A DNA stretch of 64,000 nucleotides from Pseudobdellovibrionaceae bacterium (lineage in GTDB: Bacteria > Bdellovibrionota > Bdellovibrionia > Bdellovibrionales > Bdellovibrionaceae): NCBI GenBank assembly GCA_019637875.1, contig JAHBUW010000009.1, positions 62,001 to 126,000 on the forward strand, given 5' to 3'. Under the pieces are notes generated by a model. The model searched no databases. It saw only the letters and a list, made by a program, of their open reading frames with translations, and was not told where the DNA came from. The position numbers were made by a program, and so were the translations under genes. This document shows, in pieces, positions 1 to 64,000 of the stretch (its first letter is position 1; the number at the start of each line of letters is the position of its first letter).

Positions 1-82
1 GACGCGAAGGCGTCGTGGGCTCCAGGTTCATGTCCCTAAGTATCGGGGACCTCTGATGGAATTCAAGGCAAGGACGTGCAAA

Positions 83-106
83 TGCGTATTCAACCCGGAA
101 TACGCA
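83..106. other. Hairpin downstream of the first gene
   Basis: A perfect 9-bp inverted repeat (TGCGTATTC and GAATACGCA) with a 6-nt loop lies about 20 nt past the stop codon of the minus-strand gene at 125-1093. There is no T-run on either side, so it is not a typical intrinsic terminator. It may protect the mRNA 3' end. Its role is unknown. Confidence 0.4.
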
Positions 107-124
107 CCTGGACCATGGGCCAGG

Positions 125-1093
125 TCACGGCTTCAGCACGATGGTTTTGATCCGCAAGCCGCGCAGCTGCCCTTGGCTTAGATTGCGGTTCAGATCTTTG
201 AGGAGATCTGCGGCCATCCCTTGCTTGCCGGGCGGCGTATCCAGGACATCGAAGCTGTACTCTTCGATTTTGCGCTGCATGCGATCACGGAAAAAGGCTT
301 CCCGCGATTTCAACTCGAGGATGGATTCGGGACTCATTCCTTCGGCGAAAAATTCGACCGCGAGCATCGGGTTTTCGCCCGAATTCGAGCTGGGCCGGAT
401 GTTGACCACCATCTTCGTGATCAAAAGAAGGTTCGGTGTGGACCGGACGTTGTCGAAGAAAAGCTCCGGTTTTTCCGCCGGGTCGTATTCGAAAACGGGA
501 GCGCCTTCGTCGGCGAAGTTCGCGATGAAAAGCTCTTTTTGTCCCGGCAGGAGGCGTCCCGTGAACGCGAAGTAGACTCCGTAGCCCGCGCCCGCGATGA
601 CCGCCAAAGTCGATACCAGCAGGAGCTTCCGTTTCAGGCTCATCGCGCCGAAGCTCTTCAGCCCGCCGCCCACGCCCTCTTTCAGCGAGGATGCGGCTTG
701 GACCACGCCTTTGCGTGTCCCCTTCCACAGTCCGAGCGCCAAGTCGTGCGCCCGATTTCGCGAGGCGATGGCGAGCGCCACCGCTTTGGCCGCGAGCTTC
801 GCGCGGAGTTTCCGCAGCCCCAGCACCCAGCCCGGCAAGAAGGTCAGATTGCGGTAGATGAATTTCCAAACCGGCTTACCGTGCTCCCACTTCGCGATCT
901 CGTGGCGGAGCTCTTCGGCGACGTCTTCCTCGGGAACCTCGGCCAACTTCAGGTTTTTGTCGGCCGCCAGATCCTTCATCCGCGCGGCGAACTCGGGATC
1001 TTGTTCGTCGAGAAAACGATCGATCTCGGCCTCATCGGGCTCGTGATCCTCCGGAAGGAGTTCGTCGGGATTCGGATTGGCTTCGTCCTGCAT
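125..1093 (-). CDS. Membrane protein with FliL-like C-terminal domain
   Basis: This 322-residue protein has an acidic N-terminus (residues 1-65), a basic amphipathic stretch (about 77-150), one membrane segment (about 155-178) and a periplasmic C-terminal domain. The last 60 residues (a run of charged helix, then LNRNLSQGQLRGLRIKTIVL) resemble the end of FliL, the flagellar stator-associated protein, where a helix is followed by an N-x-x-L-x-x-G turn and a beta strand. The N-terminal half is much longer than in FliL and I do not recognise it. No flagellar gene is nearby, so a stator or envelope role is only a guess. The orientation, single membrane span and C-terminal resemblance are seen; the function is not established. 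Confidence 0.75.
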   Translation of the reverse strand: MQDEANPNPDELLPEDHEPDEAEIDRFLDEQDPEFAARMKDLAADKNLKLAEVPEEDVAEELRHEIAKWEHGKPVWKFIYRNLTFLPGWVLGLRKLRAKLAAKAVALAIASRNRAHDLALGLWKGTRKGVVQAASSLKEGVGGGLKSFGAMSLKRKLLLVSTLAVIAGAGYGVYFAFTGRLLPGQKELFIANFADEGAPVFEYDPAEKPELFFDNVRSTPNLLLITKMVVNIRPSSNSGENPMLAVEFFAEGMSPESILELKSREAFFRDRMQRKIEEYSFDVLDTPPGKQGMAADLLKDLNRNLSQGQLRGLRIKTIVLKP

Positions 1094-1212
1094 CAGTTTC
1101 CAGTCTTCAGTCGAGGGAGATCCTGCAGATAGTCTAAGTTTTGCCGACCTTCACCGGCAACTGAATTTCGCGCGCGCAAGTTTCGTGTAGACTTGAGGAA
1201 TCGGAGGCGTCG

Positions 1213-1791
1213 ATGAAATTGGGGTTGCTGGCACTGTCTTTGGTCCTGAGCGCGGGTTGCACCCACTTCGAACGCAGCACCGGCAGCGGATATTCACCCG
1301 CGGCCAGCCCGAAAACCCAGGTTTACCGCACGAAGCCCAACGTCCGCGATCAGGAGTGGGGTTCACTGCAAACGAAAACCCGTATCAAACAGCTCGAAAA
1401 CTCATTGCGCACCCGTAAGGAGCTCGATCAGTACTCGAAGGTACTGCCGCTTCTGAAAAGCGACCAAGAACGCATCGAATTCCTGGAGCTGAACAACTTC
1501 GAAGCGCGCAGCCGCTGGATGAACCAAAACAAAGTCCCGGCGCGCAACCAACTGCAGCAAGAAACGATGCGCGAGCTGATCGAAGCCCAGGACATCGCCG
1601 TCGGCATGCCGCAGAACCTGGTGAAAAAATCTTGGGGCGATCCCGAAAACATCGAAGTCTCGGGCAATCCCGAGTTCCGCAACGAGCGCTGGCGCTACTC
1701 GAAGTACGTCAGCACGCCCGACGGTTACAAACTCGAGCGCAAGGTCGTCTACTTCGAAGCCGGCAAAGTCGTCGGCTGGGAAGTGGAATAA
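1213..1791 (+). CDS. Lipoprotein with BamE/SmpA-like C-terminal motif
   Basis: The N-terminus is a lipoprotein signal (residues 1-15, lipobox LSAGC, lipidated Cys16). A Shine-Dalgarno GGAGG lies 5 nt before the ATG. Residues about 125-192 carry the pattern G-M-x5-K-x-W-G-D-P followed by W-R-Y and a strand ending in V-V-Y-F-x-x-G-K-V, which is how BamE/OmlA-fold lipoproteins end. BamE supports outer-membrane protein assembly, but many proteins with this fold have other jobs, so only the fold is suggested. The middle (residues 60-125) is charged and probably helical. The gene stands alone: its left neighbour is divergent and polA is convergent. Confidence 0.8.
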   Translation: MKLGLLALSLVLSAGCTHFERSTGSGYSPAASPKTQVYRTKPNVRDQEWGSLQTKTRIKQLENSLRTRKELDQYSKVLPLLKSDQERIEFLELNNFEARSRWMNQNKVPARNQLQQETMRELIEAQDIAVGMPQNLVKKSWGDPENIEVSGNPEFRNERWRYSKYVSTPDGYKLERKVVYFEAGKVVGWEVE

Positions 1792-1821
1792 CGGCGCCAT
1801 GTCGGTCGCCGGCAAAGCCGA

Positions 1822-1891
1822 ATGCGTCGACGGCGGAGCCGTAACGTGCATACGGTGACGTGGATGCGTCGACGGCGAAGCAGTGACGTGC
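1822..1891. repeat. Two imperfect 28-bp direct repeats
   Basis: The repeats at 1822-1849 and 1864-1891 share 14 identical leading bases (ATGCGTCGACGGCG) and then GAG/AAG...GTGACGTGC-like ends. They are 42 bp apart (start to start) and separated by 14 bp that also contains GTGACG. They fill the short space between the convergent ends of the lipoprotein gene and polA. No T-rich tail is present. Their function is unknown. Confidence 0.6.
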
Positions 1892-1893
1892 GG

Positions 1894-4524
1894 CTAGTGG
1901 GCTTCGGACCAGTTCGGCCCCTGGGCGGCGTTGACCTTCAACGGAACCGCGATCTTCACCACGGACTCCATGATGCGGATGATTTCGGGAGTCGCCTCGC
2001 GTAAACGCTCGGGCGTATCTTCAAAAATCAATTCATCGTGCACTTGCAAGGTCATCGGGACGCCGATGCCGTTCACCACGTCGATCATCGCTTTTTTCAC
2101 GATGTCGGCGGCCGTACCTTGAATGGGCGCGTTGATGGCCGCCCGCTCGCCGAATTTACGGATCGCGGGATTCGCGCTCTTGAACTCTTTCATGTAACGT
2201 TTGCGCCCGAAGAGCGTCGACACGAAGCCGTCGGCTTGCGCCTGCGCGATCGTGGACTCGATGTAGCGACCGACGCCGGGGAAACGCTGGAAGTAGCGCG
2301 CGATGATCTCTTGGGCTTGTCCACGGGGAATTCCGAGCGTTTCGGCCAGACCGAAGGCCCCTTGGCCGTAGGCGATACCGAAGTTCACGGCCTTGGCCGT
2401 TCGCCGGTGATCCGCCGTCACTTCGGATAACGGAACTTGGAAGATCTCGCTGGCGGTCGCCGCGTGGATATCCAAATCGTCCTTGAAGGCCTGGATCAGA
2501 TTCGCGTCGTCGGCGTAGTGCGCGAGGATCCGCAGTTCGATCTGTGAGTAGTCGATGCTCAAAAGCTCTTTGCCGGGACTTGCGACAAACGCTTTGCGGA
2601 CCTCTTCCCCCCGCGCGGTGCGGATCGGGATGTTCTGCAAATTCGGATTGAGTGAAGACAGGCGGCCCGTCGCCGTATGCGTGGAGTTGAAGGTCGTGTG
2701 CACGCGGGCGTCGCCGTCCGCCAGCAGGGGAAGCGCGTCGACGTAGGTGGACTTCAACTTCGTGAGTTCGCGATAAGTCAAAATCTCGGCCGCGATCGGA
2801 TGGAGCGGTTTCAGTTTGTCCATGACGTCGGTGTCGGTGGAGTAGCCGGTTTTGGTTTTACGTCCCGGCGGCAACTTCAATTCATCAAACAGAACCGCGC
2901 CCAGTTGTTTGGGGCTACCGATATTGAACTCGCGGCCCGCCAGCTCGTGGACCTTCTTTTCCACCGACTTGATATCGGCGGCCAGACCTTCGCTTTGTTT
3001 CGCCAGACGCGGCAAATCCAAACGGACCCCACGCTTTTCCATATCGAAAAGAATCGGGATCAGCGGCAAGTCGAGCGTCCGGTAGATCCCCTGCTGGGTT
3101 TCGTCGAGATCCGCGTCCAGCTTCGCATTCAAGCGGAGCAGCAACGCGAAATGTTCCGTGGGCGAAAGCGCGTCGGGCAACACTTCGCCCAACACTTTCG
3201 AAACGACGAGGGCGAGGTCGCTCCCTTCGCCGGGGGCCAGCAGATACGCTTTCACCTGCAAGTCGTCGCACATATGAATCGCTTCGAGTTTCAGTTCGTG
3301 GCCCAGGGCCTTGATATCGAAACCGCAGAGTTTCTGATCAGGTGAAGACAGCGCCGTTGTCCACTCGGGCATCTCGCCCGATAGACGGTAAATTTTTTGA
3401 TCGTCATTCGGAGAAAGGTAAACCCCCATGGGCCCCGAAAAAAGCCACAGGCGTTCGGTCCGCGGAAACTTCGCCAAAAAGGCCGGAGCTTCGATCTCTT
3501 CGATTTCGATGCCGTCCGCCTCCGCCGAAGCGGCAGGGGCCTGAGGGGTGGGGGGCGTCTCGGTCGTCTTCGGCGCGAAGTTCGGCAAAGCCTTCTTTTC
3601 ACCTGCGGCGGTTGAGGCCACATCCGTCGCGATCGTGAAACCGTCGGGAACTTGGTTGTCCGGATGATTCGGTAGTTCGCGGATCGTTTTCGCCAGATTT
3701 TTGAAATTGAGATCGGTGATCAGCTCTTCGATCTCGGCGACCTTCACGGGCTCGAGGTGATAGCTTTCGACCGTTTCTTGCAACGGCACATCGCAAACGA
3801 TCGTCACCAGTTTCTGCGACAGATACGCGTTCGCCTTGTCATTGACGAGCTTGTCCTTCGTCGCACCTTTGATATTTTCGATGTTCGCGTAAATCCCGTC
3901 GAGGCTATCGAAATCCGTCAAAAGTTTCTGCGCGCCTTTGGGACCGATGCCCTTCACGCCGGGGACGTTGTCCGAAGAATCGCCCACGAGCGCGAGGTAA
4001 TCGATCATCTGGTCGGGACGGATTCCCCATTTCGCGAGGGCTTCGGCCGGGCCGGTGCGCTCGGCCTTCATGGTGTCGTACATGACCACGCCGGGCTTCA
4101 ACAGCTGCGCGAAGTCTTTATCGCCCGAAACGATCACGACATCGTAGCCCTTTTCGTGACCCTTCTTCGTGAGCGTGCCGATGATGTCATCGGCCTCGAA
4201 ACCCAGAACATCGGCACACGCCACACCGAGCAATGGCCCGATCTTTTTGATGTACGGGATCTGCGGAATCAGATCCTCGGGCATCTCGCTGCGATTCGCT
4301 TTGTAGTTGGGGTCGAGCTCTTTGCGGAAGGACGGCTCGGGACGATCGAAACAGAACACCACGGCGTCGGGCTTTTCGTCCTTCAAAAGCTTCATGACCA
4401 TGGTCATGAAACCGTAGATGGCGTTCACGGGCAGACCGCTCGGCGAAGTCAAAGGGCGGATCGCGTAGAACGCGCGGAAAAACAGCGAGCTGACGTCGAC
4501 GAGGTAGAGATTTTTTTTAGACAT
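1894..4524 (-). CDS. polA: DNA polymerase I
   Basis: Pol I fills gaps and removes RNA primers in replication and repair. At 876 residues it is of normal length. Residues 1-290 are the 5' nuclease, with conserved acidic motifs such as GFEADDIIGT and VSGDKDFAQL and the GIGPKGAQKLL helix-hairpin-helix. Residues about 490-876 are the polymerase: motif A DYSQIELR (Asp658), the O-helix RRTAKAVNFGIAYGQ, and motif C VHDELIFE (His-Asp-Glu 829-831). The region between, where E. coli has its 3'-5' proofreading exonuclease, has lost the expected D-x-E, N-x3-D and Y-x3-D acids (for example LWLFSGPMG where motif I should be). The enzyme therefore probably does not proofread. It is the last gene of a minus-strand run, 38 bp after the XRE gene. 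Confidence 0.97.
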   Translation of the reverse strand: MSKKNLYLVDVSSLFFRAFYAIRPLTSPSGLPVNAIYGFMTMVMKLLKDEKPDAVVFCFDRPEPSFRKELDPNYKANRSEMPEDLIPQIPYIKKIGPLLGVACADVLGFEADDIIGTLTKKGHEKGYDVVIVSGDKDFAQLLKPGVVMYDTMKAERTGPAEALAKWGIRPDQMIDYLALVGDSSDNVPGVKGIGPKGAQKLLTDFDSLDGIYANIENIKGATKDKLVNDKANAYLSQKLVTIVCDVPLQETVESYHLEPVKVAEIEELITDLNFKNLAKTIRELPNHPDNQVPDGFTIATDVASTAAGEKKALPNFAPKTTETPPTPQAPAASAEADGIEIEEIEAPAFLAKFPRTERLWLFSGPMGVYLSPNDDQKIYRLSGEMPEWTTALSSPDQKLCGFDIKALGHELKLEAIHMCDDLQVKAYLLAPGEGSDLALVVSKVLGEVLPDALSPTEHFALLLRLNAKLDADLDETQQGIYRTLDLPLIPILFDMEKRGVRLDLPRLAKQSEGLAADIKSVEKKVHELAGREFNIGSPKQLGAVLFDELKLPPGRKTKTGYSTDTDVMDKLKPLHPIAAEILTYRELTKLKSTYVDALPLLADGDARVHTTFNSTHTATGRLSSLNPNLQNIPIRTARGEEVRKAFVASPGKELLSIDYSQIELRILAHYADDANLIQAFKDDLDIHAATASEIFQVPLSEVTADHRRTAKAVNFGIAYGQGAFGLAETLGIPRGQAQEIIARYFQRFPGVGRYIESTIAQAQADGFVSTLFGRKRYMKEFKSANPAIRKFGERAAINAPIQGTAADIVKKAMIDVVNGIGVPMTLQVHDELIFEDTPERLREATPEIIRIMESVVKIAVPLKVNAAQGPNWSEAH

Positions 4525-4562
4525 TCGTGGCGCTCCCGGATCAGGAGCGCGTTCGGATGGCC

Positions 4563-4925
4563 CTAATCCTTTTTATCGGAACCGGACTCTAAACTGCGGA
4601 GATCGATCGACTCAAGGGCTCTTTCTCTTAATGCGGCTTCCGCTTGGCAGTTCTGCGAAATTTCGTACGCAGACAGCTCGGCTTGATTGAAGAGCATCTC
4701 CAGAATTTGCGTGATCGACGACTCGGGTTTCGACTGACCTTTTTCAAGGTTTGCGACAGTGCCGCTTTCGCAGTGAAGACGACGAGCCAGATCTGATTGG
4801 CTCCATCCCATGCGGCGGCGTAATTCACGGATACGTTCTGATGTCCATTCCATGAATCGAGTTTCCGCCCGAAAAGCGGCGAAATCAAGACTAGAGTTTG
4901 GATTCAATTCTAGCTTTTTCGCCAC
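4563..4925 (-). CDS. XRE-family helix-turn-helix regulator
   Basis: This 120-residue DNA-binding protein has a single Cro/C1-type HTH at about residues 28-85: IRELRRRMGWSQSDLARRL as the first helices, then SGTVANLEKGQSKPESSI for the recognition helix. No second (sensor) domain is visible; residues 88-120 are probably a helix for dimerisation. The start taken is GTG at 4925. Met25 (4853) would also leave the HTH intact, and neither has a strong ribosome site. It lies between the ftsB-like gene (51 bp) and polA (38 bp), so it may be read with them. A perfect palindrome covers the start codon, which suggests it represses itself. Confidence 0.88.
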   Translation of the reverse strand: MAKKLELNPNSSLDFAAFRAETRFMEWTSERIRELRRRMGWSQSDLARRLHCESGTVANLEKGQSKPESSITQILEMLFNQAELSAYEISQNCQAEAALRERALESIDLRSLESGSDKKD

Positions 4926-4936
4926 ACTTTAAGTGT
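4924..4936. promoter_or_regulatory. Palindrome at the start of the XRE gene, possible operator
   Basis: ACACTTTAAGTGT is a perfect 13-bp palindrome (6-bp arms around one T). It overlaps the GTG start codon proposed for the XRE regulator and lies 41 bp after the ftsB-like stop. XRE proteins bind short palindromes as dimers and commonly regulate themselves, so this is a reasonable operator candidate. That binding is inferred and not shown. Confidence 0.4.
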
Positions 4937-4976
4937 TGGAATCAGCTTGGGAATTTGACCCTGTTGCGAAGTGTCC

Positions 4977-5288
4977 TCAGTCAGAAGAGAACACAAATAC
5001 AAGCTCATCTTCACCCGCCATATCCAGGCGGTCTTTGGCTTCTTTTTCGATGAAAACCGGGTCTTTCGCCTGACGGATTTTTTGATCAAGCACACGCAAG
5101 TCGCCTTGGATGTTCGAGAGGCTCGCGGTCAACGCTTCGCGATCGTTATGGAGTCGCAAGAGGTGAAACAGATTGCCCTGAATCAGCAGCTGCAAGAGCG
5201 CGAAAACCACGCACGTCAACAGCACCTTCACCGGGCTCGAGACCCAGCGACGAATCGCCTCACCTACATTTCGCAAGGATTGCATCAT
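4977..5288 (-). CDS. ftsB: FtsB/DivIC-type septum formation protein
   Basis: This 103-residue bitopic membrane protein has a short basic cytoplasmic tail, one membrane span (about residues 18-38), and a periplasmic coiled coil with heptads (about 41-75). It ends in the family pattern AKDRLDMAGEDELVFVF, which matches the C-terminal 'ARERLgMv..gE' segment of FtsB/DivIC. In the family it joins FtsL and FtsQ to pass the activation signal to the septal peptidoglycan synthase. The eno-ftsB order also occurs in E. coli, which supports the call. Here a 125-bp structured repeat separates the two genes. Confidence 0.88.
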   Translation of the reverse strand: MMQSLRNVGEAIRRWVSSPVKVLLTCVVFALLQLLIQGNLFHLLRLHNDREALTASLSNIQGDLRVLDQKIRQAKDPVFIEKEAKDRLDMAGEDELVFVFSSD

Positions 5289-5358
5289 GTCCCGAGCTTA
5301 CACCCGCAGGTGAGCCCGGAACAGTGAAGTGCGGCGTCTCGGACCTAGGCCTAGCGCG

Positions 5359-7823
<2,465 letters not shown>

Positions 7824-7895
7824 ACCTTAGCGTTTGGGGATTTGCGAGTGAAATGGAGGGGTTGCTGTTTCGAGCGGCGGCCGCCCGTGGGGACT

Positions 7896-9029
7896 CTAGG
7901 CCGCGCTCTTTTTCTGAAACTGAGCTTCCGTAAACGGAAGTTTGTTGTCCACGATCTCGGGCATGAAACTGGGGACGTAACCGGTGGGTTCGAGCTGCCC
8001 CTGGAGCTTCCCGTCGGGCAGGCGAGTCATGCGCGACATCTGATAAATCGGCTCTACGATGTAGGATCCGGTGCTATCGGTCCCTTTCACCTCGGAAATG
8101 GCGCCAATTCGACGCGACCCATCATGATAACGCGAGATCTGGATGACGACGTCGATCGCCGCACCAATTTGATAGCGCAGCGCTTTTTCCGACAGCTTTC
8201 CGTCACCGCCCGACGCCAAGGCTTCCAGACGCACCATGGCATCTTCCGGCGAGTTGGCGTGGACCGTTCCCATACAACCGCGGTGACCGGTGTTCATCGC
8301 CTGCACGAGCTCGAGGGCTTCGCCGGAACGAACCTCTCCGACGATGATGCGATCGGGACGCAAACGCAGGGAGCTTTTGAGCAGATCACGGATCGTGACT
8401 TCCCCTTTGCCGAGACCGTCGGCCATTTTGGTTTCGAAAAAGACGACGTGATCGTAGACGACTTTCAGTTCCGACGAGTCCTCGATCACGATCACGCGCT
8501 GACCTTTCGGAATGCGCGAGCACAGAAGTCCCAACAGCGTGGTCTTACCCGAACCGGTTCCCCCGCTGACCAGAATGTTTTTTCCGAGGTACATGCATAC
8601 GTCGAGAAAACGCGCGCCATCGGCCGAGATCGCGCCCATGGCGATGTAGTCTTTGAAATTGATTTTCGACTGCGTGAATTTACGAATCGAGATCGTGGTG
8701 CCATTGCGTGCGCAGGGCGGAATCACGATACACACCCGAGAGCCATCGGGAAGACGCGCGTCCAGACGCGGTTCTTCGTCGGTGATTCGGCGTTGAATCG
8801 AATCGGCGATATTCCGGGCGGCGGCCAGGAGCGCGTCCTCGTCGGTGAAAGTCACTTCGGTCTTTTCGATGTGACCTTTGCGTTCGACGAAAACGTCTTG
8901 GTGTCCGTTGATCATGATCTCGGACACGGTGGGATCGTCGAGCAGCGGGACGATCGGGCCCAAAAAGTTACGGACCGCGCTTTGTTTCGCGGTCATCACC
9001 GGTTCTTTTTTGGCGCGCGCATTACTCAT
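7896..9029 (-). CDS. cpaF: CpaF/TadA-type secretion ATPase
   Basis: CpaF is the cytoplasmic hexameric ATPase that drives Tad/Flp pilus extension and retraction. The 377 residues contain the N-terminal domain ([20 protein letters not shown]), the linker Arg-rich segment ([12 protein letters not shown]), Walker [10 protein letters not shown] (156-164), VIEDSSEL, the [19 protein letters not shown] block (Walker B region) and [16 protein letters not shown] with the conserved His. No other Tad genes (CpaE, TadB, TadC, secretin, prepilin) are in the window, so this is an orphan or solo locus. It follows the cupredoxin gene by 10 bp. The C-terminus has a short extension (about 30 residues) past the usual end. 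Confidence 0.93.
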
Positions 9030-9039
9030 GACTTAAAAC

Positions 9040-9585
9040 TCACTCGCTAGCCGGACGACGGCCCTCCGCATTGGGAGCGACGACGACCCGACCTTGTTTG
9101 GCGGTTTCCGGGCACTGAAACGAAAAGACCCCTTCGATTTTCGGCGAGATCTGGAAGGTCTTCGGCTGACCGTAAAAGGTGCCGTGATGTTCCGAGAACG
9201 CGTCGAACACGAAGCTGACGTTCTTCGCGGCCTCGTTCACGTTCACGACGTGAATCTTGTACGCTTGTCCCGCCTTCAGCTGAATCGTTTCGGGCACGAA
9301 ACCCTTTTCGGTATTCATGATGACGATTTCCTGCGCGGGATCGAGAGAAGTGAAGATCCCGGCGAACATCGAATCTTTTTTCTGATTTTCGGTGACGACC
9401 GACGCGGGTCCGCGCGTCTTCACCTTTTGCAGATCGCCCTGACGACGCGAAAGATCGACTTCCCATGCGCGAACGGAAACGTGCATGAAGCTCACGGCCA
9501 GAAACAATGCGACCTTCATCGTCAACGCGAGACGCGCGACGAATTTAGTGTACGTCTTTGCGATCGGTGAATTCAGCGAACTCAC
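9040..9585 (-). CDS. Exported cupredoxin-like protein
   Basis: A signal peptide (core VALFLAVSFMHVSVRA) is followed by a linker and then a cupredoxin-like fold: TEKGFVPETIQLKAGQAYKIHVVN is the typical strand pair of blue-copper-like domains, and FQISPKIEGVFSFQCPETAKQG resembles the copper-loop end with a Cys. The other copper ligands are not complete in sequence, so copper binding is uncertain. GTG at 9585 is chosen because GGAGGT lies 5 nt upstream. This start overlaps the upstream gene by 41 bp. ATG at 9519 would give a cleaner signal peptide without overlap but lacks a ribosome site. It lies directly before cpaF, which suggests a link to envelope assembly or redox. Confidence 0.8.
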   Translation of the reverse strand: MSSLNSPIAKTYTKFVARLALTMKVALFLAVSFMHVSVRAWEVDLSRRQGDLQKVKTRGPASVVTENQKKDSMFAGIFTSLDPAQEIVIMNTEKGFVPETIQLKAGQAYKIHVVNVNEAAKNVSFVFDAFSEHHGTFYGQPKTFQISPKIEGVFSFQCPETAKQGRVVVAPNAEGRRPASE

Positions 9586-9823
9586 GGGCCACCTCCACGG
9601 CGATAAAATTCACGGTCTGCGCATCGAGCGACATCAGTCTTTCAACCAACTGATTCTTGTCCCCGTGGCAGTCGTTCACGATCTTCATGGCTTGCGAGTA
9701 CAGATCCGGACGCGCCTTCATCTCGTTCGAGATTTCTTTCCAATCGGCATTGAGAACGGGATCAATCGCTCCCACCGAATAAAGTGCGTCGAATACCGCT
9801 TGCAGATCGCCTTGAATGAACAT
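9545..9823 (-). CDS. Small cytosolic protein of unknown function
   Basis: This 92-residue acidic protein has no signal or membrane segment. A strong ribosome site (GGGGAGGA) lies 5 nt before the ATG at 9823, which rules out the longer open frame to 9979. The sequence looks helical (for example DLQAVFDALYSVGAID, then NEMKARPDLYSQAMKIVNDC and LVERLMSLDAQTVNFIAVEVAREFAEF). I do not recognise the family. It opens the minus-strand run that continues to the cupredoxin, CpaF and enolase, and its 3' end overlaps the next gene if that gene starts at GTG 9585. Confidence 0.7.
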   Translation of the reverse strand: MFIQGDLQAVFDALYSVGAIDPVLNADWKEISNEMKARPDLYSQAMKIVNDCHGDKNQLVERLMSLDAQTVNFIAVEVAREFAEFTDRKDVH

Positions 9824-10045
9824 CGTGTCCTCCCCTTGATGCCGGAAATCCTTTCCGGACATTGTCTTCATCGGAAATGAACCCGGAATACTTGAGTCGG
9901 ATTGAGACGAATCCCCGTTTTTTTGAAAACGCGCCCGACGAAGATCGCGAGCTCGACGATTCGCTGAACATTCAAACATCCTGGACGTCCTGACGATGAG
10001 GAATCAGGCCTTCGTCTTGCTGGATGAAAGCCTAAAGGAGTCGCC

Positions 10046-11059
10046 ATGAAAACCATCCTTCGTGTCTCGCGCGCTTGTCTGACCCTGGGCCTTCTGGTCG
10101 TGGTCGCCGCGTGCAACCGCACGCAGTTCTCGCCCATGCCGGAAGAGATTTCGAACTCGGTGACTCCGCAATCGGAAGAGATCATGCAGGGCTCGCAACC
10201 CGCGCCGGTGGATCTGCTCGTCGTGATGGACAACTCGCGCTCGATGGCCGACGAGCAAGAGAAGATGGCCGAGCGCACCCAAAACCTGCTGAATGAAATC
10301 GACTCGCTGGACTGGCGCATCGGCATCACCACCACGGACGTTTCGACCGGCAGCTACGGTCTGCGCGGCGAACTGCTGGCACTGACCGGTGGGCAAGGCA
10401 AAGTCCTGCTGAAAGGCGCCAACGACGCGCAACGGATTTTCGGCGACACCATGAAACGCGACGAAACCCTGACCTGCCCGACGACCGGAGTCTGCCCGAC
10501 GGGCGACGAACAGCCGCTGGCTGCCACGCTGCAGGCCCTGCAGAAACGTAACGGCGTGAACCAAGGTTTCTTCCGCCCGAACGCGGACATGATGGTTTTG
10601 ATCATCACCGATGAAGACGAAAAATCGAACGGCGCTGCGGGCGCGACGACGGGCGCGCAGCTGGTGAACGGCGTGCGCCAGATCCTGAGTGATGACCAGA
10701 AATTCATCGTGTCGGCGATCGTCGTGAAGCCGGGCGATACCTCGTGCTTCAATCAGAACTCTCCGGACGGAAATTACGCGAACGTCGTCGCGGGCGCGGT
10801 GGCATTGACCGGTGGATTTCTGGGTTCGGTGTGCGCGGTCGACTACGCCGATCAGCTAAGGCGCGTCGGGCAGTTGGTGCGTAAAGCGGCCGACTCGTTC
10901 GAGCTGACCCAAACTCCCGAAGCCGGGACCTTGGAGATCAGCTTCTCGCCGGCCCAACCGCAAACCAAATGGAAACTCGTGGGGCGCAAGGTGGTCTTCA
11001 CGCAGAACCCGCCCCCGATCGGCACGTTCATGCGCGCGACTTATATCCCCATGCCTTAG
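10046..11059 (+). CDS. Lipoprotein with von Willebrand A domain
   Basis: The signal peptide ends in a lipobox (VVAAC, Cys23). Residues about 54-285 form a vWA fold with an intact metal site: MDNSRSM gives D62-x-S64-x-S66, and LIITDEDEKS supplies the second acidic loop. vWA domains bind protein partners through Mg2+. The C-terminal 50 residues form a small beta domain ending FTQNPPPIGTFMRATYIPMP. It has an obvious relative in this window at 57153-58163 with the same layout, next to the Glt-like operon. A good ribosome site (AAGGAG) precedes the ATG. It is transcribed alone and ends in a hairpin (11047-11069) overlapping its stop, followed by a terminator. Confidence 0.9.
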   Translation: MKTILRVSRACLTLGLLVVVAACNRTQFSPMPEEISNSVTPQSEEIMQGSQPAPVDLLVVMDNSRSMADEQEKMAERTQNLLNEIDSLDWRIGITTTDVSTGSYGLRGELLALTGGQGKVLLKGANDAQRIFGDTMKRDETLTCPTTGVCPTGDEQPLAATLQALQKRNGVNQGFFRPNADMMVLIITDEDEKSNGAAGATTGAQLVNGVRQILSDDQKFIVSAIVVKPGDTSCFNQNSPDGNYANVVAGAVALTGGFLGSVCAVDYADQLRRVGQLVRKAADSFELTQTPEAGTLEISFSPAQPQTKWKLVGRKVVFTQNPPPIGTFMRATYIPMP

Positions 11060-11110
11060 CGGCATGGGGCCCGTCATCCCCATGCCCTAAAGACCTCGCT
11101 CGAAAAAGAA

Positions 11111-11140
11111 AACGCCGGGGGGACCCGGCGTTTTTCGTTT
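11111..11140. terminator. Bidirectional intrinsic terminator
   Basis: A GC-rich stem (AACGCCGGG pairing with CCCGGCGTT) is followed by TTTTT on the plus strand and by TTTTCTTTTT on the minus strand. It therefore can end both the vWA lipoprotein gene on the left and the secreted-protein gene (11164-11772) on the right. Confidence 0.9.
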
Positions 11141-11163
11141 CGGCGGCGATTTGGATTCGCTCC

Positions 11164-11772
11164 CTATTCCTTTTTCTTTTCGGCGCCCTTGATGATCGCG
11201 CTCGCCATTTCCGACGGTGACTTGGTCGGCTTCATCATGCCGAGCTTGCGTTCGTTTTCGGCTTTACGGGTCAGCGAGATGTCGGCGTCGCGGATCTTCG
11301 TGACCATTTCCTTTTCGAAGCTTTCGGTCACCCGGGGCTTCATATCCGAAAGGAAGTTCTCGAGCATGACCGCGTAGGTAACCTGCGCCGTCGCCTTCAC
11401 CTTGTCCGGTTTCTGCAGGGCCGCGATCGACTCCTCGACCAAAGACCGGACGGTGTCTTCGTAGGCTCCGTGCTCGTCCAACTCGTTGCGCAGGGGGCTC
11501 ATGACCTTGTCGATCATGAAATCCTCGTTCGGACGGGCAAAAACGGCCTGCATCGCTTCACGCAAAGGGGCCACTTTATCGCCCTTGGACGCCCGCGACT
11601 CGCGGACCTTGTCTTGGACGAGCTTATTCATTTCGTCCAGATCCTTCAAAGCCAAGCGGGAGTAGCTGTACAAGGTGGTCGTCACCGTCGATTGCGCGAA
11701 GGCCGGAGCCTCGACGATCAAGGCCAGAAGCACCACGAGCATCAAAATCGAAAGACGTTTCGAAGGTATCAT
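11164..11772 (-). CDS. Secreted helical protein of unknown function
   Basis: A signal peptide (residues 1-26, ending APAFA) precedes a 176-residue, charged, mostly helical mature protein. It has no cysteines in the mature part. It contains a repeated pattern of short helices (SYSRLALKDLDEMNKLVQDKV; PDKVKATAQVTYAVMLENFLSDMKP). The lysine-rich tail (GAEKKKE) ends at the terminator. I do not recognise the family. No ribosome site precedes the ATG; instead a -10-like TACACT ends 7 nt before it, so the transcript is probably leaderless. Confidence 0.8.
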   Translation of the reverse strand: MIPSKRLSILMLVVLLALIVEAPAFAQSTVTTTLYSYSRLALKDLDEMNKLVQDKVRESRASKGDKVAPLREAMQAVFARPNEDFMIDKVMSPLRNELDEHGAYEDTVRSLVEESIAALQKPDKVKATAQVTYAVMLENFLSDMKPRVTESFEKEMVTKIRDADISLTRKAENERKLGMMKPTKSPSEMASAIIKGAEKKKE

Positions 11773-11779
11773 GCTTCAT

Positions 11780-11809
11780 AGTGTAAGCCACTTGGGGGGT
11801 GGATGCCAA
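11780..11809 (-). promoter_or_regulatory. Promoter placing the start codon at the transcript 5' end
   Basis: On the minus strand TTGGCA (11804-11809) is followed after 18 bp by TACACT (11780-11785). The ATG of the secreted-protein gene begins 7 nt later (11772). Initiation 6-8 nt past the -10 would leave no leader, in keeping with the absence of a ribosome site. Confidence 0.6.
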
Positions 11810-11869
11810 ATGCGGCGGCTCGCCATTCGCAAAAGGGCTTGGTCTAGCCCGGGCCCTATGACAGACTTG

Positions 11870-11888
11870 GTGTCTCACAATGAGACAC
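11870..11888. promoter_or_regulatory. Perfect palindrome upstream of the thioredoxin-fold lipoprotein
   Basis: GTGTCTCA-CAA-TGAGACAC has perfect 8-bp arms around a 3-bp centre. It ends 6 nt before the ribosome site of the gene starting at 11907. It could be a repressor operator or a 5' leader hairpin near the ribosome site. No regulator gene is adjacent. Confidence 0.45.
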
Positions 11889-11906
11889 TCTCACGGAGGA
11901 AGCATC

Positions 11907-12686
11907 TTGAAAAAGTTTATCGTTGCACTGGCCGGTTTGACCTTCCTGCTCACGGGCTGCACCCCCAGCGCGGACGGACTGAAAAAAGCGATCGAAAAAG
12001 ATCCCTCGATCGTGTTCAGCGCGATTGAAAAAGATCCCGAAGGCTTCATCGAAGTCGTCAACAAAGCGGCCCAACAGGCTCAGCAAAAAGGCGCCGAAAA
12101 AGCTCAAGCCGACGAAGGCAAGAAACGCGACGAAGAGTTCGCCAATCCCCTGAAACCCGAAATTCAAGCGGGTCGTCCGATCAAAGGTTCGGCGGATGCG
12201 GCGATCACGATCGTCGAATACTCGGACTTCCAGTGCCCCTATTGCACTCGCGGTTACCAGACCATCAACGAAGTCATGAAAGCTTACGAAGGCAAAGTGC
12301 GTTTCGTGTTCAAGCACTTGCCCCTGGATTTCCACCCGAAGGCGATGCCCGCGGCGAAATTCTTCGAAGCGGTCGCGATGCAAGACCACGCGAAGGCTTA
12401 CAAGTTTCACGATATCGTGTTCGAAAACCAAGCCGAGCTGAACCAGCGTGGTGAGGACTTCCTGCGCGACGCCGCGAAAAAAGCGGGCGCGGACCTGAAG
12501 AAACTGGAAAAAGACATCAACGACCCGAAAGTCGCTGAGCGCATCCAAGCCGACATGGAAGAAGCCCGCAAATTCGATATCAGCGGAACTCCCGGCTTCG
12601 TGATCAACGGCGTGACCCTGAAAGGCGCATACCCTTTCTCGGAATTCAAAGTGATCATCGACCGCCACTTGGCTGCCGCGAAGTAA
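11907..12686 (+). CDS. DsbA-like thioredoxin-fold lipoprotein
   Basis: The protein has a lipobox (LLTGC, Cys18), a charged helical linker (about residues 20-85), then a DsbA/DSBA-oxidoreductase domain with active site CPYC (about 110-113) inside YSDFQCPYCTRG and the cis-Pro loop GTPGFVING. It should make, break or shuffle disulfides at the cell envelope. Start: TTG at 11907, 6 nt after CGGAGGA, gives a normal lipoprotein signal; the longer frame from ATG 11880 would add nine residues that spoil it. A terminator follows at 12712. A palindrome precedes the gene. Confidence 0.92.
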   Translation: MKKFIVALAGLTFLLTGCTPSADGLKKAIEKDPSIVFSAIEKDPEGFIEVVNKAAQQAQQKGAEKAQADEGKKRDEEFANPLKPEIQAGRPIKGSADAAITIVEYSDFQCPYCTRGYQTINEVMKAYEGKVRFVFKHLPLDFHPKAMPAAKFFEAVAMQDHAKAYKFHDIVFENQAELNQRGEDFLRDAAKKAGADLKKLEKDINDPKVAERIQADMEEARKFDISGTPGFVINGVTLKGAYPFSEFKVIIDRHLAAAK

Positions 12687-12711
12687 TTTCGGCCCTCGTG
12701 AGTCTCAAAGA

Positions 12712-12745
12712 AAAACCCGGGTGACCCCCGGGTTTTTTATTTTTT
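12712..12745. terminator. Bidirectional intrinsic terminator between convergent genes
   Basis: AAAACCCGGG and CCCGGGTTTT form a stem with a 5-nt loop followed by TTTTTTATTTTTT. It ends the thioredoxin-fold lipoprotein transcript. The A-run upstream gives a T-run on the other strand, so it can also end sfsA, whose stop codon lies inside the plus-strand T-run. Confidence 0.9.
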
Positions 12746-13534
12746 GCGGCTTGTTTTCTTTTTCACCGGCGCGACCGGAAGATCCGACGGCCGCTCGAGG
12801 TCGAGCTCCAAAGCTCCGCCGACTTTCACGTCAAATCCTTCCGCCGACACATCCACCGTCCACACGCTGATTTTTACGCCATGTGCGGCCGCGCGCGCCA
12901 AGGTCTCGGCGTAATCGGGATCGATCTCCCATGCGGGCTGGAAGCGCGTGCAATCGGTTCGCTGCACGACGAAGATCAGCTCGGCTTCATGGCCCTCGTC
13001 GACAAGCTTCATCAACTCTTCGAGGTGCTTACGACCCCGCTCGGTCTTCGCATCCGGAAATTGCGCGACACCTTGCAGACGTTCGCAGTCCCCCACCGCC
13101 ATCGAGACGTTTTTCACCTCGACGAAACGATGTTGGGAACCGTCCGACGACGTCAAGAGTCCATCCAAACGTGTCTCTTTCGAGATTTTGTGTTCGGGTT
13201 TGAACGTCGGGAACTTCGACCAATCGGGATTCAATCCCAATGCGTGAACTTTTTTGACGAGCTGATTCGGCCACGACGTATTGACGCCGATCCACGTCTT
13301 CCACGGCGTCTGGATCGCCTCGAGGCTGTAGCGAAGTTTGCGCTCGGGATTCGCTGCGGGACTCAAGAGCGCGCCGCCATCGACATGCAGGCAGGTTTTC
13401 ATGCTGCCTGTATTCGCGACGTGCGCGACGACCGTCTCGCCATTCAGTTGGACGTCCGCGAAGAATCGATTGTAACGGCGCTGGAAGGAGCCCGTCTCGG
13501 TCGGCAAAGGGAACGCGAGCGTTTTATTTTTCAT
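12737..13534 (-). CDS. sfsA: SfsA family protein (sugar fermentation stimulation)
   Basis: SfsA is a widespread protein with an N-terminal OB-like DNA-binding part and a nuclease-like fold; its physiological role is poorly known (in E. coli it raises maltose-gene expression). This copy has the family marks RYNRFFADVQLNGETVVAHVANTGSM near the N-terminus, then GVNTSWPNQLV, a nuclease-like core with FVEVKNVSMA (Glu-x-Lys), FPDAKTERGRKHLEEL, and FVVQRTDCTRFQPAWEIDPDYAETL. Residues after about 235 form a Lys/Pro-rich tail not typical of the family. ATG 13534 is chosen; the frame extends upstream, but the family begins here, and a -35/-10 pair ends 6 nt before it. Confidence 0.95.
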   Translation of the reverse strand: MKNKTLAFPLPTETGSFQRRYNRFFADVQLNGETVVAHVANTGSMKTCLHVDGGALLSPAANPERKLRYSLEAIQTPWKTWIGVNTSWPNQLVKKVHALGLNPDWSKFPTFKPEHKISKETRLDGLLTSSDGSQHRFVEVKNVSMAVGDCERLQGVAQFPDAKTERGRKHLEELMKLVDEGHEAELIFVVQRTDCTRFQPAWEIDPDYAETLARAAAHGVKISVWTVDVSAEGFDVKVGGALELDLERPSDLPVAPVKKKTSRKK

Positions 13535-13540
13535 GGCGCA

Positions 13541-13569
13541 AACTTGCGTGAGCTCTGCCCGGTGGTCAA
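13541..13569 (-). promoter_or_regulatory. sfsA promoter, probably leaderless
   Basis: On the minus strand TTGACC (13564-13569), 17 bp, then CAAGTT (13541-13546) and only 6 nt before the sfsA ATG. The -10 is weak but the -35 and the spacing are good. No ribosome site is present. Confidence 0.45.
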
Positions 13570-13679
13570 GCCGCCCCGAATGCTCTGACATTCATCACTT
13601 TACGACTCTGGATCGCGTTCATTTTTCAAAATGCGGCGTCAGGGTACTGTCTTCGGCCGGGGATTGTTAAGGAACGCTT

Positions 13680-14384
13680 ATGCCTTTGATTCTGTTTGGG
13701 TTCGCGCTTTTCTTGAGCGCGCCCGCGTCCGCCGCTTTTTGGAATCCCCCGTCGAGTGTTGACCGTGTCTTCATCGGAAACTTTCACTTCGTCATGGACG
13801 TCGGACGTGCCGAACTTTACCGGGGCGCCCAACCTTCGGGCCGTGAACACGAAGCCCGCGACCTCGGCATCACCGACGTCCTCATTTTGAAAAATGAAAC
13901 CTGGAGCGAAGTGCGCTCGGAGTTGCGGCGCTGGAGCGACCTGGGCTATCCGGAGAGTCGCGTGCGCCACGTTCCCTTCCGCTGGCGTCACAGCGAAGAA
14001 GAGACCGCCTGTTTACAGCTCATGGAGGGACTGGATTTCGCGCGCACGGTTCTGCGTGAGCCCGGCGCCAAACTCTACATCCACTGCACCGCGGGTGAGG
14101 ACCGCACCGGCGTCTTCGTGGCGCTCATGCGCATGCTGGTCGAAGGACGTTCGCTGGAATTCGCCTTCGACGAGATGTGCGCTCGCGGTTACGCCGAAGC
14201 CAACCGCTGGAAGCCGGGCCTCATCGTCCGCCAAGTGAAAACGGGTCTCACGCCACTCCTCGTGAAGTTCGCGACCTGGATCGAACGGGGTGAGCTGCGC
14301 TGGGGACGCCCCCGTCCCGAACTCTGCCGCCAAATCGCTCAAACCGAGTCGCTGCGTCCTCCGGAAAGCCTGCGCTGCCGCTGA
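13680..14384 (+). CDS. Exported dual-specificity/tyrosine-type phosphatase
   Basis: A signal peptide (residues 1-19, ending ASA) precedes a cysteine-phosphatase domain. The signature HCTAGEDRTG (His135, Cys136, Arg142) is complete, and RGAQPSG near residue 48 is the N-terminal mark of the family. The general acid Asp is probably in one of the loops near residues 85-105. It resembles the DSP/PTEN-like group that dephosphorylates protein tyrosine or phosphoinositides. Export makes an envelope or prey target possible, though this is only inferred. A tail of 40 residues with two Cys follows. It is a single gene, 111 bp before lipA. Confidence 0.88.
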   Translation: MPLILFGFALFLSAPASAAFWNPPSSVDRVFIGNFHFVMDVGRAELYRGAQPSGREHEARDLGITDVLILKNETWSEVRSELRRWSDLGYPESRVRHVPFRWRHSEEETACLQLMEGLDFARTVLREPGAKLYIHCTAGEDRTGVFVALMRMLVEGRSLEFAFDEMCARGYAEANRWKPGLIVRQVKTGLTPLLVKFATWIERGELRWGRPRPELCRQIAQTESLRPPESLRCR

Positions 14385-14437
14385 TTTGACGCGGGCGCTA
14401 TTCCCCCGGACTTGCGACCGAACGCCCCCGTCCCGTG

Positions 14438-14464
14438 TAGACAAAAACGTCTTTGCTCTATAAG
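14438..14464 (+). promoter_or_regulatory. Likely promoter of the lipoate/dehydrogenase operon
   Basis: TAGACA (14438-14443) and TATAAG (14459-14464) are separated by 15 bp. The start of lipA is at 14496 with an AGAGGA ribosome site, so the leader would be about 25 nt. The spacer is shorter than usual. Confidence 0.45.
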
Positions 14465-14495
14465 ACCTAAAGCCTACAAAAGAGGACGATTTCAC

Positions 14496-15446
14496 ATGTC
14501 ATCTGCTGACCCTAAAGCGCCCGAGGCGCCAACGGCTCCCCCTCAACGGCCGACGAAACCGAATTGGCTCAAAGTCCGCGCCCCTTCGGGCGAAAACTAC
14601 GCCCGCATCAAAGAGATGCTCAGCGACTTGAAGCTCGCCACCGTTTGCCAAGAAGCGAAGTGCCCGAACATGGGCGAATGCTGGGGCGGCGGCACCGCGA
14701 CCATCATGCTCATGGGCGAAACCTGCACACGCGGCTGCAAGTTCTGTCACGTCAAGACCGGCAATCCCAAAGGCGTGCTTGATCCGATGGAGCCCGAAAA
14801 GGTCGCCTACTCGATCGCGCAAATGGGCCTCGAGTACGTCGTCATCACGTCCGTCGACCGCGACGATCTGCCCGATCAAGGCTCGAATCACTTCGCGCGC
14901 ACGATCCGCACCGCGAAGCGCCTGGACCCCGATCTCATCGTCGAGATCCTGACTCCCGATTTCCGCGGCAGCTTCGAGTGCGTGGACTTGATCGTTCAAG
15001 CCAAGCCCGACGTCTTCGCCCACAACATCGAAACCGTCGAGCGCCTGCAGCGCCGCGTGCGCGACCCGCGCGCGAACTACGCGCAGTCGATGTCGGTTTT
15101 GAAACGCGTGAAAGACGTGGACCCCACCCGTTACACCAAAACTTCGATCATGCTCGGCCTCGGCGAAACCGACGAGGAAGTGCTGCAAACCCTGAAGGAT
15201 CTGCGCGCCATCGGCTGCGACGTCGTGACCTTCGGACAGTATCTGCAGCCCACCCCCCGGCACTTGAAAGTCGAAGAGTACGTCACTCCCGAGAAATTCA
15301 AAGAGTGGCAAACGATCGCGGAAAGCATGGGCTTTTTGTACGTCGCCTCGGGCCCCTTGGTCCGCAGCTCGTACCGCGCCGGCGAATTCTTTATGAAGGG
15401 TATTGTAGAAAAACAGAGGAAGGAGACTCTCCAGCATGGCATCTGA
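14496..15446 (+). CDS. lipA: Lipoyl synthase
   Basis: LipA is a radical-SAM enzyme that inserts two sulfurs into octanoyl groups on E2 and H proteins. Both Fe-S clusters are present: the auxiliary cluster C51-x4-C56-x5-C62 ([12 protein letters not shown]) and the SAM cluster C77-x3-C81-x2-C84 (CTRGCKFC). The C-terminal RSSYRAGE carries the Ser ligand of the auxiliary cluster. The 316-residue length is normal, with a Pro/Ala-rich first 25 residues. ATG 14496 follows AGAGGA; the frame is open further upstream but has no ribosome site there. It overlaps the E2 gene by 11 bp, so lipoate synthesis and its main acceptor are made together. Confidence 0.97.
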
Positions 15447-16755
15447 TTCGACATCCGTGAAACTCCCGGAACTGGGTGAAGGCGTCACCGAAGGTGAACT
15501 CGTTAAATGGCTGGTGAAGCCCGGCGATAGCGTGAAGCCCGATCAACCCGTTGCCGAAGTCATGACCGACAAGGCCACCGTGGAAGTCCCCTCGCCCGTC
15601 GCGGGCACCGTCAAAGAACTGAAGTTCAAAGTCGGTGACGTGATCAAAGTGGAAAACATCATCCTCACGCTGGAAGGCGGCGGTGCTGCGGCAGCTCCGG
15701 CTCCCGCGAAGACCGAAGCCCCGAAGGCGGCGGCTCCCGCAGCCGCGGCACCGAAGGCCGCTCAGCCCGCGGCGATGACGGCCGCTCCGGCTGGCGCAAC
15801 CGCAGGACGTCCCGCCACCCAAGGCGTTTACCCGCCCGTGGCCGATGCCCGCACGCTCGCGACTCCCAGCACTCGCCGTCTGGCGCGTGAAACCAACGTC
15901 GACATCAATCAGATTCAGGGTTCGGGCCTCGCCGGTCGCGTGACCCGTGAAGATGTGATGGCCGCGTCGGGTGGGATGGATGTCCATACGCCCGCGCCCC
16001 AACGTCCGTCCGTGCCGATGCGGACTCCGGGTCCTCTGGCTTCGCACGGAACCGAAGAGCGCGTCCCGCTCCGTGGCATCCGCAAGAAGATCGCCGAGAA
16101 CCTTCAGATGGCGAAACAGATCATCCCGCACTTCACCCTGATGGATGAAGCGGTCGTGACCGAGCTCGTGAAAACGCGCGAAGGTCTGAAAGATTTCGCG
16201 ACTCAGAACAATGTGAAGATCACTTATCTTCCGTTCGTCATGAAGGCGCTGATTTCGTCTTGCCGTCAGTACAATATGTTCAATGCTTCGATCGACGATG
16301 CCGCCGGCGAAATCGTTTACAAGAAGTACTTCAACATCGGTTTCGCGGCCGATACGCCGAACGGCCTGGTCGTTCCCGTGATCAAAAACGCGGACATGAA
16401 GTCGATCTTGGAACTGTCGATGGAGATCACCGATCTGTCGAAGCGTGCGCGCGACGGCAAGCTGAAGCCCGACGAAATGAAGGGCGCGACGATCACCATC
16501 ACGAACATCGGTTCGGTCGGCGGTACGTACGCGACGCCGATCATCAACCACCCCGAAGTGGCGATCCTCGGCATGTACAAGATCAGCGACAAAGTCATCG
16601 TCGACGAAAAAGGTCAGTTCAAGGCCGTCAAGTCGATGAACTTCACCGTGACTGCGGACCACCGTCTGATCGACGGCGCGGTGGCGGCGAACTTCTTGAA
16701 GGACTTCATCTCGAAAATCCAGAACCCGGGCCGTTTGATGCTCGACATGATGTAA
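15436..16755 (+). CDS. 2-oxo acid dehydrogenase E2 (dihydrolipoamide acyltransferase)
   Basis: This is the core subunit that carries the acyl group from a 2-oxo acid to CoA. Domains: one lipoyl domain (residues 1-80, lipoyl Lys46 in MTDKATVEV), an Ala/Pro linker (85-135), a peripheral-subunit-binding domain (about 138-172, [10 protein letters not shown]...GRVTREDV) and the catalytic domain (about 205-439) with DHRLIDGA (His409, Asp413). The 'MTDKA' box is common in pyruvate and branched-chain E2s; the substrate cannot be fixed. It overlaps lipA by 11 bp and lies 10 bp before lpd. No E1 gene is in the operon or window, so E1 must be encoded elsewhere. Confidence 0.95.
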
Positions 16756-16765
16756 GAGGACACGA

Positions 16766-18208
16766 ATGGCACAGACTTTCGATACGGTTGTTATTGGCGC
16801 GGGTCCCGGCGGTTATGTCGCCGCGATCCGTTCGGCACAGCTGGGAAAAAAGACCGCGATCGTTGAACGCGAATACCTCGGCGGCGTCTGCCTGAACGTG
16901 GGATGTATTCCCTCGAAGGCGATGATCACCGCCGCGCACTTCCTGCACCGCGCGCAGCACGACGCCGCGACCATGGGTTTTGAAATCAAGGACATCAAAG
17001 TCGATTTCAAAAAAACCGTGGCGTGGAAGCAGTCGGTCTCGGACAAGATGGCCGGCGGCGTGAAGCAGCTCCTCGGCGGCTATGGCGTCACCATCCTGAT
17101 GGGCGAGGCGGAATTCAAATCGGCAACCGAGATCAGCGTGAAATCTTCGAAGGGCACGGAGTCTGTGACCGCGAAGAACTTCATCGTCGCGACCGGTTCG
17201 CGTCCGATCCAGATCCCCGGCTTCACCTTCGACGAAAAAACGATCATGTCGTCGACCGGCGCGCTGGCGATGGACGCGGTTCCGAAATCGCTCGTCGTCA
17301 TCGGCGGCGGCTACATCGGACTTGAGATCACGGGTTATCTGTCGAAGATGGGCTGCGAAGTGACGGTCGTCGAAGCCATGCCCGCGTTACTTAACGGCGT
17401 GGTCGATCCCGAGTGCGCCCAGGTCGTCGCGCGTAAGCTGAACAAGCAAGGCGTGAAGGTTCTTTTGAACGCGAAAGCGAAGGGTCAAAAGAAAGCCGGA
17501 AACGGCTATGAAGTGACCGTCGAAATCGACGGCAAAGAACAGACGATCAAAACCGAAAAGATCCTCGTGACCGTCGGTCGCCGTCCGAACTCGGACCAGG
17601 CGAACTTGAAGGCCGCCGGCATCCAGATCGACGAAAAAGGCTTCATCAAAGTGGACGCGCAACGCCGCACGACCGCGAAGAACATCTTCGCCATCGGCGA
17701 TATCGCGTGCCAGCCCATGCTCGCCCACAAAGCGTCGCATGAGGGCGTGATGGTCGCGGAAGTCATCGCGGGTCACAACCGCGTGTACGACGCAAAGACC
17801 GTCCCGGCCGTCGTGTTCACCGATCCCGAAATCGCTTCGGCGGGGCTGATGGAGTCGGAAGCCAAGGCGAAAGGTTACGAGCTGAAGATCGGCAAGTTCC
17901 CGTTCGCGGCGAACGGTCGCGCGGTTTCGATGATGGAAACCGACGGTTTCGTGAAGATGATCGCGGACGCCAAGACCGATATTCTTCTCGGCGTGCACAT
18001 CGTCGGTCCCGAAGCTTCGAACTTGATCTCGGAAGCGGTTCTCGCAGTTGAAATGGGCGCGCGTCTGCAAGACCTCGCACTTTCGATCCACCCGCACCCG
18101 ACTCTCGGCGAAACGATGATGGAGGCCGCGGAAGCGACGCTGGGTCACGCGATCCACATCATCCAAAAGCCTTTGGCGAAAGCGACGACTCCGTCGGCCA
18201 ATGTCTGA
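16766..18208 (+). CDS. lpd: Dihydrolipoamide dehydrogenase (E3)
   Basis: E3 reoxidises lipoamide using FAD and passes electrons to NAD+. The 480 residues contain the FAD motif GAGPGGYVAA, the redox disulfide in GGVCLNVGCIPSKA (Cys42, Cys47), the second Rossmann motif VVIGGGYIGLE, the ATG-type motif FAIGDIACQPMLAHKA and the C-terminal dimer motif HPHPTLGE with the catalytic His. A good ribosome site (AAGAGGA) precedes the ATG. It lies between E2 (10 bp) and lipB (8 bp overlap). Confidence 0.97.
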   Translation: MAQTFDTVVIGAGPGGYVAAIRSAQLGKKTAIVEREYLGGVCLNVGCIPSKAMITAAHFLHRAQHDAATMGFEIKDIKVDFKKTVAWKQSVSDKMAGGVKQLLGGYGVTILMGEAEFKSATEISVKSSKGTESVTAKNFIVATGSRPIQIPGFTFDEKTIMSSTGALAMDAVPKSLVVIGGGYIGLEITGYLSKMGCEVTVVEAMPALLNGVVDPECAQVVARKLNKQGVKVLLNAKAKGQKKAGNGYEVTVEIDGKEQTIKTEKILVTVGRRPNSDQANLKAAGIQIDEKGFIKVDAQRRTTAKNIFAIGDIACQPMLAHKASHEGVMVAEVIAGHNRVYDAKTVPAVVFTDPEIASAGLMESEAKAKGYELKIGKFPFAANGRAVSMMETDGFVKMIADAKTDILLGVHIVGPEASNLISEAVLAVEMGARLQDLALSIHPHPTLGETMMEAAEATLGHAIHIIQKPLAKATTPSANV

Positions 18209-18875
18209 GTTGATTTTTCAAGACTGGGGGCTCATCGCTTACGATGAAGCCCTCCGTCGGCAGGAAGAACTGGTTCAAAAAGTCGCGGATGAAAAGTCCG
18301 CAGGTTACTTGATCGCCTGCCAACACCCGCCTACCGTTACCCTCGGCCGCAAAACGACCGCGGAGGATTTAACCGGCTGGTCGGGCCCCACCTTCGAAAT
18401 CGCTCGTGGCGGTCGCGCCACTTACCACGGCCCCTCGCAAATCGTGATTTACCCGATCTGGAATTTGGATTTTCCCCGCACGGGCCTACCGGGCCGGGAT
18501 CTGCATTGGTATTTGCGTTCGCTCGAAGAGGTCATGGTCCGCGCCGTCGCCGAATACGGAATCGAAGCCCAAGGCCGCAGCCTGCAGGCCAAAGATCCCG
18601 GCGTCGAGCCCGCCACTGAAGAAACCGGCGTCTGGGTCGGCCGCGAAAAACTCGCGTCGATCGGCATCGGTGTCCGCCGCTGGGTCACGTTCCACGGTTT
18701 GGCGATGAATGTGCTGGATGATCCGTCCGCGTTTCAGGGAATTCGCCCCTGCGGTTTCAATACGAATGTGATGACTTCACTCGAGAGACTACTGGGTCGC
18801 CCGGTCGAAATCGCGGATACGCAGACGAAGCTGCTTCGCCATTTCGCCGGGGTTTTTCAATCAACGCTTATTTAA
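18201..18875 (+). CDS. lipB: Octanoyl-ACP:protein N-octanoyltransferase
   Basis: LipB moves octanoate from acyl carrier protein to E2/H proteins, the step before LipA. Family marks: LGRKTT (near 48-53), RGGRATYHGPSQIVIYPI (about 69-86), KLASIGIGVRRWVTFHGLAMNV with the catalytic Lys150, and PCGF with the nucleophile Cys184. The usual 'GPGQ' is 'GPSQ' here. At 224 residues it is of typical length. It overlaps lpd by 8 bp and is the last gene of the operon, so octanoyl transfer, sulfur insertion and the acceptor proteins share one transcript. Its end overlaps the convergent lipoprotein gene by 8 bp, and no terminator separates them. Confidence 0.96.
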   Translation: MSELIFQDWGLIAYDEALRRQEELVQKVADEKSAGYLIACQHPPTVTLGRKTTAEDLTGWSGPTFEIARGGRATYHGPSQIVIYPIWNLDFPRTGLPGRDLHWYLRSLEEVMVRAVAEYGIEAQGRSLQAKDPGVEPATEETGVWVGREKLASIGIGVRRWVTFHGLAMNVLDDPSAFQGIRPCGFNTNVMTSLERLLGRPVEIADTQTKLLRHFAGVFQSTLI

Positions 18876-19281
18876 CCAAGCTGTCATCCAGCACGAGACC
18901 GCGCGCTTTCAGCGTGTCCATGCTGCAGTTTTCGGCCTGATTCGGCTTGGAGTGATATTCACCGTCGAAGACGAATTGCTTGCCGCGTTCGAACATCAAC
19001 CAGTGACACTGAATCTCCTTGTTGAAAACGACCTCCATCATCCCCATCTCGTTCGCGCCGACGGGATAGTACAAAAGATATTCGTCCTTCGAGCCGTTCG
19101 TATAATAGGCTCCCATGGGTTGGCCCATGCTTGCGACGACCTGCTTGGGCGTCTTGCCTTTCTGCTCCCCGGCGACTTTCGCAAAGTCCTCGCCGTTCGA
19201 ATAACCTCTGTATTTCACGCTCGCGCAGCCCGCCGAAAAGAGGACACTGAGCAAAATGGAAAACTTCATCAAAGCTGTCAA
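18868..19281 (-). CDS. Small lipoprotein of unknown function
   Basis: The mature protein is about 120 residues after a lipobox (FSAGC). It shows GKTPKQVVASMGQPMGAYYTNGSKDEYLLYYPV and then a strand-rich stretch with a Trp, a pattern loosely like BamE-fold lipoproteins, though family membership is uncertain. Two Cys (CHW and NCSMD) could form a disulfide. Start: TTG 19281 lies 6 nt after AAGGAG; ATG 19269 is four codons in and has no such site. The open frame to 19470 runs into a decayed gene fragment and is not used. The end overlaps lipB by 8 bp. Confidence 0.8.
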   Translation of the reverse strand: MTALMKFSILLSVLFSAGCASVKYRGYSNGEDFAKVAGEQKGKTPKQVVASMGQPMGAYYTNGSKDEYLLYYPVGANEMGMMEVVFNKEIQCHWLMFERGKQFVFDGEYHSKPNQAENCSMDTLKARGLVLDDSLVK

Positions 19282-19409
19282 AACGATCTCCTTGGTTGAG
19301 TTCTGTCCCCCATAGTAATCAAGAGGAAATATCCAAGGAATACATATCGGGATCACCAAGACCAAAGCATGAACCTGCCCCACCTCTCGAGTGCGATGGC
19401 GATCAGACT

Positions 19410-19460
19410 GCGGATCTCGGGACAATGCTTCAACGATCTTGAGTATTTCTTGAAGGCGCG
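19410..19460 (-). pseudogene. Fragment of a duplicate of the neighbouring secreted-protein gene
   Basis: On the minus strand this stretch reads RAFKKYSRSLKHCPEI, matching RAAFKKYSRSLKRWPEI inside the intact gene at 19485-20678 (its DNA copy at 20447-20498). The nucleotides match at most positions (roughly 43 of 49 by eye), with one codon missing. A stop codon lies three codons upstream and no start precedes it, so it is a remnant. Weaker likeness may go on for about 30 bp to the left. Confidence 0.75.
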
Positions 19461-19484
19461 AGTTGATCAAACTTCGGCAAGCTT

Positions 19485-20678
19485 CTACTGACGACTGTCC
19501 TGGGGCTTACCGGCCTCACGCATTTTATCTTCGCGTTTCTTCACTTCACCGGCGATGCGATCCGCGGTCTTCGCTTTACACGAGGTCAAACGATCACCGA
19601 AGTGTTGGTAGATCCGTAGATACAAAGTGCGGAGCGCGGCCTGCTCGGGATCGTCGAGCTTCGCCACCAGCGGCAGCGAAATTTCGGCGGGCACGACGCC
19701 GCCCTCTTTTTCACCCGTCGCCTCACCGGTGCGCTTCGGATTGGGCACCAAGATTTCGCTGAGGGTGTTGTCGGCATTCGCGTTGTAACGAACCACCAGC
19801 TTGCCGGTTTTCGCGTCGTACATCTCGATTTTACCGAGCTTCGTTCCGTCGATCTGTGCGCTGACCCGCAACTCCAAACCCTCTTTGAGAACTTGGTAGA
19901 AGGCCTTGTACTCTTGCTTCCCTTTGGAAACGTCACCGATCTCGCCGCAGGTTTCGCCCGCGGTTTTGATGGGCGCTTCGCCCGGCTTGCTGTCGACCAA
20001 CGCCGGTTTCGCGGCGAGCACCGTGGGGTTTTCCGCGACGACTTTTTTCTGTGCCTCGATGTACTTTTCGCACATCTTGGTCGTTTTCATATACTCCCAG
20101 CTGGCTTGTTCAATGCCGAGGTAACAGGCCCCGTACTCGGTCGCGTCCAAAGCGCGGTCGCCATAACGATCAACCAGCTTGTTGGCGATCGCCACCCCGA
20201 CGAAGGCCAACGGGATCGCCACGAAGGGCGCCAAGGCATGGGCCTCGGGAACGAACGCGCGGTAAAGCGCCGACTCCTGCGCGCCGGGCTGGGCGAGGGC
20301 CTTTTCGATCTGCTTCAGGAAAGTTTCGTGATGATTCAGCTCGATGCGCACTTTGCCGAGGTACACGACCTTGCGCGAGATCTCGCGGAAGTCCATGCGC
20401 AGTTCATCTTTGCCGATCTTAAAACGTGCGGCGGTCCCGTCCTGCTGGATCTCGGGCCAACGCTTCAGCGACCTTGAGTATTTTTTGAAAGCGGCGCGAT
20501 CTTCCTCTTTCCAGTTGGTCGTGTAACGAGCGACGAAGTCGTTCACGCTCTTCACCTGCTGGAACTCGAACAAGGTGCGCGAGATCAGGTAATACTGAAA
20601 ATCGACGGGCTCCATGGCCCGCGCGTTCAATGCACCCGAGAAGACGAAAAAACTCAGTAGGACAAGCCGCTTGGTCAT
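19485..20678 (-). CDS. Secreted protein of unknown function
   Basis: A signal peptide (residues 1-21, ending LNARA) is followed by a 375-residue mature protein. The N-terminal half is charged and helical (VKSVNDFVARYTTNWKEEDRAAFKKY). A hydrophobic segment at about 150-168 (ALAPFVAIPLAFVGVAIANKL) may be a membrane span or buried helix. The C-terminal half is richer in strands with a Lys/Glu-rich tail. Cysteines occur in EYGACYLG, MCEKY, ETCGEIG and SCKAK, which could make two disulfides. I do not recognise the family. Start taken: ATG 20678, which gives a clean signal. A partial copy of it lies just downstream (19410-19460). Confidence 0.8.
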   Translation of the reverse strand: MTKRLVLLSFFVFSGALNARAMEPVDFQYYLISRTLFEFQQVKSVNDFVARYTTNWKEEDRAAFKKYSRSLKRWPEIQQDGTAARFKIGKDELRMDFREISRKVVYLGKVRIELNHHETFLKQIEKALAQPGAQESALYRAFVPEAHALAPFVAIPLAFVGVAIANKLVDRYGDRALDATEYGACYLGIEQASWEYMKTTKMCEKYIEAQKKVVAENPTVLAAKPALVDSKPGEAPIKTAGETCGEIGDVSKGKQEYKAFYQVLKEGLELRVSAQIDGTKLGKIEMYDAKTGKLVVRYNANADNTLSEILVPNPKRTGEATGEKEGGVVPAEISLPLVAKLDDPEQAALRTLYLRIYQHFGDRLTSCKAKTADRIAGEVKKREDKMREAGKPQDSRQ

Positions 20679-20756
20679 GCCTCTACATCGGCAAAGCGAA
20701 GCCCGCAATTGAGCTTCGCCCGTTTCAAGATGAAACGAACTGGACCTTCGCGTTCA

Positions 20757-22553
20757 CTAGGCCTCGTACTCGCGACGGCCTTCGGCGCTCTGCAAGCGGT
20801 GGAGCTGGGCGTAGAGCCCGTTCTTCGCCACGAGGTCCGAGTGGGTTCCCTGCTCGACGATGGCTCCCGCTTCAAGGACCAAGATGCGATCCGCGGCCAC
20901 CACCGTGGACAAACGGTGCGCGATCGTGATGATCGTCCGCTCCCCGCGCAGCGATTCGATGGCGCGCTGGATGAGCGTTTCGGTTTCGTTGTCCACGGCA
21001 CTGGTCGCCTCATCCAAGATCAAAACGGGCGCACGCTTCAGTAGCGCGCGGGCGAGCGCCAAGCGTTGCCGCTGTCCGCCCGAGAGTTTCTGCCCGCGCT
21101 CCCCCACGACCGTGTCATAGCCTTCGGGAAGTTTCACGATGAATTCATCGGCACTGGCCAGTCGCGCGACACGCTCGACTTCCGCGCGCGAGATTTCGCC
21201 GTCCGAGCCGTACGCGATGTTTTCCGCCACCGTACCCGAGAATAGGAACACGTCCTGTCCCACGTACGCGACCGCACGGCGAAGGACCGAAAGATCCAGA
21301 TCTTGAATCTTCGTGTCCCCCCACACAATTTCGCCGCCGCGAGGTTCATAAAAGCGCAAGAGCAATTTCACGAGCGTCGATTTTCCGCTACCCGTCGGAC
21401 CGACGAGCGCCACGGATTCACCGAAGCGCACATCGAAAGAGACGTCACGCACCGAAGCCACGCGTCCCGGATACGCGAAGTCCACGTGCCGGAAACTCAC
21501 CGTCGCGCGTGGATCGACCGCGGTTACCGCGCCGTCCTTCGAGCGGATACGGATCGGGGCGCGCAAAACTTCCAGCACCCGTGCGGCGGACGCCATCGAG
21601 CGTTCGAATAGATCGACGGTTTCGGCCAGCCCGGTCATCGGCCACAACAGCCGCTGGGTCAAAAACACGAGCACGCCGTATAGACCGACGTTCAATTCGC
21701 CCGCGATGGTTTTCTGCCCGCCGACGATCAACGTGACCAGAAAGCCCGAAAGGATCGCCATGCGGATCAAGGGAATGAACGCCGAGCTCACCCGAATGGC
21801 TTTGCCGTTCGCGGTCAAGTACTCACGACTTTCCCGGTTCAGCGCCTGCGCCTCACGGTCTTCCATCGTGAAGCTTTGGATCGTCATGATGCCCGAGATG
21901 TTGTTGGACAAGCGCGAAGCGAGCGCGCCCGCTTTGTTCCGCACGTCCAAGTAAAGCGGAGCCGCTTTGCCTTGGAAGAAAAACGCTCCCCACAAAATCA
22001 CGGGGATCGGCAGGAAGCTGAACACCGCGATGAGCGGAGAAATGAAGAAGAACACCGCCCCTACGATCACGACGGTCGTCGCGACCTGAATCAGATTCGA
22101 AGCGCCACCGTTCAAAAAGCGCTCGAGCTGATTGACGTCGTCGTTCAAGGTCGCCACCAGCGATCCGGTCGTCTGATCCTCGAAGTAGCCCAGATCCAGC
22201 TTCTGTAAATGCGCGTAGGCATCCGTACGCAACTCGTGCTGAATATCCTGGGCCAGATTCCGCCAGGTGATCAAAAGCAGATACTCGAAGATCGACTCGC
22301 ACACCCAGATGATGAATGTGAGCGCCGCCAGAAAGCCGATCTGCTCGGCCGGAGTCACGAACCCCAGCTGCGCGACGAAGCTGTTCTTCTGGCTGACGAC
22401 GACGTCGATCGCGATCCCGATCAGAATTTCGGGAGCGACGTCGAAGATCTTGTTCATCACCGAATAGAACGCGCCCAGATAGAAGCGCCCGCGGTAGGGA
22501 CGCGCATACTTCAAAAACCGGCGTAAACGCCCAACACTTGTTTCTTTCGACAC
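20757..22553 (-). CDS. ABC exporter, MsbA/multidrug type half-transporter
   Basis: This fused membrane-ATPase half-transporter acts as a homodimer. Residues 20-310 hold six membrane segments; residues 350-598 hold the ATPase: Walker A GPTGSGKST (385-393), Q-loop VGQDVFLF, signature LSGGQRQRLALARAL (490-504), Walker B LILDEA (511-516), and H-loop IAHRLSTV. Substrate cannot be read from the sequence: lipid A, drugs and peptides are all exported by this type. It lies 3 bp after the S9 peptidase gene, so the two share a transcript. A peptide substrate would fit that pairing but this is a guess. Confidence 0.95.
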   Translation of the reverse strand: MSKETSVGRLRRFLKYARPYRGRFYLGAFYSVMNKIFDVAPEILIGIAIDVVVSQKNSFVAQLGFVTPAEQIGFLAALTFIIWVCESIFEYLLLITWRNLAQDIQHELRTDAYAHLQKLDLGYFEDQTTGSLVATLNDDVNQLERFLNGGASNLIQVATTVVIVGAVFFFISPLIAVFSFLPIPVILWGAFFFQGKAAPLYLDVRNKAGALASRLSNNISGIMTIQSFTMEDREAQALNRESREYLTANGKAIRVSSAFIPLIRMAILSGFLVTLIVGGQKTIAGELNVGLYGVLVFLTQRLLWPMTGLAETVDLFERSMASAARVLEVLRAPIRIRSKDGAVTAVDPRATVSFRHVDFAYPGRVASVRDVSFDVRFGESVALVGPTGSGKSTLVKLLLRFYEPRGGEIVWGDTKIQDLDLSVLRRAVAYVGQDVFLFSGTVAENIAYGSDGEISRAEVERVARLASADEFIVKLPEGYDTVVGERGQKLSGGQRQRLALARALLKRAPVLILDEATSAVDNETETLIQRAIESLRGERTIITIAHRLSTVVAADRILVLEAGAIVEQGTHSDLVAKNGLYAQLHRLQSAEGRREYEA

Positions 22554-22556
22554 GAA

Positions 22557-24470
22557 CTAAACCTTTCCGTCCAAAACGGCGTTCAAAAATTCAAATTCAT
22601 CTTTCGCCGCGGCCACGTCTTTATCGACGCCGCCGCCCTTGTGCCCTTCCCCGTCCTGAATCTGGATGCGGTGAGGAGTTTTCGCGCCCGCGAGTTTTTC
22701 AAGGAATTCGGTCATCGTCGAGATCGGCACACGGCGATCGTTCTTACCGTGCGCGACAAACAGCGGCGTCCGCAGACGTGCGAAGTTCCGCACCGGTGAA
22801 CGTTCGCGGTACAGGGCCTCGTTCCCCTCGTAGGGACCGAGCAGATCCACCAGCCAATCCGAGATCCAGCTCGTGCGCATGAAATCTTCCAGGTCGGCGA
22901 AGCCCGCCCAGCACAGACCGAAACCGAAGTCGAAATCCGCGTTCACGCCGCGGAAATCCGCCGGCATCGTGAGCGTGCGCAGAACCGCGTAACCGCCGTG
23001 GCTTCCACCCTCGACACCGACTTTGTTTTCGGGAAGGCCCAACGTCTGCGCCAGAAAACGTGCGCCCCAGATGACGTCCAAGATTTCGCCGCCGCCCAGA
23101 TCGCCTTTGAGTTTATTCTCCCACTCTTGGCCCCAGCCCCAGCTGCCGCGCACGGCGGGACTCAGAATCGCGATGCCTTGCTCGAGGTACATTTGGTATT
23201 TCGGAGCGAAGTAATCCTCGCCGCCGTAAAACGCGATCACGAAGGCGGCGCGGATCGGCCCCTTCGGACGGAAGAGGAAGGCCGGAATCTCGAGACCGTC
23301 GTAACTCGCGTAGCGCACGATCTCGCGCGTGCACTGGATGAAGTCCGCGCCGCCCCCACGCAGCGTCGTGAAACCCAGGCGCGGGCCTTGGTCGCCACGA
23401 AGGCTCCGGCGCAGGCGCATGTACCGGGGCTCGCGGGTCATCGCGGTTTCCGCCACCCACAAAGAGCCGTGATGGCGAACCGCGCGCAGGACATTGTCAT
23501 GAACTTCACGCTCGATCTCGCGCCCTTCCAGATCGAAGAACACGACCTCGGCGTCGCGATTCGGCATACGGTCGAAGATTTGGTAGGCGAAAGGCTCACG
23601 CCCCTCACCCAAGCCGGCGAGTCCCGTGTCGTTTTTCGTCGTCGCGTGCGTCAGCTGTCGGACTTGCCCCGAGGCGGGATCGTAAACGTACAAATTGTCG
23701 TAACCGGTCTTCACGCTCGTGAAGTAGATGAGTCCGTTGATCGGCCGGTGGTACGCGAGGTAATTCCGCGACTCCGCGAAGTCCGGCGGCAGGCAGGGCT
23801 TGCGCTCGCCGGTGCGCAAATCGATATCGTAGAGTTGGAAATGTTGGCGACGACCGCCGCGATCCATGAACATGAAGACGCGATCCTTCGTCACTTCACA
23901 CGGAGTCACGAAGTTGAGTTTGTCCTCCAGCGCGCCGTCGTTCAGCAGCGACGCGGATTCGCCCGAATCGAGATCGACCCGGCATAGGTGGCTGACGAAG
24001 CCGCCGCCTTCCGCCGGGACGCGCGAGTTGTACCACACCGATTTGCGGTCGGCCGAAAGCACCGGCATCAGTGCCTGACCTTCACGCGTGAGCTGACGGC
24101 GGGTGCCCGTGCGCAGATCCAAGAGGTAGAGATTGTACTTTTCCTCGTTCGCGACGTCCATGTGCAAGAGCAGCTGTTGCCGCTCGGGAATTTCCTCCGC
24201 GATCATGACCGACAGCTTCAGGAAATCCTCGTCCGACAAAGTCTGCGCGTTTTCAAAATCGAAATCGCCGCGCCCGCCGGTGCCGAGTTTCTGCAATGCC
24301 CGCTTCAACTTCAACTGAACCGGCGCTCCACCTTGACTGCCGAGCTTAGGCCGCTCCTGCTCGAAGTAATAAAGTCGCGTTTCGTCTTCGCTGATATGGA
24401 AGCCACGATAAGCCTGGGCTTCAAGATAGGAACGGATGCGCTCTTCGGTCAGAATGTGCGGTTTCGTCAT
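22557..24470 (-). CDS. Prolyl oligopeptidase family (S9) serine peptidase
   Basis: The protein has 637 residues with no signal peptide, so it is probably cytoplasmic. Residues 30-390 form a beta-propeller-like domain with repeats such as YNLYLLDLRTGTRRQLTREG and QLYDIDLRTGERKPCLPP. Residues 395-637 form an alpha/beta hydrolase with nucleophile Ser490 in GGSHGGY, Asp578 (GKNDRRVP) and His610 (GEGHKGGG). S9 enzymes cleave short peptides after proline or basic residues; specificity is unclear here. The start has GGAG 7 nt before the ATG. It lies 3 bp before the ABC exporter gene. Confidence 0.94.
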   Translation of the reverse strand: MTKPHILTEERIRSYLEAQAYRGFHISEDETRLYYFEQERPKLGSQGGAPVQLKLKRALQKLGTGGRGDFDFENAQTLSDEDFLKLSVMIAEEIPERQQLLLHMDVANEEKYNLYLLDLRTGTRRQLTREGQALMPVLSADRKSVWYNSRVPAEGGGFVSHLCRVDLDSGESASLLNDGALEDKLNFVTPCEVTKDRVFMFMDRGGRRQHFQLYDIDLRTGERKPCLPPDFAESRNYLAYHRPINGLIYFTSVKTGYDNLYVYDPASGQVRQLTHATTKNDTGLAGLGEGREPFAYQIFDRMPNRDAEVVFFDLEGREIEREVHDNVLRAVRHHGSLWVAETAMTREPRYMRLRRSLRGDQGPRLGFTTLRGGGADFIQCTREIVRYASYDGLEIPAFLFRPKGPIRAAFVIAFYGGEDYFAPKYQMYLEQGIAILSPAVRGSWGWGQEWENKLKGDLGGGEILDVIWGARFLAQTLGLPENKVGVEGGSHGGYAVLRTLTMPADFRGVNADFDFGFGLCWAGFADLEDFMRTSWISDWLVDLLGPYEGNEALYRERSPVRNFARLRTPLFVAHGKNDRRVPISTMTEFLEKLAGAKTPHRIQIQDGEGHKGGGVDKDVAAAKDEFEFLNAVLDGKV

Positions 24471-24579
24471 GATGATCTCCGTGTGGCACGGAATTCACCA
24501 CAAACTCGCCCTAATTGGCAGTAACGAATCCAGGCCACCTGCTGAAGAAAGCAGCCTGAGAGTGATAACGCACAAGCGA

Positions 24580-24642
24580 AAGGTAGCTGCTACCTTCCGG
24601 AAAGTAGCAGGTACCTTCTGGAAGGTAGCGCGTACCCTCAGT
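24580..24642. repeat. Tandem 21-bp palindromic repeat, family B copy 1
   Basis: Three 21-bp units lie head to tail (24580-24600, 24601-24621, 24622-24642, the last partly degenerate). Each unit begins with a 17-bp near-palindrome of the form AARGTAGCnGSTACYTT and ends in a 4-bp spacer (CCGG, CTGG). The first unit is close to the reverse complement of the second, so a 38-bp hairpin can form. The third unit runs into the stop codon of the gene at 24638. A second set stands at 48827-48889. Confidence 0.85.
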
Positions 24643-25639
24643 TCCCCAGATTGAAGAGGACCAGCTTGTACCAGGGTTCGTAGGTTTGGTTGATGCGTAA
24701 GGATTGGGTATCGAGCACCGGTTTTTTGCCGCTCATTTTGGTTGAGAAGTCGATTTTGACGCGGAAGGAGTTCACCAGCGACAGTTTTGATGAGCCCGTC
24801 GGGCAGACGTGGGTGAGGTTTCCGGTGATGCGGTACTCGCCGGCGCCGTCGTTTTGCGCACCCTTTTCCCAGTGGACGTTGTGGTAGACCACGCCGAGCG
24901 GCGGCTTTTTGCCGAACTGAAGATCGGGGAAAGGCAGAATCGGGATCGGCAGCGTGAAGACCGGGCAATGCACCGAGGCGCGGAAGGTTTTCGACAGGTC
25001 CCACATCTCGTCGCCGACGGTCAGCAGGATTTGCGGGAAGCTTTCGACCTCGTCGCCCGAGACGATGTTCGCTTCGACATCTTGGCTCCAGGGCAAGACC
25101 GGCGTCGATTGGATGCGCGCCTGCAGAACGTTGCCGACCTTTACGCCCAGCAGATCCAGCTCTAAGTGCGAAGCTTTCGAGACGTGATGCCCCAGCTCGT
25201 GAATCAAGATCGCCGTCGCTTGCGACAAGCTGATGGGCTCAAGCTTATTCATTTTGTTGAACGTATAGAGCATGTCGATGTTCACGTAGATCGGGTGACC
25301 GACCGTGGAGCCCGTACGTGCGACTTTGGGTTCACCGTCGATGATGAAAGTTCCCGGCGCGCGTTTTTCTGAGGCGAAAACGATCAAGTCGACGTTTTGT
25401 TTCGCTTTCGGCAGCGTCCGCAAAATCTCGCTCAGGATGCCGCGTTCTTTTTCGGAGAGATTGCAACGAACGCCGTCCAGGCAAAGTTTCGAATAGAAAT
25501 CCAAGTTGGCCAGCGCTTGCAGGATATTCTTTTCGGCGAGGCCCCCGCCGTTACCGACGTCATCCCCCCCGAACCGCCACGCCTGTGCGGTGGACATCAT
25601 CGCGAACAAAACACAGACTCCCAGAAAGATCTTTTTCAT
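24638..25639 (-). CDS. Secreted protein with HExxH zinc-protease-like motif
   Basis: A signal peptide (residues 1-20) precedes a 313-residue mature protein. HELGHH at about residues 149-154 in a hydrophobic helix (SLSQATAILIHELGHHVSKA) is the zinc and catalytic motif of gluzincin/metzincin-like peptidases; a third ligand is not obvious. The N-terminal DDVGNGGG stretch and the C-terminal strand-rich half are not recognised. Four cysteines are present (two near the N-terminus, two further on). It follows the TIGR02147 regulator by 2 bp, so the regulator and this protein form a two-gene unit. Confidence 0.82.
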   Translation of the reverse strand: MKKIFLGVCVLFAMMSTAQAWRFGGDDVGNGGGLAEKNILQALANLDFYSKLCLDGVRCNLSEKERGILSEILRTLPKAKQNVDLIVFASEKRAPGTFIIDGEPKVARTGSTVGHPIYVNIDMLYTFNKMNKLEPISLSQATAILIHELGHHVSKASHLELDLLGVKVGNVLQARIQSTPVLPWSQDVEANIVSGDEVESFPQILLTVGDEMWDLSKTFRASVHCPVFTLPIPILPFPDLQFGKKPPLGVVYHNVHWEKGAQNDGAGEYRITGNLTHVCPTGSSKLSLVNSFRVKIDFSTKMSGKKPVLDTQSLRINQTYEPWYKLVLFNLGN

Positions 25640-25641
25640 CT

Positions 25642-26430
25642 TCAGTTCCCCTTCGGTGTTTGGCCCTTCGGGCGGCTATTCGTTCGACTCTCGGTGATTG
25701 GAAACAGCTGCATGGCGAGAACAAACACGTCTTGCGGGTCTTCGCAATCGCCGATGAGTTTTGAAATACGGTGGCGCGTCCGCTGTAGAATTTTTTTCGC
25801 TTCCGACAGCTTGGCGGGATCGGCCGGCATCGTGATCGCGGTGATATCCCGCGCTTCGACCGGTAAATTCAGCAGAGCGTGCTCGGCCCGCCGAAGAAGT
25901 CCGGCGTGGAATCGACGGATGGCCGCCGAGGGCACATCGGTCGAGGTGACAAAGGGACGCGCGGTCCGCTCCATCCGTCCCTCGACATCTTTGATTAATC
26001 CGAACTTCATTAAACGGTCAAAAGACTCACGCGCCTCGCCCAAATTCAAACCCAGACGCTCCGCGATCCACTGGGGATCGGCGACGTTCGCTTTCAAACG
26101 AGCGAGGTTCAAAATGGCGACGGAAACCCAATCCGAGATCAGCTGAAACTCGTCCTCGCTGAGGACGGCATGGGATTTTGTGACATCCAAAGAGGACGGC
26201 GCGCGCGTCGCTTTCCCGCCAAAGCTCGCGGCATCCAAAGGCGAAAGCCCCAGCCGGGTCACGATGGAGTTGCGGTTCTTGGGCGAAAGTTCACGTTTAC
26301 GATTCAGATATTGGGAAAGGGCCGCCGGGCTGACCCCCACGTCCCGCGCAAAGGCCCGCAAACTGTACGACGGATTTCGCGTACGGCGCTCGGTCATCTC
26401 TTGAATCAGTAAAAAGCGGCCATCCTTCAT
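25642..26430 (-). CDS. TIGR02147 family regulator
   Basis: The 262-residue protein matches the TIGR02147 (DUF4423) family, known from Fibrobacter and Bdellovibrio. The N-terminus is a lambda-repressor-like HTH (NPSYSLRAFARDVGVSPAALSQYLNRKRELS, about 19-49). The middle and end carry the family's marks: a winged-helix-like segment (ERLGLNLGEARESFDRLMKFGLI), a helical stretch (FHAGLLRRAEHALLNLPVEARDITAITM), and the closing pattern DPQDVFVLAMQLFPIT. No family member I know of has a clear ligand. The gene is divergent from the secreted-protein gene at 26617, and two palindromes lie between them. It sits 2 bp before the metallopeptidase-like gene. Confidence 0.9.
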   Translation of the reverse strand: MKDGRFLLIQEMTERRTRNPSYSLRAFARDVGVSPAALSQYLNRKRELSPKNRNSIVTRLGLSPLDAASFGGKATRAPSSLDVTKSHAVLSEDEFQLISDWVSVAILNLARLKANVADPQWIAERLGLNLGEARESFDRLMKFGLIKDVEGRMERTARPFVTSTDVPSAAIRRFHAGLLRRAEHALLNLPVEARDITAITMPADPAKLSEAKKILQRTRHRISKLIGDCEDPQDVFVLAMQLFPITESRTNSRPKGQTPKGN

Positions 26431-26470
26431 ATATGGAGGCTCGGTCTAATCGCCATGAAGCAAAGGCGTC

Positions 26471-26495
26471 AACTCGAAACAATGTGTTTCGAGTT
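26471..26495. promoter_or_regulatory. Perfect palindromic operator candidate 1
   Basis: AACTCGAAACA-N3-TGTTTCGAGTT has perfect 11-bp arms. It lies 41 bp upstream of the TIGR02147 start on one side and 122 bp before the secreted-protein start on the other. A weaker copy follows at 26502-26522. The shared core is TCGAAACA-N3-TGTTTCGA. Confidence 0.7.
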
Positions 26496-26501
26496 TTAAG
26501 G

Positions 26502-26522
26502 TTCGAAACACCTTGTTTCGAG
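26502..26522. promoter_or_regulatory. Palindromic operator candidate 2
   Basis: TTCGAAACA-N3-TGTTTCGAG repeats the same core as the site at 26471. The two centres are 29 bp apart, close to three helical turns, so two bound dimers could face the same side. Confidence 0.65.
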
Positions 26523-26616
26523 AGGGGCTTGGCAAAACCTGCACGGCTGGCCTATTTCCAGCCCCGGGAATTGAAACAACAAACGGACTTCGGTCCCAAA
26601 AAACAGGAGATTCTAG

Positions 26617-27105
26617 ATGAAAAAGTTTATCGTCGCGGCCGCTCTCTCGCTGATCGGTTTTGCAGCTCAAGCTGGTGAAGCACGTCCCGCATGGGTTTGC
26701 GCTTTGGGCTTCGAAGGTCAAGCACGTGGCGTGCAGATCCTCGTCGGTTCGTTCAAATCGGTCGCTTACGGCGAAATCCGTTGCACCGACCTGATCGGTG
26801 GCGAATACGTTCAGCCCGTGAAAGTGACGATCGGCGCTGAGCCCGTCGCCCTCAACCTGGCGATTGGTACTTTCGACTTCGTCGGTGGCGCAGCGGAAAT
26901 CAGCCTGTTCAACAACCAACCTTCGGACCTCCTGGGCAACTATCTGGTCGTCCAAGGTCGCGCGGCCTTCGCACTGGGTGCGGGCGCGTTCACCGCGGTT
27001 CGCGTCAACATCCCCAACATCGCTCTGAACATCTCGGTCGAAGTGATGCGCGGTCTGGGTGCTCAAGTCGGCATCAACAAAATGCGTATCGAAGCGATCA
27101 ACTAA
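26617..27105 (+). CDS. Small secreted protein, probably abundant
   Basis: A signal peptide (residues 1-19, ending AQA) is followed by a 143-residue mature protein rich in Gly, Ala and Val with alternating strands (VQILVGSFKSVAYGEIRCTDL, VKVTIGAEPVALNLAIGTFDFVGG, VRVNIPNIALNISVEVMRGLGAQVGINKM), consistent with a small beta fold. Two Cys are present. I do not recognise the family. AGGAG is 7 nt before the ATG and a strong terminator follows. It is divergent from the TIGR02147 gene and shares its palindromes, so it is probably a target. Confidence 0.85.
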   Translation: MKKFIVAAALSLIGFAAQAGEARPAWVCALGFEGQARGVQILVGSFKSVAYGEIRCTDLIGGEYVQPVKVTIGAEPVALNLAIGTFDFVGGAAEISLFNNQPSDLLGNYLVVQGRAAFALGAGAFTAVRVNIPNIALNISVEVMRGLGAQVGINKMRIEAIN

Positions 27106-27136
27106 GTTAAGTCGCTTTCGAACAGCTTAGACTCTT

Positions 27137-27170
27137 AAAAGGGAAGGCCGACGGCCTTCCCTTTTCTATT
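27137..27170 (+). terminator. Intrinsic terminator
   Basis: AAAAGGGAAGGCCG pairs with CGGCCTTCCCTTTT, followed by CTATTT. It ends the small secreted-protein transcript about 30 nt past the stop. The stem is long, with a 1-nt loop as written (a few base pairs open in practice). Confidence 0.9.
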
Positions 27171-27179
27171 TCAATGTCC

Positions 27180-27207
27180 TTGAATGCCCCACGGCTTCCG
27201 TTATCCT
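27180..27207 (+). promoter_or_regulatory. Possible promoter of the beta-lactamase-like gene
   Basis: TTGAAT (27180-27185), 16 bp, then TATCCT (27202-27207), with the ATG at 27252. It lies between the terminator and the gene, and no better pair is visible. Confidence 0.35.
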
Positions 27208-27251
27208 TAAAAGGAACTTAGACTCCCCGTTTCTGACTAAGGGCTCTCATC

Positions 27252-28250
27252 ATGAATATCTCGAAGGGTCAGTTTTCTGCATCGCTTACCGTGGTCGCCA
27301 TCTCGGCTTTCGCGGCGGGCCTGATCGGCGCCAACATTCTTGAAGGCATCGAAGAGGCCCAACAGCAAACCGAGATTCATCTGGGCCAAACGGATTTGAT
27401 CAATCCGCTACTGGCGTGCCGACCGCCGGAAGACGTTCCCTTCTATCCGCAGGATCGAATCGAAACCCATATCCGCAAGCTGATCGAAGAACTCAAGACG
27501 CGCCACCAACTTCAAGAGATGTCCCTGGTGTTCCGCGACCTCAACAATGGTCCGAGCTTCAGCATCAACCCCCATGCGAAGTATTCGGGCGCGAGCCTTC
27601 TGAAAGTCCCGATCATGATCGGCTATCTGCGCAAAGCCGAGGAAAGTCCCGATATCCTTCTAGAGAAAATCGTCTACGATCCCGCCAAACACGATGCCAC
27701 GAACCACGTGCAGCTGGTGCAGCCGCCCGCCCCGCTACTTCCGGGCGAGGACTACACGACCGACGAGCTGATGGCCCGGATGATCACCCAGTCGGACAAC
27801 TCGGCGACGATCATGCTCGGGACCCAACATCCCGAAGCCGACGTCATCCCGACGCTGCAAGCGATGGGTGTCACTTTGAGCTTCGTCGGCGATGACGCCT
27901 ATATCTCCGTGCGTGACTACGCGAGTATTTTTCGAATCTTGTTCAACGCCACGTTCCTGACCCGGAAGTGGTCGAATGCCTCGCTCCATCTGTTGAGCCA
28001 GTCTTTGTTCAAGGACGGATTGGCCGCCGGCGTGCCCCCCGACATCAAGGTCGCTCACAAATTCGGTGAGCGCAGCGTGGACACCGACGTTCAGCAGTTC
28101 CACGACTGCGGAATCATTTATAAACCCAAACAACCCTACTTGCTTTGCGTGATGTCGCGCGGGTCGAACCTACAAAATCTGATTAAGTCGGTCGCCGAAG
28201 TTTCGGCGGCCGTTTATCAAGAGGTCTCGGCTCCGGCGGAACGCAATTAG
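27252..28250 (+). CDS. Class A beta-lactamase-like serine hydrolase
   Basis: An N-terminal membrane anchor or signal (about 8-28) precedes a beta-lactamase/transpeptidase fold. The three motifs of the superfamily are present: S115-L-L-K118 (SxxK), S181-D-N183 (SDN), and K270-F-G272 in place of the usual KTG. The glutamate of the class A omega loop is not clearly identified. It may be a true beta-lactamase, a penicillin-binding-like enzyme or a related peptidase. In predatory bacteria this fold could also act on prey or own peptidoglycan, but this is not shown. The 3' end overlaps the convergent lipoprotein gene by 4 bp. Confidence 0.85.
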   Translation: MNISKGQFSASLTVVAISAFAAGLIGANILEGIEEAQQQTEIHLGQTDLINPLLACRPPEDVPFYPQDRIETHIRKLIEELKTRHQLQEMSLVFRDLNNGPSFSINPHAKYSGASLLKVPIMIGYLRKAEESPDILLEKIVYDPAKHDATNHVQLVQPPAPLLPGEDYTTDELMARMITQSDNSATIMLGTQHPEADVIPTLQAMGVTLSFVGDDAYISVRDYASIFRILFNATFLTRKWSNASLHLLSQSLFKDGLAAGVPPDIKVAHKFGERSVDTDVQQFHDCGIIYKPKQPYLLCVMSRGSNLQNLIKSVAEVSAAVYQEVSAPAERN

Positions 28251-29653
28251 CGACAGGTCACGCCCAGCGTATCGCTCGTGTAACTGGGATCCAGGCCCTT
28301 ACGGATGATGATCCCGTTCAGGAATTCACCGAACTCATAGGGGCTTCCGGGAACGCCATCACCGCAATGGAAGCTGAAGGAGCCACGCGTAGCGCCACTT
28401 CCCCAGTAGTCCGTTGAGGTCGGCTTAACGGTGACCAACACTCCGCTCGTCAGATGTTTACAGACGTAACGAATGCGACCGGTCCGATCCTGGCTGGGGC
28501 TTCCGAAGGTTCCCAGGTCCCCTTCCACTTGGTAAAGCGCGTGGTCCGCGGGACACGCCGCGGGACCGATATTCGTGAACGGTCCACCGCCCATCCCACC
28601 GTAGTGGGGTCCTTGGCGAACCGGGCCGACGATCTGACCATCTTCGAATTTCGCGCACAGGACTCCCAAGCGGTCGATGATCGCGCCCGAACGTCCCCAT
28701 AATCCCACGCCGACCTCGTCGTCCGCGCAGCTCAGCACCACCGCATCCGGATTGGCCACGCAGGCACTGCCGTTACTGAGATAACCGTCATCGCACGTCC
28801 ACGGACAGTTCAGCGTTTTCGCCGTCGGACTGGTGTAGCGCGCATTCGTCGCGGGCTTATTCGAGCAGGCCGTGCGGCCGTTGTCGTTCGCCGGTGACCA
28901 CCAACCCGCGCCCACCGGGACGCAGGCGTTCACACCGTTCGAATACATTCCCGCGGCGCAAACTCCGTAAGTGATCGCGACCGAGTAGGTGCGCGTCTGT
29001 CCCCCGAACGTCATGCGAACTTCGAGCGTATTATTCGAAGGGAGAGGCGTCGCCGGGGTTAAAGCCGCGCTGGCCACACCCGACGACACTTCCGAGAATC
29101 CACTGCCGTTGAAGTTGATTTCGATCTTCGTTTCCGGATCGGCCGCGGTCGGCGTTACCGTGAAATTGGGGGGAACATCGCTCATCAGTACACTGTAGTT
29201 CAAGGTCGCCGTCGCGAAGCCCGGAGTCAGCTCTCCCGAAGAGAGCGCCAGTCCCGTCAAGTTGAGGGGATCGGGTTTACGTTTCGCGACGATATTGTAA
29301 GTCTTCACCGTTCCGTCGGCCGCGGTCACCTCCACCACGACGGGGTTATCCCCCAACGTCAGCGCGAGAGTCTTAGCCTCGCCGGCGAGGACGCTCTGTC
29401 CATTGATCTTGAAGGTGCTATCCGGGGTTTCCGACAGCAACGAAAAGTCCATGCTGGTCGAGGCGAACGGCAACACCACGGTGTAGTCGCTCACGGAGGT
29501 ATCGAAATCCGGAGTCAACGCACCGATCGACAACTGCAGTCCACTCAGTGGACGAGGCGCTTTCTGCGACGAGTGCATCGAATAGCCACCGTCCACGCAG
29601 CCGGACAAAGCAAAAACCAATACGGGCCACAAAATCAGATTTTTCAACATCAT
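28247..29653 (-). CDS. Lipoprotein with cadherin-like beta-sandwich repeats
   Basis: Lipobox FALSGC is near residue 19 when started at ATG 29653. Two repeats of the cadherin-like beta-sandwich type follow: LSGLQLSIGALTPDFDTSVSDYTV and LTGLALSSGELTPGFATATLNYSV, both ending in a strand-rich stretch. Residues 230-330 form a Cys-rich stretch (at least ten Cys) with patterns such as CAAGMYSNGVNACVPVG. The last 160 residues form another domain with Cys near the end. Such proteins are usually surface-exposed and bind ligands; no enzyme motif is seen. It is 4 bp after the OmpA gene, so the two are probably made together. Confidence 0.85.
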   Translation of the reverse strand: MMLKNLILWPVLVFALSGCVDGGYSMHSSQKAPRPLSGLQLSIGALTPDFDTSVSDYTVVLPFASTSMDFSLLSETPDSTFKINGQSVLAGEAKTLALTLGDNPVVVEVTAADGTVKTYNIVAKRKPDPLNLTGLALSSGELTPGFATATLNYSVLMSDVPPNFTVTPTAADPETKIEINFNGSGFSEVSSGVASAALTPATPLPSNNTLEVRMTFGGQTRTYSVAITYGVCAAGMYSNGVNACVPVGAGWWSPANDNGRTACSNKPATNARYTSPTAKTLNCPWTCDDGYLSNGSACVANPDAVVLSCADDEVGVGLWGRSGAIIDRLGVLCAKFEDGQIVGPVRQGPHYGGMGGGPFTNIGPAACPADHALYQVEGDLGTFGSPSQDRTGRIRYVCKHLTSGVLVTVKPTSTDYWGSGATRGSFSFHCGDGVPGSPYEFGEFLNGIIIRKGLDPSYTSDTLGVTCR

Positions 29654-29657
29654 GACT

Positions 29658-30758
29658 CTACTCCTGTTGCCCTTGGGGGGTGACGATATGAATTTCGACG
29701 CGACGGTTTTTGGCACGTCCCGCTTTCGTGGCGTTATCGCGGATCGGTTTCTGCGACCCTAAGCCCACGGCCTGGATACGTTCGGCGGCCAGCCCCTGGC
29801 CGATCAAAAATTCCCGCACCGCCGTCGCGCGCTCTTCCGACAGACGCTGGTTTTCCCGGGCGCGGCCCGAGGTGTCGGTGTGACCTTCCACGCGAATGTG
29901 CGTGTCGCTTCCGGTTTTTGTGAGGGCTTCGGCCACCGACGTGAAAACCGCACGGGCCGAGTCCGTCATCTTTGCGCTCCCCGGAGGGAACGATCCATCG
30001 CCTTCGATTTTCAGCTTCAAACTATCCGCGGTTCTTTCGACGTCACCGACTTGGGCGAGGGATTTTTCAAGATCCGGCGCAGAGGGCGTGACCTCGGCGA
30101 CCGGGGTCGGGCTCGGTGCTTCCACGACGGCCGGGGCACTGCCCGCCATCGCCGGTGCGCCGAAGTGATACGTGAGCGCGACCGCCGCGAAAGTTTGCGT
30201 CGTGCGCCAGTCGTGGTTTTGCCCGGCCAAACGGAAAGTTTGGAAACTCACCCATTGTAAATCCGCATCCACACTGAGCGGCAGTTCTTCGCTCCAGAAG
30301 TAACCCGCCTTCAGACGCAGACCCAAGGGCTTCTGCAGTTCATCCCGATCACCGGTACTGGTGGGCTCGGCGAAATCATAAAGACCGAAAAGATCCAAGG
30401 CGGCCATCGTGTAGAAGTTCTTGTTCACGCGGTAAGAGGCACCCAGCCCCAGCAGATAGCCGCTTCCGCGAAGATTGGTCTGGTTGACCTCGGACAGCGG
30501 AGTCATCTGGTATTGGTAACGTAAATCCCCGTGCAGACCGAAGACCCACGCCTCGTGGCGGTAGCCCACCAAAGCGTCGACGGAGGCCGCGTTCATCGTA
30601 CGCGCGGCCAATCCGGCGTCGGCGCTTTCCGTGCGTCCGAGACCTAAACCGGCGCTAACGCTACCGGCGAACCGGTTCTGCGCGAGCGCGAAAGAGGTCG
30701 AGAGTAAAACCGCCAGTGCGACAGGGGAGCGAAGAGTGACTTTGGTAAAGTACGTCAT
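29658..30758 (-). CDS. OmpA-family outer-membrane protein
   Basis: A signal peptide (ending SFALA) leads into an N-terminal beta-barrel (about 20-215), shown by alternating strands and closing aromatic residues. A Pro/Ala linker (215-245) follows, then an OmpA-like peptidoglycan-binding domain: IRVEGHTDTSGRARENQRLSEERA and the AVGLGSQKPIRDNATKAGRAKNRRVEI tail with the conserved Asp and Arg pair. It anchors the outer membrane to the cell wall. ATG 30758 has AAGGAAG just before it. It is followed after 4 bp by the cadherin-like lipoprotein. Confidence 0.92.
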   Translation of the reverse strand: MTYFTKVTLRSPVALAVLLSTSFALAQNRFAGSVSAGLGLGRTESADAGLAARTMNAASVDALVGYRHEAWVFGLHGDLRYQYQMTPLSEVNQTNLRGSGYLLGLGASYRVNKNFYTMAALDLFGLYDFAEPTSTGDRDELQKPLGLRLKAGYFWSEELPLSVDADLQWVSFQTFRLAGQNHDWRTTQTFAAVALTYHFGAPAMAGSAPAVVEAPSPTPVAEVTPSAPDLEKSLAQVGDVERTADSLKLKIEGDGSFPPGSAKMTDSARAVFTSVAEALTKTGSDTHIRVEGHTDTSGRARENQRLSEERATAVREFLIGQGLAAERIQAVGLGSQKPIRDNATKAGRAKNRRVEIHIVTPQGQQE

Positions 30759-30863
30759 GTCTTCCTTATCGGAAGGCCGTACCAAAGCCCCATGGGAATC
30801 ACGATGAGGATTCCTTCTCGAATCGCCAAATAGCCGTTCAATTTGGGAATTTTGAAGAGCCGA

Positions 30864-31274
30864 TCAGCTCTTCTTGATGGCGTCCGGGGACATGATCGTC
30901 GCGTCGCCCTTCACGCAGACGTCACCCGCTTGGTTCTTCACGATCGTTTCCACGAAAGCGAGACCGCGTTCCGCGCGAAAGTTGGTGAGTGTCAGTTCGA
31001 GAGTGATCTCGTCACCGATGAAGATCGGCTGCATGAACTTCAGGGTCTGCCCCAGATAAATTCCGCCGTGACCGATCTTCATCGCCAGAACCCGCGAAAT
31101 GAACGCGGCCGACAGCATGCCGTGGGCGATGCGACGACCGAACCGGCTTTTTTTGGCGTACTCTTCATCCATATGGATCGGATTGTAATCGCCCGAGACC
31201 TCCGCGAATTTGCGGATCATCTCGTCGGTGATCGTGATCTTTTCCGTGATGACCGTACCTACAGCCGGCGTCAT
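30864..31274 (-). CDS. MaoC-like (R)-specific enoyl-CoA hydratase
   Basis: The 136-residue hot-dog fold protein has the MaoC hydratase motif: FAEVSGDYNPIHMDEEYA with Asp and His as catalytic residues, then RIAHGMLSAAFISRV. It resembles PhaJ-type enzymes that hydrate trans-2-enoyl-CoA to (R)-3-hydroxyacyl-CoA. It may also take part in fatty acid metabolism other than PHA. A ribosome site (AAGGAG) precedes the ATG. It lies 15 bp after the PhoH-PIN gene; together they may form a transcript. Confidence 0.92.
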   Translation of the reverse strand: MTPAVGTVITEKITITDEMIRKFAEVSGDYNPIHMDEEYAKKSRFGRRIAHGMLSAAFISRVLAMKIGHGGIYLGQTLKFMQPIFIGDEITLELTLTNFRAERGLAFVETIVKNQAGDVCVKGDATIMSPDAIKKS

Positions 31275-31289
31275 TTTCGACAGTTCTCC

Positions 31290-32633
31290 TTACAGAATAT
31301 TCGCCGCGAGTTCCGCCAGTGCCGAACGTTCGCCCTTCGTCAAAGTCACATGGGCCGCAATCGCGTGGCCCTTGAACTTTTCGACGGCGTAGGTCAGACC
31401 GGAGTTCGCAGAATCGACGTACGGATTATCAATTTGGTAAACGTCGCCTGTCAAAACAACTTTAGTCCCCGCACCCGCGCGCGTGATGATCGTTTTGATT
31501 TCGTGAGGCGTTAAGTTCTGCGCCTCGTCCACGATCAAATACTGCTTCGGGATGCTGCGACCGCGAATGTACGTCAGGGGCTCGATATTGAGCATCCCTT
31601 GGTTAATCAGCTCCTGCGCGCGGCCCGCGGCCTTCTTGTCCGCACCCATCAAAAATTCGACGTTATCGAAGATGGGCTGCATCCAAGGATTCAGCTTCTG
31701 CTCGATGTCACCGGGCAGATAACCGATGTCGCGGCCCATCGGAAAGATCGGACGGCTGACCAGCAGACGTTGGAAAACGCCTTCATCCAGCGTCTTGTGC
31801 AAACCCGCCGCGATCGCGAGGAGGGTCTTTCCGGTTCCGGCCTTACCGACCAAAGAAACGAACAAGATCTCGTCGTTGAGCAGACAATCCAAGGCGAACG
31901 CCTGCTCGACGTTGCGGCCGTGAATACCCCAGATGCCGTTCGATTGTTGCAGAACGGGAACCACCGCTTTTTCGGCGAAGCTGTAGCGGCCGATCGCGCT
32001 GTGATTTGGATTCGAAACGTCCTTCATGATCACGTACTGGTTTGCCAGTAGCTTCATGTCGGGAACGAAGCGTTTTTCGCGGAAGAAGGTGTCGATCTGC
32101 GCGGCGCTGAGCTCGATCTCCTGGTAACCTTCGTACAGATCCTCTTGGGAATTGCCGTCGGGCTCGTAGTCACGGGCGTCGATGCCCATGACATCGGCCT
32201 TGATACGCAGGTTGATATCCTTCGTGATCAGTTCGACTTGGCTGCGCGGGAACTGCTTCTGCAGCGACATCGCCGTCGCGAGGATGCGGTTGTCCGCTTT
32301 CTCTTGATCCAGCTCGACCGGGATTCCGCTCATCTGGAAATCCAGGCTGATGTACATGATGGTGTCGTTGTTCTCGAGCTGCACGCCTTGGGCGAGGCTG
32401 CCCTTTTCACGGAGGGTATCGACGAAGCGGCTGAACTGACGGGCGTTGCGTCCGTTTTCACCCGGATCCCGTTTGAAACGATCCACTTCCTCGATCACCG
32501 AGATCGGGATGTGCACATCCGAATTGTGAAACTTCATGATGGCCAAAGCATCGAACAGGATGACGTTGGTATCGACGACGATTTTGCGACGTTTCGTTTT
32601 ACCCGTGGATTCCTTCTCACTCGTGCGCGCCAA
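31290..32633 (-). CDS. PhoH-family ATPase with N-terminal PIN domain
   Basis: Residues about 15-150 form a PIN domain (VVDTNVILFDALAI, with acidic residues for metal binding, and DNRILATAM further on). Residues 240-447 are a PhoH ATPase: Walker A VGKAGTGKT (about 262-270), Walker B YLIVDEAQNLTPHEIKTI, and LTGDVYQIDNPYVD. This matches the PhoH2-type proteins (PIN plus ATPase), which unwind and cut RNA. Start: TTG 32633, 6 nt after AAGGAG; the frame extends upstream to 32732 but without a ribosome site. A PilZ gene lies 76 bp upstream. Confidence 0.92.
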   Translation of the reverse strand: MARTSEKESTGKTKRRKIVVDTNVILFDALAIMKFHNSDVHIPISVIEEVDRFKRDPGENGRNARQFSRFVDTLREKGSLAQGVQLENNDTIMYISLDFQMSGIPVELDQEKADNRILATAMSLQKQFPRSQVELITKDINLRIKADVMGIDARDYEPDGNSQEDLYEGYQEIELSAAQIDTFFREKRFVPDMKLLANQYVIMKDVSNPNHSAIGRYSFAEKAVVPVLQQSNGIWGIHGRNVEQAFALDCLLNDEILFVSLVGKAGTGKTLLAIAAGLHKTLDEGVFQRLLVSRPIFPMGRDIGYLPGDIEQKLNPWMQPIFDNVEFLMGADKKAAGRAQELINQGMLNIEPLTYIRGRSIPKQYLIVDEAQNLTPHEIKTIITRAGAGTKVVLTGDVYQIDNPYVDSANSGLTYAVEKFKGHAIAAHVTLTKGERSALAELAANIL

Positions 32634-32709
32634 ATTTCGCTCCTTGCGGAGTCCTTCGTGGACCCCGTCCTTCCATTGGAGCGAACTGGACTGGACTTGT
32701 CTACAGGCT

Positions 32710-33252
32710 TTACGAGTAGATGTTCGAGACAATGCGGTCGCCCGTATCCGTACGGAGTGACGCCGAAATCGTCTGCAGGAACTGAGTGAAGTGATGTAAC
32801 GCCACGTTATTCAGCGATTCGCCGATGAACGCCGTCCCGTGACGGTAAACGCTTTCGTTTTCCACGAAGCTCGAGTGCGCGACCTGCACGTTGAATTTGA
32901 AGTAGGTTTCGTGATTCAGATAAAAGCGGATTTCGAGTGTCTCGCCGCGGGTGAACTGCCCCTGGCGCTCGTCGATATCGAAGGCCAATCCGCCATCGTG
33001 GATGTCTTTCATGGTGATTTTGACGAGTCCACGGCCCGCCACGAAGACGTGCGCCGAAATGAACTCGTTCAAAACGACCCGCTTCACGCGGCGGCGGTCT
33101 TCCGCCTGGCGCTCCTGGATGCGTTGGGTGACGTCAAGGACGCGGCCCTCATCGGGTGCCGGTGCGGGGGATTCCGGAGCGTTCTCAACGCCATTGGCTT
33201 CGCTGGTTTGGCTTTGTACTTTGCTGCCCGGAAACTTCAGAATATCGCCCAC
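32710..33252 (-). CDS. PilZ-domain protein
   Basis: A c-di-GMP-binding PilZ domain fills residues 50-170. The family's Arg-rich motif is DRRRVKR (about 52-58), followed by KDIHDGGLAFD (D/N-x-S-x-x-G type, with H-D in place of the common S). The N-terminal 45 residues are Ser/Pro/Ala-rich and disordered. It opens with GTG (33252), 5 nt after GAGGGGG. It probably carries a c-di-GMP signal to a partner protein. A c-di-GMP synthase (DgcB-like) lies 6 kb away in this window. Confidence 0.88.
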   Translation of the reverse strand: MGDILKFPGSKVQSQTSEANGVENAPESPAPAPDEGRVLDVTQRIQERQAEDRRRVKRVVLNEFISAHVFVAGRGLVKITMKDIHDGGLAFDIDERQGQFTRGETLEIRFYLNHETYFKFNVQVAHSSFVENESVYRHGTAFIGESLNNVALHHFTQFLQTISASLRTDTGDRIVSNIYS

Positions 33253-33381
33253 TTTGCCCCCTCTAAATGCGTAATCCCGTCTCTTGTCTTTTCGGCAGAA
33301 ATTGTTTCAACTTGAGCCCGCTCGGGTGGCAGAAATTGAGACAGGACCTTAGAATCAAACCTGGCGGGAATCAGAATCAAA

Positions 33382-34302
33382 ATGCGGATCTTACAGGGAA
33401 TTTTACTCAGTCTAGGGGTTCACTTGCTGCTCGTCTGGGCCAGCCAGTTCCTTCCCCCTCCCGAGGCCTTCCAGGCCCAGCGGGAACGCATTGAGTTCGA
33501 GGTCGTCGAGAGCTCCCCCGAGACTCAGCGCGAACGCGGTCAGGTCGTGCGCCAGCCCCTCGTCCCCGACGACATGCTTGTCCAAGACAACAACGACGAA
33601 AGATTTTTGTCCGAGCGTCGCCAACGCGTGCGCGAGCAGCGGCGTGCGGCCCAAAGCGGGATGACCCAGAACCGCGCCCGCCCCGGCGCCCCCACTCCGC
33701 AAGGTGACGTCGCGGAAGAGCGGCTGCGCCCGCCCAAAGAACCCGACCTGTTCCGTTTGCGCCCGCGCGATCCCGAAGAGGTCGTCGCGCAAACACCGCC
33801 CCGCACGCGCGGGCAGCGACGCGCCCCCGGGGACGGCATCGCGAATCTGCCCCCCGGCTTTTCCACCGTCGGCGAGACGCTTCCGCGCGAGCTTGAGGTC
33901 GGCAGCTTCACCTCGCTGAACACCGATCGCTATTTGTTCTACTCGTTCTTCATGCGGGTCGAAGAACTGATCCGTTACAACTGGGAATCCTACGTCAAAG
34001 ACACGATCAACCGGACACCCCGGAGCGACTTCCTGAAACAAACGGGCGATCTGTGGGTCACGCACGTCGAAATTCAGCTGAAGCCGAACGGCGAATTCCA
34101 CCGCGCGCTGCTTTTGAAATCCTCGAGCATCGAAGGTTTCGACTGGGCCGCCGTGGACGCCTTCAGCCGCGCGCGCCGCTTCCCCAATCCGCCCGCGGAA
34201 ATGGTGGAAGACGACGGCCTCATCCATCTGAAATACTCCTTCACCGTGCACTACCGCCCCACCACGCTGGGAGAAGGTCCAGGCCGCCCCACCATTCGGT
34301 AG
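33382..34302 (+). CDS. TonB-like energy-transducer protein
   Basis: One N-terminal membrane segment (residues about 5-24) is followed by a long Pro/Arg/Glu-rich region (30-165) that would span the periplasm. A TonB-like C-terminal domain (about 195-290) holds YNWESYVKDTI, HVEIQLKPNGEFHRALLLKSSSIEGFDWAAVDAFSRARRFPNPP, and a closing strand LKYSFTVHY. Such proteins couple the proton gradient to outer-membrane receptors. The usual partner ExbB/ExbD genes are not in the window. It is not part of the Glt-like operon. No ribosome site is evident. Confidence 0.85.
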   Translation: MRILQGILLSLGVHLLLVWASQFLPPPEAFQAQRERIEFEVVESSPETQRERGQVVRQPLVPDDMLVQDNNDERFLSERRQRVREQRRAAQSGMTQNRARPGAPTPQGDVAEERLRPPKEPDLFRLRPRDPEEVVAQTPPRTRGQRRAPGDGIANLPPGFSTVGETLPRELEVGSFTSLNTDRYLFYSFFMRVEELIRYNWESYVKDTINRTPRSDFLKQTGDLWVTHVEIQLKPNGEFHRALLLKSSSIEGFDWAAVDAFSRARRFPNPPAEMVEDDGLIHLKYSFTVHYRPTTLGEGPGRPTIR

Positions 34303-34353
34303 CCATTGGTCACGTCCAGTCGCTTCGCGCTCACCCGCACGGGAGGCCGGTGT

Positions 34354-34359
34354 TAGACT
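34354..34359 (+). promoter_or_regulatory. -10-like element placing a GTG start at the transcript 5' end
   Basis: TAGACT ends 6 nt before the GTG start at 34366. No clear -35 lies 16-18 bp upstream. No ribosome site precedes the GTG, so a leaderless message is likely. Confidence 0.4.
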
Positions 34360-34365
34360 GAAAAC

Positions 34366-34950
34366 GTGAAAAACCTCATCCGTCTTTTGAGTCTAGTCGT
34401 CGTGGTTTGCGCGGGCGCGCGCGCGCAGGCCGTCTATACCGAAGTGAGCCTCATGTACAATTACAAGAAGGTGACCTTCGACAGTAAAAACACCAGCGAG
34501 TCGCAGGGCGCGACGGTGTCGATGTCCTTCTACCTGTGGGACCGCATCGCCCTGGAAGGCGCTTACACGAATTCGCTGTTCGTGAAGAAGGAAAGCGAAG
34601 TCGCGACGGTCGGCTCGACGCAAACGCGGACCGTGACGCAAAAATCCGACATCTACGAAATGAACTTGCAGTACCTGATCGTTCCGGATCGTAAGGCGGT
34701 CTTTCAGCCCTACGTGAAGGCCGGGGTCGCTTACATCAACAAGAAACAGAACATCCAAATCGATGGCGACTTTCCGTTCGAAGTGCGACCCGAGCCCGGC
34801 ATGGGTCCGAGCGTCGGCGTCGGCGCGAAGATCTTCGTGACCGAGTCGCTGTCGCTGCGACTGAGCTACGACGTCGTCCGCACGCCCATCGAAGGCAGCC
34901 AGACCGCCGACGACGCCACCGGCCGCGCCGGAATTTCCTGGATGTTCTAA
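34366..34950 (+). CDS. Outer-membrane beta-barrel protein
   Basis: The signal peptide (residues 1-22, ending ARAQA) is followed by an eight-strand-like barrel: alternating hydrophobic strands (TVSMSFYLWDRIALEGAYTNSLF, YEMNLQYLIVPDRKAVFQPYVKAGVAYI, VGVGAKIFVTESLSLRLSYDVVRT) ending in Trp-Met-Phe, the usual C-terminal aromatic. At 194 residues it belongs to the small OmpX/OmpW-like class. GTG start at 34366 (no ribosome site, probably leaderless). Its stop overlaps the next gene's ATG (TAATG), so the two are translationally coupled. Confidence 0.86.
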   Translation: MKNLIRLLSLVVVVCAGARAQAVYTEVSLMYNYKKVTFDSKNTSESQGATVSMSFYLWDRIALEGAYTNSLFVKKESEVATVGSTQTRTVTQKSDIYEMNLQYLIVPDRKAVFQPYVKAGVAYINKKQNIQIDGDFPFEVRPEPGMGPSVGVGAKIFVTESLSLRLSYDVVRTPIEGSQTADDATGRAGISWMF

Positions 34951-36023
34951 TGCGCGCGCGGATCACCACCCTCGCGCTGCTTGTGCCGCTCTTGGCGGGC
35001 TGCCAGATCAACTATCTTTTGAAGTCCGCCAAAGGTCAGCTGAGTCTGCTCACTTCGGGCGTCGCCATCGAAAAGGCCCTGCAAGATCCCGCGATCGAGG
35101 AAGAACAAAAACGCAAACTGCGATTGGCGCAGGAAGCGCGCGAGTTCGGCGAAAAACAGCTGGGGCTCAAACCCACCAAGAACTACACCAAGTACGTGCA
35201 GCTGGATCGCTCATCGGTCACCTACGTCGTGAGCGCCGCGCCCGCCTGGGAACTGAAGGCGCACCAATGGAGTTTCCCCATCGTCGGGAAAGTCCCCTAC
35301 AAAGGTTATTTCACCGAAAACGAAGCGAAAGAAGAAGAGCTCGAGTTGCGCGCGCAGGGACTGGACACCTATATGCGCGGGGTTTCGGCGTATTCGACGC
35401 TGGGTTGGTTTCAAGATCCGCTGCTTTCGTCCATGCTTCGGGCGAAGGATCACGATCTGGTCAACACGATCATCCACGAGTCGACCCACGCGACCCTGTA
35501 CGTGAAAAGCTCGGCCGATTTCAACGAGCGGCTGGCCACCTTCTTCGGGAACCAAGGCGCCGAAGCGTTCTACTTCGCGAAGGAAGGCCCCGAATCGCCC
35601 ACGGTAAAACAGATTCGTGACGAAAATGCCGACGAGAAGGTCTTCGCGGATTTCATCTCGAAAGAGCTGAAAGATCTTGAAGCTTGGTACAAGGCGCTTC
35701 CGGCCGAGGGGCGCGATCCCGCGCAGAAGATCGCGCGCATCAAACAGATCCAGGAAAAATTCCGGAGCGACGTCCAACCCGGCTTGAAGACCGACGCGTA
35801 CAAACGCTTCCCGGAGCTGGAGCTGAACAACGCCCGCCTGATGGTATACAAGACCTATCTGGGCGATTTGCGCGACTTCCAAACGGTGTTCGACACCATC
35901 GGCGGCGACTTCCCGACCTTCATTCGCCTCGCGCATCTGCTGGAAAAAGTCGAAAAGCCCGAAGCCACCCTCAAAGAGTGGACCGGGCTTTCCAAGGAAG
36001 TCCTTCTCGCGAAGTTGAATTAA
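34950..36023 (+). CDS. Putative aminopeptidase (PF10023-like), lipoprotein
   Basis: Lipobox LLAGC (Cys18). The first mature residues NYLLKSAKGQLSLL match the start of the 'putative aminopeptidase' family (PF10023). HESTH at 176-180 (IIHESTHATLYV) is the HExxH zinc site. GNQGAEAFYF follows, as usual for the family. The C-terminal half is helical (FETVFDTI-like helices). The family has been proposed to be membrane-anchored peptidases without a well-defined substrate. It is coupled to the beta-barrel gene upstream by overlap of one base, and its end overlaps the convergent CxxCH gene by 4 bp. Confidence 0.88.
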   Translation: MRARITTLALLVPLLAGCQINYLLKSAKGQLSLLTSGVAIEKALQDPAIEEEQKRKLRLAQEAREFGEKQLGLKPTKNYTKYVQLDRSSVTYVVSAAPAWELKAHQWSFPIVGKVPYKGYFTENEAKEEELELRAQGLDTYMRGVSAYSTLGWFQDPLLSSMLRAKDHDLVNTIIHESTHATLYVKSSADFNERLATFFGNQGAEAFYFAKEGPESPTVKQIRDENADEKVFADFISKELKDLEAWYKALPAEGRDPAQKIARIKQIQEKFRSDVQPGLKTDAYKRFPELELNNARLMVYKTYLGDLRDFQTVFDTIGGDFPTFIRLAHLLEKVEKPEATLKEWTGLSKEVLLAKLN

Positions 36024-37735
36024 TCCGTATCGCGGCGCTGAAGCCCCTCGTACAACTCGGCCTGACGCTCGAACGCACGGTACAGATGTTTCTGGCGGTC
36101 GGCGAGCTGCGTGTACTTGTAGGTGACGCCGGCGTGGGTGAATTTGTTCGCCCCCCGTCCGGTCAGAAACGGCGAGAGCTGCGCGTCCGCGCCTTGCGCG
36201 CGCGGGAAGATGTGGAAGCCTTTCGCGGCGCCTTCCTGACTGTGGCAACCCGAACAGGTGCGGATCGCGAAGGCGTGACGGCGCTCTTCGGGCGCGCCGG
36301 CGGCCAACTTCCAGATTTGTCCTTCGTCACGGAAAGTCGCGAACGGCGCGGTGAAACGCGGCGACTTTTCCTCTTGCTGGTCCGACCACATCTCGTAGGG
36401 CATGTTGTTTTTGTTCTGACCGCAGCCGTCGAAGGAAGCCGCGACGCCGTCCGATCCCATCTTCACGCCGTCGGCGTTCGTCAGGTTCTCGAAGAACGGG
36501 ACCGCGACGTCGCGGTAGACGGTATAACCGTTGCTGTTGCGACGGGCGACGCCGACCGCGGGCTTCTTGTAACCGAAAACATCGAGGTCGCCCTTGTCCG
36601 CGCGCCAGAAGCTGTTCACGAACTTCGTCAATAGCTTACCGCCCGACAAGCAGCGGTAGGGTTCCGCGCGCGGTTTACGTGGAATCAGCTGCAGGTTCGT
36701 GTTCAGCAGGTACCACTCGCGCATTTCGAACGAACGCTCGTTGATCTTCGTATTGGAGCGGATGTTCATGAAGTTCTCGGGCTGCACCGCGAGCTCTAAG
36801 ATCCGCGCCAGGCGCGCTTGGTACTCGGGCGAGGTGGGGGCGTACTGCGAAAGCCCCGCCCACAGACGCGCCCACCACTTCAAACGCCAGCGCCAAGTGG
36901 CGTCGTCCTTCATGAGCTTATCCATGTCGACGTCTTTATTACCGCCTTTGAGCGACTCCAGTCGCCCGTCACGCCACTCCAGGATCGGTAAACGGTAACT
37001 CAAAACGAAAGTCTGCGGATACACGCGACCGTTCTTTTCGTAGGTCGGATCGACGAAGCCGTAAACGAGGTGCACCTCGCCGAGCGCCCGCGCGTTTTGC
37101 GTGGGTTCGGTCGTGCCGCGGTCGTCGATGTTGCCCGCCTGATCCATCAAATTCGCGACCGCCAACAGCCGGAAGGGCGAGCCCTGAAGTTCTTGGCGAC
37201 TCTGCTTGTAAAGCGTGTCGGCCGAGCGCCAGGTCGTGAAGATGCGGTCCATCCGGCGGTCCGCGTTCGGCACGTCGCCCACGCGCAGGCTCGCGTCCTT
37301 CACTTGCGCGTGCGCCGCTTGCTCTTCGGCGGCGTTTTCGAAAATCCGCGCGAAGAACTCGCCGGCTCTTTTCGCGCGCATCTTGTCGTCGGGCGTATTC
37401 AGATTGTCGCGGACGTAATGGTAGAAATCACCGAGCTTCACGGCGAAGTCGACCCGCCCCTGCACTTTGTCGAGCACGCGGTGATCGGTGATCAAGACGC
37501 TGCGACCGATGTCGATGTCGGCGGGAGCGCGCACGTCCAGACCCGAGTTCGGATCGTCATCGCGCAACAGGCGCGGTAGACCGTCGGAATCGGCGGCAAA
37601 AAACCGCGTATCGAGCGCCTCGGAGGACAGCTCGGAGGTTTGCAAATGTTGACCGCAATTTTGGAACGAGAGAAGCGCGATGAGCGCGATCGGCGTCGCG
37701 AGCATCCACGGTTGACGCCACTTGGAATTCCCCAC
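36020..37735 (-). CDS. Exported protein with single CxxCH haem motif
   Basis: The N-terminus has a lipoprotein-like segment (LLSFQNC near residue 27), which suggests anchoring to the outer membrane. Residue 494-498 CSGCH is the only c-type haem motif, followed by GFHIFPRA and then a His/Met-bearing stretch. Residues 90-440 are not recognised; they look alpha/beta with Trp-rich patches. The length (571) and a haem near the end resemble proteins of unknown role in myxobacteria. The start is GTG 37735 with AGGGGG 4 nt upstream. A -10-like TAAACT lies further upstream. Confidence 0.8.
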   Translation of the reverse strand: MGNSKWRQPWMLATPIALIALLSFQNCGQHLQTSELSSEALDTRFFAADSDGLPRLLRDDDPNSGLDVRAPADIDIGRSVLITDHRVLDKVQGRVDFAVKLGDFYHYVRDNLNTPDDKMRAKRAGEFFARIFENAAEEQAAHAQVKDASLRVGDVPNADRRMDRIFTTWRSADTLYKQSRQELQGSPFRLLAVANLMDQAGNIDDRGTTEPTQNARALGEVHLVYGFVDPTYEKNGRVYPQTFVLSYRLPILEWRDGRLESLKGGNKDVDMDKLMKDDATWRWRLKWWARLWAGLSQYAPTSPEYQARLARILELAVQPENFMNIRSNTKINERSFEMREWYLLNTNLQLIPRKPRAEPYRCLSGGKLLTKFVNSFWRADKGDLDVFGYKKPAVGVARRNSNGYTVYRDVAVPFFENLTNADGVKMGSDGVAASFDGCGQNKNNMPYEMWSDQQEEKSPRFTAPFATFRDEGQIWKLAAGAPEERRHAFAIRTCSGCHSQEGAAKGFHIFPRAQGADAQLSPFLTGRGANKFTHAGVTYKYTQLADRQKHLYRAFERQAELYEGLQRRDTD

Positions 37736-37828
37736 ACATCCCCCTGGTGAGGTTCTCAGTTTAGCGTAAGCGAATTTCGTTCTCGAACCGGGGTGCCCCC
37801 CCCGTCTCAGACTGAGGCGGGTTTAACC

Positions 37829-37860
37829 AAAAACAAAGGCCACAAGGATGTGGCCTTTGA
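37829..37860 (-). terminator. Intrinsic terminator of the sigma factor operon
   Basis: On the minus strand AAAGGCCACA pairs with TGTGGCCTTT, followed by GTTTTTGG. It lies just after the stop codon of the 66-residue gene. A second stem (37801-37821, CCCG-CTCAG type) lies further downstream. Confidence 0.85.
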
Positions 37861-37862
37861 GT

Positions 37863-38063
37863 CTATTGAATCTTACGTTTCTCGACCGGGACCGCACTCA
37901 GCGCGGGCCGGGCTTCGGGTTTAATTTCGAGCGCGAGCATGATCCGGTCATGTAGCGCCTGAAAGTCATAGCCTTTTAGAATCTCCTCGATGGGATCGTT
38001 CTCTTCCACGTCAGGGGGACGCCACTCCACCTCTGCATTGCGGGGTTTGGTATCGACCATCAC
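37863..38063 (-). CDS. Small protein coupled to the ECF sigma factor
   Basis: This 66-residue acidic, soluble protein overlaps the sigma-factor gene by 4 bp and is followed by a terminator, so it is made with that factor. No membrane segment or cysteine motif is seen, which sets it apart from usual zinc-binding anti-sigma factors. The middle (EENDPIEEILKGYDFQALHDRIMLALE) looks like an amphipathic helix that could bind the sigma factor. It may be a small anti-sigma or a regulator, but this rests only on position. Confidence 0.75.
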   Translation of the reverse strand: MMVDTKPRNAEVEWRPPDVEENDPIEEILKGYDFQALHDRIMLALEIKPEARPALSAVPVEKRKIQ

Positions 38064-38683
38064 GTTTCGACCTCCGTCCGTTTTTTCTGGAGTTCCATGA
38101 GTCCTCCCTCATCGAAGTTCCAGTGTTTGAGTTCCGTGTCCATTTCGAATTCATCTTTGAGTTTCAGAAGGGCGTGGCGGTAATTCGCCTTGGCCGTGTC
38201 GTAAGGACATTGCATGATCTCGGCGATCTCTTTGAAGCTCAGGTCTTCAAAGATGCGCAGGACCAGTGCCGTCTTCTGACGAAACGGGAGCTCCTCGACG
38301 GCTTTGTGGATCAACTTCGACAGCGCCTGGTGGCTGACAGACTCTTCCGCCACCGAGGGAATCGACAGTTGAACCGAATCCAGATCGGAGTGACCGTCAC
38401 GACGCTCACGAAGTTTATTCTTCGCCGTGTTCACCGCGATCTGGAACAACCAACTCTTGAAACTCGCTCGACCTTCGAAACTGTCCAGGCGCTCATAAGC
38501 CTTCATGAACGATTCCTGCACGACATCTTCCGCGGTCGCGAGGTCCTTCACGAACCTCAGACTCACCCGCAGCAGACTCTTCTGGTACTTTCGCACCAGA
38601 TGAGAGAAGGACGTCCTTTGTCCCGCGCGAATTTGGCCAATCCACTGAAGATCTTCGTTCCCAAAAATCTCTCTCTCGCCCAT
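38060..38683 (-). CDS. ECF-type RNA polymerase sigma factor
   Basis: The protein of 207 residues has region 2 (SFSHLVRKYQKSLLRVSLRFVKDLATAEDVVQESFMKAYERLDSFEG...FKSWLFQIAVNTAKNKLRERR) and region 4 (LPFRQKTALVLRIFEDLSFKEIAEIMQCPYDTAKANYRHALLKLK), joined by a linker with no region 3. ECF factors direct polymerase to genes for envelope stress or related responses. A C-terminal tail of about 30 residues follows region 4. It starts at ATG 38683 with a weak ribosome site, and overlaps a small partner gene by 4 bp. No membrane anti-sigma gene is adjacent. Confidence 0.94.
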   Translation of the reverse strand: MGEREIFGNEDLQWIGQIRAGQRTSFSHLVRKYQKSLLRVSLRFVKDLATAEDVVQESFMKAYERLDSFEGRASFKSWLFQIAVNTAKNKLRERRDGHSDLDSVQLSIPSVAEESVSHQALSKLIHKAVEELPFRQKTALVLRIFEDLSFKEIAEIMQCPYDTAKANYRHALLKLKDEFEMDTELKHWNFDEGGLMELQKKRTEVET

Positions 38684-38941
38684 AAGACACGCCCCCCCTG
38701 TCTTTCGGTGAATGGGGGAAACGATTTTTCGTCGCGGCCCCCGCTGTTTCCTTTGTGCAACGGGGGGACCACGAACTTCTTGCTGAAATCGGTAGCAGAA
38801 TGGCTCCGCGAAAAGGCGGGCTCGAAGCTGGTGAATTTGGCGTTAAGACGGCCCGCGAAGGGGGCGGTGCGAGTTGGATCGCCCCCCGCTGAAAGCCGGT
38901 GGCGATCCGAACCAGGGACGAATTTTGTTAGGGACTTGGTG
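38684..38941. other. Intergenic region, 258 bp, no gene seen
   Basis: This region lies between the sigma-factor gene and the small secreted-protein gene. It has several G/C-runs and a hairpin (38876 to about 38908, GGATCGCC and GGCGATCC). Short open frames are present on both strands but lack ribosome sites and family likeness. The sigma factor promoter probably lies here. I see nothing else. Confidence 0.5.
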
Positions 38942-39280
38942 TTACGGAACCTGGGGCTCAATCGACTCGGGGATCAGGACCAGGTCGTAGTTGGGTTTTT
39001 GGTAAACTTCGCCCTTCAGGCAATAGCGCTGGCCTTCCACGAGGGAGTCAATAATCAGGCCGGCCTCTTGGACTTCGCTGTAGGTCTCACCGGCCGCGGC
39101 CAGCTCGAACTCTTGGAAGGCCGGAGTCATCGGACCCGACGACACTTCAAGGTAGTTACGGATGACCATCAGCATGCCGTCGGAGCTTTCCGTGCGGTAG
39201 ATCCCGCAGACGGTTTGGATTTCGGCTTGAGCGAAGGTCGCGGGCAGGATCAGGGACAGGATCACGAACAGATGTTTCAT
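38942..39280 (-). CDS. Small secreted protein
   Basis: A signal peptide (residues 1-20, ending AQA) leads into a 92-residue mature protein with two Cys (CGIY and YCLKGEVY) that could form a disulfide. The mature sequence is strand-rich (SSDGMLMVIRNYLEVSSGPM, YCLKGEVYQKPNYDLVLIPESI). The family is not recognised. AAGGAG lies 6 nt before the ATG at 39280, so the longer frame to 39316 is not used. It is downstream of no other gene on its strand and has a weak hairpin after its stop. Confidence 0.8.
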   Translation of the reverse strand: MKHLFVILSLILPATFAQAEIQTVCGIYRTESSDGMLMVIRNYLEVSSGPMTPAFQEFELAAAGETYSEVQEAGLIIDSLVEGQRYCLKGEVYQKPNYDLVLIPESIEPQVP

Positions 39281-39411
39281 GGAGTCTCCTTGGTTGGGGG
39301 AACCGAGAAGTACCAAGGAGAACGGAATCTGCTCAACGGCCGCGCGTGACGCCTGACGTATTCACAGGGTGGGTCCCGGAAGGGGGCCACCCGCGTTCTC
39401 AAATCTGATTA

Positions 39412-40365
39412 TTACTGAGAGATCGTGACCCGGTTCCGGCCGTTTTGTTTGCTCTGGTAAAGAGCGGTGTCGGCCCGTTTGAAGAAGGTGTCCCAAACGT
39501 CCTCGTCGGACTTACGGGTCGCCACCCCCACCGAGACGGTGACGGGAATACGTTTCCCTTCCGACATGAACGCCGTCGACTCGACCGTCGCGCGGATCCG
39601 CTCCGAGACTTCAGCCGCCGCACGCAGGGGCGTGTGCGCGAGCAGAATCACGAACTCTTCCCCCCCGTAGCGGGCGAAGAAATCCTGCGAACGGACCACC
39701 TTCGTGGAGATGACATCCGAAAGCTGTTTCAGAACCACGTCGCCGGCCGCGTGGCCGTACTGATCGTTGATCTTTTTGAAGTGATCGATGTCGAGCACGA
39801 TCAAACTGAGCTCTTCGTTCAAAACTTCCGAGCGTTTGATCAATTCGGGACCGCGTTCGATGAGGGCGCCTTTGGTGTACGCGCCGGTCAGACCGTCTTT
39901 CACGGCCTTTTCGTTCATCTCGCGGTTCGTGATCGCCTCCAAGTTTCCTTTTTCGAGAAACTTCAGGATCAGATTGCCGATTTTAATTTGATCGTTGTTC
40001 TTCAGCTTCATCGGCGCCATCGGGTTCAGCACGTTGCCGTTCACGACGGTCTTGTTGGCCGAGCCGAGGTCGACGACCGTCACTTCGCTGCCCACGATCA
40101 CGAGACGTGCGTGGTTGCGGCTGACGGATTTGTCATCGAGGTGGATTCCGCAATCGACGGAACGGCCCAGAACGTACTCGGCTTGGACGAGCGCGTACTG
40201 TTTTCCGACGTAGCCTTGCGGCCCCAGAAGGACCACAAGTGCGGGGGGCGCCTCGTCCGCGGGACGCATCAGACCGTTGAAGGTCTCGCCCGTGACGATG
40301 CTCGTTTTTTCGGTGAGGTCATCGCTCCCGAATTGCTGGTTGTTGGCTCCAGAACTTTGCGACAT
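39412..40365 (-). CDS. dgcB: FHA-GGDEF diguanylate cyclase, DgcB-like
   Basis: It makes c-di-GMP from two GTP. An N-terminal tail with Thr residues (residues 17-30) is followed by an FHA domain (about 45-135, GRSVDCGIHLDDKSVSRNHARL) that binds phospho-Thr, and a GGDEF domain (about 155-317) with GGEEF (234-238). The inhibitory site RSQD (225-228) lies five residues before GGEEF, so product inhibition is expected. The B. bacteriovorus DgcB (Bd0742) has the same FHA-GGDEF layout and is required for prey entry; orthology is inferred from layout and likeness. It lies 21 bp after pgi. A -10-like box ends 7 nt before the ATG, with a -35 in the pgi coding end. Confidence 0.93.
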   Translation of the reverse strand: MSQSSGANNQQFGSDDLTEKTSIVTGETFNGLMRPADEAPPALVVLLGPQGYVGKQYALVQAEYVLGRSVDCGIHLDDKSVSRNHARLVIVGSEVTVVDLGSANKTVVNGNVLNPMAPMKLKNNDQIKIGNLILKFLEKGNLEAITNREMNEKAVKDGLTGAYTKGALIERGPELIKRSEVLNEELSLIVLDIDHFKKINDQYGHAAGDVVLKQLSDVISTKVVRSQDFFARYGGEEFVILLAHTPLRAAAEVSERIRATVESTAFMSEGKRIPVTVSVGVATRKSDEDVWDTFFKRADTALYQSKQNGRNRVTISQ

Positions 40366-40372
40366 CCCTCAT

Positions 40373-40401
40373 AGTATGGGCTGCCTTTAAAGCTCCGGCA
40401 A
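40373..40401 (-). promoter_or_regulatory. Internal promoter of the DgcB-like gene
   Basis: On the minus strand TTGCCG (40396-40401, inside the last codons of pgi), 17 bp, CATACT (40373-40378), then 7 nt to the ATG. It would allow a leaderless transcript of its own apart from pgi. A GAGGG lies before the ATG and could also serve as a ribosome site. Confidence 0.5.
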
Positions 40402-41622
40402 GACTCCGTTTTTAAGGATTCCCTTGGCGAGTCTTTTGCCCAGCTCGACTCCAGGCTGGTCGAAGGCATTGATGTCCAGGGCTTCGCCCAAAGATGCGAC
40501 AACCAGCATCCAAGTCTGAAGCACGGCCCCGATGGTTTGGGGCTTCAGGTCCTGGAGTTCCAGCTCCAAAACCGAGACACCTTGACGGCGCAGGGCTTCG
40601 GCGGTCGCCCGCGCTTCGACGTTCAGGATTTCGCCCAATTTTTTGCCACCGATCTCGGCGAGTTCGGGGATCACCGGCGACGCCGCCAGCTGGATATCGC
40701 CCCCGAAATCGGCGACGCGGTGTAGGACGACCCACTTGTCGCGGGGCCCTTCCATGACCTGCTGAAGGATGGAGTGCTGATCGTTCGCGCCCAGCGCCGC
40801 GACGGGCGACGACGCGCGGGCCGGAGTTTTCCCCTGACGGTCCTTCGCTTTACCGAGACTCTCGGCCCACAGCTGCACGATCCACGCGGCGAGGTTTCGG
40901 ATCGAAGAGCTGTAAGTCCAAAACTGGGTGATCCACTCTTCGCGCTTCCAGCTGGCCAGGGACTGCGCGGTCAGCTCCGCGACGAGTTTGTCTTGAGTTG
41001 CGGCCCACGCCGCGCCGTCGTGAAAGGCCTTCGCGTCCTGACCGAGGTATTCCGCCAAGAACATCCCCACCGGCGACAGCACCGAAAAGCGTCCGCCGAC
41101 GTCCAGGGGCACTTCAACCTGGCGCACGCCCTTCGCTTGCGCCCAGTTCATGAGGGGGCTCGCTTTGGACTCGGTCACGACGAGCGCACGGTCGGTCCAA
41201 CGGGGATCGAGGGTCGCGAGTTGATCGTGCACGTACTGAAGGCCCGAGAGGGTTTCGAGGGTCGTTCCGGATTTCGAAACGAACACGAACGCGGCGTCGC
41301 TCCAGGTTTTGGCGTCGCCGAGGGACTTTTTCACGAAGTGGGGATCCGGATTGTCGATGATCGTCACTTGGCCCGGTTGCGCGAAAACGTCGGCCAGAAA
41401 CTGCGGTCCGAGCGAGCTCCCGCCGATGCCGAAGAAGAAAAGCCGCTTCGACATCTTTTGCAGACGCTGCGCCTCGGCCCGGCACGACTCGCGAAGGGCG
41501 GCGCGGGCGGGAAGCTGCGTGAATCCCAAATCCGCGCGCTTCAGCACGGTCCGCAAATGTTGGGTGGCTTGTTCGAGGGCGGGAGCGGAAACTTCGGAGG
41601 GACGCGACAGGATTTTGATCAT
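40387..41622 (-). CDS. pgi: Glucose-6-phosphate isomerase
   Basis: This enzyme interconverts glucose-6-phosphate and fructose-6-phosphate. The 411 residues carry the family marks FFGIGGSSLGPQFLADV, FVFVSKSGTTLETL (phosphate-binding Ser-x-x-Thr), VGGRFSVLSPVGMFLAEYLG, and a His/Lys-bearing C-terminal stretch ALGANDQHSILQQVMEGPRDK. It is shorter than the E. coli enzyme (549), as in the small bacterial group. ATG 41622 has no ribosome site, and TAGGTT ends 7 nt before it, so a leaderless message is likely. dgcB-like follows. Confidence 0.96.
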   Translation of the reverse strand: MIKILSRPSEVSAPALEQATQHLRTVLKRADLGFTQLPARAALRESCRAEAQRLQKMSKRLFFFGIGGSSLGPQFLADVFAQPGQVTIIDNPDPHFVKKSLGDAKTWSDAAFVFVSKSGTTLETLSGLQYVHDQLATLDPRWTDRALVVTESKASPLMNWAQAKGVRQVEVPLDVGGRFSVLSPVGMFLAEYLGQDAKAFHDGAAWAATQDKLVAELTAQSLASWKREEWITQFWTYSSSIRNLAAWIVQLWAESLGKAKDRQGKTPARASSPVAALGANDQHSILQQVMEGPRDKWVVLHRVADFGGDIQLAASPVIPELAEIGGKKLGEILNVEARATAEALRRQGVSVLELELQDLKPQTIGAVLQTWMLVVASLGEALDINAFDQPGVELGKRLAKGILKNGVLPEL

Positions 41623-41629
41623 GGCAGAG

Positions 41630-41635
41630 AACCTA
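41630..41635 (-). promoter_or_regulatory. -10-like element before pgi
   Basis: TAGGTT on the minus strand ends 7 nt before the pgi ATG. A weak TGTACG is 17 bp further upstream. No ribosome site is visible between. Confidence 0.4.
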
Positions 41636-41731
41636 GGCGGACTCTTCCCGCCCGTACACTCTTGGCGCGGCCTATTATCGTTGTCCTCCGCGGAATTTCA
41701 GGCTGAGATGTCGGAAACGGAGGACCCACGG

Positions 41732-42097
41732 ATGAAAAGCCTCATTGTTTCTTTGCTCACGCTGGCCGCGTTTCCCGCTTCAGCCCATATCCTGAGCTGC
41801 GCGTACACCATTTACGGCGCCCCTTTTTCCACGGTCGAAATCCAGTTCGATGAGGCGGGTCAGGCCCTGTCCCCGGCGACGATCATCGTCTCGGGAAAAG
41901 CGCATACCGAATCCGTCACTCTCGAGCCCAACGGCCCCGGCGAAAGTCTGCATCTGTGGCTGTCGAAGGAAAGCTCCCAGAACGACGTCGAGCTGATCGT
42001 TTACGAAACGCGCCAAGCCCAGGGCGACTCGAAGATGATCAACCACCACATCCCCATCGGCAAAGAGATGTGGGGCGACTGCACGACGCGCGAATAG
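41732..42097 (+). CDS. Small secreted protein
   Basis: A signal peptide (residues 1-18, ending ASA) precedes a 103-residue mature protein with two Cys (LSCAYT near the start and DCTTR near the end) likely joined by a disulfide. It is strand-rich (YGAPFSTVEIQFDEAGQ, TESVTLEPNG, NDVELIVYETRQ). The family is not recognised. CGGAGGA lies 8 nt before the ATG, so the long upstream frame on this strand is not coding. It is about 30 bp before a long inverted repeat. Confidence 0.78.
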   Translation: MKSLIVSLLTLAAFPASAHILSCAYTIYGAPFSTVEIQFDEAGQALSPATIIVSGKAHTESVTLEPNGPGESLHLWLSKESSQNDVELIVYETRQAQGDSKMINHHIPIGKEMWGDCTTRE

Positions 42098-42128
42098 CGG
42101 TTACGAAACGCCCGCTCCGGAGCGTGAA

Positions 42129-42230
42129 GGACGTTCGTAAAGCTTCACCTGCAAGGCGGAAGGAGGAAGGCGTACCCTCGCGGTACGTCGACGACGACCA
42201 ACGCAGTCAGGTGAAGCTTTACGGACGTCC
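42129..42230. repeat. Long inverted repeat enclosing a hairpin, family A copy 2
   Basis: 23-bp arms (42129-42151 and 42208-42230) match at 22 of 23 positions. The centre holds GCGTACC-CTCGC-GGTACGT (42170-42188). The flanks read CAAGGCGGAAGGAGGAAG on the left and CGACGACGACCAACGCAG on the right, a pattern shared with copy 1 at 5359-5483. The right arm ends exactly at the stop codon of the phosphoesterase gene. The arm sequences differ between copies and only the inner part is alike. Confidence 0.8.
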
Positions 42231-43337
42231 CTAAGACACCGCGACGTCTTCTTCGATGCGGTGATAGCCCCGCCATTCTTTCAGGCGGCAACGAGGACGG
42301 GTCGAATCCTCGGGGTATTCGATCAAGACGTAGGTGAGCTTGGTGATTTTCCCCAGCGAGACGACGTCCAGGCTCGTGATTTCGGTCCACGTGCCGGTGT
42401 TGAAGTACTCTTTCCCCTGCTTCCACTGACGGTACTGGTAAACGTGCGAGTGACCGAAGATCACGGTGTGCACGCGGTCGTCCTGCAGGATCTTGCGGGC
42501 GGCGCCGCCCAGATCCGGGAAGATCGCGCTCTCCAGAATGATGCCCAGGACCTGGCTCGCGCGAACGTGACGCCGCGGATCCTTCACGAAGGCCGACTTC
42601 ACGAAATAACCGAACATCTGCCACGAGGTTTTCACCGTCATCCAGGTTTCGTTGAAGATCGCCCAACGCACCATGCGGCCGAAGGGGCGAATCTTGTCCA
42701 CGAAGGGGTAACGGTGTTTCACCTTCAAGACGAGATCCACGAAGAAATGGCTGCCGAAGGGTAGATTCAGGATGGGCTCGGCCAGATCCTTCTTCAGGAA
42801 GAAGCGGCGCGGGTCCATGCGGTTCGCGGCCTCATGCATGTGGCCGTGCTCGATGTGGACGCCGTCGAAAAAGTGCACGATGTTTTTGTAATGGATCGAG
42901 GCGTCGATCACGCCGTTCAGATACTCGCGGCAGGCGGGCCAGAGCATCGCCTGGTCGTGATTGCCGATGATGTAGGTGATCTTGTTTCCGGGCTTCGCCG
43001 CGAAAGCCGCGAGCGCCGCGAAGACGCGTTTGTGACCGTCGCAGATGGATTTCAAAATCTCCAGGCACACGGGCTCGGTCAGGACCGTCAGAAAGTGTCC
43101 GCGGTAATCGACCTGCAGGAAGTTCAGAAAATCGCCGTTGATGATGAGCTCGACTTCGGCTTCGCTGAAGACGCCCGACGAGTAGTACTCGATGAACTCG
43201 ACGAGTTTGTCGCCGAAGTAGAACTCCTCGAGGAAGTTCACGCCCCCGCCGGGAAGCAGGCGACCTTTCCCCAAATGCAAATCGCTGACGACGACTTTGA
43301 TTTTTCGTTTGGGAGAGGGAGGGTTCGCGACGTCCAT
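42231..43337 (-). CDS. Metallophosphoesterase
   Basis: The calcineurin-like motifs are all present: SDLHLG (residues 18-23), INGDFLNF (about 65-72), IGNHDQ (about 123-128), HGH, and IFGHSHVYQY. These bind two metal ions. The insertion between the NHD and GHSH motifs (about 120 residues, helical with basic runs) is longer than in simple enzymes and could bind the membrane. It resembles proteins of the UDP-2,3-diacylglucosamine hydrolase type (LpxH), but the likeness is not strong enough to call it. The substrate is unknown. The stop lies at the edge of an inverted repeat. Confidence 0.88.
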   Translation of the reverse strand: MDVANPPSPKRKIKVVVSDLHLGKGRLLPGGGVNFLEEFYFGDKLVEFIEYYSSGVFSEAEVELIINGDFLNFLQVDYRGHFLTVLTEPVCLEILKSICDGHKRVFAALAAFAAKPGNKITYIIGNHDQAMLWPACREYLNGVIDASIHYKNIVHFFDGVHIEHGHMHEAANRMDPRRFFLKKDLAEPILNLPFGSHFFVDLVLKVKHRYPFVDKIRPFGRMVRWAIFNETWMTVKTSWQMFGYFVKSAFVKDPRRHVRASQVLGIILESAIFPDLGGAARKILQDDRVHTVIFGHSHVYQYRQWKQGKEYFNTGTWTEITSLDVVSLGKITKLTYVLIEYPEDSTRPRCRLKEWRGYHRIEEDVAVS

Positions 43338-43376
43338 GGCAGTCTCTTTACCTTAACAAGGTGGCCAGCGGAAGTC

Positions 43377-44468
43377 TCATTCCGCCTTTTTGATCGGGAG
43401 GATCTGGCCGCCGGTCGTGTCACTCGACTCGAGATTCGTCAGGGCCATGCGGAGCGCCCGCACGGTCCGGCCGAGCTGCTCTTGTTGCGCGTCGATCCGT
43501 TTTTGCAGATCGGCCGCCTTGTGCTTTTCGAGCTCCAAGTTGCTTGAATACTCATCGAGCTTTCGCTTCAGATCCAGGATCGTCTCGTCCTTGGTGCGGA
43601 CGAGCGCCGATTTTTCCAGGCGCGCCAGCTCCAGACGGTTTTCCAGCTCGCGTTCGCGCACCCGGACCTTCTTCAAGTCCGTGTGCATGCGGCCGTCCAT
43701 CTCGTCGAGCTTCTTTTTCAGTTTGTTGTACTCGCGGTCCTTGTCCATCAAGCTTTCCTTGAGGATTTTGACTTCGAGCTCCGCGGTTTGCAGGACGTCG
43801 TTCCGAACCCGTTCGGCCTCGAACAGCTTGGCCTGCATCTCGTCTTCCTGGCGCTTCGCGATCGCGCCGGCCGAAACCAGCAGGCGGATCTCTTCTTCCA
43901 GGCGTTCTTTTTCGGTCGTCAGTTCGTTGATGCGCGCTTGCGCCAGATCCAGGGTCGCCGCTTGCTGGAGTGCCACCTCGGATTGCTGTCCCGCAGCCGA
44001 TGCGGGATTGCGGCCCGCGCTGCGGCCCACGCCCACCGCCACTTTGATCGAAGACTCGCGATTTGATGCAAGGCCCTTCGCCATGGGTTGAGTACGATCC
44101 GAGAACCCAGCGCCCACGCCGCCCGTGCTTTGCGAGTGCGTGACCGAGGGATTGGAGTGATTGCCGGTGTCCTTCGGGAGCGGCACGGTCACGCTCTGCT
44201 CTTCTTGCAGCGGACGGACCTTGTGTTTCGCGTTCACGTCTTTCATGTCGAGACCGTCGGGCAGCGCCGCGGTCGTCGACTCGTCCGAGGGCGCTTCGCC
44301 TCCGACGTCTTCGAAGTTGATGTCCTTCGCGATGTCCTTTTGGGAAACGTCGATCACGGATTCCGAGACGTCGGCTCCCAAAACATCGCCCTCCCCTTGC
44401 TGTTTCAGCTCGGAGATCAGCGCTTCGATATAACGGTCGGACGTGCGACCCTTTTTGCCCTTGGACAT
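43377..44468 (-). CDS. Cytoplasmic coiled-coil protein
   Basis: The N-terminal half (1-165) is low in complexity, acidic and Ser/Thr/Gly-rich. Residues 165-335 form a long coiled coil with heptads (LDLAQARINELTTEKERLEEEI, AELEVKILKESLMDKDREYNKLKKKLDEM, LELARLEKSALVRTKDETILDLKRKLDEY). It has no signal or membrane span. Proteins of this build often serve as scaffolds at a pole or division site. I do not recognise a family. It precedes the metallophosphoesterase gene by 39 bp on the same strand. Confidence 0.82.
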   Translation of the reverse strand: MSKGKKGRTSDRYIEALISELKQQGEGDVLGADVSESVIDVSQKDIAKDINFEDVGGEAPSDESTTAALPDGLDMKDVNAKHKVRPLQEEQSVTVPLPKDTGNHSNPSVTHSQSTGGVGAGFSDRTQPMAKGLASNRESSIKVAVGVGRSAGRNPASAAGQQSEVALQQAATLDLAQARINELTTEKERLEEEIRLLVSAGAIAKRQEDEMQAKLFEAERVRNDVLQTAELEVKILKESLMDKDREYNKLKKKLDEMDGRMHTDLKKVRVRERELENRLELARLEKSALVRTKDETILDLKRKLDEYSSNLELEKHKAADLQKRIDAQQEQLGRTVRALRMALTNLESSDTTGGQILPIKKAE

Positions 44469-44593
44469 AACTTAAGAGACATATCGGCAAAAAGAGCCGG
44501 GAAGTGAAGAACCGCCGCCGGGACGGAGCCCGGCCTGGACGTTGGCCGGGTTTCCCCGGCCCACTGTCAATTCCTCAGACAAAAAGAACGGAC

Positions 44594-45505
44594 CTAGGCG
44601 TGGGCGACGGTCTTGAGGTAGACGCCCATGCGGGTTTCCAGAGCCTCGGGCGCGACTTTCGCCAGCGCGCGGACGCTGAAATCCTGGATGGTGAAGCTCG
44701 CGAGCACGGTGCCGTGCATGCAGGCTTTTTTCAGGTCTTGGAACGTGGGTTTGCGATCGAGCTTCGCGAGGTAACCGAAGAAGCCGCCCGCGAAAGTATC
44801 GCCCGCGCCCGTCGGATCCACGACGTCCGCCACCGGTACCGCCGGCAGGATGAAGTAGCCTTCGCCTTTGACGTACATCAGGAAGCCGTACTCACCGCGT
44901 TTGATCACGATGGCCTGCGGTCCCAATTCGCAAACTTTCGGCGCCGCCTCGATGGCGTTTTTCGCGCCGGTCAGCATTTTCGCCTCGCCCTCGTTGATGA
45001 GGACGACGTTCACGCGCGACAGGGTCTTTTTCAGATCGTCGATCTTCGACGAGATCCAGAAGTTCATGGTGTCCATGCCGACGAAGACCGGCGACTTCAC
45101 TTGATCGAGGACTTTCACTTGCAGATCGGGCGAGATGTTCGCCAGGAAAACGAACTTCGTGCCTTTGTAGGAATCCGGAAGATCGGGATCGAAAGCTTCG
45201 AAGACGTTCAGCTCGGTTTTTTTGGTGATCGCTTCGTTCATGTCGCCGGCGTAGGCGCCTTCCCAATGGAAGGTTTTGCCGGGAGCGACGAACATTCCCT
45301 CAAGGTCCACACCGCGAGCGCGCAGAAGTTCTTTGTCCGAATCCGCGTAATCTTCGCCGACGACGCCGACCACACGGACTTTCGCCGACAGCGAAGCCGC
45401 GAGCGAAAAATAATTCGCGGAGCCGCCGAGAGCGCGCTCGACTTTGCCCGACGGTGTTTCGATGGTGTCATACGCAAGGCTACCGACGACGAGAATTTCA
45501 GACAC
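44594..45505 (-). CDS. PfkB-family sugar/nucleoside kinase
   Basis: The family's marks are present: the GGSANYFSLAASL N-terminal motif, VGVVGEDYAD, and the C-terminal DPTGAGDTFAGGFFG with catalytic Asp. Substrate is not clear: adenosine, ribokinase-like and other groups share these. Start: GTG 45505, with GGGAGGA 6 nt upstream; the open frame to 45562 is within the rlmN end and lacks a site. It overlaps rlmN by 8 bp, so the two are co-transcribed. Confidence 0.92.
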   Translation of the reverse strand: MSEILVVGSLAYDTIETPSGKVERALGGSANYFSLAASLSAKVRVVGVVGEDYADSDKELLRARGVDLEGMFVAPGKTFHWEGAYAGDMNEAITKKTELNVFEAFDPDLPDSYKGTKFVFLANISPDLQVKVLDQVKSPVFVGMDTMNFWISSKIDDLKKTLSRVNVVLINEGEAKMLTGAKNAIEAAPKVCELGPQAIVIKRGEYGFLMYVKGEGYFILPAVPVADVVDPTGAGDTFAGGFFGYLAKLDRKPTFQDLKKACMHGTVLASFTIQDFSVRALAKVAPEALETRMGVYLKTVAHA

Positions 45506-46817
45506 GATTTCTTCCTCCCAATTTCGAGTTGGAGATGTCCATGTTGGTGGGTTTGTTTTCAAATTCCGAGGTCAACTGACCGCAGGCCGCGAAGATGTCG
45601 CGACCCATCGTCCGGCGCAGCAGCACGTGCGCGCCCAGGCGCATGAGCTCGGCGTGGAACTTTTCGACCTGCGCATCGTCCGGACGTTGAAATTCCGAGC
45701 CCGGATGTTCGTTGAACGGGATGATGTTGATCTTGCAAGGGATGTGGCGGACGAGCTGCCAAACTTTCTTCGCGTGCTCGAGCTGATCGGTGATGCCTTT
45801 GAGCAGGACGTACTCGAAGGTCACGCGGTCGCCGGTCTCTTCGCAGTATTTCGAGCAGGCGTCGAGCAGCATGGGAAGCGGATACTTCTTGTTGATGGGC
45901 ATCAGCTTCGTACGCGACTCTTCGTCGTAACCGTTCAGCGAAACCGCGAGGCGCGTCTTCGACTGGGCGATGCGGTACATCTCGGGAACGAGGCCCGACG
46001 TCGAGACGGTGAACTTCCGGCGCGAGAAATTGCGGCCGGTCGGCTCGTGCAGAATTTCGATCGATTTGAAAACCTCGTCCGGATTGTCGAGAGGCTCGCC
46101 CATGCCCATGAACACCACGTTGGTGACGCGGGCATCGGGGTTGTCCTTCTTGATCATGTCTTCGACCATCATGAACTGCGCGACGATTTCATCCGCGCGC
46201 AGGCGGCGCTTCAATTTCTGCTTCCCGGTGAAACAGAAAGCGCACGCCATATTGCAGCCGACTTCCGACGACACGCAAAGGGTCTCGCGGCCTTCCGAAG
46301 GGATCAGCACGGCTTCGACGGTGTAGCCGTCTTCAAGCTTGAACAGGAATTTCTGGGTGCCGTCCTTCGACTTCAAGTGCGCGGTGGGCTTCGGCAGATG
46401 CAGCGAGAAAAGTTTCGGCAGCTCTTTACGGAACTCTTTCGAAACGTTCGACATCTCTTCGAAGTCGCTGACGCGCTTTTCGAAAACCCATTTGTAGATC
46501 TGGCCGGCGCGGAACTTCTCTTTGCCGAGGCCTTTGAGCTCGGCCGCGAGATCGCTCAACGTCAGGCCGTAGATGTTCTTCGCGGGACGCTCGATCTTCT
46601 CGGCGGTGGCCTGTTCGGCCGCCACCTTCTGGATCAGCTGTTGGTTGAGCGCGAGCTTGAGGTCCGCCGCCGTCAAAGACGACGCTTGGGGCTCGGCCGT
46701 CGGCGGAACCACCGGCTTCGATTTCTGGATTTCGTTCTGTGTTTGCACGGGCGAAGCTGTACCACATTCCGGGCGAAAAATCGAAATATGAGGGCGCTTT
46801 AAAAAAACCGACCTCAT
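45498..46817 (-). CDS. rlmN: Dual-specificity 23S rRNA/tRNA adenine-C2 methyltransferase
   Basis: RlmN is a radical-SAM enzyme that methylates A2503 of 23S rRNA and A37 of some tRNAs. The SAM cluster is C188-x3-C192-x2-C195 (CNMACAFC), and the catalytic Cys412 lies in RDIFAACGQL. Other family marks are VFMGMGEPLDN, VSTSGLVPEM, LAVSLNGYD and INIIPFNEHPGSEF. The first 75 residues are a Gln/Ala/Lys-rich extension not shared with the family, so the true start may be further in (for example GTG 46748). No ribosome site is evident at any candidate. Confidence 0.95.
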   Translation of the reverse strand: MRSVFLKRPHISIFRPECGTASPVQTQNEIQKSKPVVPPTAEPQASSLTAADLKLALNQQLIQKVAAEQATAEKIERPAKNIYGLTLSDLAAELKGLGKEKFRAGQIYKWVFEKRVSDFEEMSNVSKEFRKELPKLFSLHLPKPTAHLKSKDGTQKFLFKLEDGYTVEAVLIPSEGRETLCVSSEVGCNMACAFCFTGKQKLKRRLRADEIVAQFMMVEDMIKKDNPDARVTNVVFMGMGEPLDNPDEVFKSIEILHEPTGRNFSRRKFTVSTSGLVPEMYRIAQSKTRLAVSLNGYDEESRTKLMPINKKYPLPMLLDACSKYCEETGDRVTFEYVLLKGITDQLEHAKKVWQLVRHIPCKINIIPFNEHPGSEFQRPDDAQVEKFHAELMRLGAHVLLRRTMGRDIFAACGQLTSEFENKPTNMDISNSKLGGRNRV

Positions 46818-46852
46818 TTTGTGGAATTTTTCCGAAAGCTTTGTGTTTACGC

Positions 46853-47905
46853 CTACTTCGAAGAGCGGATATAGGCCACCAGCTCGGCCGAACTGCAGGG
46901 AACGCAGCCCACCTGACCGACGACCACGCCCGCCGCGAAGTTCGCGAGGACCGCGGCCTCTTCCGCCGGAAGCCCCGCCGACAGGGCGAGCGCCAAGGTC
47001 GCGATGACCGTATCCCCCGCCCCCGTGACGTCGAAGACCTGGCGCGCGTAGGTCGGAACCTGCACCGTCTTTCCGCCCTCGAACAGGATCATGCCGTCTT
47101 TACCGCGCGTGACGATCAGGCGCTCCGCACCCGTGCGCTCGAGCAGCACCTGCCCGATCTGGCTCACTTTCGCGGGCGAATCGCGGAAGTCGTCGTAGCT
47201 GAGTCCCGAGAGCGCGAGCGCCTCGTCGAAGTTCGGCTTGATCAGATCCACGCCCTTGTAGAAGTCCGCGACGTTCGAGCGGTGCGGATCGACGTAGATC
47301 GGTTTGCCGTGGGCACGCGCCAGGCGAATCAGGTCTTTCATCAGCGACTCTGACAGCAGACCCTTCGCGTAGTCCTCGAGGATGACCGCATCGACTTCGG
47401 GTAGAACTTTTTCGATCATCTTCACGGTCTTCGCTTCGGCCGCGGCCGAAAGGAATTTGCGCGACTCATAGTCGACGCGGACCAGGTGGTGATGCTTCGC
47501 CATCACGCGGGTCTTGCGCGTGGTGGGACGCTCGAGATCTTCGATCAGGTAATCGGTCGACACGCCTTTGGACTGAAACAGCTCACGCAAACGATCGGCG
47601 CCCGAGTCGCGGCCGACGACCGAAATCAGATACGGAATACCGCCCAGAGCGGTCACGTTCTGCGCCACGTTTCCCGCCAGGCCCAGGCGCATGTCTTCGC
47701 TTTCGACCTCCAGCACCGGGACCGGGGCTTCGGGACTGATGCGGCGGACTTCGCCGAGGACGTACTCATCGAGTCCGACGTCCCCCAGGATCATGAGCTT
47801 CTTGCCCGCGAGTTTCTTCACGTCCTCGATGAGGCGGGTTTTCACCTCGCCGGTGACTTGGAAAAAGGGGATGGGCAAGCTCGTGGATCCGGCACTTTTT
47901 GACAT
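46853..47905 (-). CDS. rfaE1: ADP-heptose synthesis kinase (RfaE1/HldE kinase domain)
   Basis: This PfkB-type kinase phosphorylates D-glycero-D-manno-heptose 7-phosphate to the 1,7-bisphosphate for LPS inner core. Marks: MILGDVGLDEYVLGEVRRISPEAPVPVLEV near residues 38-68, GLAGNVAQNVTALGG, VILEDYAKGLLS, VDPHRSN, LIKPNFDEA, and DVTGAGDTVIA. It is 350 residues, so it has only the kinase part; the nucleotidyltransferase half found in E. coli HldE must be encoded separately and is not in this window. The start ATG 47905 is 5 nt after CATATC, with no ribosome site. Confidence 0.93.
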   Translation of the reverse strand: MSKSAGSTSLPIPFFQVTGEVKTRLIEDVKKLAGKKLMILGDVGLDEYVLGEVRRISPEAPVPVLEVESEDMRLGLAGNVAQNVTALGGIPYLISVVGRDSGADRLRELFQSKGVSTDYLIEDLERPTTRKTRVMAKHHHLVRVDYESRKFLSAAAEAKTVKMIEKVLPEVDAVILEDYAKGLLSESLMKDLIRLARAHGKPIYVDPHRSNVADFYKGVDLIKPNFDEALALSGLSYDDFRDSPAKVSQIGQVLLERTGAERLIVTRGKDGMILFEGGKTVQVPTYARQVFDVTGAGDTVIATLALALSAGLPAEEAAVLANFAAGVVVGQVGCVPCSSAELVAYIRSSK

Positions 47906-47910
47906 TCCCG

Positions 47911-47940
47911 GATATGACCAGCTACACCGCCTTTATGCAA
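47911..47940 (-). promoter_or_regulatory. Promoter of the heptose kinase gene inside the AlkB-like N-terminus
   Basis: On the minus strand TTGCAT (47935-47940), 18 bp, CATATC (47911-47916), then 5 nt to the ATG. It lies over the first codons of the divergent AlkB-like gene, so the two starts are interlocked. Confidence 0.5.
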
Positions 47941-48828
47941 CGACAGACGCGGCGCCAGCCGTTCCCAAATCGCGCCAAAGAGACCACGGCCCCGGCCGCG
48001 AAAACTTTGCCGCAAGGGCTGTTTTACGAGGCGAATTACCTCGCGCCGAAAACGAAGTCCGCCGTGCTCGCCGAGCTGGAAGGCTTGCGCCCGATCTGGG
48101 AACAACGCTTCTCGAAGTCGAATCCCCCTCCCGAAGGCAAAGAAAACCGCCAGCTTTTGCGCCCGGTGTATTGGCTCGGCAATTGGCAGTTCGCGTGCCT
48201 GAACTACTACCATCCCCCGAAGGGCATTGAGTTTCGCTGCGTGCGCGGCGAAGCCTACCCGCCCGCGCTGGCCGCCGAGGTCGCGAAAATCGAAAGCTTC
48301 GTGCGCGCGAACTACACACCACGCGATCTACCGCGCGGCTGGAATCTGAACACCTGCCTCGTGAATTATTACGGAGCGAAAGAGGGCGACCCCGGGAAGT
48401 GGACGGACTCCGCCCGCGTCGGCGAGCACAAGGATTTCGAGCCCGGCCCCGTGGCGTCGTTGTCGTTCGGCGAGCGCGCGCTTTTCCAGTTCGTCGCGAG
48501 TGAAGGCAAACAGGCGCAAAGCCAGGTCCGCCTTCAGATGTGGCTCGAGGACAATTCATTGCAAATCTTCGGCGGCGACAAATGGAAGAAGCACCTCTTC
48601 CACCGCGTGCAACGCGTGGAAGACAAGGACCGCTTCGAGTACCTGAAGGGCTTTCCGGGCTACCGCACCCGTCGCATCAACCTGACGTTCCGCTACGTCC
48701 CCGACGAGCACATCCTGCCCCTCGCGAAATTCCCGCCCCATCTCCTCGAAGACATCAAACCCTACGTCACCCAACTCGCCGAAGGCGGCTCCGCCCATTT
48801 CCGCGAAGCCCTGAGCTCGGTCCGCTAA
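47914..48828 (+). CDS. AlkB-like 2-oxoglutarate/Fe(II) dioxygenase
   Basis: The double-stranded beta-helix has LNTCLVNYYG, then HKD (His172, Asp174) as iron ligands, SLSFGERALFQF, IFGGDKWKKHLFHRV with the third ligand (His230), and RTRRINLTFR with two Arg for 2-oxoglutarate. This matches the AlkB repair dioxygenases that remove alkyl groups from nucleic acids or modify proteins. The first 85 residues are a basic extension not seen in AlkB. The start is uncertain: ATG 47914 is used; TTG 47899 and ATG 47935 are other options. The stop opens the second 21-bp repeat array. Confidence 0.88.
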   Translation: MTSYTAFMQRQTRRQPFPNRAKETTAPAAKTLPQGLFYEANYLAPKTKSAVLAELEGLRPIWEQRFSKSNPPPEGKENRQLLRPVYWLGNWQFACLNYYHPPKGIEFRCVRGEAYPPALAAEVAKIESFVRANYTPRDLPRGWNLNTCLVNYYGAKEGDPGKWTDSARVGEHKDFEPGPVASLSFGERALFQFVASEGKQAQSQVRLQMWLEDNSLQIFGGDKWKKHLFHRVQRVEDKDRFEYLKGFPGYRTRRINLTFRYVPDEHILPLAKFPPHLLEDIKPYVTQLAEGGSAHFREALSSVR

Positions 48829-48889
48829 GGTACCTGCTACTTTCCAGAAAGTAGCAGGTACCTTCCAGAAAGTAGATGCTACCTTTCGG
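48827..48889. repeat. Tandem 21-bp palindromic repeat, family B copy 2
   Basis: Three 21-bp units at 48827-48847, 48848-48868 and 48869-48889. The first 17 bases of unit 2 are the exact reverse complement of those of unit 1, with CCAG as the spacer, so a 17-bp stem can form. Unit 3 is a degenerate copy of unit 2. The array starts in the stop codon of the AlkB-like gene and overlaps the last codons of the convergent hydrolase gene. It closely matches the copy at 24580-24642. Confidence 0.9.
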
Positions 48890-50573
48890 GCACGGGCCAC
48901 GCCAGCGCGAGGTGGCCGTCTTCGGTGGCGCTGAGGTGGATGTTTTGCTGGGCCCAGCGGGCAAGGGTGCGGGCTTCGGTTTCGTTGCGGACGCGGCCGA
49001 TCGTGCCCCAGGCGAGAGCGTCGATCGGGATTTGTGTCGCGACCTCTGTGCCTTCGGCCGTCGTGATTTTGGCGGTCAGGAATTGATCTTGATCGCGCAG
49101 CTCAAACTTCACTTTCGCGTTCACGACCTGGCCGGACTCCAGTTGCGGGACCGGCCACGTCTGCCGGCGGAAACCGGGCACGCCCGACTCTAAGCTGCGC
49201 GCGCCGAAGAACTGCGCCTTCAGAAGTTCGCCCATCTGCGCCCAAGAGTAGGCGCCCGGAAAACTGCAATGGAACGACTCTTCGAGAGGGTAGATCCGCA
49301 CGTCGGGATTTTTTTCGGGCAGCTCCATCAGCATGCCCGTGTTGATCGCGAACGGCACGAGGTCATCTTTCTTCGTCGCGAACACCGAGACCGGGTGACG
49401 GATCGTTTTGATGTACGGAAGCAGCACGTTCCCCCTCAGGAAATCGGCCTTCGGTAGTCCCTCGGGGAACTTCACGCTTCCGTCGTCCGTCAACGGGCCC
49501 TGGTAGCCGTCGCGCACGTAAGCGAAAGCGTCCGGCAAAAACCACGAGCGACGGATGTTCGGAATGCGCTTCATCAACGGCGACATGCGGAACGAGGCGT
49601 ACAGATTCATCCCGAGAAACGACAGCGGGCTGCGCTCATGACCGGAAAAGGTCTCTTGGAACTGCACCATCGGGCACAGCCCCACCGCGGATTTGAAAAC
49701 CGGCGGATTGAGCTCGTTCAAAATCATCGCCATGAAAAGACCGTGGCCGCCCATCGAAAGCGCCATCAGGTGAATGTCGCCGACCAGACGGCTGAGCGGT
49801 TCCGCGGGATCTTTCAGCCGACGCGCGATCTGGTAATTCTGCAAGCCCTCATCGAGTCCGCCGACCGAGAGTTTTTCGTTGAGTTTGATCGTTTCGGCGC
49901 TCGTCATGCTGTCGAGGAAGATCACGTTGAAAGGACCTTGCTCGAAAAGTTGCAGCAGGATGAAACGCTCGGCCTGGATATCCACCGAGTTTCCCAGAAT
50001 CCCCGCGCGCAAGATCAGCCACGGACGACGATGTTTATCGTCCTTCAGCGCGATCAGCCCCGGTTGCCGATAGCCGTTCGGCAAATTGAAAATCACGCGG
50101 CGGAAGTACGGATTGTTTTCGACGGCGAAGCGGATGAACAGCGTGCGGTAAAGGTTGCGCGCCAGATCCTTCGGCCCCGTCGCGATCTCTTTCTCGCATT
50201 TCGCGAGGTAGTCCGCCGTCAGGTCGACCAGCGCCTGACCTCCGGCCGCGGTCTCGGCCGCGCCGTGCGCTCCGTAGATCGCCTCAAAATTGCGGAACTC
50301 GCAGGCAGCGGAAATCTTCTCGTCGTCCAGGCCCGCGTCGAACGTCAGCCAGGGCGATTCGTAGATCCAGCGGAGCACTTTCAACTGCTCGGACGAGGCT
50401 TTGTCGTTCGTCGTCATGAAAGAACTTTCAAAAGCTTTGATCCACGAGCTGGCTTGCAACGGATCTTGAAGCGCACCGGGTGAGCAACTCACGACGAACC
50501 CAACGCCCAAAGCGCACAGAATGATTTTGGCGAATCGGAAAAGGGCTAGCTCTCGGATGTTGCGCAACGGCAT
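48879..50573 (-). CDS. Lipoprotein of the alpha/beta hydrolase fold
   Basis: A signal peptide with a lipobox (FVVSC, Cys30) is followed by a charged helical part (to about 150), then an alpha/beta hydrolase: PWLILRAGILGN (oxyanion region), the nucleophile Ser273 in ALSMGGHG, and further acidic and His residues (FATKKDDLVPFA for the acid, EESFHCSF for the His). It may be an esterase, lipase or thioesterase anchored to the envelope. The last 100 residues form a strand-rich extra domain. The stop lies inside the 21-bp repeat array. Confidence 0.85.
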   Translation of the reverse strand: MPLRNIRELALFRFAKIILCALGVGFVVSCSPGALQDPLQASSWIKAFESSFMTTNDKASSEQLKVLRWIYESPWLTFDAGLDDEKISAACEFRNFEAIYGAHGAAETAAGGQALVDLTADYLAKCEKEIATGPKDLARNLYRTLFIRFAVENNPYFRRVIFNLPNGYRQPGLIALKDDKHRRPWLILRAGILGNSVDIQAERFILLQLFEQGPFNVIFLDSMTSAETIKLNEKLSVGGLDEGLQNYQIARRLKDPAEPLSRLVGDIHLMALSMGGHGLFMAMILNELNPPVFKSAVGLCPMVQFQETFSGHERSPLSFLGMNLYASFRMSPLMKRIPNIRRSWFLPDAFAYVRDGYQGPLTDDGSVKFPEGLPKADFLRGNVLLPYIKTIRHPVSVFATKKDDLVPFAINTGMLMELPEKNPDVRIYPLEESFHCSFPGAYSWAQMGELLKAQFFGARSLESGVPGFRRQTWPVPQLESGQVVNAKVKFELRDQDQFLTAKITTAEGTEVATQIPIDALAWGTIGRVRNETEARTLARWAQQNIHLSATEDGHLALAWPVPER

Positions 50574-50705
50574 GGCCCCGATTTAGCCCTGAAACCCGCG
50601 CTCCGCAAGGAAGGATAATAGGCCGCGCCAACGCTATACGAATCATGAATCTGGGCCTAGTCTCGGTAAACTTATTGCTCTAGTCGTGTCCTCTAAGGAG
50701 ACCGC

Positions 50706-51989
50706 ATGTCCACCCACGATATTCCCGAAACGGAATCGCATCTGAAGCACCCTTTGTTTTTCAACGCCCTACAGTCGATCGACGAGGCCGGCCGCATTAT
50801 CAACTGCGACCCGAACGTGCTCGCCCGACTCAAGCGACCCAAGAGGTCCATCGCGGTCAGCGTGCCCGTGCGGATGGACGACTACTCGGTCAAAGTCTTC
50901 ACGGGTTTCCGCGTGCAATACAATTCGACTCTCGGTCCGTACAAAGGCGGGATCCGTTATCACCAAGATGTTTGCATGGGCGAGGTCACGGGCCTGGCGG
51001 CTTTGATGATGATCAAGAACTCGGTCATGGGTCTTCCTTACGGAGGCGGTAAGGGCGGCATCAACGTCGACCCGACCAAACTCTCGCGCACCGAAAAGCA
51101 AAACCTCACTCGTCGTTATACGTCCGAGCTCGGCCCGTTCATCGGACCGACCAAGGACATTCCCGCTCCCGACGTCGGCACCGACTCGCAGACGATGGCT
51201 TGGATGATGGACACCTACTCGCAAGAGCAAGGCTTCGCGCAACCCGGCGTCGTCACCGGTAAGCCCGTCGAAATCGGCGGTTCGTTGGGTCGCGCGGGCG
51301 CGACCGGTCTCGGCGCGGTTTACGTCGCCGAAAAAGCTTACGAGCGCCTCGGCTGGACCATGAAGGGTTCGACGATCGCGGTCCAAGGTTTCGGTAACGT
51401 CGGTAGCCACGCGGCTTTGTACGCGTGGGAGCGTGGCGCGAAAATCGTCGCGGTCTCGGACGTGAAGGGCGGCATCTTCAACGGTGACGGCCTGAACATC
51501 CCCGAAGTCATCGAGTACGTGAAGCAGAACAAATTCCTGGAAGGCTTCCCGCGCACGCAGCCCGTTTCGAACGACGAGCTGCTGCTCTTGAAAGTGGACG
51601 CGCTTTTCCCGTGCGCCCTCGAAGGACAAATCGACGTGCACAACGCCGAAAAAGTTCAGGCGAAGATGATCGTGGAAGGCGCGAACGGTCCCGTGACCAA
51701 CGACGCGACCAAGATCCTTCACAAACGCGGCATCTTCATCTGCCCCGACATCATCGCCAACGGCGGCGGCGTCGTGGTTTCGTATTTCGAGTGGGTCCAA
51801 GACATCATGTCGTTCTTCTGGGACGAAGATGAGATCAACGGCCGCCTGAAAACGATCATCACGAAGGCCTTCGACAAGGGCTACCAGATGTCGCAAGAGA
51901 AAAACGTCGACATGCGCCAGGCCGCGATGGCCGTCGCCGTCGATCGTCTGCAGAAAGCGATGCTCCTCCGGGGTCTGTACCCGAGATGA
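50706..51989 (+). CDS. gdhA: Glutamate dehydrogenase
   Basis: It interconverts glutamate and 2-oxoglutarate with ammonia, linking nitrogen and carbon metabolism. The 427 residues show KVFTGFRVQYNSTLGPYKGGIRYH, the catalytic Lys in LPYGGGKGGINVDP, PAPDVGTDSQTMAWMMDTYS, the nucleotide-binding VQGFGNVGSHAA, and the end of family 1 (GANGPVTNDA, PDIIANGGGVVVSYFEW). It resembles the hexameric catabolic type (GudB/RocG). Co-factor preference cannot be read safely. A ribosome site (AAGGAG) precedes the ATG. It overlaps pyrD by 4 bp. Confidence 0.96.
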   Translation: MSTHDIPETESHLKHPLFFNALQSIDEAGRIINCDPNVLARLKRPKRSIAVSVPVRMDDYSVKVFTGFRVQYNSTLGPYKGGIRYHQDVCMGEVTGLAALMMIKNSVMGLPYGGGKGGINVDPTKLSRTEKQNLTRRYTSELGPFIGPTKDIPAPDVGTDSQTMAWMMDTYSQEQGFAQPGVVTGKPVEIGGSLGRAGATGLGAVYVAEKAYERLGWTMKGSTIAVQGFGNVGSHAALYAWERGAKIVAVSDVKGGIFNGDGLNIPEVIEYVKQNKFLEGFPRTQPVSNDELLLLKVDALFPCALEGQIDVHNAEKVQAKMIVEGANGPVTNDATKILHKRGIFICPDIIANGGGVVVSYFEWVQDIMSFFWDEDEINGRLKTIITKAFDKGYQMSQEKNVDMRQAAMAVAVDRLQKAMLLRGLYPR

Positions 51990-52963
51990 GTTTTCGTCCC
52001 TGGAAATACCTTCCCGTTTCACTCGCTCACTCCCTCGCGGGAGTGGGCGTCGAGCTCTCGGCCACTTTTTTCGGACAGGATGAACCCGCGACGTGGAATT
52101 CGTTTTCCGCGAAAGGGCTCGTTTTTCCGAATCGCTTGGGTCTTGCCGGCGGCGTCGACAAAGAGGGCGATCATCTGCTCGCCTGGCAGAAACTTGGCGC
52201 GGGCTTCGTGGAAGTCGGTACCGTCACGCCCGTTCCGCAAGAGCCGAACCCCGGGAAAATCATGGACCGGGATTGGGAGCGCGGAAATCTGTGGAATAAG
52301 ATGGGCTTTCCCAGCGCCGGCATGAAAGACGTCGCCGCGAATCTCGCGACGAAAAGAAATGATCTGAAAATTCCCGTTTTCGTGAACTTGGGCAAAAACC
52401 GCGCGACACCCGCCGAAGCGGCGAAAGAGGACTATTTGCGCGTGCAGAAGGAGTTCCTCCATCTGGCCGACGGTTTCGTCGTGAACGTGAGCAGTCCCAA
52501 CACCCAAGGTCTGCGCGGACTGCAAAGCGCCGCTTATCTGAAACCTCTCGTCGAACCCGTGGTGCAAGCCGCGCGCGGAAAACCCGTGTGGGTCAAGCTG
52601 AGTCCCGATCAAACTCCGCAAGAGTTCCAAGAGTCGCTGACGGCTTCGGCCGAAGCGGGCGCTTCGGGCTTTGTGCTGACGAATACGACACTTCATCGGC
52701 CCGAGGGCTGCCCTTTCCCGCCGGAGGGCGGACTTTCGGGACGCGATCTCAAACCCCTCTCCGAAGCGCGTTTGCAAGACGCCGTGCGGATTCTCGGCTC
52801 ATCGCGCCGGGATTTCGTCATCGTCTCGGTGGGCGGCATTGAATCGATGGACGATGTGAAGCGACGTTTGGATCTGGGCGCGGATCTGCTCGAGGTCTAC
52901 TCCAGCCTCGTTTTCGAGGGGCCACGCTTCTTCCAGCGACTGGAAAAATCCTGGCGTTCGTAA
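51986..52963 (+). CDS. pyrD: Dihydroorotate dehydrogenase (quinone), class 2
   Basis: PyrD oxidises dihydroorotate to orotate in pyrimidine synthesis, passing electrons to the quinone pool. Family marks: LGLAGGVDKEGDHLLAW (usually GxAAGxDK), FVEVGTVTPVPQEPNPGK, RMGFPSAG-type stretch (NKMGFPSAGM), NVSSPNTQGLRGLQ with the class 2 catalytic Ser, KLSPDQT, TNTTLHRPEG and GGLSGRDLKPLSEARL. The N-terminal amphipathic helix that reaches the membrane is present but short. The start overlaps gdhA by 4 bp, so an amino-acid catabolic enzyme and a pyrimidine enzyme share a transcript. Confidence 0.95.
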   Translation: MSFRPWKYLPVSLAHSLAGVGVELSATFFGQDEPATWNSFSAKGLVFPNRLGLAGGVDKEGDHLLAWQKLGAGFVEVGTVTPVPQEPNPGKIMDRDWERGNLWNKMGFPSAGMKDVAANLATKRNDLKIPVFVNLGKNRATPAEAAKEDYLRVQKEFLHLADGFVVNVSSPNTQGLRGLQSAAYLKPLVEPVVQAARGKPVWVKLSPDQTPQEFQESLTASAEAGASGFVLTNTTLHRPEGCPFPPEGGLSGRDLKPLSEARLQDAVRILGSSRRDFVIVSVGGIESMDDVKRRLDLGADLLEVYSSLVFEGPRFFQRLEKSWRS

Positions 52964-53014
52964 CGCTTCCAGCAAAATGTGGAAAGAGTGTTCGCCCCCG
53001 GGTCCCAACGGGGC

Positions 53015-53020
53015 TAAACT
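53015..53020 (+). promoter_or_regulatory. -10-like element before the Nudix gene
   Basis: TAAACT ends 7 nt before the GTG start at 53028. No ribosome site precedes the GTG. A weak TTCGCC lies 18 bp upstream. Confidence 0.4.
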
Positions 53021-53027
53021 GTAACTT

Positions 53028-53474
53028 GTGAACGAATCCGATACGCTGGCGCGCGCACCCGCGCCGAAACGCACGAAGAAGCCTCTCTGGATCCCCGTCG
53101 TCGCGGGATTTCTGCGCAAAGGCAGCCAGGTCCTCGTAGGCCAACGCCCCGAGAACCACTCGCTCGCCGGCCTGTGGGAATTTCCCGGCGGCAAAATCGA
53201 ACCGGGTGAGTCGCCCGAGATCGCGCTGAAACGTGAACTCAACGAAGAACTCGGCATCGAAGCCGAGGTCGGCACGCTTTTGCTCGCGGCCTCGCACTCT
53301 TACGGCGACGTGAATATCCTGATCCTGTTTTTCGATATCCGTTACTGGAAGGGCGAGCCCAAACCGAAGCATCACCTGATGCTCGAGTGGATCGAACCGC
53401 AGGACTTGGCCGCCAAAGCCATTCCCGAAGCGAACCGCAAGATGATGAACCGGTTGCTCGAGGCGCTGAGGTAA
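53028..53474 (+). CDS. MutT-type Nudix hydrolase
   Basis: The 148 residues hold a complete Nudix box (GGKIEPGESPEIALKRELNEELGI, about residues 53-77), preceded by VAGFLRKGSQVLVGQRPENHSLAGLWEFPGG, the pattern of MutT/8-oxo-dGTP diphosphatases. Such enzymes clean oxidised nucleotides from the pool. The C-terminal WIEPQDL and helix match too. The N-terminal 20 residues are a basic extension. GTG start at 53028 with a -10-like box 7 nt before. It lies 6 bp before the glycosyltransferase-like gene. Confidence 0.93.
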   Translation: MNESDTLARAPAPKRTKKPLWIPVVAGFLRKGSQVLVGQRPENHSLAGLWEFPGGKIEPGESPEIALKRELNEELGIEAEVGTLLLAASHSYGDVNILILFFDIRYWKGEPKPKHHLMLEWIEPQDLAAKAIPEANRKMMNRLLEALR

Positions 53475-53480
53475 CCGCCC

Positions 53481-54503
53481 ATGAAGATCCTGATCGTCAC
53501 TGAAGAACTCAATTCCGTGGTCTGGACCTTCGCGAAATCGCTGCAACAGCAAAAACAAGACGTCATGATCCTGACCACCCGCGGGCAAGAGTTCGAAACG
53601 CCCCCGAACATGACGGTCCTGACCCCTTTCCGCAAATGGTCGTTGATCGAAGGCGCACGTCTGGTCCCGCGCTTGATCCAGTGGAATCCCGACGTCTTTC
53701 ACTTCTTCTACGCGCACGAGGAGCATCATCCGCGGGCCGCGCAGTGGGTGATCGCGACCTTCGTGGCGGGACTGCCGCAAAAAACTTTGGCGGCGAGTTT
53801 CTTCTCGGAAGGTAACGTCCGCACTTACCGCGATCGCGCTTTCCTGAAACTTTTCGACGTGAACACCTTCGGGACGCGCACGCAGCTCATGCGGCTGAAA
53901 CGCAAAGGTCTTTTGCCCGGCGACGCGATCGCCGAAGTCTTGCCGCCCATCGAGGCCCCGGATTTGGCGGAGCACGCGCGCGTGCGGCCCGAGGTCGTGA
54001 AGCTCACCGAAACCTTGGGCCGTTTCATCCTCGTGCCCGAGCGCGCGCCGAAAAGCCTGGATCCCGAGTTCTTCCGCGAACGCGGACTGGAAGTTTTGGC
54101 GCTGAGTGAACGCTTCCGTCCGCGCTCTTGGCACTACTCGACGGGACCGCTCAACGCGGCGGAATTCAACTTCGTTTTCGGCAAGGCCCGTGCCCTGCTG
54201 ACCGCGGACAGCGATCTGTCCGTGCTGGAACTTCGCCGCTACAAAGAGCTCTGCGAACGCAACGAATTGCCGATCGTCGTGACGACCTACCAGAACGAAC
54301 TTTTGCCGGGACTGTGTTGGAACGGTCAATCGGGCTGGGTTCTGGACCAAGGACTGGCGGGACTGGGAGCGATTCTCGATGAATTTCCCGACTTCACGCT
54401 TCGCCGCGACTATGGCGGATTTTCGGGCCTGGAGCTCGTCGACAACACGATGAACGAGCTGCTGCGATTGTATCAAAGAGCCTTTCGCCTGCGCTGGACT
54501 TGA
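53481..54503 (+). CDS. GT-B fold glycosyltransferase-like protein
   Basis: The N-terminus (MKILIVTEELNSVVWTFAKSLQQQ) is the Rossmann-like start of GT4-type enzymes, and WNPDVFHFFYAHEEHHP is typical of the first domain. The second domain is less clear: no E-x7-E motif can be seen, and PLNAAEFNFVFGKARALLTAD and WVLDQGLAGLGAILDEF are only weakly like it. It may be a divergent, possibly inactive, member. It sits between a Nudix gene (6 bp) and a barrel-like gene (32 bp) and close to a clear GT4 gene, so a role in surface glycans is likely but not shown. Confidence 0.75.
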   Translation: MKILIVTEELNSVVWTFAKSLQQQKQDVMILTTRGQEFETPPNMTVLTPFRKWSLIEGARLVPRLIQWNPDVFHFFYAHEEHHPRAAQWVIATFVAGLPQKTLAASFFSEGNVRTYRDRAFLKLFDVNTFGTRTQLMRLKRKGLLPGDAIAEVLPPIEAPDLAEHARVRPEVVKLTETLGRFILVPERAPKSLDPEFFRERGLEVLALSERFRPRSWHYSTGPLNAAEFNFVFGKARALLTADSDLSVLELRRYKELCERNELPIVVTTYQNELLPGLCWNGQSGWVLDQGLAGLGAILDEFPDFTLRRDYGGFSGLELVDNTMNELLRLYQRAFRLRWT

Positions 54504-54535
54504 CCCCGGTCCCTCTGGCCCCAATCCTGAAAGGG

Positions 54536-55375
54536 ATGAAGACGTCCCGATTCGCAGTCACCCTCTCGTTGATGTTGAGCGGCGCTCCCTTCGCGAACGC
54601 GGACGAATCCCTTTACCTCGTGAATCAGAAATCCGGCGAAAGTCGCGTGAGCGCGGAACTTTCGATCGGCGACTCGCAGTACGCGGGCGGACGCAGTCGC
54701 CTGCAGGCACTGGGCGTTGAGTACCGACGCGCGCTCGACGAGCGACAAAGCGTTTGGGGCCGCACGCAGATGATGGGGCGCCAATTCACCACGAGCGGCC
54801 AAGGTCATACCGGCGGCACGGGTTTGTCGGACATCGAACTCGGATACAAAAACGGACGTATCTACGACGTCGTGACTTTGGTGTACGGCGGGACCTTGAA
54901 TCTGAGTCCCGGCGCGACTCAAGATCCGCGCTTGGGGCGCGTCGACAGCAGCAATAGTTTCTCGGGTACGCAATCGGCCGCGGGGTATTTGGGTTTTGAA
55001 TCCTATTCGGAAGCACTCGCCGTCGGTGGCCAAGCGGAAGTGCGTATGTACTCGGACATCCGCGCCCTGGACGGAACCGAAGTGATCACCGTGACCAATC
55101 GCAACCGCCTGGTGCCGCGTTTTTCCGGCTTCGTCGAGATCCCCGTGTCCCGTGACTTCGACCTCGGTTTCGAAGGCGCCCTCGCCCGCTCCGACCTGTC
55201 GGTGGACAAATACTTGCTCGGTGGCGCGGGCAATCAGTACGAGGCCGCCTTCTACGGCAACTACGATCTGGACCGCGACACGCGCGCGGTGGTCCGCATT
55301 TCCGCCAAAAGCCAAAAGTACCCGCTGGCCGAAGAAAGCTTCGACATCGGCGTCGGCCTTCAGCGCGGATTGTAA
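54536..55375 (+). CDS. Exported beta-barrel-like protein
   Basis: A signal peptide (ending ANA) leads to a 257-residue mature protein with many alternating strands and a turn-rich pattern (SVWGRTQMMGRQFTT, LSDIELGYKNGRIYDVVTLVYGGTLNLSPG, GFVEIPVSRDFDLGFEGALAR, YEAAFYGNYDLDRDTRAVVRISAKS) ending in a Leu. This fits an outer-membrane barrel of 10-12 strands. The family is not recognised. ATG 54536 is chosen as the signal start; AAAGGG is close to it. It lies between two glycosyltransferase-like genes. Confidence 0.8.
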   Translation: MKTSRFAVTLSLMLSGAPFANADESLYLVNQKSGESRVSAELSIGDSQYAGGRSRLQALGVEYRRALDERQSVWGRTQMMGRQFTTSGQGHTGGTGLSDIELGYKNGRIYDVVTLVYGGTLNLSPGATQDPRLGRVDSSNSFSGTQSAAGYLGFESYSEALAVGGQAEVRMYSDIRALDGTEVITVTNRNRLVPRFSGFVEIPVSRDFDLGFEGALARSDLSVDKYLLGGAGNQYEAAFYGNYDLDRDTRAVVRISAKSQKYPLAEESFDIGVGLQRGL

Positions 55376-55398
55376 TTCACCCAGGGCCGGGCTAGGAT
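55370..55398 (+). promoter_or_regulatory. Strong promoter placing an ATG at the transcript 5' end
   Basis: TTGTAA (55370-55375), 17 bp, TAGGAT (55393-55398), then 7 nt to ATG 55406. The -35 overlaps the stop codon of the barrel gene. The ATG at 55397 lies inside the -10 and cannot be the start if this promoter is used. Confidence 0.6.
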
Positions 55399-55405
55399 GG
55401 TCGCG

Positions 55406-56650
55406 ATGGCTCGCGCGCAAGTTCCCGAAAAACTGAATATCTGCTTGGTCGGTCAGCGCTTCCCGGTGATGGGACGCGCGAGCGACGAAGGTTTTTTGTG
55501 GCCGATGACTCGCGGTCTGATCGAGAAGGGCCATCAGGTCACCGTCATCTCGACCCGCTCGCCCACGGGAAAACCCGAACTTCTGCGCGACGGCGTTCGG
55601 CTTTTGTACCTGCACGAAGGTTACCCGAACAAAGCCGGCATCCCGTTTCCGGAAGCCGCGCTCGAAAAGTTCACGGAACTTCACAAGGAAAAACCCTTCG
55701 ACCTCGTGCACTCGTTCGACCGCTCCGGTTATTTGATCGGGCGCAAACGTCGACGTTTGAACTTCGCGATGACCTACGACGTCGAGGCGACGCAGATGTC
55801 GCAGCTCTTCTCAATTCTGGGCATGGCGCAGGACCGGGTCAGCTCGCTGCTCGCGACGGGCATCGCGCTGACTTACAAGTTTCTGACGACCTACTTCGGC
55901 GGCGATCGCGACCTTTTGGTCACGGCGGACGGCGTTTTCGTGACGAGCCCCCAGCAGCGCGTGTTCCTGGAGCGCTACTACATGTATCCCGACTTCAACA
56001 TCTTCAGCGTTCCTTACGGCGTCGAGCTTTCGCAGTTCAAACCGCCGATGGGCGAAGAGAGTCCCCTCCGCGCGCGCTTCAAACTTCCCGAGAACACGCA
56101 CGTCGTTCTGACCGTGACCGACATGACCGTACCGGAAGAAATCGTGACGCTCTTGCAGGCTTTCGAACGGGTCGCCGTGAAGAAACCGAACGCCTACATG
56201 GTGATCCTGGGTTCGGGTCCCGAGTGGAAACGCATCGAATACGAAATGCTGAACCTTGCGCTGGGTTCGCGGGTCATCATGCCCGGTGCGCTCAAAGAAG
56301 AAGAAGTCAGCGAGTGGATCCAGATCGCCGACGTCTTCGTGAATATGAGTTCACGCACGACCGGTTTTGAGCCCACGATGATCGAAGCGATGGCGCAAAA
56401 GAAAGTGATCATCGGCTCGGAGCTTTCCCCGATGGCGAATATCGTCGAAGATGGCCAGGACGGCTTCCTGCTTCGTCCCGCCGATACGGACTCGCTCGCG
56501 CAGCTTTTGGTGGAACTTTTCTCAGGAACCATGCCTTCTTTCGAAATCGGGCAAAAGGCGCGCGACAAGGTCACCAATCTCTTCGATCCACGTAAAATGG
56601 TAGAGGCCCTGCACGGCGCCTACCGTCAGGTGCTCAGCCACCGCAACTAA
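55406..56650 (+). CDS. Glycosyltransferase, GT4 family
   Basis: The 414-residue GT-B enzyme carries an N-terminal acceptor domain (LNICLVGQRFPVMGRASDEGFLWPMTRGLIEKGHQVTVIST) and a C-terminal nucleotide-sugar domain with FSVPYGVELSQFKPP, VILGSGPEWKRIEYE, VIMPGALKEEEVSEWIQIADVFVNMS and the catalytic pair in EPTMIEAMAQKKVIIGSE (E-x7-E type). The acceptor sugar cannot be read. ATG 55406 is preferred over 55397 because of the promoter. No ribosome site precedes it. Confidence 0.92.
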   Translation: MARAQVPEKLNICLVGQRFPVMGRASDEGFLWPMTRGLIEKGHQVTVISTRSPTGKPELLRDGVRLLYLHEGYPNKAGIPFPEAALEKFTELHKEKPFDLVHSFDRSGYLIGRKRRRLNFAMTYDVEATQMSQLFSILGMAQDRVSSLLATGIALTYKFLTTYFGGDRDLLVTADGVFVTSPQQRVFLERYYMYPDFNIFSVPYGVELSQFKPPMGEESPLRARFKLPENTHVVLTVTDMTVPEEIVTLLQAFERVAVKKPNAYMVILGSGPEWKRIEYEMLNLALGSRVIMPGALKEEEVSEWIQIADVFVNMSSRTTGFEPTMIEAMAQKKVIIGSELSPMANIVEDGQDGFLLRPADTDSLAQLLVELFSGTMPSFEIGQKARDKVTNLFDPRKMVEALHGAYRQVLSHRN

Positions 56651-56763
56651 GGCGGCGTGACGCGCCCTCCATTAATTCTTGCAACGCGTCAATCGCGTAA
56701 GCACTGGATTTGATTGAAGGCTTGAGTCATCCTTGGAACTGAATTTCACCTCTTGAGGGAGCC

Positions 56764-57045
56764 ATGACCAAAGCCGATCTCATCAACTTGATTGCGGAAA
56801 AAGCGGGTATCACTCGTGTCAAAGCCGAGACCGTGGTCAACACCATCTTCGACTCGATGATCGAAGCGCTGATGCGCGACGACCGCATCGAGATCCGCGG
56901 CTTCGGCTCGTTCGTGAACCGTCAGTACGGCTCGTACAAAGGCCGCAATCCCCGCACCGGCGAAGTCATCAACGTCGACGAGAAAAAACTCCCGTTCTTC
57001 AAAGTCGGCAAAGAACTCAAAGAAGAAATCAACGGCAAGGACTAA
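56764..57045 (+). CDS. HU/IHF-family DNA-bending protein
   Basis: This 93-residue nucleoid protein bends DNA as a dimer. The family pattern is complete: MTKADLINLIAEKAGITRVKAETVVNTIF, RIEIRGFGSFVNRQYGSYKGRNPRTGE (the DNA-binding arm, with RNPRTG at its tip) and PFFKVGKELKEEIN. It is closer to the IHF-beta/HU of delta-proteobacteria-like groups than to E. coli HupA, but alpha/beta assignment is not safe. A ribosome site (TGAGGGA) precedes the ATG. A strong terminator follows. Confidence 0.95.
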   Translation: MTKADLINLIAEKAGITRVKAETVVNTIFDSMIEALMRDDRIEIRGFGSFVNRQYGSYKGRNPRTGEVINVDEKKLPFFKVGKELKEEINGKD

Positions 57046-57072
57046 GTCCGCGCCACTTCCGAATCGGAAACG

Positions 57073-57106
57073 AAAAAAGCCGCGAAGTTCGCGGCTTTTT
57101 TTATTT
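57073..57106. terminator. Bidirectional intrinsic terminator
   Basis: AAAAAAGCCGCGAA pairs with TTCGCGGCTTTTTT and is flanked by a T-run and an A-run. It ends the HU/IHF gene from the left and the Glt-like operon from the right. A second stem, GAGGGCC-TTTTC-GGCCCTC (57127-57145), lies beside it. Confidence 0.92.
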
Positions 57107-57152
57107 CGTTTACCCCGAGAAACCAAGAGGGCCTTTTCGGCCCTCGACCAAA

Positions 57153-58163
57153 CTAAGGTTGCGCGGGCTTGAAATAGACTTGTACGGTTGTGCCGTCGGG
57201 CTGCTCGGTCCACTGGATGCGACGTCCGAGGACGATCGCGTTGTCGGTCGCATCGTAGCTCCAGCCGGTGTCGGGATGGGGCTCGATCAGCTGCGCTCCG
57301 TAAGTGACCTCGACCGTATCGATGATCGGGCGACGATCCAGCAGGACGCGGCGACCGATGCGCTCCACCAAGTCCGAACCGATGCGGGCGAGCTTCGTTC
57401 CGTAATCGGGATCGCACAGACCGTAGAATTGTCCCTTGGTCAGACTGAAGAAGTCCTCGATCCGGCGCGGAGGCGCGTTGTATTCGTCACGCGAGCAGCC
57501 GGTCGAATCGTTCGTCGGGATGATGACCCCGTAGCTCAGGATCTTCGACGAATCGCCCTTTTTCATGTTCAACAGGAACTGGTGGATCTGATTCGCGTCG
57601 AACTTGTCGCTTTGATCCTCGGCGTCCGTGATGATCACGATCGCGAGGTAAGCCGAAGGCCGGTAGAAGCCGACATTCCGTCCCGACAGGTTCGGTTCGG
57701 TCAAAGCCAGATTGAGCGGATCGAAGACGCGCTCCCAGCCCGAACCCGAAGTTCCGACCATGATGTTCTGTTTCAGGATGTCCATGCCGTTCACGGTCGA
57801 ACGATCGATGAACTTCGTCCGTCCCGACAAAACGCCGCCACCGTTGTTCAAGTGCGCGCTGTAGTTGTCCGAGGTCGTGATCACGCCGATGTGGTAGTCG
57901 ACGAACTTGTTCGTCGCGATCCCGTTCGTGAACAGATCGACGTTGTCCTGCATGTTCTTCTGGTGCGTGTACATCGAACCCGAATCGTCGATGACGAAAA
58001 GGATGTCGACGGACGGATTGAAGGTCTGCAGCTCGGTGCCTTCGGACTTCCGCGTTTCACGCGGAGGTTCGCCGACCAACTTCGGGCTGGGGTTTTCGCA
58101 GGCCGCGAGTCCCAGAAGGACGGGCGCGGCGAGCAGAGCTTTCGCGAAAGATTTGAACATCAT
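57153..58163 (-). CDS. Lipoprotein with von Willebrand A domain, end of Glt-like operon
   Basis: The lipobox is GLAAC (Cys22). Residues 52-290 form a vWA fold with intact metal site D59-x-S61-x-S63 (VIDDSGSM) and IVIITDAEDQS. It has the same layout as the vWA lipoprotein at 10046-11059. The C-terminal domain ends WTEQPDGTTVQVYFKPAQP. It lies 9 bp after the TPR-like gene and is the last gene of the operon. A surface or periplasmic adaptor to the Glt-like complex is likely from context. Confidence 0.9.
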   Translation of the reverse strand: MMFKSFAKALLAAPVLLGLAACENPSPKLVGEPPRETRKSEGTELQTFNPSVDILFVIDDSGSMYTHQKNMQDNVDLFTNGIATNKFVDYHIGVITTSDNYSAHLNNGGGVLSGRTKFIDRSTVNGMDILKQNIMVGTSGSGWERVFDPLNLALTEPNLSGRNVGFYRPSAYLAIVIITDAEDQSDKFDANQIHQFLLNMKKGDSSKILSYGVIIPTNDSTGCSRDEYNAPPRRIEDFFSLTKGQFYGLCDPDYGTKLARIGSDLVERIGRRVLLDRRPIIDTVEVTYGAQLIEPHPDTGWSYDATDNAIVLGRRIQWTEQPDGTTVQVYFKPAQP

Positions 58164-58172
58164 CCGGGCTCC

Positions 58173-59801
58173 TTATTGTTTGGTGCTGCGACCTTCGCAG
58201 CCACCTTTGACGTTCACGTTGTAGTGGGCGAGTTCGTCGAACCAGAGCTCTTTTTCGACCGGGAATTTCAACTGGAACTTCTCGGGCGTGTCTTTCGCGC
58301 CGGTCAGTGCCGTCTTCTTCTCGGGACGGGCCGCCGAAACCCGGTCCGCCAGCATCGACTGCTGCAGGACTTCGGCTTCCACGACGTGGAGCTTCGACAG
58401 GATCTCTTGGGTCTCTTTCACTTCCACGGCCGCCAGGGCCTGGACGCGCTTGAAGACCTGAACTTCCGCCGAACGGCGACGGGCTTCGATGTCGTTCTTC
58501 ATTTCTTCCAGCGGGGCCGCGAAGCCCACGCGATCGGTCGCGCTGCTCAAAGAGCGAGCGTAGAGCTCTCCGGCTCTGCGTGCTTCGTTCTGAAGTGAAC
58601 GCTCGAAAACGATCAAAGAACCCAACATCGAGTCGCGAGGCGCCCAGCGCGGGATCGACTTCATGGTCGCGCCCATCTCGACGAACTTGATTTTGCCGGC
58701 CGCGCGTTTCGCGACGAGGTCGCGCACCGCGGGCGTATCCGCGTTGTCCGCCAGCTTCACGAGTTCGCCCGTGCGCTCACGGAAATCTTTACGGAACTGC
58801 AAAAGCGACGCGTGCACGCCGGTGTAGTCGCAGACTTTCAGCTGCGCGAGCGTGCGCAAGAACGAAGCCTCGGGACCAACCATCACCGCGAAGTACGGCT
58901 GGGTCAGCGTGCGGGTCACCGCGAGCGTGTCTTGGGGTTGTCCTTTACGGATGAATGCCCAACCCGCCTCTTCCTGAGCTTCGAAGAAGTAGTCCGAAGA
59001 TTTCGGGATCTTCTGGTAATACTTGATCGCCGCGTCCAGGTAGCCGTTCTGGTAGAGCATCCGCGCCGCGGTCATCTCCATCAAGTCGACGCCGACGGGA
59101 TTCATCGGTTGCTTGATCAGATGCGCGAGCGCTTGCGCCGCTTGACCGCGGTCCTGTCCCACCAAAGCGAGCACCAGCTGCCATTGCAGCATCGCGCGCT
59201 CTTTGGTTCCGGGCTTCGATTTCACCATCAAGTCTTTGACCAGATCCATTTGGTCGAAGCCGTTGATCTGACGGCTGCGAACTTGAATCTCGGCGCCGAC
59301 GCCGAAGATTTCGGTCCACTGGGGATTCCATTTTTCGATCCACACTTGAGTCCAAGCGGGGTGGGTTTCACCCGCCACTTGGCGCCACAGCTGGATCAGA
59401 TCTTTGTCCACGCCTTTCGCGTCCTGGATCATCAACAGATTTTCCAGACCCGAAACGGGCATTTGGTTTTGGAACAAAAGGTAAGCTTTCAGCGCCTGAC
59501 CGTTCGGCGTGCGGATGAACGAGGTCTTCTCGAAAGCCGGAGCCCACTGGAAGAGCGCCTTTTCCCAGTCATTCTTTTCGATGAACTGGAAGAAGATGTT
59601 CTGTTCCGCCGTCATGTTCGGCGTGAGTTTACGGAGCGGAGTTTTCGCCAGGGCCTGGACCACGCCCGCGCCCGAATTCGACTGACCGTCGAGAATCCGC
59701 AGCAGGTCGTCGTCTCCGGCGCTGTCTTGCGCGAAGGCCACCGGCGACACCAGCAGGGCCGTCGCCGCCAGAAGTCCCAGTTTCTTATTCAATGCCATCA
59801 T
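58173..59801 (-). CDS. Exported TPR-like protein of the Glt-like operon
   Basis: A signal peptide (residues 1-24) leads into a helical repeat protein. Residues 60-320 have the spacing of TPR/SEL1-like helices (AMLQWQLVLALVGQDRGQAAQALAHLI, ARMLYQNGYLDAAIKYYQKIPKSSDYFFEAQEEAGWAFIRKGQ). Residues 330-490 are coiled-coil-rich (ERSLQNEARRAGELYARSL, VKETQEILSKLHVVEAEVL). The likeness is to periplasmic TPR members of the Myxococcus gliding complex (such as GltE), without a clear one-to-one match. Its end overlaps nothing; its start overlaps the barrel gene by 4 bp. Confidence 0.85.
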   Translation of the reverse strand: MMALNKKLGLLAATALLVSPVAFAQDSAGDDDLLRILDGQSNSGAGVVQALAKTPLRKLTPNMTAEQNIFFQFIEKNDWEKALFQWAPAFEKTSFIRTPNGQALKAYLLFQNQMPVSGLENLLMIQDAKGVDKDLIQLWRQVAGETHPAWTQVWIEKWNPQWTEIFGVGAEIQVRSRQINGFDQMDLVKDLMVKSKPGTKERAMLQWQLVLALVGQDRGQAAQALAHLIKQPMNPVGVDLMEMTAARMLYQNGYLDAAIKYYQKIPKSSDYFFEAQEEAGWAFIRKGQPQDTLAVTRTLTQPYFAVMVGPEASFLRTLAQLKVCDYTGVHASLLQFRKDFRERTGELVKLADNADTPAVRDLVAKRAAGKIKFVEMGATMKSIPRWAPRDSMLGSLIVFERSLQNEARRAGELYARSLSSATDRVGFAAPLEEMKNDIEARRRSAEVQVFKRVQALAAVEVKETQEILSKLHVVEAEVLQQSMLADRVSAARPEKKTALTGAKDTPEKFQLKFPVEKELWFDELAHYNVNVKGGCEGRSTKQ

Positions 59802-60487
59802 AGCAGGTATCCCATCTGGAGGCTCGCGACGGTCAGGTCGATTTTCGACGTTCCGTTCGAGCGCTCGCTGTCATAGGTCTGGTAACGCATTTCGAAACGT
59901 GTGGTCAGATGCTGCGAAATCCAGAAACCGACGCCACCACCCGCGGTCAGGGTCTGCTTCGATCCCGACTTCAAGTTGATGGTTCCGCCGCCCGCGAGTG
60001 CGTAGACGTCGAAGTGCGCGATCCCTTTGTTGAAGATATTGAGCTTCCCGTAGATCGGATAGAACGCGACGGTCGCCAGCACTTGATCTTTCGGGTAGTC
60101 GAGCTCGGGCACGATGTTTTTGCCCAACAGACCGCTGTCGTTGATCAAGTTGTTACCTTCGGGGCTCAGATCCGAGCGCATGGTGTTGTACTTCACGCCC
60201 ACCGACCAGTGCGGATTGATGTGGAAGTTCCCGTTCACGCCGAAGTTGCGCGTGTTCAGGTAGGAATCGCCACCCAGAACGCTCGCGAACTCGGGCGCGA
60301 CTTCGAAACGACGGTGACGGTTGACCACGCGGTCTTGAACGACGGTGATCTGCGTGTCGGGCTCGAGCGCCTTCGCCTTTTCCATCAGGACGTCGTTACC
60401 GCCCAGTTTGTCGAAATCTTCCATGATGTCCGCGCGCGCGGCCGTCGCCGACAGAACGAGTCCAAAGATCAAAAGAGATTTCATCAT
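59798..60487 (-). CDS. Outer-membrane beta-barrel of the Glt-like operon
   Basis: A signal peptide (ending ARA) is followed by a short helical part (20-55), then a barrel of about eight strands: FEVAPEFASVLGGDSYLNTRNFGVNGNFHINPHWSVGVKYN, VLATVAFYPIYGKLNIFNKGIAHFDVYALAGGG, GGGVGFWISQHLTTRFEMRYQTYD, and a final IDLTVASLQMGYLL. This is the outer-membrane beta-barrel type found with gliding-motility genes in myxobacteria and relatives. It overlaps its neighbours by 4 bp on both sides, so the genes are translated in series. Confidence 0.88.
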   Translation of the reverse strand: MMKSLLIFGLVLSATAARADIMEDFDKLGGNDVLMEKAKALEPDTQITVVQDRVVNRHRRFEVAPEFASVLGGDSYLNTRNFGVNGNFHINPHWSVGVKYNTMRSDLSPEGNNLINDSGLLGKNIVPELDYPKDQVLATVAFYPIYGKLNIFNKGIAHFDVYALAGGGTINLKSGSKQTLTAGGGVGFWISQHLTTRFEMRYQTYDSERSNGTSKIDLTVASLQMGYLL

Positions 60488-61686
60488 TGTGCCACCACCT
60501 TAAATTTCAGAGCGAAGTCACGATTGACCGAGTAACGGTCCAAAGACACGGGGCTCGAGTTCGTCGCGCGGATGCGGACGGTGGACTCGGTTCCGATGGG
60601 CGTCGCGGGCATTTCGATCGGCGCCGCCGCCAGCTTCCAGGAAGCCCGGCAAACGTTCATCCAACGACGACCGGATTGCTGGACGCAGTTCAAAGTGAAG
60701 CCGTTCGGCAGTTCCGAAGGATTCAGAATCTCGACGGTCACGATGCCCTCTTGGCGGGGGTCCATCACGATCACGTCTTGATTCATATCGACGCCGACTT
60801 TCGCTTCGAACGAGTCCGAAGACAGGATCGGGTGCTGCACGTCGGTGTTGATCGCCACGCGGTATTCTTTGGTGGGCGACATTTTTCCGAAGCGGGTCAC
60901 CGCGGTCACGCGGAAGTAGAAATCGCCGCTGTTCTTGGTCACGTCGACGTCCTGCAGGTTCACGTTGATCGTGAACTTCCACATGGTCGGATCCGAGAAG
61001 TCGCGATCGGGGTTATCCTCGCTCGCCACGCGGATGTAGGGAGTCAGGTCGCCCACGCGGGGCTCGTTGGTCGGTGATTGGATGAAGATGCGGGGTTTCT
61101 GACCGGCTTGGTTCACGCCGTCTTCGTCTTTCACCCAGATCGTCAAACGCAGAGTCTCGCCTTCACGCGCGGCACTTGCCGGGAAGCCGGTTTCTTTCAC
61201 GATGGTCGGCTGGCGCTCCAGGCGCGAGATCGTCATTGGGAAATCTTCGGTGCGGGTCGCGGTGATGTTCGTTTGCGTCTGACGGCCGTTCAAACGGACA
61301 CGCAGGAAGGTCGTGCGCGTCGATTCGCTACCGCTGACGTAACCGCGGGGCGGAACCCAGCTGAAGATGCCGGTCGCGGGATCGAAGGTCGCGCCATCGA
61401 AGTCCGCCAAGTTATCCACCATCAGATCGGTTTCGTAGTTATCAAGCAGGATACGTCCCGTGATCGACACTTGGCCTTCGACGTTTTCCGTGAAGAAAAA
61501 GTGCGACGCGTTCGAAGAGATGATCATGTTCTCTTTCGAGGCGACGGGCGGCGCCGGCTTTTGGAAACCGGGAGTCGCGTTCTTGATGTAGTCAGGCTGA
61601 CCCGCGAGCGGATCTTGATTCCCGCAACCCGAAAACGCCAGGGCGCCGAGAGCGATCAAAGTCAGTTGGGTATATTGCTTCATCAT
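60484..61686 (-). CDS. Lipoprotein of the Glt-like operon
   Basis: The lipobox is ALAFSGC (Cys21). The mature protein of 380 residues has Ig/cadherin-like strands: FDPATGIFSWVPPRGYVSGSESTRTTFLRVRL is a typical Ig-type 'structural element with FxWxP' pattern; others follow in regions 150-280. Two Cys lie near the C-terminus (LNCVQQSG and NVCRASW). It may bind the outer-membrane barrel next door. Its start has a ribosome site (GAGGGGA) and its stop overlaps the barrel gene by 4 bp. Confidence 0.85.
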   Translation of the reverse strand: MMKQYTQLTLIALGALAFSGCGNQDPLAGQPDYIKNATPGFQKPAPPVASKENMIISSNASHFFFTENVEGQVSITGRILLDNYETDLMVDNLADFDGATFDPATGIFSWVPPRGYVSGSESTRTTFLRVRLNGRQTQTNITATRTEDFPMTISRLERQPTIVKETGFPASAAREGETLRLTIWVKDEDGVNQAGQKPRIFIQSPTNEPRVGDLTPYIRVASEDNPDRDFSDPTMWKFTINVNLQDVDVTKNSGDFYFRVTAVTRFGKMSPTKEYRVAINTDVQHPILSSDSFEAKVGVDMNQDVIVMDPRQEGIVTVEILNPSELPNGFTLNCVQQSGRRWMNVCRASWKLAAAPIEMPATPIGTESTVRIRATNSSPVSLDRYSVNRDFALKFKVVAQ

Positions 61687-61699
61687 ATTTCCCCTCTCC

Positions 61700-62836
61700 T
61701 CAACCTTGTCCGGCGCGACGGAGCACGAACGGATAAGAGACCTTCACATCCACTCCGTTTTGCGGGAGCGGGAACTTCCAACTTTTCAGACGGAGGACGA
61801 TGCAGTCCTCAACGATTTTCGAACCGAGCGACGTATTCGCGACGCTTGCGGTTTTAACCATGCCGTTGCCGCCGATGGTGAAATCGACCGCCACGCGGCC
61901 CGCCAGCGACGGCGTACCTTGCAGACCTTGCTCGTAACAGAAACGAACCTGACCGAGATTGCGATTGATCACGGCCGCGATCGCGTCACGATCCAAGCCG
62001 CCGTCGATTGTCGCTTCCGAGACCAGCGCCATCGAAGTTCCGCCCGTCGCGCCGAGGAGCGACGTCGTGCCGTAACCGGCCTGACCGCCGCCTTTACCCT
62101 TGGTGCCGTAGCCGCCCGCGCCTTTGATGTTGCCGCCGGCGCCCAAAGGAGCCGCGACCAAACCTTTGGCGTAGATGTTCGTCTGCACGCCGCCGGAACC
62201 TTCGGTGCCGCCCAGACCGGGACCCGCGGTCGTTTGCGCCGCGCCCAGATTCAATCCGCCCTGCTGGCGGCTGTTTTTCATGGAACCCAGAACGCCCAAT
62301 GCGCCCATCCGTTTCACCGCACCGGTTTTCACGGGCTTCGCGGTTTCGCGCACTTGCGCATCGGGATTCGCGACCGTCGCGTCCATCTTCGGCTGCACCG
62401 GCTTGGGTTGCAGTCTTTGGATGATCTGGACGACCTCTTGTTTCAACTCTTCTTGGATCTCGGGCGTCTGGATCGTGAGGTTGCTCATGAACACCATCGA
62501 GGTGAAGAAGAACAGCGCCATGATGAAGAGGGCTCCCCACCACAGACGGTCGCTTTCTTCTTCCATCTCGGGATCGACCGCAACTTTCGCATCGACCGCG
62601 GCCGACTTGATCCGGCCGATGCCGGGAACGTCGAACTCGAAGTCCTCGGTGAACTGGATTTTGCCCAGCTCGCTGAACTTCACCCGTTTGTTTACCAGAT
62701 CTTCCAGATTCGGTACGAGCTCCAGACGACGGGTGTCTTTACGTTGAATGACATGCGCTTCGTTCCCGCGAAGGACGAAGGTGCGGATCACTTCCCCGTT
62801 GTCTCTTTCCAGAACCAGTTTCTTAGCTGTTTCCAT
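61700..62836 (-). CDS. GltG/GltJ-like (PglI/AgmX-type) TonB-domain protein
   Basis: It has a cytoplasmic N-terminal domain (1-95; strand-rich), one membrane span (about 98-118), a Pro/Gln region (120-160), a Gly/Ala-rich stretch (175-265), and a TonB-like C-terminal domain (about 280-378) with INRNLGQVRFCYEQGLQGTPSLAGRVAVDFTIGGNGMVKTASVANTSL. This domain is the AgmX/PglI C-terminal type of Myxococcus Glt proteins, where it carries the proton-driven force across the periplasm. The N-terminal domain lacks clear FHA or zinc motifs seen in those proteins. It is preceded by the small membrane protein. Confidence 0.9.
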   Translation of the reverse strand: METAKKLVLERDNGEVIRTFVLRGNEAHVIQRKDTRRLELVPNLEDLVNKRVKFSELGKIQFTEDFEFDVPGIGRIKSAAVDAKVAVDPEMEEESDRLWWGALFIMALFFFTSMVFMSNLTIQTPEIQEELKQEVVQIIQRLQPKPVQPKMDATVANPDAQVRETAKPVKTGAVKRMGALGVLGSMKNSRQQGGLNLGAAQTTAGPGLGGTEGSGGVQTNIYAKGLVAAPLGAGGNIKGAGGYGTKGKGGGQAGYGTTSLLGATGGTSMALVSEATIDGGLDRDAIAAVINRNLGQVRFCYEQGLQGTPSLAGRVAVDFTIGGNGMVKTASVANTSLGSKIVEDCIVLRLKSWKFPLPQNGVDVKVSYPFVLRRAGQG

Positions 62837-62861
62837 GTCTATCCCTGACCCCTCTTAAAAA

Positions 62862-63194
62862 TTACTGGCGCGAAACGGATTGCTTGATGCGATCTTGGAA
62901 GTCCTTGCGAACGCCCAACAAAGAATCCAGAACTTTGTCCTCTTCCACCGTGGTCACCGCTTCATCCGAGAAGTGGTATTTACCTTGGACGAGAACATCT
63001 TCGAAGCTGACTTCGGTTGTTTTCTTCGCGCCCTTGGGCGCGGCTTGTCCTTCGCCTTTCGCCGCGGGAGCGGCCGGCGCGGGTGCGGCCGACGCCTGGT
63101 TCATCCACAGGAACGTGAGCACGCTGACGAAAGAAATCAGGAAGCCCAGTACGGGTCCCAGAGGGCTGCGCTTTTGACGTTTTGACTTTGCCAT
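62862..63194 (-). CDS. Small membrane protein of the Glt-like operon
   Basis: The 110-residue protein has a basic N-terminus (KSKRQKRSPLG), one membrane span (about 12-34), an Ala/Pro-rich linker and a C-terminal soluble part with VSFEDVLVQGKYHFSDEAVTTVEEDKVLDSLLGVRKDF. Its size and position fit a small inner-membrane partner (GltF-like), but the sequence is too short to say more. ATG 63194 has AAGGAG 9 nt upstream. The operon spacing is 25 bp on one side and 13 bp on the other. Confidence 0.82.
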   Translation of the reverse strand: MAKSKRQKRSPLGPVLGFLISFVSVLTFLWMNQASAAPAPAAPAAKGEGQAAPKGAKKTTEVSFEDVLVQGKYHFSDEAVTTVEEDKVLDSLLGVRKDFQDRIKQSVSRQ

Positions 63195-63207
63195 GATTCG
63201 CGACTCC

Positions 63208-64000
63208 TTAGTTCTTGCTCGAAGTTTCGGACTTGCCATCACCCAAACCGCTGCTGAGCGACTCGATACGGCCCTTCAGGTAGCTGACCATCGCGGGACG
63301 TCCCCACTTTTGTTCCAGCTCCAGCAGGTTGTTCAACGATTGACGGTTCATCGGATCCGCGCGGACGGCCGCTTTCGCGCCTTCCAAGACTTGCACCGAG
63401 GGTTTCTCGGCGACGATCGCGGTGGGCTTGTTCGCAACGGCCGCGAGTTGCGCTTTTTTGTCTTCGGGCGCGAGGCCCGACAGCAGCTCGATTTCGGATT
63501 TGATCAAGGGGCGAACTTCCGCCGCCGCCAGATCCAACGACTTCTCGAGCTGCGGAATCGCGTCCGCTTGGCCCCAGAATTCCGCGAGCTTCGCCTTCAG
63601 ATCGTTCGCCTTGGTTTGGTGAGGTGCCGACTGCTGCGAAAGCGCCTGCATGTACTCGTTTTCTTCCTCGGGCGACAGGCCCTGGGGAAGCGGCAGTCCC
63701 ATGATCTCTTGGTAGAAGCGCTCGTTCTCGTTCGCGAGCAACGTGAAGACCGCGACTTGCGAAGTCCAATCGCCGGCCGCGATGACTTGGTTCGCCAGCT
63801 TGTCGCCTTCGTTGAGCGTAGCGACGCGAGCTTTCAGGCCCGCCGCCATCTTTTTCATATTCGAAGCATCGATGCTTTGCGCGGCGATATTCTTTTTCAG
63901 AACCTCGTAGCGAGCCAAGAAATCTTGGCGCTGCAAAAGCGCACCCGATTTCGACTTCACCACCGCCGGGGTCGCGAGCGCCTTCTTCAAGATGCCGGCG
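63208..64000 (-). CDS. Helical TPR-like protein of the Glt-like operon, 5' end outside the window
   Basis: The frame is open to the window edge (reading AGILKKALATPAVV), so the N-terminus is missing. TTG 63990 has no ribosome site and is probably internal. The visible 264 residues are helical with repeats of charged heptads (LARYEVLKKNIAAQSIDASNMKKMAAGL; LEKSLDLAAAEVRPLIKSEIELLSGL) and end in a TPR-like helix pair (RADPMNRQSLNNLLELEQKWGRPAMVSYLKGRIESLSSG). It fits the TPR member (GltE/AglT or GltD type) of the gliding complex. It is 13 bp before the small membrane protein. Confidence 0.82.
   Translation of the reverse strand, partial: AGILKKALATPAVVKSKSGALLQRQDFLARYEVLKKNIAAQSIDASNMKKMAAGLKARVATLNEGDKLANQVIAAGDWTSQVAVFTLLANENERFYQEIMGLPLPQGLSPEEENEYMQALSQQSAPHQTKANDLKAKLAEFWGQADAIPQLEKSLDLAAAEVRPLIKSEIELLSGLAPEDKKAQLAAVANKPTAIVAEKPSVQVLEGAKAAVRADPMNRQSLNNLLELEQKWGRPAMVSYLKGRIESLSSGLGDGKSETSSKN

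Follow-up and report, generated by a model that had tools for sequence, protein, structure and literature searches.

A conserved pair of putative operators and a probable self-controlled divergent switch at a TIGR02147/DUF4423 regulator gene of a Pseudobdellovibrionaceae bacterium

To examine a regulator gene of the TIGR02147 family in its context, we analysed a 64,000-nucleotide stretch of a Pseudobdellovibrionaceae genome (contig JAHBUW010000009.1, positions 62,001 to 126,000; hereafter the window). A sequence-only reading of this DNA had placed two palindromes between the regulator gene on the minus strand and a divergent small secreted-protein gene on the plus strand, with an HExxH protein gene 2 bp past the regulator. 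The coordinates confirm both points, and the layout is that of a divergon, with putative operators lying between divergent genes of which the regulator is one. The features are as follows.

24638..25639, minus strand: secreted HExxH protein of 333 aa, putative metallopeptidase (HELGHH, signal-like N-terminus), 2 bp downstream of the regulator
25642..26430, minus strand: TIGR02147/DUF4423 regulator of 262 aa (Pfam DUF4423, NCBIfam TIGR02147, AlphaFold2 model)
26444..26472, minus strand: possible regulator promoter, predicted by eye, TTGACG (26467-26472), 17 bp, TTAGAC (26444-26449)
26471..26495, no strand: putative proximal operator on the regulator side, 11-bp arms AACTCGAAACA/TGTTTCGAGTT with a 3-bp spacer (ATG), conserved in orthologues
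26503..26521, no strand: putative distal operator, TCGAAACA-CCT-TGTTTCGA, kept in orthologues, four of which have just a half-site here
26529..26558, plus strand: possible divergent-gene promoter, predicted by eye, TTGGCA (26529-26534), 18 bp, TATTTC (26553-26558)
26617..27105, plus strand: divergent small secreted protein of 162 aa, DUF992-like (signal-like N-terminus; Pfam DUF992 borderline)

The arms of the proximal palindrome are perfect over 11 bp, and its 19-bp core (26474-26492) reads TCGAAACA-N3-TGTTTCGA, the same core as that of the distal site. The palindrome centres fall at 26483 and 26512, 29 bp apart, as the sequence-only reading had described them. Within the window this pattern was matched at ≤3 mismatches in two places only, each with 0 mismatches, against 0.64 matches in the shuffled window. 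A search for the core upstream of other genes, which the same reading had proposed, found no palindrome match at ≤2 mismatches in the 3.98 Mb genome besides the two window sites, which rules out a genome-wide regulon; the motif is private to the promoter region of the regulator.

The regulator passes the curated thresholds of both families well, matching Pfam DUF4423 (PF14394) at E 3.2e-39 with 134.8 bits (cut-off 30) and the NCBIfam paralog model TIGR02147 ('Fsuc_second') with 95.2 bits (cut-off 50), and is one of 10 DUF4423 proteins in this genome. The profile match and an AlphaFold2 model (pLDDT 85) place an XRE-type HTH (~residues 1-70) ahead of the DUF4423 domain; the HTH_3 match itself (residues 22-63) reached 22.8 bits, slightly under its cut-off of 23. 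In the model the HTH is followed by a predicted ArsR/MarR-like winged helix (~84-162), whose best Z of 8.7 is near the chance level for common folds, and then by a C-terminal helical part. A Foldseek search with the model gave no match at E ≤0.001, and solved structures matched by sequence covered separate HTH or winged-helix stretches only. By sequence and structure comparison the HTH resembles HigA/XRE repressor and CI-type domains. The likeness to HigA, phage CI-type repressors and restriction-modification controller proteins (C.AhdI) lies in the N-terminal HTH (HigA, CI-type) and in the paired palindromes at a promoter that, as predicted here, is self-controlled. Unlike those systems, the window regulator adds the predicted winged helix and the helical part after its HTH, and its sites stand between two divergent promoters rather than atop one.

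The divergent protein matched Pfam DUF992 with 23.3 bits (cut-off 22.7) over its C-terminal 58 residues only. DUF992-like genes also occur off the unit (G000:C18:2326-2802, and unlinked copies elsewhere, some of them in genomes without the HExxH partner). Beyond the divergent gene lies a gene for a beta-lactamase-like secreted or anchored protein (27252-28250, plus strand; Pfam Beta-lactamase2, E 2.5e-32); with the class A beta-lactamase model its score stays far under the cut-off.

When the regulator was used as query against 66 genomes of the same family, orthologues of ~36-60% identity were found, and a three-gene unit of the same order (divergent DUF992-like gene, regulator, HExxH gene) was present in 16 loci/genomes, the window included, with a divergent orthologue of the 162-aa gene in every one. 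The sequence-only reading had staked its proposal on the palindromes being conserved near orthologues, and this held: the operator pair was kept in 16/16 units with centre spacings of 27-29 bp, the distal member being a half-site only in four (L020, L025, L028 and L035). Five more units from a named-genome search (L119, L120, L123, L128 and L130) carry the pair with spacings in the same range. Core wording shifts symmetrically among orthologues (TCGAAACA, TCGGAACA, TCGGGACA), the pattern that recognition of a palindrome by a dimer would produce; such two-sided changes were counted in 20 cells versus 4.9 in shuffles, and 0 of 500 shuffles, which do not remove shared descent, reached 20. Sites, spacing, gene order, conservation and symmetric covariation are in this way established by sequence comparison. 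Two variants were seen besides: a rearranged unit (L041, G043:C1:206813-210325) in which the regulator fragment starts within DUF4423, without the HTH, and the HExxH gene is inverted; and a second TIGR02147-like gene of another HTH subtype beside the three-gene unit (L127:1284-1646, with similar ORFs in L031 and L033).

Mere shared descent of a functionless intergenic region could also conserve such sites, since the 16 family units could all be orthologues of one another and the more similar two proteins are overall, the more similar are their operators. In the reduced set (16 units), however, the sites are 65-72% identical whereas the 40-bp flanks (30-34%) and the gap between sites (42%) are near-unrelated; together with the two-sided symmetric changes, this makes descent alone a highly improbable explanation. 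It is equally hard to credit that the inverted repeats act as RNA or DNA structure rather than as protein operators. A terminator-like stem was scored at 26484-26511, but it arises from one operator pairing with the other, the palindromes have no other copy in the genome, and each 19-bp palindrome has been conserved on its own, changing symmetrically and at a fixed spacing, between divergent genes. A terminator or repeat element was ruled out by the single genomic locus, the origin of the stem and the symmetric changes.

To complement this analysis, the pattern TCGRRACA-N3-TGTYYCGA was scanned blindly across all 66 genomes with genes disregarded. This returned 13 palindromes versus 1 for a reversed control pattern (~1 chance match being expected as estimated from base frequencies), and 12 of the 13 lay upstream of a TIGR02147-type regulator. 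One match in another genus (L055) precedes a solo 164-aa HTH-DUF4423 gene (L055:1015-1509) that lacks both partner genes and yet has its own TCGAAACA palindrome, and this links the motif with the regulator, not with the neighbours. The thirteenth match (L057, G026:C2:622837-622855; TCGAGACA) precedes the gene of a 130-aa protein that looks exported and has no adjoining regulator, and may be due to chance. These data bear on whether the palindromes could instead be the site of another, global regulator. Binding by the adjacent TIGR02147 protein is a prediction, and paralogues that read other wordings could cross-bind; against this, the genome holds no further site at ≤2 mismatches and the blind matches sit at TIGR02147 promoters, in one case at a solo regulator gene. 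We consider a global regulator unlikely.

The HExxH partner had no Pfam match, and no solved structure was matched by its sequence. A model of the protein (pLDDT 87) gave no Foldseek match at E ≤0.001, and in VIA-align comparisons residues 28-175 showed an aspzincin-like fold (Z 9.1-9.6 to AsaP1, GfMEP and deuterolysin over 118-132 residues); among the matches listed for this half, aspzincins were the only ones barring a single broad-range match. The partner resembles the M35 aspzincins in this predicted fold and in its HExxH motif, and differs from them in its identity (~10%), its extra C-terminal beta domain and its uncertain third zinc ligand, H158 and D162 being conserved, along with HExxH, among the HExxH partners. 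We found no GTxDxxYG, the aspzincin motif whose Asp serves as the third ligand, and therefore claim no membership; the modelled partner resembles an aspzincin by predicted fold and is a putative peptidase. Between its gene and that of an S9 peptidase lies a short GGTAGC/GGTACC-rich repeat segment (24575-24640), perhaps hairpin-forming.

A search from the partner side, in which GTDB species genomes were scanned with the HExxH alignment alone, found 26 loci in Bdellovibrionaceae, Bdellovibrionales, Pseudobdellovibrio, Bdellovibrio, Halobacteriovoraceae, Bacteriovoracaceae, Oligoflexia and others, overlapping in part with the genomes of the family search. In 22 of these, even where identity falls to 25-30%, the gene directly upstream and in the same direction is of TIGR02147 type; the four others (L133, L136, L139 and L142) depart from this arrangement. 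Three loci (L126, L129 and L132) hold the regulator-HExxH pair with no clear palindrome.

We then considered paralogues, adding 60 further loci to the regulator comparison. Among 86 regulators with a YSxRxFA-type HTH, 75 had a downstream GNGG-like partner by a broad motif set picked after the data were inspected, and in 64 it lay ≤40 bp away; the start of many GNGG-type partners overlaps the regulator stop. With a strict GN[GA]G at residues 10-60, an adjacent partner was found for 45 of 99 regulators versus 0 of 191 other ORFs of the same loci. A simple signal-peptide heuristic classes 78 of the 81 partners as exported-looking. A hydrophobic-HE motif is present in 68 of the 81, in most cases around residue 150; it reads HExxH in the window's group and mostly HExxY or similar elsewhere. 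Profile comparison of the HExxH partner with other GNGG proteins aligned the signal and GNGG segment only (E 1.5e-7), while two non-HExxH GNGG groups aligned mutually (E 7.4e-16); the shared layout suggests that the HExxH partner is homologous to the other GNGG proteins. The link to a predicted exported protein is a property of most YSxRxFA-type regulators, beyond the window locus. PlcR-PapR and Rap-Phr are pairs of a regulator and an exported product within one operon. As there, the gene of a cytoplasmic HTH regulator directly precedes one for an exported product in the window unit; unlike there, the products are proteins of 200-480 aa that bear a zincin-like motif, rather than short signal peptides.

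Palindromes of the form CA-N3-TG were enriched upstream of 87 paralogues, at 25 loci versus 0.4 in shuffles and 1 in coding controls, with outer arms that differ from the window wording. Nine of the 25 loci are not part of the three-gene module; examples are TTGGAGCACTTTGCTCCAA at L075, ATGCTACACTTTGTAGCAA at L105 and, in the genome of the window itself, CTGTAACACTTTGTTACAA at L005. Similar sites occur in other families of the phylum (for example TTGGAACACTTTGTTCCAA at L173). One paralogue group has a different spacing, TGTTTCA-N5-TGAAACA, and in most of the paralogues, distant ones above all, no clear CA-N3-TG site is seen. In one group of paralogues (L036-L040, L043, L072, L078 and L082) the regulator and the GNGG protein are separated by a lipoprotein-like gene, and the half-site TGAAACA occurs at another spacing. 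The recognition helix varies with operator wording, whole-protein similarity correlating more strongly in a Mantel test that is confounded by shared descent, so no recognition code is claimed. A residue-to-base code (LSQ with A4, LSD/LSE with G4) fits within the module and was rejected on its failure in paralogues L073, L081 and L094.

Taken together, these comparisons suggest that the locus is probably a self-controlled, local divergent switch, in which two regulator dimers would bind between the genes and control both promoters, including the regulator's own. The XRE-type HTH would read an 8-bp half-site, with one dimer on each 19-bp palindrome, so that two neighbouring dimers, 28-29 bp apart, would occupy the stretch between the promoters. 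Since the outer operator edges adjoin -35-like boxes, the bound pair would control both directions, namely the operon of regulator and HExxH gene (autoregulation) and the divergent secreted gene. The DUF4423 part would sense a signal. From sequence comparison we infer regulator binding, the dimers, the promoter positions, the sign of control and a ligand. The conserved pair, the private site, the regulator bias of the blind scan, the CA-N3-TG enrichment in paralogues and the HigA-like HTH all support such a local switch; the distal half-sites, the palindrome-less loci L126, L129 and L132, the siteless paralogues and the weak, unscored promoter boxes count against it.

With regard to these boxes, a consensus promoter scanner found no promoter in the window and scored neither of the box pairs picked by eye. 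By eye, a -35-like box adjoining the proximal operator recurs in orthologues a few bp past the site (TTGAC, CTTGCG), several have a TATAA-like box right before the regulator start codon, and the divergent side of many shows TAGACA-N17-TATCTC-like boxes in the corresponding place. The position of the sites upstream of the promoter cores, together with the weak promoter boxes, slightly favours activation over repression as the sign of control. Plain autorepression, with the same operator and protein but with bound dimers that would close both promoters until released by a signal, differs only in sign and is a serious contender that we place a little below even chance. XRE-type regulators are often repressors, which counts against activation; the HTH is nearest to HigA-type repressor/antitoxin domains, the extended arms of the proximal site touch the TTGACG box in the window, and autorepression is the usual mode of divergently placed local regulators. 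In most orthologues, however, both sites fall clear of the stretch from -10 to -35 and the boxes are weak, a combination that suits activation better.

The proposed local switch belongs to a family whose targets had been called undefined in the sequence-only reading, in agreement with the open-access literature: no paper there names TIGR02147 (absence from the open-access papers alone being no proof), and the sole mention of DUF4423 is one line of a proteomics table, which lists Bd3700 as one of the proteins that become more abundant during growth in prey (PMC12546842). Nothing relevant was found in the literature on operators, DUF992, GNGG or deuterolysin in Bdellovibrio. For the TIGR02147/DUF4423 family we found no operator, target or ligand described; the operator, its geometry and the recurring exported partner are what we infer here. 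The general principle is ordinary, and the predicted operator and partner rule appear to be new.

DUF4423 regulators occur in 254 of 291 sampled genomes of the phylum, often in at least 10 copies. It is possible, although we hold this as a doubtful extension, that they form private switches throughout the Bdellovibrionota, each with its own palindrome wording on a CA-N3-TG core and its own exported zincin-like GNGG/HE protein, the DUF4423 part reading prey- or envelope-derived signals so that exported enzymes would be deployed singly. The predicted operator, its fixed geometry and the recurring exported partner make the DUF4423 family directly testable and, if the partner rule is true, these regulators would mark out, in Bdellovibrio and related bacteria, a large and so far unstudied group of exported, protease-like proteins.
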